Shown: positions 1 to 34,724 of the stretch, in pieces
Layout: the number at the start of each line of letters is the position of its first letter
How positions within the stretch are numbered: the stretch's first letter is position 1
Assembly: GCA_937140905.1 (NCBI GenBank)
Contig: CAKZQO010000208.1
Span: 1 to 34,724 of the forward strand
Length of the DNA stretch: 34,724 nt
Reading direction: 5' to 3'
DNA from: an uncultured Spirochaeta sp.
Lineage (GTDB): Bacteria > Spirochaetota > Spirochaetia > DTKZ01
The notes under the pieces: generated by a model
The model's input: the letters and a program-made list of their open reading frames with translations, nothing else
What the model was told of the DNA's origin: nothing
The model's database searches: none
Translations under genes and position numbers: made by a program

Positions 1-1400
1 CAGAGATCATCCCCAATCTTTCTCCGCTGCTTGTTCAGTTCCATCACCCCCGCTGCTAGAGCCTCCCGTTCTTCCGCTACTTCGCTTAAAAGTAACCGGG
101 CAGCCTTGTCCGGTTCCCCCATCCTGCCTGTGGCATTGAGGGCAGGACCCAGTTGCCAGGCAATATCTTTACTGGACAAGGGTTTCCCGGCAAGGTTCTG
201 TTGTCGCAACAGTTCCCGTATCCCCTCTCGGGCTCCCTCATTCAGCAATTTCAATCCCGTCTTCACAAGAAGACGATTCTCGTTCCGGATAGGCATCATA
301 TCCGTTAGCGTGCCAATCGCCACAAGATCCAGGATGCTCCGATACTGGGAGGAAAGGCTGGGGAACTTCTTTAATACCCAGGAAGAAAACAGGTTGATCA
401 ACACATCCAGTTCCGTGAACGGTTCCTGTCGATACCTTCCCCCTCGGGATAGCTCCCGTAGTCGAAGAAGACTCTTTCCCTGTATACCGGGAAAGTGAGT
501 AGTCAGATCGGGCGCTAAATCTTCCAGGTAGATCTCCGCATCCTGCCCAAAGATCCTACGGAGCATCCGTTCCTGGGATTTTGCATCGTACACAAGGATT
601 CGCTTCCCGAAGAACTTTAAAAGTCTCGTCTGATCGATCTGCACCATTCCAGGAACGAGTACTTCGGTGATCCGATCCTCTACCAGCATGTTCTTGAGAA
701 TGGCCGCTTCCAGGATGAAGGAATCATTACCTGGACGCAGATTGAGAAGGGTGAAGGCTTCCTTGTACAATTCTGTTTCACCAAAGGCCAATGCCCAGAT
801 AACCTTAGCCACCACTCCACATCCTGCGAGGTCTCGGAAGGGATAGCCAGCATCCTCCATCTTTGGATTCACGATAGCCAAGGCGGGGGGAATCATCTCT
901 TGGGGGGTATGATGGTCAAGAATGATGGTATCCACACCCAACTGGGTTGCATACTCTACCTCCCGATAGTTAGAAATTCCGCAGTCTACCGTGATGATTA
1001 AACTTCCCCCTTCTTTGGCAAACTCTTCCACCACTTCTTTCGTCAACCCATAGGGCTCATCTCCCATGGGAAGTTTCCACGTAACAGGGATTCCCATCTG
1101 GTTTAAGGACTTTACCAGCAGGGCAGTAGCGGTAATACCATCTACATCCCTATCCCCAAACACGAGTACTTTTTCTTGTTCCTCCTTTGCGGAGAGGATC
1201 CGGTCAACCACATCCTCCATCTCAACGAAATGAAAGGGATTATGGAGGTACCGGATGTCTTCTTCGCAGAAGAACAAAAGCTCCTTGGGTTCTACGATCC
1301 CCCGTCGAACCAAAATGGAAGCTACTAAAAGACTCACCCCAAATCGTTCCGACAGCTCTTTCGCTTTCTCCACATCCAACGGAGCTTTTTCCCATTTCAT
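1..1400 (-). CDS. recJ: Single-stranded-DNA-specific exonuclease RecJ (3' part outside window)
   Basis: RecJ degrades single-stranded DNA 5'->3' in recombination and mismatch repair. The visible 466 residues carry DHH-family motifs in order: GDRDVDGIT at residues 82-90, TVDCG around 135-140, DHH at 162-164, DLVAIGTLTD at 358-367 and a GPALNATGRM motif at about 418-427. The C-terminal part runs off the left edge, so the gene is partial only because of the window. The ATG at 1400 overlaps the stop of the upstream phosphorylase gene as ATGA, so the two are probably translationally coupled. The distance from DHH to the DLVAIGT motif is about 200 residues, against roughly 65 in E. coli-like RecJ. 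The extra ~130 residues (about 215-345) form an inserted region. Family assignment is secure; the function of the insert is unknown. Confidence 0.95.
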   Translation of the reverse strand, partial: MKWEKAPLDVEKAKELSERFGVSLLVASILVRRGIVEPKELLFFCEEDIRYLHNPFHFVEMEDVVDRILSAKEEQEKVLVFGDRDVDGITATALLVKSLNQMGIPVTWKLPMGDEPYGLTKEVVEEFAKEGGSLIITVDCGISNYREVEYATQLGVDTIILDHHTPQEMIPPALAIVNPKMEDAGYPFRDLAGCGVVAKVIWALAFGETELYKEAFTLLNLRPGNDSFILEAAILKNMLVEDRITEVLVPGMVQIDQTRLLKFFGKRILVYDAKSQERMLRRIFGQDAEIYLEDLAPDLTTHFPGIQGKSLLRLRELSRGGRYRQEPFTELDVLINLFSSWVLKKFPSLSSQYRSILDLVAIGTLTDMMPIRNENRLLVKTGLKLLNEGAREGIRELLRQQNLAGKPLSSKDIAWQLGPALNATGRMGEPDKAARLLLSEVAEEREALAAGVMELNKQRRKIGDDL

Positions 1401-2740
1401 AGAGCGACGATCTCCTTTAGAACGAGAGATTTGCGAAAAGCAGGTCCAGTTTCCTCCGATTTACACGCAATATGCACGGCTTCCCGGAGGATGGAAAGAG
1501 CCTCATCGGCAGCCTGATCCGTCTCTGCGTACAATTCCAGGATGGGTTCTCCCGCCTGTACTGGTTCCCCCCGTTTCCTGAAGAAAAGGATTCCCACGTA
1601 GGGATACACCGAATCCGTCGTCTTGTTCCGTCCCGCCCCCAACACTACGGTGGATAGACCTGTTTTGTATGCTTCGATCCGCTGGATAAGGCCATCCTGG
1701 GAGGCTTTCAAGGTCCTACGAATGGGAGCGCGAAGGGTGCCGATTCCTCGTTCAAAGGCTTTCGCATCCCCACCTTGCGCTTCGATATTCGCCAGGAACC
1801 TCTGGTATGGTTCTCTTCCTTCCAGCATCTTCAGACAACGCTCGATCCCTTCCTCTGGAGTCTTCGCTTTTCCTCCCGCTACCAGCATCCAAGCGGACAG
1901 TCTCAACGTAACTTCCATCAAATCTTCCCTGCCCCTCGTTTCTCCCCGTAGACACAGGGCCGATTCTTCAGCTTCTAGGAAGTTACCTACCATCCTTCCT
2001 AACGGTTCGTTCATGTCGGTAATGACCGCTACGATTTTACGTCCCAGTTTCCTCCCTGTTCGAGCTAAGGATTCTGCAAGTTCCTCAGCGTCAGATAGCG
2101 TCTTCATGAAAGCGCCATCTCCACACTTCACGTCAAACACGAGGCTCTCCGCTCCTTCGGCAAACTTCTTGGAGAGAATACTAGCCGTTATGAGGGGAAT
2201 GGATTCCACGGTGGCTGTGACATCCCGTAGCGCATACAATACCCGATCGGCAGGGACGATCCGATCACTCTGCCCGGCCATGGCATACCCCGTTTCCATA
2301 AGGATGCGGCGAAACTCCCTAGGATCCCGTGCGATCCTGTATCCCGGAATAGCTTCCAGTTTGTCCAGAGTTCCCCCTGTGTGCCCCAGCGAGCGACCAC
2401 TCATCATGGGAACTTTAATCCCAAAACAGGCGACAAGCGGAGCCAAAATCAACGAGACTTTATCCCCCACTCCTCCGGTTGAATGTTTGTCCACAAAAGG
2501 CCCCGGTATGCCTGATAGGTCTATTCGCTCTCCACTCTCGATCATCTGTCGGGTTAGTTCACCCGTTTCTTGATCACTCATTCCCCGAAAGTAGACGGCC
2601 ATGAGCCATGCTGCGATTTGGTATTCGGGTACCGAACCATCCAAACAGCCTTGGATGAGAAACCGGAGTTCTTCCGCATTTAGCTCTCCCCCATCCCGTT
2701 TCTTTCGAATAACATCTACCGCGCGCATGAACCATAGCAT
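1397..2740 (-). CDS. Pyrimidine-nucleoside (thymidine) phosphorylase
   Basis: This enzyme phosphorolyses thymidine, uridine or deoxyuridine to the base and (deoxy)ribose 1-phosphate in pyrimidine salvage. The 447-residue length is typical of the family (deoA/pdp). The N-terminal helical domain (MRAVDVIRKKRDGGEL) is followed by the phosphate-binding motif KHSTGGVGDK and the family signature SGRSLGHTGGTLDKLE. The first ATG at 2740 has a purine-rich GGGAAAGAG a few bases upstream. The methionine at residue 5 (2728) matches the usual family N-terminus and is the alternative start. Its stop overlaps the recJ start as ATGA. It heads the leftward unit and diverges from the histidine kinase gene. Sequence alone does not separate DeoA (thymidine-specific) from Pdp (broad), so no symbol is given. 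Confidence 0.93.
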   Translation of the reverse strand: MLWFMRAVDVIRKKRDGGELNAEELRFLIQGCLDGSVPEYQIAAWLMAVYFRGMSDQETGELTRQMIESGERIDLSGIPGPFVDKHSTGGVGDKVSLILAPLVACFGIKVPMMSGRSLGHTGGTLDKLEAIPGYRIARDPREFRRILMETGYAMAGQSDRIVPADRVLYALRDVTATVESIPLITASILSKKFAEGAESLVFDVKCGDGAFMKTLSDAEELAESLARTGRKLGRKIVAVITDMNEPLGRMVGNFLEAEESALCLRGETRGREDLMEVTLRLSAWMLVAGGKAKTPEEGIERCLKMLEGREPYQRFLANIEAQGGDAKAFERGIGTLRAPIRRTLKASQDGLIQRIEAYKTGLSTVVLGAGRNKTTDSVYPYVGILFFRKRGEPVQAGEPILELYAETDQAADEALSILREAVHIACKSEETGPAFRKSLVLKEIVAL

Positions 2741-2792
2741 ACCATACTCTTTCCCTTTAGCGAAGTTTCTATGGGCTTATACGGCAAAGAAA

Positions 2793-2846
2793 ATTATATG
2801 CAAAATATCCAATTTTCTTGCAATTTTTAAAATCACCTTCTAAAAT
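2793..2846. promoter_or_regulatory. Candidate divergent promoters sharing one -35 box
   Basis: The palindrome TTGCAA at 2818-2823 can serve both directions. Rightward, it lies 17 bases before TAAAAT (2841-2846), predicting a transcript start around 2853, right at the histidine kinase ATG (2855). Leftward, it lies 19 bases from a perfect TATAAT (2798-2793 on the minus strand) upstream of the phosphorylase gene. The 19-base spacer is long, so the leftward -35 is the weaker call. Prediction by eye only. Confidence 0.4.
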
Positions 2847-2854
2847 AGTAAAGG

Positions 2855-4789
2855 ATGTTCAGAAGTACGAACATAAAGGCATGTTTTAACCTACTTTTCC
2901 TCGTATGCGCATTCCTAACGGAACAAGTTGTGGCACAAGAGGTTCCTCCCTTCAACCCTCAAACGGAAATCACTGTAGGAATCGACGACAACTACCCTCC
3001 CTTTTCCTTTCGTAACCCCGAAGGACGTCTTCAGGGTCTATTAGTCGACCTTTGGACTCAGTGGTCTACAGTATCGGGGACTAAGGTTACCCTAATCGGT
3101 ATGGATTGGGGTGAAGCTTTACATCAAATGCAGGAAGGAAGGTTCGATGTGATCGACACGATCTTTAAGACTCCCGAGCGAGAACGATACCTCGATTTTT
3201 CCTCTCCCTATAAGAGTATAGAAGTCCCCATCTTCTTTCATCGGGACATCTCGGGAATCGCATCGGCAAAGGACCTGCAAGGATTCGTGGTGGGCGTAAA
3301 GAAGGGGGATGCGGTAATTGGGATCCTACAGGAACAGGGGATATACAACTTGAAGGAATTCCTGAACTACGAATCCATTGCCATGGCGGCAAAATTGGGA
3401 ACTATTCGAGTCTTTTCCATCGACAAACCACCCGCTCTCTACTTCCTTCACAAGTATAATCTACTAGAAGAGTTCCGAATCACTCTCCCATTATACACGG
3501 GAGCTTTTCATCGCGCGGTTCGTAAAGGGGATATGGCTCTCCTTACCTATGTCGAAAATGGTTTTAAGAAAATACCTCCCTCCGTATACCAAAACCTTGA
3601 AGAAAAATGGTTCGGGAAGCTTCTACACCCTCCCATCGATTTAGATCTCCTATGGAAGATCCTCGCGGGGATATTCCTGCTGATTCTTTTTCTCTTTTTC
3701 TGGATCCTTACCCTTCGTCGGGCCGTTAAACGGCGAACCCTGGAACTGCAGAAAGAGCAAGAGTACGTTTCCTCCCTATTTAACTCCATTGGGGAAGGGA
3801 TACTTCTCTTCGATATAGATGGCACGGTACTGAACTGTAACAGAAGTTTGGAACGTCTGATTGCCTTTCCCCTTTCAAAGTTCCTCCCTCTTCCATTGAA
3901 GGTTTTTTGCCAAGAGACCCTACCCTACTCGGAGGAAAAAGCCCTTGAGGTGATTCGAAAAGCCATCGCGGAAGGTCCACAACGGATCGATTGGGAAGCT
4001 CGGCATCGAAAGGGTTATTCTATTCCGGTAGAAGTCACTTTTAGGGCGGTTACCTTTGGAGGAGAATCGAAGGTAATTGCCAGCGTACGAGACATATCTC
4101 AACGGATTCGGTACATCGAAGCGTTGACTGCCTCTCTCAGTGAAAAGGAAGCGTTAATGCGGGAATTAGTTCACCGAACCAAGAACAACCTGCAGTTGGT
4201 CAGTTCCCTCCTTTCCCTCTACTTGGGTAATTCAGAGGATCCAAAGATCCGGACCCTTGTGGTGGAATTACAGAATAGGATCGCTTCCATCGCTACGGTA
4301 CATCAAATGTTATGCTCCACAACGGAGCAGGTGGGATCGGTGAACTTGAAACCGTACCTTGAACAGATCCTGGCACTGGTAAAAGAAGGGTTTCACCTCG
4401 ATACGCAACATATCACCCTCTTCTCCGAAATAGAGGCGATGGAGGTACCCCCGCAAACAGCGGTAGTGATTGGCCTCGTGGTGAACGAACTGCTGATCAA
4501 TGCTGTAAAACACGCCTTTCCCACCGCGAAAGGGGGGACGATCCAGGTTAGACTCCATCCTCTTCCAACAGGTGAAGCGTTGCTCGAAGTTGCCGATTCT
4601 GGAAAAGGCTTACCAGTTGGATTCGAACCCCGGAAAGCGGAAACTATTGGATTTCTCACCCTGTATAATTTCATCGAACAACAGTTGAAGGGTTCCCTTG
4701 ACTTCTTCTCTTCTCTACCTCGAGGTCTTACCGCCTCGATTCGGTTCCCCCTACCCAAACAGGGCAATGGCCTGCCACACCCTACCTGA
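2855..4789 (+). CDS. Sensor histidine kinase with periplasmic solute-binding (SBP_bac_3) domain, PAS and HisKA_2
   Basis: A 644-residue membrane sensor kinase. A signal peptide (residues ~1-28) precedes a type-3 solute-binding domain (~37-255, with NYPPFSF and DVIDTIFKTPERERYLDFS typical of amino-acid-binding proteins). A single transmembrane helix (~265-287), a PAS domain (~305-415), and a HisKA_2-type dimerisation box with phospho-acceptor H440 in VHRTKNNLQ follow. The ATPase domain shows an N-box NELLINAVKHAF and a DSGKGLP G1 box. The binding lobe probably senses a small polar ligand outside the membrane and controls autophosphorylation. No response regulator lies nearby, so the partner is unknown. 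The only Shine-Dalgarno-like sequence (AAGG, 2851-2854) abuts the ATG, which is too close, so the start is moderately certain. It stands alone between the phosphorylase and the rib operon. Confidence 0.9.
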   Translation: MFRSTNIKACFNLLFLVCAFLTEQVVAQEVPPFNPQTEITVGIDDNYPPFSFRNPEGRLQGLLVDLWTQWSTVSGTKVTLIGMDWGEALHQMQEGRFDVIDTIFKTPERERYLDFSSPYKSIEVPIFFHRDISGIASAKDLQGFVVGVKKGDAVIGILQEQGIYNLKEFLNYESIAMAAKLGTIRVFSIDKPPALYFLHKYNLLEEFRITLPLYTGAFHRAVRKGDMALLTYVENGFKKIPPSVYQNLEEKWFGKLLHPPIDLDLLWKILAGIFLLILFLFFWILTLRRAVKRRTLELQKEQEYVSSLFNSIGEGILLFDIDGTVLNCNRSLERLIAFPLSKFLPLPLKVFCQETLPYSEEKALEVIRKAIAEGPQRIDWEARHRKGYSIPVEVTFRAVTFGGESKVIASVRDISQRIRYIEALTASLSEKEALMRELVHRTKNNLQLVSSLLSLYLGNSEDPKIRTLVVELQNRIASIATVHQMLCSTTEQVGSVNLKPYLEQILALVKEGFHLDTQHITLFSEIEAMEVPPQTAVVIGLVVNELLINAVKHAFPTAKGGTIQVRLHPLPTGEALLEVADSGKGLPVGFEPRKAETIGFLTLYNFIEQQLKGSLDFFSSLPRGLTASIRFPLPKQGNGLPHPT

Positions 4790-4871
4790 ATTCTAGTCGT
4801 CGTGCCCTTGATGCTAGCCAAAGGCTACACAATATTCCATAGCGCTCTGCTTGAAATGGAGAGTTCAAGCC

Positions 4872-4898
4872 TTGACATAAAATCCTCAATCCTATAGT
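4872..4898 (+). promoter_or_regulatory. Candidate sigma-70-type promoter of the rib operon
   Basis: A perfect -35 TTGACA (4872-4877) is followed by TATAGT (4893-4898, five of six consensus bases). The spacer is 15 bases, shorter than the usual 16-18. Predicted transcription starts around 4905, just before the first strand of the FMN aptamer at 4909, which is where a riboswitch promoter should lie. Confidence 0.6.
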
Positions 4899-4908
4899 GT
4901 ACTGATTA

Positions 4909-5069
4909 GATTTTCAGGGCGGGGTGAGCATTGTTCTTTAGGCTGTGTCTTTACCACCTAAAAGAGCAGCAAGTCCCCACCGGCGGTAAAAGCCCGCGAC
5001 TCTTCCTCTTAGGAAGACTGAACCGGTGAAACTCCGGTGCCGACGGTATAGTCCGGATGGAAGAAAATC
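4909..5069 (+). promoter_or_regulatory. FMN riboswitch (RFN element)
   Basis: The conserved RFN core is readable: GGGCGGGGTGAGCATTG at the 5' side, CCCCACCGGCGGTAAAAG and CCCGCGA in the middle, then GAACCGGTGAAACTCCGGTG and AGTCCGGATGGAAGA at the 3' side. The closing helix P1 is GATTTTC (4909-4915) paired with GAAAATC (5063-5069). A variable arm (about 4933-4970) enlarges one helix. It binds FMN and precedes a terminator and ribD, so FMN should switch transcription of the riboflavin genes off. Confidence 0.96.
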
Positions 5070-5087
5070 GGTTCGTAGGTCGGTTTC

Positions 5088-5120
5088 GCCCTGAAGACTT
5101 CGGTCTTCAGGGCTTTTTTA
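5088..5120 (+). terminator. Riboswitch-controlled intrinsic terminator
   Basis: An 11-bp perfect stem, GCCCTGAAGAC (5088-5098) with GTCTTCAGGGC (5103-5113), is closed by a TTCG tetraloop and followed by a T run at 5114-5119. It lies between the FMN aptamer and ribD. Its left arm (5088-5095) is also perfectly complementary to TTCAGGGC at 4913-4920 in the aptamer, which gives a built-in antiterminator. Confidence 0.93.
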
Positions 5121-5181
5121 TTAGACCCAAACCTACCTTCGATGTGCCTTCCAACCGGACTCCCTGAAAAAGGAGTAAGGC

Positions 5182-6489
5182 ATGGAAGGAAAAGAAGCTA
5201 CCCAGGCCTCTCAGTTCCTCCGACGAGCCCTTCAATTAGCATGGAAAGGGCGGGGAGCCGTTTCGCCGAACCCCTTGGTAGGCGCGGTTCTCGTGAAAAA
5301 CGGGAGGATCATTGGAGAAGGGTTACATCGGAACTATGGAGGAAAGCATGCGGAAGCGTGGGCTATCGAAGACGCCCTTAAAAAGGGACACTCCATAGAA
5401 GGGGCAGACCTCTACTGCACCCTTGAACCCTGTTGTTTTACGGGGCCTGAAAAACACCAACCTCCTTGTACAGATCTAATCCTTCGAAACAGGATCGCTC
5501 GCGTGTTCGTTTGTACTGTGGATCCTAATCCACGCGTACGGGGTAGAGGAATCCAGATCCTTCAGGACGCGGGTGTGGAGGTGACCGTAGGAATCCTCGC
5601 TTCCGAAGCCCTTGCCTTGAACGAAGGATTCTTCACCTACCAAATCATGAAAAGGCCCTTTGTGCACCTCAAGATAGCCCAAAGTATCGATGGGCGAATT
5701 GCCGCCTTAGAGGGGGATTCTCGATGGATCACAGACGAGAAGGCCCGCCGAATGGTCCATCGTCTTCGAGCTACCTACGATGCGGTGCTGGTAGGGAAAA
5801 ACACGGTTCAGCTGGATGATCCGGAACTCACCGTTCGACTGGTAAAAGGGAGAAACCCCTATCGAGTCGTTCTGGATACCCATCTGGAGCTTCCCCTCTC
5901 ATCGAAAGTTTTTCGCACGAAAGATCCCGAGCGTACCATTTTGATCACTACCACCCAATCGGTTTCACTTGAAAGATCTTCCATCGAAAAAGACCCCTTG
6001 GAAGCAAAACGGAAGGCCTTGGAGGATTTGGGCGTACGGGTTCTTTCGGTCCCTCCCTCTCCGACTCGTCCTTCCCTCTCGGTTGTGCTACACCGGTTGG
6101 GGGATCTAGGGATTCGGTCGGTTCTGGTGGAGGGAGGGGCTTCGTTGTTCACTTCCTTTCTACGGGAAAACCTATTTGATCGGATCAGCTTTTTCATTGC
6201 CCCCATGGTAATCGGGAAAGGGATCGAAGGAATTGGTGATTTAGGGATTCGAAGAATTGCCGATCACCTGCGTTTCGATCGGATGAGTTTTCACCGGGTA
6301 GGGAACCAGATCATGCTCGATGGATATAGATCAGGGTTTTACGAAGAACTTTACCAAATGGCTACGCTTCCTCTCTTAGCTAATTCCAAACCCATTATCG
6401 CGAATCCATTCCCTCCCTCCTCTGGAAAGACACCTGAAACGTCTTTCACGAATGGGAGGAATCTTTTACCCCTAGGTTTAGGGAGGTAG
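5182..6489 (+). CDS. ribD: Bifunctional riboflavin biosynthesis deaminase/reductase RibD
   Basis: RibD deaminates 2,5-diamino-6-ribosylamino-4(3H)-pyrimidinone 5'-phosphate and then reduces the ribosyl side chain with NADPH. The N-terminal deaminase has HAE at residues 56-58 and zinc ligands in EPCC (C84) and PPC (C96). The reductase domain starts near KRPFVHLKIAQSIDGRIA (~155) and includes the LVEGGASL motif. The start has AAAGGAGTAAGG upstream. Two oddities appear. The two cysteine ligands are 12 residues apart instead of the usual 9 (PCSHHGRTPPC-like). In addition, a tail of roughly 60 residues after the reductase core brings the length to 435, against about 360-370 in the family. First gene of the FMN-regulated operon, 4 bases before ribE. 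Confidence 0.95.
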   Translation: MEGKEATQASQFLRRALQLAWKGRGAVSPNPLVGAVLVKNGRIIGEGLHRNYGGKHAEAWAIEDALKKGHSIEGADLYCTLEPCCFTGPEKHQPPCTDLILRNRIARVFVCTVDPNPRVRGRGIQILQDAGVEVTVGILASEALALNEGFFTYQIMKRPFVHLKIAQSIDGRIAALEGDSRWITDEKARRMVHRLRATYDAVLVGKNTVQLDDPELTVRLVKGRNPYRVVLDTHLELPLSSKVFRTKDPERTILITTTQSVSLERSSIEKDPLEAKRKALEDLGVRVLSVPPSPTRPSLSVVLHRLGDLGIRSVLVEGGASLFTSFLRENLFDRISFFIAPMVIGKGIEGIGDLGIRRIADHLRFDRMSFHRVGNQIMLDGYRSGFYEELYQMATLPLLANSKPIIANPFPPSSGKTPETSFTNGRNLLPLGLGR

Positions 6490-6493
6490 ATGC

Positions 6494-7168
6494 ATGTTTA
6501 CCGGTATCGTCGAAGAAGTTGGAATCGTTCGTTCTATTCAACGATTTGGGAGCGGTTGGTCACAGATTGAAGTGGAAGCAAAGGTCGTCCTGCAAGGAGC
6601 CAAGGTAGGGGATTCCATTGCCATCGACGGAGTCTGTCAGACCATCAAACACATCAGTCCCCATTCATTCATCGTGGATACCCTAGCGGAGAGTTTGAAG
6701 AAAACCACCCTGGGGTTCCTTAGGAGTGGGTCAAAAGTAAACCTGGAACGGGCATTACGGTTTGATGGGCGGATGGACGGTCATTTCGTGCAAGGCCATG
6801 TAAGCGGAATCGCCCGAATCCAAACGATCCAAAGGGAGAAGGACAACGTGTATGTTACCTTCGATCTGCCTCCCTCCCTTCTCCACTACTGTGTTCCCGA
6901 AGGATCCATCGCACTGGATGGCATCAGTCTTACCATCGCTTCCATCCAGGATAATACCATTACGGTGAACCTCATTCCTGTCACCCTAGACCGCACTACC
7001 TGGAAGTACAAGAAAGAGGGAGATTGGGTAAATGTGGAAACCGATATCATCGGTCGCTACGTGAAAAAGTTTTTAGAAGCGACCCCTTTCCCCACCCCGA
7101 AAACCCTTAACTGGGAATCCTTCCGTGGATGGAACGGGTTTCCTGGTAACGAATTACCTGAAGAATAA
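6494..7168 (+). CDS. ribE: Riboflavin synthase, alpha subunit
   Basis: Riboflavin synthase dismutates two 6,7-dimethyl-8-ribityllumazine molecules into riboflavin and the ribD-product pyrimidine. The protein shows the classical start MFTGIVEEVG, two tandem lumazine-binding barrels (~1-97 and ~98-195) and GHFVQGHVSG at the second barrel's entry. The first barrel has the matching GDSIAIDGVCQT and the second EGSIALDGISLT. The C-terminal helix contains IIGRYVKKFLE. At 224 residues it is slightly longer than usual, with a short extra tail. The ATG at 6494 follows GGGAGGT in the end of ribD. Confidence 0.96.
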   Translation: MFTGIVEEVGIVRSIQRFGSGWSQIEVEAKVVLQGAKVGDSIAIDGVCQTIKHISPHSFIVDTLAESLKKTTLGFLRSGSKVNLERALRFDGRMDGHFVQGHVSGIARIQTIQREKDNVYVTFDLPPSLLHYCVPEGSIALDGISLTIASIQDNTITVNLIPVTLDRTTWKYKKEGDWVNVETDIIGRYVKKFLEATPFPTPKTLNWESFRGWNGFPGNELPEE

Positions 7169-7184
7169 TATGGGAGGTTAACAT

Positions 7185-7868
7185 ATGCAAGAACAGAAAG
7201 ATAGAGTTCTGATCGATGTGGAGGAAGCCGTAGAAGAGTTACGGGCCGGCCGGATTCTCATCGTAACGGATAACGAAGATCGGGAGAACGAGGGAGATTT
7301 CATCATGGCAGCAGAAAAGGTAACTCCCGAAGCGGTGAACTTTATTATCACGGTTGGTAGAGGGCTCCTGTGCCAAGCCATCACGCTCCAACGAGCATGG
7401 GAACTATCCCTTCCCTTTATGGTGAACGACAACACTTCGGTCCATACCACAGCCTTTACCGTTAGCGTGGATGCGAAAGAGGGAACTACCACGGGGATCT
7501 CTGCCTTCGACCGAGCCATTACCATTCGGGCACTGATCGACCCTCGAACCCGTCCGGAAGACCTCCTCCGACCCGGACATATCTTCCCCCTCATTGCCCG
7601 GGAGGGAGGATTGTTGGCTCGAACGGGTCACACCGAAGCCACAGTAGACCTCTGTCGAATCGCGGGTCTGTACCCCTCTGGAATCCTCTGCGAAATCCTC
7701 GACGAGGATGGACACATGGCGCGGCTCCCAAAACTAATGGAACTGGCCGAACAGTATGGACTGAAGATCATAACGGTAGAACGGATCCTGGATTGGATAA
7801 ACAGCCGGCTTGCTAAAAAACATTTCTTTTCCATAGGACATAAAGGAGACACCATATGCATGAAATAA
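7185..7868 (+). CDS. ribB: 3,4-dihydroxy-2-butanone 4-phosphate synthase (monofunctional)
   Basis: It converts ribulose 5-phosphate to 3,4-dihydroxy-2-butanone 4-phosphate and formate, the four-carbon precursor of lumazine. Motifs include [12 protein letters not shown] (acidic metal/substrate loop), [19 protein letters not shown] and [11 protein letters not shown]. Only the DHBP synthase domain is present. The protein ends about where the GTP cyclohydrolase II domain of RibBA fusions would begin, replaced by a ~20-residue tail. No ribA domain was found elsewhere in the window. A strong TGGGAGGT lies upstream. The end overlaps the ribH start by 13 bases, in a different frame. Confidence 0.95.
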
Positions 7869-8335
7869 CCGGAAATCTAACCGCAGAAGGGAAAAAGTTT
7901 GCCATCGTGGTAAGTAGGTTCAACTCCCTCATCTCAGAACGGCTTTTAGAAGGGGCGTTGGATTGTATCCTACGGCACGGTGGAGATCCAGACCGGATAA
8001 CCGTAGCTAGGGTTCCAGGGTCCTTCGAGATTCCCTTGGTAGCGAGTAGTTTGGCAAAGAGCGGGAAATACGACGCGATAATCTGTTTGGGAGCCATCAT
8101 CCGGGGCTCCACACCCCACTTCGACTACGTGGCTTCCGAGGCAGCAAAAGGCATCGCGCAGGCATCCCTATCCTCCTCCGTGCCCGTGATCTTTGGGGTA
8201 CTGACCACCGACTCGATCGAACAAGCGGTAGAACGGGCAGGTACTAAAGCGGGAAACAAAGGATGGGATGCGGCCCTTTCAGCCATCGAGATGGCGAACT
8301 TAATGCGAAAGATTTTACCCCATCCGACCGCGTAA
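7856..8335 (+). CDS. ribH: 6,7-dimethyl-8-ribityllumazine synthase
   Basis: Lumazine synthase condenses the butanone phosphate from RibB with the pyrimidine from RibD and often forms icosahedral or pentameric shells. The 159-residue length is normal. Visible motifs are [17 protein letters not shown] (substrate loop), [35 protein letters not shown] and [14 protein letters not shown]. The ATG at 7856 lies inside the end of ribB, 7-8 bases after AAAGGAGA. Last gene of the operon; no clear hairpin terminator follows before the convergent gntR gene. Confidence 0.96.
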
Positions 8336-8414
8336 GAGTGCATACCTCGTCGAACACCCTATTCGCCCAGACTGCCTGTCCTCTTCACAGAAGTGCAAGA
8401 ATCAAAGCAGGGGT

Positions 8415-9086
8415 TCACGGGTTTTCTGTCGTCACCTGTTCGTAACTCCTTAGGATGTGCGCCCTCATCCGTTGTTCCGCTAATTCTCCGTCATGCAACC
8501 GGATAGCTTCGAATACAGACCGATGTTCAGCCAATCCTCGTTGTGCCTCTATCTTGTTGGACAGCGCCTTTCTGCGAAAGTTTAGGTCAAAAGACCTTAA
8601 GACCTCTATGAGCCGAATGATGTAGGGGTTCTTCCCGATTCGGTGAACGAGGTAATGGTACTTAGTGTTCGCTTCCACCAGCGCGCTCACCGGACCTTTT
8701 TCTGTCCGGTATTCCATCACCTTCAGTTGCTGCTCCAACACGTCGATATCCGGAGCCCCCGCTTTTTCCGCAGCGAATCTAGCAGCTAGTCCCTCCAAGG
8801 AAGCGCGGATCATCATGGTTTCCCGTGGGCTACCCGAAGGCTGAAAAGCGACGTACGTTCCTCTCCTAGCCCGGATCTCCACTATCCCCTCCACTGCCAA
8901 TAAACCTAACGCTCGCTTCACCGTAGTAGTGCTAACTCCCATTTCCTGAGCCAATTCCCTCTCACTGATCCGGGAACCTGGCTCCAACACTCCCTTGATA
9001 ATCGCTTGCTTGATCTTTTCGTAGGTTGTCTCGGTGAGGGACCTTATCTCGTCTTTCGATAGCTGTAGGATCGGCCTTTTCGCCAT
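8415..9086 (-). CDS. GntR-family transcriptional regulator (FadR/FCD type)
   Basis: A 223-residue repressor-type regulator. The N-terminal winged helix (~15-85) shows GVLEPGSRISERELAQEMGVSTTTVKRALGLLAVEGIVEIRARRGTYV, the GntR pattern. The C-terminal all-helical FCD-like domain (~90-215) has the spaced acidic/His metal-site style (RASLEGLAARFA, HYLVHRIGKNPYIIRLI, EHRSVFEAIRLHDGELAEQRMRAHI). FCD domains usually bind small organic acids. It is the last gene of a leftward unit after the dapA-like and Ldh_2 genes, 22 bases downstream of the latter, with GGGAG before its ATG. The two palindromes at 11116-11167 are the obvious candidate operators, giving autoregulation of its own unit and control of the binding protein. 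The ligand is unknown. Confidence 0.93.
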   Translation of the reverse strand: MAKRPILQLSKDEIRSLTETTYEKIKQAIIKGVLEPGSRISERELAQEMGVSTTTVKRALGLLAVEGIVEIRARRGTYVAFQPSGSPRETMMIRASLEGLAARFAAEKAGAPDIDVLEQQLKVMEYRTEKGPVSALVEANTKYHYLVHRIGKNPYIIRLIEVLRSFDLNFRRKALSNKIEAQRGLAEHRSVFEAIRLHDGELAEQRMRAHILRSYEQVTTENP

Positions 9087-9108
9087 TATCTTTGTTCTCC
9101 CTACCTCA

Positions 9109-10185
9109 TCAGAAGTTGAATAGGGAAGGATCTACTCCCACCGCTTTGGCAGTCTGGACAAGCTCAGCCCTAGTCACCGAAGAAACTTCCACGCCTTCCT
9201 TTTCTGTCCTCTTCATAGATTCGTACTCGATTTCTCCCGGAACATAGATCCGTTCCACCCCTTCCGCTCGTGGACAGGAATGGATTCTTTCTATGTATCG
9301 ATCCATTTCATCCAGAAACCTCTTCCGGGGGAGAAAGGCGTCAATCTGCAGAGCTAGGAATAGATGTCCGATTCCCTGGGGCCTATCTGTCCCTGTGTAC
9401 AGATGGCCTACCTCCGTTAAATACTTGGCCCCTGACAACATTCCGCAGAGAATGTCGATCGTTAAAGCCAACCCCGATCCTTTCGCACCCCCGAGGGGGG
9501 TAAGCAAGCCTTTCAACGCTACTTCCGGATCGGTGGTCTCCCTCCCCTCGGAATCCAACGCCCATCCAGGGGGGAGGGGCTTCTTGTTCCGAGCGTAGAG
9601 GATGATCTTTCCCCGGGCAACGGTTGTGGTAGCCATATCGATCACAAAGGGTAGACCCGAGGCGGAGGGGATGGCGATGGATAAAGGACTGGTGCCTACC
9701 AGGGCCTGCTTCCCGCCCCAAGGCGCCACGGTGGGATTCGCGTTACTAAACGCGAAACCTATCATCCCCTCGGGAAGAGCCATCATGGAATAGTACGCGG
9801 TGACTCCAAAGTGATTGCTGTTCCGTACGGAAGCTACCCCAATCCCATGGTTACGGGCAGCTTGTAAGGCTTGCTCCATCCCGAAAACGCCTGCCACAGG
9901 GCCCAACGCGTTTTTTCCATCGATACACACGATAGCACCCTTACCTCCGATGACAGCGGGAATTGCTATAGGATCTATCCCTCCATCCTGGATTCGTTTC
10001 ACATAGATTGGCAGTTTGGAAATTCCATGGGACTCGATTCCCCGTTGGTCGGCAAAAAGGAGGACTTTCGCTACCGTATCCGCACTCGGTTTTGGCACCC
10101 CCGCAGCTTGCAGCACTCGGGAGGCCGCCTGTTCCAGCCTTTTTATGGGAATCCGAACAGGATCTTTGTTTTGTTCTTCCCTCAT
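9109..10185 (-). CDS. Malate/L-lactate dehydrogenase-family (Ldh_2) oxidoreductase
   Basis: The family reduces or oxidises 2-oxo/2-hydroxy acids or cyclic imino acids with NAD(P)H; members include malate, sulfolactate, ureidoglycolate and 2,3-diketogulonate enzymes and pyrroline-2-carboxylate reductases. Hallmarks seen: RGIESHGISKLPIYVKRI (~50-67), SNHFGVTAYYSMMA (~122-135), NANPTVAPWGG, and PFVIDMATTTVARGKI (~180-195). The length of 358 is normal. The start ATG overlaps the stop of the dapA-like gene as ATGA, so the two are made together. Paired with a DHDPS-family lyase, a GntR regulator and a TctC-type binding protein, it probably processes a 2-oxo acid or imino acid in catabolism. The exact substrate cannot be read from sequence. 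Confidence 0.9.
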   Translation of the reverse strand: MREEQNKDPVRIPIKRLEQAASRVLQAAGVPKPSADTVAKVLLFADQRGIESHGISKLPIYVKRIQDGGIDPIAIPAVIGGKGAIVCIDGKNALGPVAGVFGMEQALQAARNHGIGVASVRNSNHFGVTAYYSMMALPEGMIGFAFSNANPTVAPWGGKQALVGTSPLSIAIPSASGLPFVIDMATTTVARGKIILYARNKKPLPPGWALDSEGRETTDPEVALKGLLTPLGGAKGSGLALTIDILCGMLSGAKYLTEVGHLYTGTDRPQGIGHLFLALQIDAFLPRKRFLDEMDRYIERIHSCPRAEGVERIYVPGEIEYESMKRTEKEGVEVSSVTRAELVQTAKAVGVDPSLFNF

Positions 10186-11072
10186 GACAATAGTCCCATT
10201 TCTTTCAGGATTTTTTTCAGTTGTTCCCGTTCTTCAGCGCTCATGGGTCCCACCGGGTCGAAACAGGGACCTGCCTCTATTCCAATAAGTTCCAGTGCCT
10301 CTTTGATTACCGTGGGGAAGGTCCCTAGGTTGAAAGCGATCCGCAAGGGAGCCAACTTAAACTGCGCTTCCAACGATCCTGCCCGGTCACCAGCCATGAA
10401 CTTATCATAGATATCCGCCACCAAGCGGGGTGCCACATTTGCACAGGCGGCCACCGCCCCTGTTCCCCCATAGCATAGACAGGCATGGATCAGCGTGTCC
10501 CGTCCGATCATCACATGGAAATTCTTCCCTCGGGTCAGCCGGATATACTCGGCCGTGAGGGTCATGTCACCCGTAGAGTCCTTGATCCCCACGATATTGG
10601 GAATCTCGGCCAGTTTAGCGGCGGTGGCCGCCGTGATCGTCACTCCCGTTTTCGGAAGGTTGTTGTACAGAAGGATTGGCAACTTAGTGCTCTTGGCAAT
10701 GTCGGTAAAATGCTTTACCAGTTGATCCTGGCTAGGGCTAATGAACATGGGGGTTAACACCGAAAGCGCATCGACCCCTACTTCTTCGGCGATCTGAGCT
10801 AGGCGAATACTACCCCGAGTAGTGATGTGGTTCGCCCCCGCGTATACAGGTACTCGCCCCTTCACCTCATCCTTGGTAATGGTAAGCACGTCCCGATACT
10901 CTTCTTCTGACAGAGCATAGAACTCTCCCGTGGTGCCAATGGCAAAGATACCATGCACGCCGCCATCTAGAAGATATTTAATCAGTTTCCGCAGGGCTTT
11001 TTCATTCACCTTCCCCCCTTTGGTAAGGGGAGTAATCATGGCGGGTAGGATTCCTTTAGGTATGAAGTTCAT
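10182..11072 (-). CDS. Dihydrodipicolinate synthase/N-acetylneuraminate lyase-family protein (catabolic, not DapA)
   Basis: A class I aldolase-superfamily TIM barrel of 296 residues. The Schiff-base lysine is K164 in VGIKDSTGD, the proton-relay tyrosine Y136 in LLYNNLPKTG, and the pyruvate-binding GTTGE is at 46-50. True DHDPS usually has an arginine after the tyrosine (YNVPxRTG) to bind the aspartate-semialdehyde carboxylate. Here the motif reads NLPKTG, with lysine, which argues against lysine biosynthesis. Context (Ldh_2 reductase overlapping by 4 bases, GntR, TctC-type binding protein) points to a catabolic lyase or dehydratase acting on a 2-oxo acid. AAGGAGATT precedes the ATG. First gene of the leftward unit, controlled from the operator-bearing promoter at 11109-11138. 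Confidence 0.9.
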   Translation of the reverse strand: MNFIPKGILPAMITPLTKGGKVNEKALRKLIKYLLDGGVHGIFAIGTTGEFYALSEEEYRDVLTITKDEVKGRVPVYAGANHITTRGSIRLAQIAEEVGVDALSVLTPMFISPSQDQLVKHFTDIAKSTKLPILLYNNLPKTGVTITAATAAKLAEIPNIVGIKDSTGDMTLTAEYIRLTRGKNFHVMIGRDTLIHACLCYGGTGAVAACANVAPRLVADIYDKFMAGDRAGSLEAQFKLAPLRIAFNLGTFPTVIKEALELIGIEAGPCFDPVGPMSAEEREQLKKILKEMGLLS

Positions 11073-11108
11073 TGTGAATCTCCTTAGTTTGTTTTTCCTG
11101 TGTTGAAC

Positions 11109-11138
11109 AGTATGGCTGATGCATCAGGTGTTTGTCAA
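11109..11138 (-). promoter_or_regulatory. Candidate leftward promoter of the dapA-like/Ldh_2/gntR unit with internal operator
   Basis: On the minus strand TTGACA (11138-11133) and CATACT (11114-11109) are separated by 18 bases. The perfect 12-bp palindrome CTGATGCATCAG (11116-11127) lies entirely within that spacer, so a bound repressor would block RNA polymerase. Confidence 0.7.
11116..11127. promoter_or_regulatory. Operator 1, perfect palindrome
   Basis: CTGATGCATCAG is a perfect 12-bp palindrome. A second copy with one base changed lies 40 bases away centre to centre, close to four helical turns. Probable binding site for the GntR regulator encoded at the end of the leftward unit (inferred from position and symmetry). 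Confidence 0.7.
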
Positions 11139-11145
11139 TCTAAAC

Positions 11146-11174
11146 TTGACGCATACTGATACATCAGGTATCAT
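11146..11174 (+). promoter_or_regulatory. Candidate rightward promoter of the TctC-type gene with internal operator
   Basis: TTGACG (11146-11151) and TATCAT (11169-11174) are separated by 17 bases. Operator 2 occupies most of the spacer. This mirrors the arrangement of the leftward promoter. Confidence 0.7.
11156..11167. promoter_or_regulatory. Operator 2, near-perfect palindrome
   Basis: CTGATACATCAG differs from operator 1 at one central base. Both copies are followed by GGT. A third partial match (CATCAGGTATC, 11248-11258) lies in the signal-peptide codons of the downstream gene and repeats 11162-11172 exactly. Confidence 0.68.
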
Positions 11175-11207
11175 ATGGTTACCAATATTATCCAAGGAGG
11201 ATAAAGA

Positions 11208-12179
11208 GTGAAACGAATCGTGTTTATCGTCATTGGGTTGTTCGTTGCATCAGGTATCTTGATCGGTGCCGGGAAACAGGAATCTACGGGTCTCGATTGG
11301 CCCAAAAAGGCCATTCAGGTAATCGTACCCTACAATCCCGGGGGAGACACAGATTTCAACGCTCGTGCGTACGCAAAATACCTAGAAAAAGAACTCGGAC
11401 AACCTGTAGTCGTGGTGAATGTAGCAGGTGTTGGAGGAACTCTCGGTAGCCGCAAAGCGAAGGATGCTACCCCTGATGGGTATACGGTATTATTCTACCA
11501 CACGGCAATGATCGTGAATCAGGTTACCGAAATGGTTCCCTATGGAGTAGAGGATTTCGAGTTAAGTTGTATCGCCGCCATGAGCCCTGGGAACGTTATT
11601 GCAGTTAATGCAAAATCTCCCTGGAAAACTTTGAAGGACTTGGTGGACGATTCGATCAAACGACCAGGTGAGATCAAGTTTGCGGCCGATATTGGGGGAA
11701 CCACCTACGTCTTAGCGATGCAGTTCTTGGATGCGGGTGCAAAGTTTAACGTGGTGGACGCTGGAAGCTCGACTGCTAGAAATGCTGCCTTGAAAGGGGG
11801 GCAGATCGATGTGGTGCCTAACCCTTACGGGCCAACGAAACCCTTCCTTCAAAGTGGTGACTTTCGCGCCCTAGGAGTTACCAACGAAAAACGGCATCCC
11901 CGTTTCCCAGAAATTCCCACCTGCAAAGAGCAGGGATACGATGTTGCCCTTGAGATCTACTACTTCTTTGCGTTCCCCAAAGGAACCCCAACACCTATTG
12001 TAGAGAAACTCAGCGCTGCCGTTAAGAAAATCTCATCCACCAACCAGGAATATGCCCAAGATATTGCCAAAGCGTACGACCAAGTTCCCTTTTATCTGGG
12101 CAGAGAAGAAGGCAGTGCTCTCTTAGCCAAACAGAAAGAACAGATCGGGAAATATAAAGACAAGTTAAAAGCGAAGTAA
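11208..12179 (+). CDS. Tripartite tricarboxylate transporter-type substrate-binding protein (TctC/Bug family)
   Basis: A 323-residue periplasmic binding protein, typical length for the Bug family, which captures carboxylates (citrate, aromatic acids, nicotinate and others). A signal peptide (~1-21) precedes WPKKAIQVIVPYNPGGDTDFNAR, the family N-terminal motif. Next come NVAGVGGTLGSRKAKDATPDGYTVLF, the ligand-binding loop, and GGQIDVVPNPYG in the second lobe. Translation starts at a GTG (11208) after AAGGAGG. No TctA/TctB membrane subunits are adjacent, so it either partners with a remote transporter or serves as a sensor-type binding protein. It diverges from the catabolic genes across the shared operators, so its ligand is probably the substrate of that pathway or a relative. 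Confidence 0.93.
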   Translation: MKRIVFIVIGLFVASGILIGAGKQESTGLDWPKKAIQVIVPYNPGGDTDFNARAYAKYLEKELGQPVVVVNVAGVGGTLGSRKAKDATPDGYTVLFYHTAMIVNQVTEMVPYGVEDFELSCIAAMSPGNVIAVNAKSPWKTLKDLVDDSIKRPGEIKFAADIGGTTYVLAMQFLDAGAKFNVVDAGSSTARNAALKGGQIDVVPNPYGPTKPFLQSGDFRALGVTNEKRHPRFPEIPTCKEQGYDVALEIYYFFAFPKGTPTPIVEKLSAAVKKISSTNQEYAQDIAKAYDQVPFYLGREEGSALLAKQKEQIGKYKDKLKAK

Positions 12180-12189
12180 CTGAGGCGCT

Positions 12190-12960
12190 TCAAGACTTTC
12201 GGAGGAGAGAGGTGAACTTTTTCGTGGCTTCTTCCCGTCGTTTCACCATCTCTTTCCTCCATGTCATTAAAGCCTCAAGGCGTTCAGTCCCCCTTCCGAT
12301 TCCCTCTGTTGGGGTTCCGGAGGATTCCATTACCTTCCTACAGTTGTGAAGAACGGGATACTCCGCTTCTTGAGCGGCCTTACACGCCTCTGGCAAGTAA
12401 GGAACTACCTCCTCTGGAATCAGAACGACCCCATGTTTATCGGCGAATGCGATCACGCCCGGTTCCACTGTAATGCCCCCTACGTGGACGGGACATTGAA
12501 CAGCTTCCAAATGTACGTACGCGTGGGATACAAGGACGCAATGGGCGAAATACTCGAACCCCAAGGCAGAAACCTCGTCTAGATCCCGCACTCCCCCAGA
12601 GGTAATGACGGCGGAGCACCCAAGATACCGGTGCACGGTAGCCTGTACTTCTCCCCAGAAAGAACCGATAGGTTCTGGATCTATATCCTGAATGACAGTG
12701 ATCGTTGGCTTGGGAGTCTCCCACACCGCTTTGTAGTAGGCTTCTTGAAGGCGTTTCTGCTCCTCCGTGGGAGGATATAGAGCAGATATTTTGGCGGTAA
12801 CAGCATACCCAATTACCCTTGTCTCGGTCGGGAAGATCTTCCGAATGCCGGGTTTCAGGAATCCCGTTGTCTTAGGCCGGAGAGAAAAGAACTCCAGAGC
12901 ATTACAAATAGTGGGCCCATCGAACTGTTTCAACGCTTCCAGTTGTTCAAGAGAAACCAT
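12190..12960 (-). CDS. RraA-like protein (HMG/CHA aldolase-like family)
   Basis: The 256-residue protein belongs to the RraA/dimethylmenaquinone-methyltransferase-like fold, whose enzymatic members are metal-dependent class II pyruvate aldolases (4-hydroxy-4-methyl-2-oxoglutarate aldolase) or oxaloacetate decarboxylases. Conserved features are CNALEFFSLRP near the start, GEVQATVHRYLGCSAVITSGGVRD (~103-126, with R125 and D126 matching the substrate and metal positions) and FADKHGVVLIPEEVV. A charged C-terminal helix (~215-256) is longer than in RraA. It sits 15 bases after feoB on the same strand and converges with the TctC-type gene at a 10-base gap. It might act on products of that neighbouring pathway or be an independent decarboxylase. 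RNase E inhibition is not implied. Confidence 0.85.
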   Translation of the reverse strand: MVSLEQLEALKQFDGPTICNALEFFSLRPKTTGFLKPGIRKIFPTETRVIGYAVTAKISALYPPTEEQKRLQEAYYKAVWETPKPTITVIQDIDPEPIGSFWGEVQATVHRYLGCSAVITSGGVRDLDEVSALGFEYFAHCVLVSHAYVHLEAVQCPVHVGGITVEPGVIAFADKHGVVLIPEEVVPYLPEACKAAQEAEYPVLHNCRKVMESSGTPTEGIGRGTERLEALMTWRKEMVKRREEATKKFTSLLRKS

Positions 12961-12975
12961 TCAGAACCTCCTGTC

Positions 12976-15285
12976 TTACCCCTGAAGAGAAAGGAGCTTT
13001 TTCCCAAAACGGGCGAATACGGCCCAGATGAGGAAAAGCATTCCCACTGCAGCACCCACCCAGACCCAGTCGCCACCTTCCAGAATCTGATAGTACAATA
13101 CTGCGGTTGCCCAAGCAAGTATGGTCATATAGAGGGCTAAGGCAATCCCCGCTCGCTTTCCTAGTTCTCGAATGGCAGCTCCTTGGGCGGCAACGCAAGG
13201 GAAGTAGAGAAGAACAAACAAGAGGTAAGCAAAGGCACTAACGGGAGTAAAGGAACTCCGAAGCCTAGCAAAAACCTCGGCCCCCCCTCCTTTCCCTTCT
13301 TTGGGAGTTTCCCTTGCCGCTTCTACCGTTTTCCATCCAATGGGATCCAGTAAAGCTTCTCCTATGCTTGCAAGGTTAGTGAGAATGGAATCGAAAGCCG
13401 CTCGGATCCCTCCCCACAGATCAAACGTTTCGTCCCCTTTTTCCGTCACCGCTTGAGTTTGCCCATACAGACTATTGAGGGTGCCTACCACAGATTCTTT
13501 TGCCAGAATCCCAGTAAACAACCCTACGGTGGCAGGCCAGTTCTCCCTTCGGACTCCCATGGGTTCGAAGATAGGGGTTATCTTTTTTCCTACCACAGCG
13601 AGAAGAGACTGCTCCGTGTTCTCGTACCCAAAGCCGATTCCTTCTTTCCCAAACCCCATGGAGTTCAACAAGCCCAGAACCAAGACCATGCCTAAAATCA
13701 CCTTACCCGCTCTAAATAGAAATATCTTCAACCGTAACCAGGTGTGGATCAGGATGTGTCTGAGTCTAGGTCTATGGTAGGGAGGGAGTTCCATGATGAA
13801 ATGAGCGGGCTCCCCATGGAACACGGTAGCCTTCAATAAAAGACCTGTAAGGATGGCATAGAGGATCCCCACCAAGTACAGGGAAAACACTACCATGCCT
13901 GCGGATTCGGAAAAAAAAGCAGCAGCAAACAAGGCGTACACAGGCAACCGGGCACCGCAGGACATGAAAGGACTCATGAAGATAGTCATCAGTCGATCCC
14001 GTCGATTATCTAGGGTGCGGGTACCCAGTATAGCGGGCACGGTACATCCAAATCCTACTAGTAAAGGCACGAAGGCCTTTCCAGGCAGGCCAATGGATTT
14101 CATGAAGCGATCCATCACGAAAGCGGCCCGAGACATGTATCCTGAATCCTCCAGTATGGAAAGGGCAAAGAATAAAGTGAAGATCACTGGAATAAAGGTA
14201 GCCACTGTCTGGATTCCCGTACCGAGCCCTCCGGCAAGAGCCGCAATCACCCAAGGAGGGGCTCCTAGCCATCGAAGCATCGCCATGCCGCCATCCACGA
14301 AAAGAGTGCCAAAGAAAATATCGAAGAAGTCGATGAAGGCTCCTCCTAATTTCATCGTGATCAAGAAGACCATATACATGGCAAAGAGGAATAAGGGAAT
14401 CCCGAACACTTTGTGCAGGGCGATTCGGTCGATCTTTTCCGTGAGGCTTACTTTTTGCTTGACCTTTCGAGTCACATCCTTCACGATCCCATGGATAGCT
14501 CCGTACCTAGCATCTGCAATCACTGTATCTGGTTCATCCTTTAGCACCTGCCGGATTCGTTCTTTTTCCTTCTCTAGGATCTTTAGCTCTACCATCCCTT
14601 CTGCGAGAACGATTGCTTCTACATAGGGATCCCCTTCGATCAGTTTTATCGCGGCATACCGAGAAGTGATGTGCAGTTTCTCTGCCAAAGGTTCCAATGC
14701 AGGCTGTAACCTCGCGATCGCATCCTCCAGTTCGTTGCCATAGGAAACCTGAAAGGTAGATCGAGGGGGGTCTTCCAACAGAACTTGTACTTTCTGGAGG
14801 ATAACATCCTTAGACTTTGGATCCGTGCCATTGACCCCCACGAGAGGAAGTTGAAGGTGCTTCGAAAGATGATCCAAATCGATCCGGATCCCTGATTCCT
14901 CGGCGATATCCATCATGTTCAACACCAACAGTATGGGAAGTCCCATCTCGATGAGCTGAATCGTCAGGTACAGGTTCCGTTCTATATTCGAAGCGTCCAC
15001 GATATCGATGATAAGGTTCGCTTCACCAGACAAAAGGTAGTCCCTCGCAACCCTCTCATCTTCCGAGGTAGCAGAAACCGAATAAATTCCAGGAAGATCC
15101 ACCAGGTTTACCAGTTTGTCTCCACATAGAAAGGTGCCCTCCTTCTTCTCCACTGTCACTCCCGGCCAGTTTCCCACTCTTTGATTGGCACCAGTTAATA
15201 GATTAAATAGGGTGGTCTTCCCACTATTGGGATTACCTACAATGGCTATCGTGTAATCATGACCCATTAGATTCTTTTCACCCAT
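12976..15285 (-). CDS. feoB: Ferrous iron transporter FeoB
   Basis: A 769-residue inner-membrane Fe(II) uptake protein. The N-terminal G domain has G1 GNPNSGKT (17-24), the switch-region threonine in GNWPGVTVEKKEG, G3 DLPGIYS and G4 NMMD. It is followed by the FeoB-associated helical domain and a membrane domain with the two conserved Gate motifs, seen as VGFGCTVPAILGTRTL and SPFMSCGARLPVYALF. The length is typical. The first ATG at 15285 has AAAGGAAAT upstream; M7 is an alternative. No feoA lies next to it. Expression is probably metal-controlled: a DtxR-like inverted repeat overlaps the -10 region (15320-15335). The RraA-like gene follows in the same direction. Confidence 0.97.
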   Translation of the reverse strand: MGEKNLMGHDYTIAIVGNPNSGKTTLFNLLTGANQRVGNWPGVTVEKKEGTFLCGDKLVNLVDLPGIYSVSATSEDERVARDYLLSGEANLIIDIVDASNIERNLYLTIQLIEMGLPILLVLNMMDIAEESGIRIDLDHLSKHLQLPLVGVNGTDPKSKDVILQKVQVLLEDPPRSTFQVSYGNELEDAIARLQPALEPLAEKLHITSRYAAIKLIEGDPYVEAIVLAEGMVELKILEKEKERIRQVLKDEPDTVIADARYGAIHGIVKDVTRKVKQKVSLTEKIDRIALHKVFGIPLFLFAMYMVFLITMKLGGAFIDFFDIFFGTLFVDGGMAMLRWLGAPPWVIAALAGGLGTGIQTVATFIPVIFTLFFALSILEDSGYMSRAAFVMDRFMKSIGLPGKAFVPLLVGFGCTVPAILGTRTLDNRRDRLMTIFMSPFMSCGARLPVYALFAAAFFSESAGMVVFSLYLVGILYAILTGLLLKATVFHGEPAHFIMELPPYHRPRLRHILIHTWLRLKIFLFRAGKVILGMVLVLGLLNSMGFGKEGIGFGYENTEQSLLAVVGKKITPIFEPMGVRRENWPATVGLFTGILAKESVVGTLNSLYGQTQAVTEKGDETFDLWGGIRAAFDSILTNLASIGEALLDPIGWKTVEAARETPKEGKGGGAEVFARLRSSFTPVSAFAYLLFVLLYFPCVAAQGAAIRELGKRAGIALALYMTILAWATAVLYYQILEGGDWVWVGAAVGMLFLIWAVFARFGKKLLSLQG

Positions 15286-15319
15286 CTTTTATTTCCTTTC
15301 CTTAGGAAAGCTGTTCTTT

Positions 15320-15335
15320 ATTAGGAGCGCCTAAT
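15320..15335. promoter_or_regulatory. DtxR/IdeR/TroR-like operator upstream of feoB
   Basis: ATTAGGAGCGCCTAAT has perfect 6-bp arms (ATTAGG/CCTAAT) around a 4-bp centre. It resembles the core of DtxR-family iron/manganese operators (TTAGGTTAGCCTAA), not a Fur box. It overlaps the predicted feoB -10 at 15334-15339. No DtxR-family gene is in the window. Confidence 0.6.
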
Positions 15336-15362
15336 TTTATTGAAAAAATCGATTTCGTTCAA
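15334..15362 (-). promoter_or_regulatory. Candidate feoB promoter
   Basis: On the minus strand TTGAAC (15362-15357) and TAAAAT (15339-15334) have a 17-base spacer. The DtxR-like inverted repeat starts inside the -10, consistent with metal-dependent repression. Confidence 0.62.
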
Positions 15363-15396
15363 CACACCCAACAACTTATCCCTTACAATGACATCT

Positions 15397-16524
15397 CTAG
15401 GCGAGTACATCATCCCACTGGATACCTTCCCCTGCCTCTACATCCCGCACCAAGCGCTTCCCCAATACTACGCTCCAGAACTCAGGGCCTAACCCAGGCT
15501 TGAGGTTTTTTTCGGTTCGGAGGAGAGCGCAGTTCTCTTCCGAAAGCACCTCCCCTTTCCTAAGATCCCTAAGCGCATGGATTGAGCGGTTGGTGGTTCG
15601 ATAGTTGCCCTTCTCGGAAGGAGCTAAACGCTTTACCCCATCCCCCAGCACATTTCTTACCCTATCTTTTCCATATCTTGCCTCCAACGCTTCTACCACA
15701 TGGGCCCTCCTTCCCGCCCGTACCTCAAGAAACGCAGAGCGCACCTCCATTACCATCGTTTGGAACTCGCTCGGATTCAAAGCAATGGGATCATCCAAAC
15801 CTGAACCCTTTTGATTGAGGGTAAAATGCTTTTCGATCACTCTCGCCCCTTCCAGGACAGACAGAACAGGCACTAACACGGGATCCCTGCTATGATCGGA
15901 AACACCTACCGAAACTCCAAAGACGCCCTCGAGGTTGGGCAGGAGGGAAAGGTTGTACTCTTCCTCCGGAGCAGGATATGCGGTAATGCAATGCAGAAGG
16001 GTGAGGGGCGTGAAGGGTATTTTCGAAGGGACTCCCTCTTCCTTCTCCGAGACACGTTCCTGAAGTACCGAAAGAGCCCGTTCGATATCGCCCAAGGTAG
16101 ATACTCCGGTAGAAATCAGCAAGGGCACACGGTAACTTGCCACCTCTTCCAGAAGAGGATAATGATTCAATTCCGGTGAAGCTATTTTGAGAACTTTTGT
16201 TCCGATCTGCTGCAGAATCCGCGCGCTACGGATTCCGAAGGGAGAACAGACGAACCAAAGCCCTTTCGCTTCGGTTTCTTCCTTCAGGGCCGCATAGAAC
16301 TCTAGCGGCCGTTCCAAAGCCTTGAATCGGTCGAAAAGGAGTATCCGCCCCCCTGGAAGATCTACAAAGCCACTCTTGGGATGGAGGATTTCCTCCGCAT
16401 ACACCGCCTGGAACTTTGCTCCATCCGCACCAGCCTCGGCAGCGGCTGCAATGAGTTCCTTTGCCCTTCCCAAATCTCCTCCATGGGAAGTTCCGATCTC
16501 GGCTAAAACCAATGGTTTCCGCAT
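15397..16524 (-). CDS. NeuB-family sialic acid (nonulosonate) synthase
   Basis: NeuB-family enzymes condense phosphoenolpyruvate with an N-acetylated hexosamine to make a nonulosonic acid (neuraminic, legionaminic or pseudaminic). The barrel (~1-265) shows EIGTSHGG, GADGAKFQ, CSPFG, KIASPELNHYPLL, LISTG, LHCITAYPAPEEEYNL, VGVSDHS and VIEKHFTL, including the metal-binding histidines of DHS and EKHF. The C-terminal SAF (antifreeze-like) domain covers ~310-375. The length of 375 is slightly above the usual ~350. No other nonulosonate genes (NeuA, NeuC, Psi/Leg genes) are near. It follows serS by 44 bases. Sugar specificity is unknown; surface or flagellar glycosylation is a guess. Confidence 0.9.
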   Translation of the reverse strand: MRKPLVLAEIGTSHGGDLGRAKELIAAAAEAGADGAKFQAVYAEEILHPKSGFVDLPGGRILLFDRFKALERPLEFYAALKEETEAKGLWFVCSPFGIRSARILQQIGTKVLKIASPELNHYPLLEEVASYRVPLLISTGVSTLGDIERALSVLQERVSEKEEGVPSKIPFTPLTLLHCITAYPAPEEEYNLSLLPNLEGVFGVSVGVSDHSRDPVLVPVLSVLEGARVIEKHFTLNQKGSGLDDPIALNPSEFQTMVMEVRSAFLEVRAGRRAHVVEALEARYGKDRVRNVLGDGVKRLAPSEKGNYRTTNRSIHALRDLRKGEVLSEENCALLRTEKNLKPGLGPEFWSVVLGKRLVRDVEAGEGIQWDDVLA

Positions 16525-16568
16525 GCCGACTCCTGACTCGTATCTCCTACCTTCATGTATCCTTGAAC

Positions 16569-17846
16569 TCAGTGTTTGGGGCGGATCCGATCGAATCCCG
16601 TATACGGAACAAGTTTTTGAGGGATCCGAACCGAGCCATCCGCTTCCTGGAAATTCTCCAGAATTGCGATGATTCCTCGCGATACCGCAATGGCCGTCCC
16701 ATTCAACATGTGCACGAACCTATTCTTTCCCTCTTCCTTGTACCGGATCCCCAACCGACGAGCTTGGTAATCGGTACAGTTGGAGGTACTGGTTACCTCC
16801 CCCCATTCACCCCCTTCCCCCCGGCCGGGCATCCAGGCTTCCAAGTCGAACTTTCGATAAGCAGGAGCCCCGAGGTCTCCTGTGCAGGTGTCGACTACCC
16901 GATACGGGATCTCCAATCCAGAGAAGATTTCCTCTTCAATGGCTAATAGTCTCTGGTGCCAACTATCCGACTCTTCCGGTCTACAGTAAACGAACATCTC
17001 CACCTTGGTGAACTGATGAACCCGATACAGCCCTTTGGAGAACTGCCCTGCTGCTCCCGCTTCCCGTCGGAAACAGTGGGAAAGGCCCGCCATCTGTATA
17101 GGCAACCGAGAGGCGTCCAGGATCGTATCCGCATAGTATCCGCCTAGGGTTATTTCTGCCGTTCCCACAAGGCAGGTATCGGTTCCTTCGATGGTATAGA
17201 TATTACTCTCCGGGCCACGGGGATTGAATCCGATCCCTTCCACGATCTCTTCTTTAGCAATATCAGGCGTGATGAAGGGTTGAAACCCGTGCTTTGCCAA
17301 GATATCGAACGCGTACCGTACCAAACCTAATTCGAGGAATACCGCCTCGTTCTTTAGATAGTAGAACTTTGTTCCTGCGACTCGGGTAGCGGTATCGAAA
17401 TCGATGATATCCAGCAACTCTCCCAGCTCCACATGATCCTTCGGCTTGAAGCTAAAACGAGGGACAGTGCCTACCCGGCGAATCTCCAGGTTGTCTTTGT
17501 CTTCCTTGCCCACAGGAGCATCGGGATGGGCCATGTTTGGGATCTTTGCCGCTTCTTTATAGAGTTCCTTTTCCTTCTCTGCCAATTTTTCTTCCAGATC
17601 TGCGATTCGAGCCTTTAGGGCTTTCCCTTCTTCAATTAGGTTCGCTCGTTCCTCGGGGGATAATTTCCCCTTCATCTTCTGGGCATTCTCGTTTCGCTGG
17701 GCCCTGAGGGCGTCTACTTGAGCGATGAGAGCGTTTCGTTCATCGTACAGTCGGACTACCAGTTCGGCATCAGCCTGCATGTAGCGGTTACGAATATTCT
17801 CCTTTACCGCCTCCAGGTTTTCTTTTATGAATTTCAGATCCACCAT
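16569..17846 (-). CDS. serS: Seryl-tRNA synthetase
   Basis: A class II synthetase of 425 residues that charges tRNA-Ser and, as precursor, tRNA-Sec. The N-terminal long antiparallel coiled-coil arm (~30-100, [20 protein letters not shown] and following heptads) recognises the tRNA long variable arm. Catalytic motif 2 is seen in [23 protein letters not shown] and motif 3 in [20 protein letters not shown], with the expected arginines. The motif 3 wording NGTAIAVSR differs from the common NGSGLAVGR, but the ATP-contacting arginine is kept. It starts 5 bases after proC, so the two are cotranscribed. Confidence 0.97.
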
Positions 17847-17851
17847 GTTCG

Positions 17852-18667
17852 CTATACTCCTTCCAATTCCTTGGCTCTTCTACTAGCCGCTTCCACCGCT
17901 CCCATAACGGTCGCTGTAAAGGCATTTTCTTCCAACACCTGTAATCCTTCGATGGTCGTCCCCGCAGGAGATGTCACCCGAGTAATCCATGCGGAAGGAG
18001 ATTCTCCCGTCTTCCGAAGTACTTCTACCGCTCCCTCCATGACCTGTAGGGTAGTTTCCAAAGCGGCGGGGTATCCAAACCCTGTCTTTACAGCACCCAG
18101 TGCCATGGCATGGATGAACTGGAACACAAAGGCGATCCCCGATCCTGAAAGCCCCGTCATCATGGGCATCAGGCGTTCTGGAATCTGGATCGGTTTCCCT
18201 ACCGCCTCGGCGATCTGTAAACATTCCGCTCTAAAGGATTCCATCTCCGGCGAAGGGGTAGAAGATCCTTCAGGGAAGGACACTCCGATCGCCGCCTTCC
18301 CGTGCATGGCCGCGAGATTAGGCATGAAACGGGAAAGGTAGGGCGTATGGAGATGCGTTTGCAGAAAGGATAGCTGTTTTCCCGCCATGATAGAAATGAA
18401 GCGTTTCCCCTGGGAATAGGAAGAAATCTCTCGTAATAAGGAATCGGCATCCTGCGGTTTGACCGCCAGGATCACTACATCCGCATGAGAAAAGAATTGT
18501 ACCCAGTCTCCCGTGCAATCCAGGACCTTATACCGATCTCTTGCCACTCCTGCTCGGGTGGGCAGTTTTTCCACTACTACTAGTTTTTTTTCAGGAAGCC
18601 GGGCTCTTAGTCCTGCGGCAAAGGCTTCCCCCATGTTCCCAAACCCAATGATTCCGATCTTTTCCAT
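17852..18667 (-). CDS. proC: Pyrroline-5-carboxylate reductase
   Basis: Last step of proline synthesis, reducing 1-pyrroline-5-carboxylate with NAD(P)H. The 271-residue protein has the dinucleotide motif [12 protein letters not shown] at its N-terminus, ILAVKPQ (~72-78), RFMPNLAA (the P-N pair after the dinucleotide fold) and the C-terminal signature with [16 protein letters not shown] and [18 protein letters not shown]. The Shine-Dalgarno sequence before the ATG at 18667 is poor (run of C in front), but no better start fits the dinucleotide motif. It lies between trmL (44-base gap) and serS. Confidence 0.96.
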
Positions 18668-18711
18668 GGGGGTATTCTATCGAAAACAGGGAAACCACTC
18701 AATCGAGATTT

Positions 18712-19173
18712 CTACAACCCTAGGAACCCCTTTTGTCGGGCATACTCGTAGGCTAACACGGCTGCTGCACTGGATATGTTGAGGGATCGTATACCTTCCC
18801 TAGTAGGGATCCGAACTACTCGATCGGGAAACCGATCTAGAACTTCTTGAGGTAAGCCCGTAGATTCTTTCCCTAAAAGAAAATAGCAGGGATCAGGGTA
18901 TCGATACTCCGTATACAACCGCGCCCCTCTTCGGGAAGCAAGGTACAGATGATCCAGATTGCATATTCCCAGGAAGGAGTCCAAGGTTGAATGGATCTGA
19001 AGCTGGACGAAGGGCCAATAGTCTAGACCCGCTCGCCTAAGGTACCGATCCTCCAGAGAAAAACCCAGCGGTTCGATCAAATGAAGAATCGCGCCTAATG
19101 CCGCACAGGTGCGCGCAATGTTTCCTGTATTTTGAGGAATCTCAGGCTCTAGCAGAGCGATATGGAGATTCAA
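18712..19173 (-). CDS. trmL: tRNA (cytidine/uridine-2'-O-)-methyltransferase TrmL-like (SPOUT)
   Basis: A SPOUT methyltransferase that 2'-O-methylates the wobble base 34 of tRNA-Leu species. At 153 residues it is the minimal TrmL size. Motifs: EPEIPQNTGNIARTCAALG at the N-terminus, LGKESTGLPQEVLD (SPOUT motif 2) and RSLNISSAAAVLAYEYARQ (motif 3, trefoil knot). The start is a TTG at 19173 just after GGAGGGG; no in-frame ATG lies before the conserved region, so the TTG start is favoured. Downstream of tpx by 34 bases. Confidence 0.92.
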   Translation of the reverse strand: MNLHIALLEPEIPQNTGNIARTCAALGAILHLIEPLGFSLEDRYLRRAGLDYWPFVQLQIHSTLDSFLGICNLDHLYLASRRGARLYTEYRYPDPCYFLLGKESTGLPQEVLDRFPDRVVRIPTREGIRSLNISSAAAVLAYEYARQKGFLGL

Positions 19174-19207
19174 TGCCCCTCCAGACCACGGCCTAGAGCT
19201 CTCGAAC

Positions 19208-19708
19208 TCATCGCACAGCGGCTAACGCTTTTTCGTAATCTGGTTCCTGAGCAATTTCAGGTACCTGCTGGGTGTACACCACTGTATCGTTCTCGTCCAA
19301 AACGACGATGGCTCGACTCAACAATCCCGCCAAAGGACCATCCACGATCTCAACCCCATACCGTTTGCCAAAATCCTTTTTACGCATGTCTGAAAGGGTG
19401 ATCACATTTTCGATGTGCTCTGCCTTGCAGAACCGATCCTGGGCAAAGGGGAGATCCATGCTGACAGTAAGGACCACCACGTCCTTCAACTTTTTTACCT
19501 CATCGTTGAACCGTTTGGCCGAAGCTGCACACACTCCCGTATCCAGGCTAGGCACGATATTGAGGATTTTTTTCTTGCCCTTGAAATTGGCTAATGAAAC
19601 ATCGGAGAGATCTGCTTTTACTAACACAAAATCGGGTGCTATTGTCCCCACCTTCGGGAGTTGCCCGCAGGTATGAATAGGATTTCCTTTTAGTGTAATG
19701 GTTGCCAT
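19208..19708 (-). CDS. tpx: Thiol peroxidase
   Basis: An atypical 2-Cys peroxiredoxin that reduces hydrogen and alkyl peroxides at the expense of thioredoxin. The 166-residue protein aligns well with E. coli Tpx: peroxidatic C60 in PSLDTGVCAAS and resolving C94 in DLPFAQDRFCKAE, followed by NVITLSDMRKKDFGKRYGV. An extra C14 is present near the N-terminus. GGGAGGAGG precedes the ATG. A TTGACA-17-TACATT promoter lies just upstream, making tpx the likely first gene of the tpx-trmL-proC-serS-neuB run. Confidence 0.96.
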   Translation of the reverse strand: MATITLKGNPIHTCGQLPKVGTIAPDFVLVKADLSDVSLANFKGKKKILNIVPSLDTGVCAASAKRFNDEVKKLKDVVVLTVSMDLPFAQDRFCKAEHIENVITLSDMRKKDFGKRYGVEIVDGPLAGLLSRAIVVLDENDTVVYTQQVPEIAQEPDYEKALAAVR

Positions 19709-19725
19709 TGTTTCCTCCTCCCTTA

Positions 19726-19754
19726 AATGTAGAAAAGCCTATGAAGAATGTCAA
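19726..19754 (-). promoter_or_regulatory. Candidate tpx promoter
   Basis: On the minus strand a perfect TTGACA (19754-19749) and TACATT (19731-19726) are spaced by 17 bases, about 20 bases before the tpx ATG. Confidence 0.6.
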
Positions 19755-19764
19755 ATATTATTAG

Positions 19765-19788
19765 TAAAACAGTCCTATTTCTAGGAGG
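19765..19788 (-). terminator. Possible weak terminator after rel
   Basis: On the minus strand TCCTA and TAGGA arms enclose a GAAA loop (19773-19786), followed by CTGTTTTA. The stem is only five pairs, so this is a weak candidate for ending the rhomboid-prfA-prmC-rel unit. Confidence 0.3.
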
Positions 19789-19812
19789 GTAGATTTTAGG
19801 TGTATATGGAAA

Positions 19813-21843
19813 TTAATCGGTATCGTCCGATCGGGTTTCCAGAGGCATATCTTGGATCGTGAGAATAGAGGGAATGGTCCGGATGCTCTTGATCACCTTT
19901 CCGAAGTCCTCCTTCTGGTCTAGTTCCATGGTGAAATGGGCAATCAGTCGATCTGGCCCATCCTCATCCACTCGACCGGCTATTAAATGTCCCTTGAACT
20001 TTCGCACCGCCCCTTCGATTTCGGAAAATAGATCCAGCGTCCGTCGGGCAGTAACCTGGAACTGTCGGGTCGCTTTGGGCGATACGGTTTCCCATTCCAC
20101 CTCGATAGCTCGTTCCTGAAAATCCGGAATGAACTTGAGGTTAGAGCAATCCCGTTTATGGACGATAATGCCTCGCCCCCTGGAAACGTACCCAACGATG
20201 TCGTCCCCCGTTACTGGGTTGCAGCATCCTGCCAGGTTGATCAGCATGTTCCGATCCGCCCCGATCCGTACCCCGATCTTCTTTACATCCTCTCTCCGAT
20301 CCACCTCTTCCTTGGATTTTTCCGGTTTCTGTCGGGATTGAGGATGAGCTGCCATGTCGGGCTTTTTCTTAGCCACGATATTCCGATCGATGATAAGGCT
20401 GGCATCGTTCTTCTTAAGCCAGGCGCGGATCTTGGACCGAGCCCGGGCGGTTTTCACGTACCGTAACCAAGCAAGATGGGGATGCGCCTGAGGACTCGTG
20501 AGGATTTCCACCATCTGGGTATTCTTTAACTCTGCTTTCAGGGGAATGATCACCCCATCGGCTTTGGCCGCATAGATGTGGTCGCCGATATCGGTATGGA
20601 TATGGTAGGCAAAGTCGATCGGTGTGGCTCCTTTGGGCAGTTCGACCACGTCTCCCTTGGGAGTGAACACATAGATCGAATCCTTCAGTATTTCTCCCTT
20701 TATCTCATTGAGGAACTCTCCAGAAGAAATCCTAATACCGTTCCAACTTTTCAGTCGGTTAATGATGGGAAGATCCTCGGCCCGTACCAGTTCCGTGCTA
20801 GTGCCCCGCTTGTAGAGCCAGTGAGCTGCGATCCCATGTTCGGCGGTCTGGTGCATGTCCTCCGTGCGAATCTGGATTTCGATCAACCTTCCTCCATCGC
20901 CCATCACGGTAGTGTGGAGACTTTGATACTTGTTCGCCTTTGGCATGGCGATATAGTCCTTGAACCGTCCTTCGATGGGTTTCCACAACCGGTGTACGAT
21001 TCCCAATAGCACGTAACAATCGCTCTGGGTCTCACAAAGAATCCGGATTCCAAGAAGGTCGTAGATCTCTTCTAGTTGCTTGCCTCGTTTTTTCATCTTG
21101 GTGAAGATGGAATAGAAGTGTTTCGCCCGACTCTCCACCTGTACGGGGATCCCTTCAGCCTTCGCCGCTTCTATGATCCGATCCTGCATTCTTCGGAGGT
21201 ACTCTCCCCGTTGTTCCTTCTTTGCCACCACAAACGCTTTGATCTGATCGTAGATGTCCCGGTGAAGATGCTTGAGGGACAGATCCTCCAACTCGATCTT
21301 GATCCATCCGATCCCCAACCGGGATGCCAAGGGAGCATAGATATCGAGGCACTCTTCCGCAATCTCTTTCCGTTTCGATTCCGGTAAGTATTCGAGGGTT
21401 CGCATGTTGTGAAGCTTATCCGCCAGCTTGATCAGGATCACCCGGATATCCTTCACCATGGCAAACAGCATCTTTCGGATCGATTCAGCCTGTTGAATGG
21501 ATTTACTCTTGGCCCGCAAGACGGAAATCTTGGTGACTCCGTTCACCAGCTGTTCCACTTCTTTCCCGAAACGCTGCCTTAATTCTTCCCTCCGTACGTC
21601 GGTGTCTTCCAGTACATCGTGCAGCAAGGCGGCAATTACCGACTCACTATCCATCCGAAGATCCACAAGGATTTCTGCCACCTGTAAGGGGTGGATAAAA
21701 AAAGGCTCCCCACTGGCCCGGAGCTGGTCCTTATGAAGTTCCATCGCCCATCGGGCAGCCTCTAAAATTTTTTGTTTCTCTTCCTCGGAATAGAACGTCA
21801 GCTTTTGTTCGAACTGTTCTACCCGCGCCACCATGCGGTGCAT
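19813..21843 (-). CDS. rel: Bifunctional (p)ppGpp synthetase/hydrolase (Rel/SpoT family)
   Basis: Makes and degrades the stringent-response alarmone. The 676-residue protein has the full RSH order. The HD hydrolase domain (~35-190) shows H51, the HD pair 75-76 in LLHDVLEDTD. The synthetase domain (~235-360) has RFKDYIAMPKANKYQSLHT and EIQIRTEDMHQTAEHGIAAHW. It ends with a TGS domain (~395-455, YVFTPKGDVVELPKGATPIDFAYHIHTDIG) and a C-terminal ACT domain (~595-670). The synthetase loop reads RFKD (the RxKD form), found in bifunctional enzymes, not the ExDD form of synthesis-only RelA. The intact HD residues agree. It starts 4 bases after prmC. AAAGGA precedes the ATG; M4 is an alternative. Confidence 0.96.
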   Translation of the reverse strand: MHRMVARVEQFEQKLTFYSEEEKQKILEAARWAMELHKDQLRASGEPFFIHPLQVAEILVDLRMDSESVIAALLHDVLEDTDVRREELRQRFGKEVEQLVNGVTKISVLRAKSKSIQQAESIRKMLFAMVKDIRVILIKLADKLHNMRTLEYLPESKRKEIAEECLDIYAPLASRLGIGWIKIELEDLSLKHLHRDIYDQIKAFVVAKKEQRGEYLRRMQDRIIEAAKAEGIPVQVESRAKHFYSIFTKMKKRGKQLEEIYDLLGIRILCETQSDCYVLLGIVHRLWKPIEGRFKDYIAMPKANKYQSLHTTVMGDGGRLIEIQIRTEDMHQTAEHGIAAHWLYKRGTSTELVRAEDLPIINRLKSWNGIRISSGEFLNEIKGEILKDSIYVFTPKGDVVELPKGATPIDFAYHIHTDIGDHIYAAKADGVIIPLKAELKNTQMVEILTSPQAHPHLAWLRYVKTARARSKIRAWLKKNDASLIIDRNIVAKKKPDMAAHPQSRQKPEKSKEEVDRREDVKKIGVRIGADRNMLINLAGCCNPVTGDDIVGYVSRGRGIIVHKRDCSNLKFIPDFQERAIEVEWETVSPKATRQFQVTARRTLDLFSEIEGAVRKFKGHLIAGRVDEDGPDRLIAHFTMELDQKEDFGKVIKSIRTIPSILTIQDMPLETRSDDTD

Positions 21844-21847
21844 GTTT

Positions 21848-22705
21848 CTATCCTTTGCGTCCCACTACCACCCGCTTACGACCCGCTAGATCATGGAGGA
21901 TCTCTACCGAACTGTATCCTTGGAAGTATAACCGTTGCTGGATGGCCTCTGCCTGGGAATCCGCTCCTTCTAATAAAAGATAACCATTTTCTCGTAACCT
22001 TTCCAGAGCCTGTTTTATCAGAGGATCTATCAACCTCATCCCATCCTCCCCCCCATCCAGGGAAAGTCGTGGTTCAGGCCAACCCGAAGCCATCATACGG
22101 TCCACCTCCGCAGTTTCAATATAGGGAGGATTGGCAGTGATCATATCGAAGGGGCCTTCCACGTTGGCAAGTAGATCGCTCACCGTATGGGGTAGGGTGT
22201 AGCCAAGGATACGAAGGCAGTTGATCCGGAATACCTCTAAGGAATCTTCCGATAGATCCGAGGCAGAAATCTCTACTTCCCTGCCCGGAACTACCTTTGG
22301 AAGATGAACGGCCAGGCTGATAGGGATGCAACCCGTTCCCGTACAGGCATCATGGATCCTGCGGATAGAGGAATCTTCCTTGAGGATCCGCAAGGCTCTT
22401 TCCACCAGGATTTCGGTTTCAGGACGAGGAACCAGCACACGTTCATCCACGTAGAAGGACAGACCGAAGAACTCTTTCCGTCGGAGAATGTAGGAAACGG
22501 GAAGTCCCGACAGTCTCCGATGCACCGCTTCGTGAAAACATTCCTCCGCTTCTTTGGAAAGCTCTTCCCCATAAGCTGCCAGGATCTTGGCTTTATCCAT
22601 CCCCGTGCAAGCCGAAAGCAACACCACAGCGTCGAGAAAGGGTGTTTCCAACCCTTGATGACGGAACAGATCCCGGGCATTGAGCAACGCTTGACGAATG
22701 GTCAT
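21848..22705 (-). CDS. prmC: Peptide chain release factor N5-glutamine methyltransferase
   Basis: PrmC methylates the glutamine of the GGQ motif in release factors RF1 and RF2 using S-adenosylmethionine. The 285-residue protein has the N-terminal five-helix domain (with [34 protein letters not shown] at its end, including the LVPRPETE signature). The methyltransferase fold carries the catalytic NPPY near residue 192 ([10 protein letters not shown]). The SAM motif reads ACTGTGCI where most family members have a D-x-GTGSG pattern, a small variation. Its ATG overlaps the prfA stop as ATGA, coupling the methylase to its substrate. Confidence 0.96.
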
Positions 22706-23772
22706 TGCAACTGAGTCTTGTACGCTTCCTCCCGCTCGGAGAGTTTCAGCGCCTCGATGATTTCCCCCAAATCTCCTTCCAGCACAGAATCGAGCTTATA
22801 AAGAGTGAGGTTAATCCGATGATCGGTGACTCGGTTCTGGGGGAAGTTGTACGTCCGGATACGTTCCGAGCGATCACCCGATCCCACCATACTCCGCCGG
22901 ATGGCTGATTCCTCCTGGAGTCTCTTCTGTTCCTCCATCTCGTAAAGCCGGGCTCGAAGCACCCGCAATGCCCGGGCCTTGTTCTTGTGCTGGGATTTTT
23001 CATCCTGACAAGTCACTACAATGCCTGTGGGCAGGTGGGTGATCCGTACGGCGGATTCGGTTTTATTCACATGCTGTCCCCCTGCGCCCGAAGCCCGGAA
23101 CACGTCGATCCGAAGATCTTCTGGCCGAACCTCTACCTCCGTCTCCTCCGCTTCCGGAAGAACCGCTACCGTCACGGCCGAGGTATGGATCCGTCCTCCC
23201 GCTTCCGTCACAGGGACTCGCTGGACCCGATGCACACCGCTTTCGTACCGTAAATCCCCATAGGCGCCCGAACCGGAAACGGAAAAGATGATTTCCTTGA
23301 ACCCTCCCAATTCCGTTTCATTGGCATCCATCAGTTCCACCTTCCAACCCTTTGCTTCCGCATACCGGGTATACATTCGAAAAAGATCCGCTGCAAAGAG
23401 GGCCGCTTCCTCCCCACCTGTTCCGGCCCGAATCTCCATGATCACATTCTTGTCGTCCCGAGGGTCCCGGGGCACCAAGAGTTCCTTCAACTTTTTCTCT
23501 TCCTCGGACAGGCGAAGACGAATCTGATCCACCTCTTCTTTGGCTAGGTTCCGGAGCTCTGGATCCCTCTCTTGTTCCAGCAGGGTCTCGGTTTCTTCCA
23601 AGCGGTTTCGCATCTTCTTGTATTCTTCGTAGGTCTGAACGATTTTGGAAAGATGGGCGTGCTCTTGGAGTACCTCTTTGTACCTCTTGCGGTCCTTGGG
23701 AAGCTCTGGATCACTGATCATGATTTCCAACTCCCGGTACCTTGCCTCTAGGGCTTCCAACTTATCGAACAT
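22702..23772 (-). CDS. prfA: Peptide chain release factor 1
   Basis: RF1 terminates translation at UAA and UAG. At 356 residues it is full length, with the N-terminal helical domain, the GGQ peptidyl-hydrolysis motif in [20 protein letters not shown] (~228-247) and the codon-recognition region before it (PxT-type loop at ~183-190, [20 protein letters not shown]). TRYAEAKGW and [12 protein letters not shown] match bacterial RF1. AGGAGTTGTT precedes the ATG. It lies 9 bases after the rhomboid gene and overlaps prmC by 4 bases. Confidence 0.97.
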
Positions 23773-23781
23773 AACAACTCC

Positions 23782-24393
23782 TCATCCCTTGGCACTAGTG
23801 GATTTCGAACGCGCAGGCTTTACGAAACCAAAGATACTTCCACAGGCTCCTCCCACGATATGGGCAAACTCGGAAATACTATTGTTCTGAAAAGACCGGA
23901 TCACTTCTCCCGCGAGGTAAATAGTAAGCACCAATAGAAAAGTGACGGGGATTTCCCCCTGCCTGATGTTGGTAAAACTTACCAGGATGATCATCATGAA
24001 CACGATTCCACTCGCTCCCAGAAGTCCGGTAGGAAGGAACAGCACATTCAATAACCCCGTAATGAACGCCGTCACCAGCATCATGAAAAAGAGCGAGGCT
24101 GAACCGTACTTTTCTTCCAGAATGGGGCCTAAAAGAAGAAGAAGGGCGAAGTTTCCCAAAAAATGCGCCCAGTTCACATGGCCTACCACATGGGTGAACA
24201 ACCGGATGTAATGAAAAGGGTTGGAAAACTGAAAGACTCCCCTTCCCGGAACCGAGAAAAGATTTGCGATGAATCCTGTATGGAACAGTGTATCCGATAG
24301 AAGGATGATGAAGGATAGAAGGGTAAAGTTCAGGGTAACGGGGGCATTGTATCGTATCCGCATAGCGAAAGGATAGTATAGTGGGATTCCCAT
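23782..24393 (-). CDS. Rhomboid-family intramembrane serine protease
   Basis: A 203-residue membrane protein with about six hydrophobic helices. The catalytic serine motif GASG is in LLGASGIVFMM (~125-134) and the partner histidine is in EFAHIVGGACG (~178-188). The HFLGNFALLLLLG segment is the usual rhomboid second-helix motif. Rhomboids cut transmembrane segments of membrane proteins. The first ATG at 24393 has no ribosome-binding site and would lie inside a good promoter (TTTACA at 24403-24398, TATACT at 24380-24375). The ATG at 24363 (residue 11, MRIRYNAPVT) is the likely real start, with a very short leader. It heads the unit with prfA, prmC and rel. Confidence 0.9.
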   Translation of the reverse strand: MGIPLYYPFAMRIRYNAPVTLNFTLLSFIILLSDTLFHTGFIANLFSVPGRGVFQFSNPFHYIRLFTHVVGHVNWAHFLGNFALLLLLGPILEEKYGSASLFFMMLVTAFITGLLNVLFLPTGLLGASGIVFMMIILVSFTNIRQGEIPVTFLLVLTIYLAGEVIRSFQNNSISEFAHIVGGACGSIFGFVKPARSKSTSAKG

Positions 24394-24403
24394 CGGGTGT
24401 AAA
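24375..24403 (-). promoter_or_regulatory. Candidate rhomboid-prfA-prmC-rel promoter
   Basis: On the minus strand TTTACA (24403-24398), a 17-base spacer and TATACT (24380-24375) form a good sigma-70-type promoter. It overlaps the first codons of the longest open frame, which favours the internal ATG at 24363 as start. Confidence 0.55.
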
Positions 24404-24420
24404 TAACGGTTCTTCCGCCG

Positions 24421-24449
24421 TTGACACTCATACCCTGCTGAAATAGGAT
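24421..24449 (+). promoter_or_regulatory. Candidate hom promoter
   Basis: TTGACA (24421-24426), a 17-base spacer, then TAGGAT (24444-24449), 20 bases before the hom ATG. Divergent from the rhomboid promoter. Confidence 0.6.
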
Positions 24450-24469
24450 ACCCTCGTTAAGGAGGAGAC

Positions 24470-25804
24470 ATGGGGAAACAGCCATTGAACGTATCAATTG
24501 CCATCGTGGGATGCGGAACAGTAGGGGGGGCAGTAGCTCTGCGCCTTACTCAGGATCGATCCCTTCTACAAGAACGCACAGGTCTTTCTCTCCAGCTGAA
24601 ATATATCGTTGACATGGATTTCCGAAGGGCAGAAGCACTAGGATTAAACCCTTCCCTTTTCGAAAAGAATCTAGACAAGGTGTTGGCCGATCCAGAAGTG
24701 TCCATCGTGGTCGAATTGGTGGGCGGAACGACAGTCGCCAAAGATATTATTCTACGGGCTTTGAATGCGGGTAAACATGTGGTAACCGCCAACAAGGCTC
24801 TCTTAGCTCATGCAGGGCCGGAATTACTGAAAGTAGCCCGGCAAAACAGGGTTACCCTCAGCTTCGAAGCGAGCTGTGGAGGTGGGATTCCTATTATCCG
24901 AGCCTTGTACGATGGGCTCATTGCCAACCGTATCGACGCTCTGTACGGTATTGTGAATGGAACCTGCAACTATATCCTCACTCAGATGACCCAGGAAGGA
25001 ATCAGCTACAAGGAAGCACTAAAGGAGGCTCAGCAGGCTGGATTAGCCGAGGCCGACCCCACCCTTGACGTATCGGGAATGGATACGGCCCATAAACTCA
25101 CCATTCTAGCATCCCTTGCCTTTGGCCAACGGTTCACTCTGGAAGCCATTCCCGTAGAAGGGATAGACACCTTGCAGACCCTAGATATCCAGTATGGGAA
25201 TGAACTAGGCTACATTATAAAACTCCTGGCAGTTGCTACCCGCTTGAACGGAGGGGTATGCTTGCGGGTACGACCAGCCTTTATCTCCCGTCAGCATCCC
25301 TTAGCGTGGGTATCGGGGCCTTTCAACGCGATCAGCGTGTATGGCCATGCCACGGGACATACCATGTACTACGGAAGAGGTGCGGGAGGCTCCCCTACCT
25401 CGTCGGCAGTGGTGGCGGATATTGTTAGTGCGGCCCTGGGTACCCAGCGAGCCTTTTTTCAGTCCCTCCGTATCTGGCCAGATCGGACCCCCCGGGCAAA
25501 ACAAGTGAGCCCCGATGAATTGGTTTCCCGTTTCTACCTGCGATTCATGGTTACCGATACCGTGGGAGTACTTGCCAAGATCGCGTCCGTGTTGGGGAAA
25601 AACAACATAAGCATTGCCTCGGTCCTACAAAAGGAAATACCCGAAGATTTGGCAAAACCTTCCATTGCTCCAGTTGTGATCATCACCCATAAAGCCAAAG
25701 AGAAGAATCTACGGAAAGCGTTGGAAAAAATTCGGACCCTCGATGTAGTTCAAGAGGATCCTGTATGCATTCACATCCTCGATGAACACGAAGAAAATCT
25801 ATAA
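24470..25804 (+). CDS. hom: Homoserine dehydrogenase
   Basis: Reduces aspartate 4-semialdehyde to homoserine for threonine and methionine synthesis. The 444-residue protein has the dinucleotide motif AIVGCGTVGGAV (~11-22), then TANKALLAHAG, the catalytic region GIVNGTCNYILTQM and the signature GLAEADPTLDVSGMDTAHKLTILA. A C-terminal ACT domain (~350-440, LRFMVTDTVGVLAKIASVLGKNNISI) suggests feedback control by an amino acid, commonly threonine. AAGGAGGAG precedes the ATG. No thrB or thrC nearby; it is followed by glgP after 29 bases. Confidence 0.97.
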   Translation: MGKQPLNVSIAIVGCGTVGGAVALRLTQDRSLLQERTGLSLQLKYIVDMDFRRAEALGLNPSLFEKNLDKVLADPEVSIVVELVGGTTVAKDIILRALNAGKHVVTANKALLAHAGPELLKVARQNRVTLSFEASCGGGIPIIRALYDGLIANRIDALYGIVNGTCNYILTQMTQEGISYKEALKEAQQAGLAEADPTLDVSGMDTAHKLTILASLAFGQRFTLEAIPVEGIDTLQTLDIQYGNELGYIIKLLAVATRLNGGVCLRVRPAFISRQHPLAWVSGPFNAISVYGHATGHTMYYGRGAGGSPTSSAVVADIVSAALGTQRAFFQSLRIWPDRTPRAKQVSPDELVSRFYLRFMVTDTVGVLAKIASVLGKNNISIASVLQKEIPEDLAKPSIAPVVIITHKAKEKNLRKALEKIRTLDVVQEDPVCIHILDEHEENL

Positions 25805-25833
25805 CCCCGTTTGGGGAAGGAGGGTAGAACCGA

Positions 25834-28392
25834 ATGGATACCCAAAGATCGGAAAAGAACAATGACCCTTGCCTGGAAGCAAAAAAGATCACCTCCCGGC
25901 AAGGCCTCGATGCAGAATCGATTGCTTGGGGCTTTGCCGAGCACCTCAAGTATACACTTGGGGTAGATAAGTACACGGCTACCAATCATGATCGATTCAT
26001 GAGCCTTGCCTATGCAGTCCGGGACCGACTGATCAACCAGTGGATCAAGACCCAACAGACTCATCATAGCAAGAACGTGAAACGGGTGTACTACCTGTCC
26101 CTCGAATGGCTCATAGGACGATTGATGGGAACGAATGTGATCAATCTGGGTATCGAAGGGCCCGTTAAAGAAGCCCTGAAGAACTTGGGATACAAGTGGG
26201 AGATGTTAGAGGAACAGGAGGTGGACGCGGGTTTAGGGAATGGGGGATTGGGCCGTCTAGCCGCTTGCTTTAGCGATTCCCTTGCCACAATGGAGCTCCC
26301 CGCCTTTGGATACGGCCTTCGGTACGATTATGGAATCTTTCGACAGGAAATCGAAAATGGATGGCAGGTAGAACACCCCGACGATTGGCTTCGAGGAGGA
26401 AACCCCTGGGAGATCGAGCGACCTGACCTCTGTGTGCCGGTAAATTACGGAGGTAGGGTGGAAAAGCTCCTGGAAAATGGCCGCTGGGTTTCCCATTGGG
26501 TGGACACACAGATCGTGTACGGTATTGCCTATGACATCCCCATTGTGGGGTATGGGGGGAAAACGGTAAATACCCTCCGCCTCTGGGCTGCTAGGGCTCC
26601 CCAAGAGTTCGACTTACAAGAGTTCAACGAGGGAGACTATGTGGAAGCAGTCAGCGAAAAGGTAAATGCCGAGAATCTCACGAAAGTCCTCTATCCCAAC
26701 GATACCCAATATTTGGGGAAAGAGCTGCGTCTCCGGCAGCAGTACTTCTTCGTAGCCTGTTCCCTATGGGACATCATTCGGAGGTTCAAGAATTCGGGGA
26801 ATCCTTGGAAAGACTTTCCCAAATACGTGGCCATCCAGCTGAACGACACACACCCCTCCATGGCGATCCCGGAACTGATGCGGATCCTTCTAGATCAGGA
26901 GGGGATGGATTGGAAAACTGCCTGGGATATTACCGTACGAACCTTTGGGTACACCAACCATACCCTTATGCCCGAAGCACTGGAAAAATGGCCCCTCCCC
27001 ATGTTCGAAAAGTTGTTCCCCCGGCACTTGCAGATCATCTATGAGATCAACAACCAGTTCTTGAAGGAAGCCGCCATCCGATTTCGGGGAAATCCCGAGA
27101 AACTCCGTACGGTAAGCCTTATTGAAGAAGGAGAGCCTAAACAGATCCGGATGGCCTTCCTCTGCATAGTGGGATCCCATTCCACCAACGGAGTCGCTGC
27201 CTTACATACGAAATTGTTGAAAAGCACCCTTGTGCCAGATATTGCATCCATTTATCCTCAACGGTTCAATAACAAAACCAATGGCATTACCCATAGAAGA
27301 TGGCTCTTAAAAGCGAACCCAGGCCTTGCCTCCCTCATTACCGAAGCCATTGGGCCTGGATGGATTTTGGACATGGGGGAATTGAAAAAACTAGTTCCCC
27401 TTGCAGAAGATGCAAGCTTCCGAGCTAAATTCAGAGAAGTAAAGCGAAAGGCAAAGGAAACCTTTGCGGCTCAGCTTTCCGATGCCTATGGTTGGATCCT
27501 CGATCCCGAAACGATCTTTGATTTCCAGGTAAAACGGATCCATGAATACAAGCGACAACTCCTAAACGCCCTTCACATAGTATACCTATACAACAAATTA
27601 AAGCAGAAAGGCACCGCGGGATTCATCCCCCGGACTTTCTTCTTCGGGGGAAAATCGGCTCCCGGATATGCGATGGCGAAACTCATCATCAAATTCATCA
27701 ATAACCTCTCCCAAGTGATCAATAACGATCCCGATATGGAAGACAAGTTAAAGGTCTACTTTCTTCCCAACTATCGAGTTACCTTAGCTGAACAGCTCCT
27801 CCCTGCGGCGGAAGTATCCGAACAGATCTCTTTGGCAGGAACGGAAGCTTCCGGAACGGGGAACATGAAGTTCATGTGCAATGGGGCCCTCACCATCGGA
27901 ACTCTGGATGGCGCTAATATTGAAATCGCAGAAGAAGTTGGCCTCGAGAACATCTTCATCTTCGGATTGAGAGCCGAAGAGGCTTTGGAACTCTCCAAAC
28001 ACTATAATGGCGAAGAGTTCTATGCAAAAGATCCAGAAATCAAGGAAGCGTTGGATCTTGTTTTTTCAGGGTATTTCAACATCAACGAACCTGGTATTTT
28101 TGATCCCCTAAAAGAGATGCTGCTCCATCATGACCGGTACCTGAACCTAGCCGACTTGCCAAGCTATGCCGAAGCCCAGGCTAAGATCTCCCAGGTATAC
28201 GCGAATCAGGAGGAATGGAACCGGAAGGCCATTATCAATGTCGCGCATTCTGGCCGGTTTTCTTCGGATCGTACCATCCAGCAGTATGCAGAGGAGATTT
28301 GGAACATAAAGCCATGTCCCATCGAACGGAGCGAAAATCCTATCGATACGTTGGAGGATGCGAAGAATCCCTTTCCTTCCAACGGAGATTGA
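25834..28392 (+). CDS. glgP: Glycogen/starch/alpha-glucan phosphorylase
   Basis: Phosphorolyses alpha-1,4-glucans to glucose 1-phosphate. The 852-residue protein is the long GT35 form. The N-terminus resembles the classical enzyme (NVKRVYYLSLEWLIGRLMGTNVINLGI), with GLGNGGLGRLAACFSDS. The PLP-binding motif EASGTGNMKFMCNGALTIGTLDGANIE carries the cofactor lysine at residue 679. VKRIHEYKRQLLNALHIV, part of the active-site region, is intact. AAGGAGGG is upstream. Likely cotranscribed with hom (29-base gap, no terminator). Converges with the coiled-coil gene with only 15 bases between them and no visible terminator. Confidence 0.97.
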   Translation: MDTQRSEKNNDPCLEAKKITSRQGLDAESIAWGFAEHLKYTLGVDKYTATNHDRFMSLAYAVRDRLINQWIKTQQTHHSKNVKRVYYLSLEWLIGRLMGTNVINLGIEGPVKEALKNLGYKWEMLEEQEVDAGLGNGGLGRLAACFSDSLATMELPAFGYGLRYDYGIFRQEIENGWQVEHPDDWLRGGNPWEIERPDLCVPVNYGGRVEKLLENGRWVSHWVDTQIVYGIAYDIPIVGYGGKTVNTLRLWAARAPQEFDLQEFNEGDYVEAVSEKVNAENLTKVLYPNDTQYLGKELRLRQQYFFVACSLWDIIRRFKNSGNPWKDFPKYVAIQLNDTHPSMAIPELMRILLDQEGMDWKTAWDITVRTFGYTNHTLMPEALEKWPLPMFEKLFPRHLQIIYEINNQFLKEAAIRFRGNPEKLRTVSLIEEGEPKQIRMAFLCIVGSHSTNGVAALHTKLLKSTLVPDIASIYPQRFNNKTNGITHRRWLLKANPGLASLITEAIGPGWILDMGELKKLVPLAEDASFRAKFREVKRKAKETFAAQLSDAYGWILDPETIFDFQVKRIHEYKRQLLNALHIVYLYNKLKQKGTAGFIPRTFFFGGKSAPGYAMAKLIIKFINNLSQVINNDPDMEDKLKVYFLPNYRVTLAEQLLPAAEVSEQISLAGTEASGTGNMKFMCNGALTIGTLDGANIEIAEEVGLENIFIFGLRAEEALELSKHYNGEEFYAKDPEIKEALDLVFSGYFNINEPGIFDPLKEMLLHHDRYLNLADLPSYAEAQAKISQVYANQEEWNRKAIINVAHSGRFSSDRTIQQYAEEIWNIKPCPIERSENPIDTLEDAKNPFPSNGD

Positions 28393-28407
28393 AAAATCAA
28401 ACTTCAC

Positions 28408-29325
28408 TTAAACTTTGTAATACTGCTTGAGGTCTTCGAAGTTCAAAAGGTCCATATAGTCCCATTCCCGGTATGCCATTGCATATACACCGCAAGAGGT
28501 GCATTCCTTCACCAAGGGGTCCTCGAATCTTAGAGCAACAAAAATGGGTATGACCTTCTTGTTCGCGTGTTCCGGGAACAGGTTTCGAAACAATGGTATC
28601 TGCCGATTCAAGAATTCTTCTATGTATTCCTTTCTGGGACTTGCTTTTACTTCGAAGAAAAATACTCTATCTTCACAAATCGCCAGTGCGTCAAACTCAC
28701 CTGATAAAGGGCCCTTCTTTCTTCGAACCCGGATAGCTGTCTCGATAGGTTCCAGATCGAAATATCTCGCAAGTAAAGGATTGATGGCAGGATATACAAG
28801 ATCCTCCACAATGGTGCCCATTTTGTTAGACAACTCTCCCCACCGCTTATTCATCCGCCTGTTCTCTTCCTGCATCTCGTCCTTAAAGTCTAGCATCTCG
28901 TCTTTGAAGCCTTTCATCTCATCTTTAAAGTCTTTCATTTCATCCTTGAAGTCTTTCATCTCATCTTTGAAAATCTTCATCTCGTCTTTGAAAATCTTCA
29001 TCTCGTCTTTGAAGTCTTTCATCTCATCTTTGAAAACCTTCATCTCGTCTTTGAAAATCTTCATCTCGTCTTTGAAGTCTTTCATCTCATCCTTAAAAAC
29101 TTTCATCTCATCTTTAAAGTCCTTCATCTCATCTTTGAAAACCTTCATCTCATCCTTAAATGCCCTCATCTCGTCCTTAAATTCTTTCATTTCGTCTTTA
29201 AACTCTTTCATTTCCACCGTGAGCTGGTGGATCTGCATTTCATTCTTGTGCTGTAGGTAGACGAGTTCTCGAATGGCGTTTTCCAGTTCGTTCACCTTTT
29301 CCTCAATTGGCTGGCTTATGGCCAT
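28408..29325 (-). CDS. Coiled-coil protein with C-terminal PD-(D/E)XK nuclease-like domain (DUF3782-like)
   Basis: A 305-residue protein. Residues ~41-152 are sixteen near-identical heptads of the form FKDEMKx, a coiled coil with Met at a and Phe at d and an almost wholly charged surface. A linker (EENRRMNKRWGELSNKMGTIVEDLVYPAI) leads into a nuclease-fold domain with D212 in GEFDAL and E225/K227 in FFFEVKAS, the D...ExK pattern. This architecture matches DUF3782-type proteins scattered in cyanobacteria, Chloroflexi and thermophiles, whose function is not established. AAGGAGG precedes the ATG. It is the last gene on the strand after the transporter (71-base gap). Whether it cuts nucleic acid cannot be told from sequence. 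Confidence 0.88.
   Translation of the reverse strand: MAISQPIEEKVNELENAIRELVYLQHKNEMQIHQLTVEMKEFKDEMKEFKDEMRAFKDEMKVFKDEMKDFKDEMKVFKDEMKDFKDEMKIFKDEMKVFKDEMKDFKDEMKIFKDEMKIFKDEMKDFKDEMKDFKDEMKGFKDEMLDFKDEMQEENRRMNKRWGELSNKMGTIVEDLVYPAINPLLARYFDLEPIETAIRVRRKKGPLSGEFDALAICEDRVFFFEVKASPRKEYIEEFLNRQIPLFRNLFPEHANKKVIPIFVALRFEDPLVKECTSCGVYAMAYREWDYMDLLNFEDLKQYYKV
28868..29203 (-). repeat. Sixteen tandem 21-bp in-frame repeats
   Basis: Sixteen consecutive units encode FKDEM plus two variable residues (KD, KV, KI, KE, KG, RA, LD, QE). DNA units differ mainly at synonymous positions (GAC/GAT, GAG/GAA, AAA/AAG) and at the last codon, so they are diverged enough to be old but similar enough to recombine. 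Changes by whole units would keep frame and alter coiled-coil length. Confidence 0.95.
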
Positions 29326-29396
29326 ACCACCTCCTTACAATCATACTCCCATCTACCTGATTAAAACAATAGAAAGGAAAACTCTGATTCAATTCT

Positions 29397-30845
29397 CTAG
29401 CGATACCAGAACAGATGAATCAATACTTGGGCGGATAGGACTGCAGATATGGAGAATGGAACACTCAGCTTCATGAACTCGAGAGTGTGGATCTTGATCC
29501 CTCGCTTTTCTAACATGCCGCAAGCCAAAACGTTCGCTGTAGCGCCCACAGGAGTAATGTTCCCACCAATTCCCGTGCCAATGAGCATCCCATAGTAAAG
29601 GTAGTGAGGATTGATCCCCAACGTCTTGGCAAAGTATCCGCAAACGGGAATCATCAGTACCGTGTAGGGAACGTTATCGATGAAAGCCGATAAGGCCACG
29701 CTCAACCATGTGACTAGCATGAATACCCAGAAAGGATCCCGGAATCCAGCTTGCATCAAAGCCTTCACCATGTCCGATAGGATGCCAACCCGGTCCACCG
29801 AGTCCACCACAATGAAAATCCCGAGGAGAAACAGCGTGGTTTCCCAATCGTACTCTTTTACCTCTCTAGCTGCTTTCTTACCCATGGTAGCGATGCAGAT
29901 CAGACCAAGCCCTAAACCGATCCAGCCCTGCCAACTGATAAAGCCAGCGACACCAGGGGGAGGGTCTTGGGGGGCCAGGATTAACGCAAAGATGCTCAGA
30001 ACAAAGACTGAGGTGGGCCCCAACTGAAAGGGGGGAAGGGTTCCTCGGTAAGACGAAGCGATCTTGCCATCCAAAATGAATACCAGCGAAGCTACTACCC
30101 CCAAACCTGCCATGAGGGTGAGGGGGGAAACCCAACGTTTAAGAATCAACGAACCAATCCCAATCAGAAAACTTAAGATGAACAGGTTTACAGAGCCCTT
30201 AGGCGCACGGTAGGTTTCTACCTCGATATGAAGAGGGGCGTTCAGTTTCTTGTTCAAGATCAATAAAGAAAAGAGTGCCACTATTACTCCCGCCACCGAA
30301 AGCGTTCCTAAACCCGGTCTACCCTGGAACCAATAGAAGTCGATGAAGGACATCTTGGTGGTCATTGCGAGAATGATGGAAGGAGGGTCTGCCACCATGG
30401 TGACGGTGGTAACCACGTTGGAAGAAATCGCTATGCTCACGAGATAGGGGAAGGGAGATCGCTTCAATCGATCTGCCACATCTAGGGCTAGGGGGGCCAC
30501 CATGAGTACGACCACAGGATTCGGCATAAAACTGGAAAGCAACGCAGCTACCGCGCTTAAGTAAAAAATCAACTCATTTTCAGACCGAACCCGGGGAATG
30601 ATCGCATCAGCCAACGCGCGGGGAAGCATACTTTCCTGCAGCAGCACACTCAGCATCCCATACCCAAAGTAGATGAATAACACTTCCCATTCGACACTAT
30701 TGCCTAGAGCTACGCCAAGGGGGACGATTCCTGTGATGATTAGGATTGTAGCACCTGCCAATGAGACATAGTGAATGGGTATCTTTCTATAGAGCACCAG
30801 CCCAAAAACAGCGACAAAGACGATTCCCACTATCCACGCATCCAT
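29397..30845 (-). CDS. Ion transporter of the ArsB/NhaD/CitMHS superfamily
   Basis: A 482-residue integral membrane protein with about 11-12 hydrophobic helices in two homologous halves. Each half has a re-entrant-like motif: AALLSSFMPNPVVVLMVAPLAL (~95-116) in the first and SVALSAFIDNVPYTVLMIPV (~385-405) in the second. GTGIGGNITPVGATANVLACGM follows, the pattern shared by arsenite, Na+/H+ and carboxylate transporters of the ion transporter superfamily. A long loop around residues 195-225 separates parts of the halves. It starts 10 bases after the Nim-like gene. No ArsR, ArsC or other arsenic gene is near, so the substrate is undetermined; sodium/proton exchange or organic anion transport are equally possible. 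Confidence 0.88.
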   Translation of the reverse strand: MDAWIVGIVFVAVFGLVLYRKIPIHYVSLAGATILIITGIVPLGVALGNSVEWEVLFIYFGYGMLSVLLQESMLPRALADAIIPRVRSENELIFYLSAVAALLSSFMPNPVVVLMVAPLALDVADRLKRSPFPYLVSIAISSNVVTTVTMVADPPSIILAMTTKMSFIDFYWFQGRPGLGTLSVAGVIVALFSLLILNKKLNAPLHIEVETYRAPKGSVNLFILSFLIGIGSLILKRWVSPLTLMAGLGVVASLVFILDGKIASSYRGTLPPFQLGPTSVFVLSIFALILAPQDPPPGVAGFISWQGWIGLGLGLICIATMGKKAAREVKEYDWETTLFLLGIFIVVDSVDRVGILSDMVKALMQAGFRDPFWVFMLVTWLSVALSAFIDNVPYTVLMIPVCGYFAKTLGINPHYLYYGMLIGTGIGGNITPVGATANVLACGMLEKRGIKIHTLEFMKLSVPFSISAVLSAQVLIHLFWYR

Positions 30846-30855
30846 TCCAACTCCC

Positions 30856-31317
30856 CTAGATCTTGGATTTTTTACCTGATAAAGTTTCTATATCGATGCA
30901 CAGGATCACCAAACGATCCATCATCTCCGAGAGGAACTTCCATCCCGTTTTTCCCGTAATCTGCTCCATGATGATGGAAAGGCCTACCTCTTTTTCGTAT
31001 GGATCTGAAACAATACGGATCCTTCCCATCCCTATCACGGATCTGTACCTGGTGGTGAACCCACAGGGAGTATCTGCTTGCAACACCTGGATCGAATCGC
31101 TCACTTCGAAACAAACCTTGGGGTAGGCTTTGGAGACTTCGATCTTCCTTCCTTCTTTAGCCGAGTGGATATATAACCTTCCTTCCCGATACCCATAGTT
31201 CAATGGGAGAAGATAGGGACCCTCCTCCGTCATCCATGCCACACGAAGCACTTGGTTCGTCGCGAGGATCGATTCGATGATCGAAGGATCCTGAATTTCT
31301 TTATCTTTCCTTCGCAT
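30856..31317 (-). CDS. Pyridoxamine 5'-phosphate oxidase-like flavoprotein (NimA-type)
   Basis: A small split-barrel FMN-binding protein, about 153 residues from the chosen start. Features: MRRKDKEIQDPSIIESILATNQVLRVAWMTEEGPYLLPLNYGY (the typical Nim/PPOX opening), LYIHSAKEGRKIEV (phosphate-contact strand) and RYRSVIGMGRIRIVSDPYEKEVGLSIIMEQITG. The ATG at 31317 is preferred because it gives the family N-terminus MRRKD and follows GAGG at a workable distance. An in-frame TTG at 31332 could add five residues and overlap the upstream gene's stop. Nim proteins reduce nitroimidazoles, but most relatives are uncharacterised. Sits between the DUF554 and transporter genes as one unit. Confidence 0.88.
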   Translation of the reverse strand: MRRKDKEIQDPSIIESILATNQVLRVAWMTEEGPYLLPLNYGYREGRLYIHSAKEGRKIEVSKAYPKVCFEVSDSIQVLQADTPCGFTTRYRSVIGMGRIRIVSDPYEKEVGLSIIMEQITGKTGWKFLSEMMDRLVILCIDIETLSGKKSKI

Positions 31318-31328
31318 TCTAATGATCC

Positions 31329-32027
31329 TCAAAGCTTCGGTAGATACGGTTCAAGGGCAAGCAAAACCAGAACGATTACCAATGCGGGAAGAAAGTTCCC
31401 AGTTTTTATTTTCCGCAGGCTCAATAGATTGAACCCGATCATCATGACCAGGGCTCCCCCAACACCAGTAAGCTCGGAAAGAACCAGAGGGGTCACAAAG
31501 GGTTTCACGAACCCAGCTAGGAGGGTTAGCCCTCCTTGATACACTAAAATCGTGATGATGGAGAACGCCACTCCTATTCCCTGAGCTGCCGTGAGAAGAA
31601 TGGCCATGAACCCGTCCATCACTGACTTTGTAAGGATAAGGGTATATTCCCCCTCGGCTCCCGCTTTGAATGCCCCCACGAGGGTCATGGCTCCCACGCA
31701 GAACAGGACCGATGCGTTAAGAAACCCATACGCGAAATCGTGTTTGCTATTATCCCTGGCAAACCTACGTTTCAACCATTCTCCAAAAGCAAGGATCTTT
31801 CCTTCGATATCCAACGCGTTCCCTAATAGTCCCCCCGAAACAATGGACAGGGCCAGATACACCATTCGTTCGGATTTCAGAGCCATCGCGATTCCCACGA
31901 TCAGGGTAAACAATCCAACCCCCGTAAAAACTGTTTCCTTGAACTCTTCACTGATCTTCGCATGGAGAAAGAGACCCAGCATCGAGCCGATGAACACGGT
32001 GATGCAATTTACGATGGTGGCAAACAT
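31329..32027 (-). CDS. DUF554-family membrane protein
   Basis: A 232-residue inner-membrane protein with about seven helices. The N-terminus IVNCITVFIGSMLGLFLHAKISEEF and the GLFTLIVGIAMAL, SIVSGGLLGNALDIE and FLNASVLFCVGAMTLVGAF segments are the DUF554 (YqgA/YdfK-like) signature. Function of the family is not established; a transport role is often assumed. It is the first gene of the leftward run DUF554, Nim-like, transporter, coiled-coil, and diverges from the barrel gene across about 100 bases. Its stop is 11 bases upstream of the Nim-like ATG. Confidence 0.88.
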   Translation of the reverse strand: MFATIVNCITVFIGSMLGLFLHAKISEEFKETVFTGVGLFTLIVGIAMALKSERMVYLALSIVSGGLLGNALDIEGKILAFGEWLKRRFARDNSKHDFAYGFLNASVLFCVGAMTLVGAFKAGAEGEYTLILTKSVMDGFMAILLTAAQGIGVAFSIITILVYQGGLTLLAGFVKPFVTPLVLSELTGVGGALVMMIGFNLLSLRKIKTGNFLPALVIVLVLLALEPYLPKL

Positions 32028-32133
32028 ACGACCAGTGTACTGATTTTAGCGAAAAGACGCAAGAAAAGAGGATTACATCTGGAAGTCTAGTAAGTTTTGA
32101 TATACACTATACATTGATACCTCGGAGGTGACG

Positions 32134-33099
32134 ATGAAAAAACGAATATTTGCAATCATTCTAGTATTGGCAAGTGCCAGCTCAGGTCTATTTGCGCAAT
32201 TTGCCCCGCTAGAACGGGATTTCTCTAAACTCATGCTCTTAATAGGGCGGGAAGTCATGCCCTTCGTACAACAAAATGACCTTGCTGGTACAGGTATCGG
32301 GGTAGCTTCCATGGAAGGAGATTTCTTCTATGTGGCTATTACTACAGGAGCTGTATTTTCCGATGGAATCTACAAGTTCCGAAACCCTAATAATCCTGAG
32401 TTCGAAATGCTGAATGTATATAAACTAATAGACGATGCGGTACCCTCTTCTGGAACGGCAAGGGATTTATATGACAAATCTGAGAATATCTTTCCATATC
32501 CCACGGCAAAACTGGCCTTTGGACTCAGGATCATCGGCCTTGATTTTATTTTTACCGGTATTGGCGTACCTAAAGGAGTCCTTTCAACCGACGAACTTGA
32601 AGCGGATCTGATGAATTTTGGTATCCGGGTTCGTAAAGATATATTGAAAGAAAAAGGTTGGTTCCCTACCATTTCTCTAGGTGTCGGATACGTGTATTCC
32701 GGAATCCACTTTAAATATACCCTGGAAGAGTTTACCCAAGACTTTTCTAACCAAAAATTAGTAATCAACGGAGGCCTTTCCTTGGATACTCGGGTTCATT
32801 CCGTTGGATTCGACGTGGGAATTTCCAAAACCCTTTTAATCCTCACTCCTTTCCTTCGAACGTCCCTCTGGTACCAAAACGCGTACTATGAAACAAAGGG
32901 AAGTCTAACAGCACAACTAGAAAATGGTCTTCCCACAGATTTCAGTCCTTCTGCTAAAGTTACCATCAACGACTGGGCAGTGATGTTTGCCGGGGGATTA
33001 GATATCAACCTTTTTCTTATTCAACTTTGTGCTACCGGCACCTACAATCCCAGTACCAAAGGCTGGGGAGCGGAAGTTAGTTTACGGTTCGGATTCTGA
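32134..33099 (+). CDS. Predicted outer-membrane beta-barrel protein (unrecognised family)
   Basis: About 321 residues. A signal peptide MKKRIFAIILVLASASSGLFA is followed by a helical start (QFAPLERDFSKLMLLIGREVMPFVQ), then alternating hydrophobic/polar strands rich in Gly and aromatics (GIGVASMEGDFFYVAITTGAVF, TISLGVGYVYSGIHFKY, WAVMFAGGLDINLF). It ends with VSLRFGF, a terminal aromatic residue as in BAM-assembled barrels. The ATG at 32134 is chosen because GGAGG (32124-32128) is well spaced and the signal peptide begins at MKKR. A GTG at 32128 lies within that site and would add two residues. I do not recognise a named family; it resembles spirochaetal surface barrels only in general build. 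Confidence 0.8.
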   Translation: MKKRIFAIILVLASASSGLFAQFAPLERDFSKLMLLIGREVMPFVQQNDLAGTGIGVASMEGDFFYVAITTGAVFSDGIYKFRNPNNPEFEMLNVYKLIDDAVPSSGTARDLYDKSENIFPYPTAKLAFGLRIIGLDFIFTGIGVPKGVLSTDELEADLMNFGIRVRKDILKEKGWFPTISLGVGYVYSGIHFKYTLEEFTQDFSNQKLVINGGLSLDTRVHSVGFDVGISKTLLILTPFLRTSLWYQNAYYETKGSLTAQLENGLPTDFSPSAKVTINDWAVMFAGGLDINLFLIQLCATGTYNPSTKGWGAEVSLRFGF

Positions 33100-33114
33100 T
33101 CAACATCATTTAGG

Positions 33115-33150
33115 AAGGGCCCTTCCCTGGAGAGGGCCTTTCTCCTTTTA
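33115..33150 (+). terminator. Probable terminator of the barrel gene
   Basis: AAGGGCCCT (33115-33123) pairs with AGGGCCTTT (33133-33141), with one mismatch, around a 9-base loop, and a T-rich stretch follows. It begins 16 bases after the stop. An overlapping perfect palindrome GGAAGGGCCCTTCC shares the left arm. Confidence 0.6.
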
Positions 33151-33258
33151 TCCCCTGTTATACCTATAAAAAAATCAAAGCTCATTAATAAATTGTAATA
33201 TAACAATGAGAAACCCTACATATTCCCCCAAGGATCGAAACAAAAAAGCAAAGGAATG

Positions 33259-33282
33259 TAAGTATCCAAATAAGTATCCAAA
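33259..33282. repeat. Tandem 12-bp direct repeat
   Basis: TAAGTATCCAAA occurs twice head to tail in the non-coding gap between the convergent barrel and lipoprotein genes, just beyond the lipoprotein terminator's T run. No role is evident. Confidence 0.8.
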
Positions 33283-33317
33283 GAAGAATAAAAAGCGGGT
33301 GTCCTTTAGACACCCGC
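33283..33317 (-). terminator. Intrinsic terminator of the lipoprotein gene
   Basis: A perfect 9-bp stem GCGGGTGTC (33295-33303) with GACACCCGC (33309-33317) and a 5-base loop. On the minus strand it is followed by TTTTTATTC, 29 bases after the lipoprotein stop codon. Confidence 0.9.
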
Positions 33318-33346
33318 AAGTTACTTTTATATTATCGATAGATCTA

Positions 33347-34699
33347 CTACAGATCGCTCGTAGGCACGCTACAGATGCCTTTGGTTCCTGTTACCAATAA
33401 GTCTGTTCCATTCCAGGCAATATCGGTTAGGTCGCCTACCACGCTGGTGAGGAAAGGCATCTTGTAAACTTTGCTACCTCCCTTAAGGATCACGATCTCT
33501 TTGGAAGTCAGGAAGGCTTCGTCAGTCCCCTGAACAATCACTTTTATTATGTTTAGTCCTTTCGTTCCTTCCAGGAGGGTAAAACCTTTCAAAGTATCAA
33601 GATCCGTTGTGTAATACACACCATTCTTCGTACCTACATAGAGAGTCTTTGAAACATCTTTCTCGATATAACCGAAGGCTTGGATCAGGGGAAGACTTTC
33701 TCCAAAGAAACTAATTGGACCTCCCGCTTCCTTTTTAAGTATAGCTTCTAGATCTATTTCCTTAATCTTATTAGAACCTACTTTGAAGGCTCCCACTACC
33801 CTAGTAGCGAAATACCCATAGAAGGTATCAGCGTCCTTGCGGATGATCAGAAGATCTAGGATGGGTTTCCCTGCAAGGGCTTCCAGCTCGATTTTTATGC
33901 GGTTCCACTTTTCCCCAGAAATATTTGCCCCTACGATTCCGCCAAGTTCTTTATCCGCCTGATAGAAGTAAGTGTAGGCGGAATCTAGCCCACCAGATTG
34001 CAGTACATTTGGTGGCGTTTCTCCACCCCATGACCCTATAGATTCAATATCCTCTTGCCGTAAAATACTGACCCCTTGAGATGTATTGATCAACACTCTT
34101 GGTGTATCATCCGCTGTGAGATTCAAGCTATTGATCGTTCCGGAAGATAAAGCACGATAGGTGTTAGCCGATAAAGCACCTATATTCGATGCATAATAGA
34201 TCCTTGTCGAATCTGCTGTATAGATCTTGTCTGATAGCACCACACTCTTTAGATTGATACCGGATAGAGCAGGGGTTATGTTAATAGTTTTTAAAGTCAT
34301 CGAAACCGAAGTCTCTACCCCTGCCTTGATCCCGAACAGGTCCGAAGTTCCGAAGGCGCTAGGCACAAATGTTCCGCCGGTTTGCGGTACTCCCGCTACC
34401 GCCACTACCCGATAGTTTTCGCCGGGGGCGAGATCCTTAACCGTGACGGTAGCCGAATCGCCGCTTACCGACGCGCTGTAATATCCATCCACTGTGGCTG
34501 GATTAGGTACCAGTACATTGTTGGAATACACCCATACCCGTGCTTCTGACGCACCCTCACCCAATGCCTTAGCAGAAGGTGAGAGGCTCATGGTAATGGT
34601 GCTACCCTCCGATCCATTGGTCCAGATAGCGCATGAAACAGTCGACAGGATCAAAATCGGTACTGCCAGGAGGGCTATTAATCTTAACATATTTTTCAT
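33347..34699 (-). CDS. Predicted lipoprotein, beta-rich (unrecognised family)
   Basis: A 450-residue exported protein. The signal peptide MKNMLRLIALLAVPILIL ends in STVSC with C23 as lipidation site, the loose spirochaetal lipobox. Residues ~30-130 look like an immunoglobulin/Fn3-like sandwich (EARVWVYSNNV, SATVTVKDLAPGENYRVVAVAG). The remainder has recurring short blades of the type IYYASNIGALSANTYRAL, LYVGTKNGVYYTTDLDTLKG and IAWNGTDLLVTGTKGICSVP, suggesting a beta-propeller-like domain. AGGAGGAAGG precedes the ATG. The bases to its right read in one frame as ...VTVK followed by TAG (34711-34709), perhaps the end of another leftward gene beyond the edge. No specific family or function is recognised. 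Confidence 0.8.
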   Translation of the reverse strand: MKNMLRLIALLAVPILILSTVSCAIWTNGSEGSTITMSLSPSAKALGEGASEARVWVYSNNVLVPNPATVDGYYSASVSGDSATVTVKDLAPGENYRVVAVAGVPQTGGTFVPSAFGTSDLFGIKAGVETSVSMTLKTINITPALSGINLKSVVLSDKIYTADSTRIYYASNIGALSANTYRALSSGTINSLNLTADDTPRVLINTSQGVSILRQEDIESIGSWGGETPPNVLQSGGLDSAYTYFYQADKELGGIVGANISGEKWNRIKIELEALAGKPILDLLIIRKDADTFYGYFATRVVGAFKVGSNKIKEIDLEAILKKEAGGPISFFGESLPLIQAFGYIEKDVSKTLYVGTKNGVYYTTDLDTLKGFTLLEGTKGLNIIKVIVQGTDEAFLTSKEIVILKGGSKVYKMPFLTSVVGDLTDIAWNGTDLLVTGTKGICSVPTSDL

Positions 34700-34724
34700 A
34701 CCTTCCTCCTACTTCACCGTAACC

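Follow-up and report, generated by a model that had tools for sequence, protein, structure and literature searches.

A predicted PD-(D/E)XK nuclease on a heptad-repeat stalk of labile length and conserved phase in an uncultured spirochaete

Results

Gene and locus

The stretch of DNA analysed here (the window, 34,724 nucleotides of an uncultured Spirochaeta sp.) carries on its reverse strand a gene for a 305-residue protein, preceded by a strong Shine-Dalgarno sequence, TAAGGAGG (Table 1). The gene lies 71 bp downstream of a CitMHS/ArsB-type permease gene on the same strand and 15 bp from a convergent glycogen phosphorylase gene. Both neighbours are kept around the gene at the same place in two congeners, G001 and G002; in a third, G003, the permease neighbour is kept and the contig stops within the nuclease gene. 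Compared with the nearest congener, the nuclease domain has a dN/dS of 0.033 and the flanking permease one of 0.031. Values of about 0.03 indicate strong purifying selection on the domain; with the kept site, they mark a resident, functional gene that is neither decaying nor newly arrived. The gene is vertically inherited at a fixed syntenic site in the four congeners, the window included. A 253-aa frame opposite the gene, at 28499-29260(+), mirrors the repeat and is not a gene; a 21-bp unit keeps the frame whichever strand is read, and so the mirror frame stays open.

Table 1. Features of the coiled-coil and nuclease gene in the window
Feature	Coordinates	Strand	Basis
Whole gene, 305-aa coiled-coil / PD-(D/E)XK protein	28408..29325	-	ORF; synteny and purifying selection in congeners
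N-terminal segment, aa 1-41	29203..29325	-	First heptad starts at aa 42 in each of the four congeners; phase analysis
Array of 16 x 21-bp units, heptads FKDEMKx, aa 42-153	28867..29202	-	Tandem Repeats Finder, unit list, register table
PD-(D/E)XK domain, aa 158-305, with stop codon	28408..28854	-	Alignment, AlphaFold2, Foldseek
GTIVED, aa 170-175, motif I	28801..28818	-	Helices of the full-length model, conservation
EFD...EVK, aa 210-227, motifs II and III, with D212, E225 and K227	28645..28698	-	Conservation, 40 relatives
YREWDYMD, aa 285-292, C-terminal motif common to the closest subgroup	28450..28473	-	Alignment

A highly regular heptad array

Tandem Repeats Finder reported 16.1 copies of a 21-bp unit with a 63-bp higher-order period at 28873-29211. 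The preliminary description had read this region as sixteen FKDEMKx heptads with Met at a and Phe at d, and the array proved more regular than claimed: Met at a, Phe at d, Lys at e, Asp at f and Glu at g are each present in 16/16 units, and variation is confined to positions b and c. Charged residues make up 70 of the 112 in the array, and the hydrophobic periodicity of the coil peaks at 3.50 residues. Because the two-fold codons saturate Nei-Gojobori dS, codon columns were counted instead. Among the F, K, D and E codons, third positions vary in 4/4 columns and first and second positions in 0/8; this silent divergence argues that selection maintains the heptad at the protein level and that the array is not a fresh product of DNA slippage. 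Some blocks are nevertheless recent copies, units 7-9 and 10-12 being one base apart.

In the full-length AlphaFold2 model, an unbroken helix spans residues 7-169 and the next helix spans 171-189; pLDDT falls to 55-73 at residues 131-170, the junction of coil and domain, and the model, being of a monomer, cannot show oligomer state. Whole-protein Pfam and NCBIfam matches to ATG16, SMC and bZIP models, all below cut-off, were rejected as coiled-coil composition, as were PDB sequence matches to the coil. AAGGA motifs resembling Shine-Dalgarno sequences precede several in-frame ATGs of the coil at 28867-29202(-); they arise from the K-D-E-M codons and were not counted as signs of internal starts.

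Fold and active site of the C-terminal domain

The domain had been proposed to adopt a PD-(D/E)XK nuclease fold, and its AlphaFold2 model (pLDDT 93.1, pTM 0.88) has the corresponding core, a central sheet with flanking helices. The top Foldseek matches in the PDB include VC1899, Cdn1, Card1, Can2, the nicking enzyme N.BspD6I, EndoMS, XisH and McrC, with modest E-values (best 8.5e-4). The catalytic set is present as D212 and E225xK227, located as first described (GEFD...FFEVK), together with E174 on the first helix. In an alignment of 40 relatives, G170, D175, P179, D212, K227 and N295 are invariant and E174 and E210 are at least 90% conserved; in a single relative, L018, serine replaces E225. 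Model and conservation together place the invariant G170 at the point where the coil helix gives way to helix A, which bears E174 and D175, so that the rod is predicted to run directly into the active-site helix.

No Pfam or NCBIfam model matched the nuclease domain above cut-off. Its weak profile matches were to Can2 and VC1899, and also to CARF_PDDEXK, Hjc and NERD models; Hjc was weakly matched by 9 of the 40 relatives. PADLOC gave nothing significant for the window domain (best CARF_PDDEXK, E 0.0021, 15 bits), and no CARF ligand-binding domain was found, the N-terminus being a single long helix in the model. Scans of the domain and the 40 relatives yielded no Rpn Pfam domain, and RmuC was not among their matches; the PF07788 and DUF3782 (PF12644) models had no match above the Pfam cut-off in the genome of the window (G000) or in G001-G003. 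Our literature search returned no biochemistry on this nuclease family.

Stalk length changes while heptad phase is kept

At the same site, the window has 16 heptads, G001 has 8, G002 has 10 and G003 has 14; the last three in G001 and one in G002 are degenerate. Change in rod length without loss of frame had been anticipated, and the repeat number does differ among the congeners by whole heptads. The segment before the array (residues 1-41) has the same length in all four, with the heptad register beginning at V11, and in each of them the spacing between the first heptad and MNKRW equals 4 modulo 7. Block duplications are species-specific: units 7-9/10-12 in the window, KV/LA pairs in G002 and KD/SA pairs in G003. 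The heptad counts rest on assemblies, since the sequences of the window and the congeners seem to come from metagenome bins; the longest exact repeat within any of the four genes is 62 bp, which short-read assembly should resolve.

In the 34 relatives whose N-terminal anchor could be identified, the coil measures between 39 and 148 residues; the window coil is among the two longest and has the most heptads of FKDEM type. Coil length is 0 mod 7 in 11 of them and 4 mod 7 in 19, which places 30/34 in two of the seven phases (P about 1e-11, allowing any two classes and counting relatives without correction for shared ancestry). A shift of 4 corresponds to a stutter, which is tolerable within a coiled coil. 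As judged from these sequences, the stalk appears labile in length but phase-locked, with the nuclease end kept.

Distribution, related stalks and neighbours

A GTDB scan recovered 48 related loci in groups that, according to record titles, include Spirochaetota, Desulfobacterota, Saprospiraceae, Thermotogae, Hydrogenobaculum, Caldilineaceae and Heimdallarchaeota. Presence is patchy, at 9/60 relatives searched. A spirochaete related at class level, G029, encodes about ten nuclease paralogues (L057, L061, L065, L069, L071, L073, L074, L075, L076). Five of these share 97-99% DNA identity in the nuclease domain and have coils of 74, 110, 113, 124 and 171 residues built from a different repeat, RESQAETSLQI; several of the G029 paralogues, almost alike in the nuclease domain, have coils ranging from 48 to 210 residues and built of 11- and 14-residue repeats. 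A further nuclease group, in G017 and G005, has QETDRRM heptads. Profile-profile comparison linked the window family to the QETDRRM group with 99% probability, to the G029 group with 97% and, less firmly, to six PF07788/DUF1626 members with 82%. These links indicate that one nuclease type carries several stalk sequences, and more than one of those stalks is labile in length.

Copies of the family can also lie side by side. In G017, L070 and L072 (contig C129) are tandem, almost identical copies with QETDRRM heptads, and neighbouring copies occur in G071, G078, G079 and G080. In G002 the nuclease also occurs as a second, diverged copy (L060, contig C130; 36% identity), likewise with an FKDEM-type coil. 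Neither a second nuclease copy nor a coil-only protein was found in G000, and the genus yielded no coil-only paralogue.

The preliminary description had suggested a role in defence, DNA end sensing or genome maintenance, and the genomic context lent this no support. Searches for phage, plasmid or viral homologues gave no matches, the 48 loci have no recurrent partner gene or operon apart from an AAA_14/DUF4143-like ATPase, and no repair gene is recurrently linked to them. At most 5 of 139 neighbours of the relatives match defence models (PDC-S01, mad3, mad8 and Cas10), a raw count taken without a random-gene baseline. The ATPase gene adjoins the nuclease gene at L011, L030, L044 and L049, in different organisms. 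An Rpn-like internal start that would yield a coil-free nuclease was also considered and gained no support: the Met codon opening the nuclease domain shows no Shine-Dalgarno enrichment (mean match 2.36, against 2.11 for other Met codons of the domain).

Discussion

The reading that we favour, with moderate confidence, is that the protein is a homo-oligomeric PD-(D/E)XK endonuclease assembled through its coil, with a stalk of labile, phase-locked length. Residues 7-169 would make up a single extended helix. Met(a)/Phe(d) layers and E(g)-K(e') salt bridges would join it to further copies of itself in a rod some 22 nm long, counted over the 147 residues between V11 and M158. At its C-terminal end, the rod would gather two or more nuclease domains, with a fixed joint at the invariant G170, and these domains (E174, D212, E225, K227) would cut nucleic acid. 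DNA is the likeliest substrate, and the active form is most likely a dimer or a larger oligomer. The stalk would lengthen and shorten through in-frame gain or loss of 21-, 42- or 63-bp blocks. Selection appears to hold the FKDEM core and the heptad phase and to leave length free, so the rod is probably no ruler of fixed size. Rpn offers a plausible analogy: pairing may be efficient only between chains of equal length, in which case the repeat number would decide which copies assemble; the lack of a partner chain in G000 counts against this, although G002 does have L060.

As to the cellular role, repair or processing and conflict or defence seem to us about equally likely. A housekeeping repair or recombination nuclease acting on junctions, flaps or mismatch ends from a tethering stalk, in a role like that of RmuC or NucS, is possible, if on balance unlikely. 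The fixed site and vertical inheritance in all four congeners, the strong purifying selection, the weak Hjc matches in 9/40 relatives and the fold match to EndoMS would suit it; its patchy presence (9/60) and the want of a recurrent link to repair genes would not. We give only slightly less credence to an Rpn-like anti-phage toxin whose nuclease is inactive in the oligomer and whose repeat number is driven by co-evolution with phage or antitoxin. Rpn shares this logic, being a PD-(D/E)XK nuclease in which a strain-variable repeat helix mediates oligomerisation (PMC10327210). The closeness of the fold to the CRISPR-ancillary Card1/Can2 group and the many, partly tandem paralogues in some genomes speak for a toxin, and patchy presence and stalk lability would fit a conflict role. 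However, the Rpn Pfam match and phage, plasmid and viral homologues are absent, no more than 5/139 neighbours match defence models, the Met opening the nuclease domain bears no start signal, and the gene is inherited vertically at a fixed syntenic site.

It is improbable that the domain is a non-catalytic version of the fold that binds nucleic acid or serves as a scaffold, with the rod as the functional part. The serine at the position of E225 in L018 would allow this, and crenarchaeal proteins have coil-only relatives (PMC4786415); against it, D212, K227 and E174 are conserved over a diverse set of 40 relatives. Least probable of all is a K/E-rich single alpha-helix acting as a passive spacer without oligomerisation, since strict M/F at a/d and phase conservation fit a packed coiled coil and single helices need no seam, even with 70/112 charged residues in the array.

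A bolder and rather doubtful proposal is that the stalk is a fast-changing assembly code across the nuclease group, in which only chains of the same length would assemble, whether in active or inactive form, and in which FKDEMKx, QETDRRM and FDQVDQR heptads and RESQAETSLQI hendecads arose or were replaced repeatedly. Were it true, copy number would be tuned and paralogues and sister lineages would be kept from cross-reacting. The observed steps in the stalk are whole heptads between sister species and large jumps between near-identical paralogues. The perfect M/F heptad also offers a natural, nearly ideal sequence for the study of coiled coils.

The architecture of a coiled coil followed by a PD-(D/E)XK domain is already known. 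DUF1626 was placed in the superfamily with a coiled-coil N-terminus in 2007 (PMC1913061), and an eLife paper of 2016 (PMC4786415) described bacterial members with coils lacking nonads, their stalks grouped by Pfam as DUF3782. The available portions of both papers give no function for such proteins, in agreement with the earlier view that the family's function is unsettled. An architecture on record since 2007 without a function attached, now seen to combine a conserved nuclease end bearing the full catalytic set of residues with a stalk that changes in heptad steps, becomes a testable case. DUF1626/PDDEXK_10 (PF07788, COG5493) with DUF3782 (PF12644) has the same described topology, an N-terminal coiled coil and then PD-(D/E)XK (PMC1913061, PMC4786415). 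However, motif III of DUF1626 often has T where the window family keeps K227, and its crenarchaeal members have nonads rather than heptads; the profile comparison suggests a sister-level link only. The Tcar0761-type coiled coils (PMC4786415) are a related class of long, repetitive stalk crystallised as trimers, but they contain nonads with beta-layers and no nuclease, whereas the window coil consists purely of heptads.

The nuclease domain of Card1/Can2/VC1899 (CRISPR-ancillary, DUF1887) provides the best fold matches and the best of the weak profile matches. Card1 and Can2 have a CARF domain, unlike the window protein, which carries a coiled coil in place of the ligand-sensing dimeriser. The nearest counterpart in mechanism is Rpn, in which the pairing of chains can depend on the repeat number of the oligomerisation helix: inhibition was lost when one 4-aa repeat was added and regained when the repeats matched (PMC10327210). 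Both are PD-(D/E)XK proteins in which the number of in-frame repeats varies within a helix for oligomerisation, a function that is putative for the window protein. They differ in that the Rpn repeats are of 4 aa, C-terminal and common to a small intragenic product, whereas those of the window protein are of 7 aa and N-terminal, with no internal start found; Rpn genes, moreover, move horizontally, whereas the window gene occupies a fixed chromosomal site. If stalk length sets assembly here as well, the protein would represent a second, independently built case of Rpn-type repeat-number specificity.
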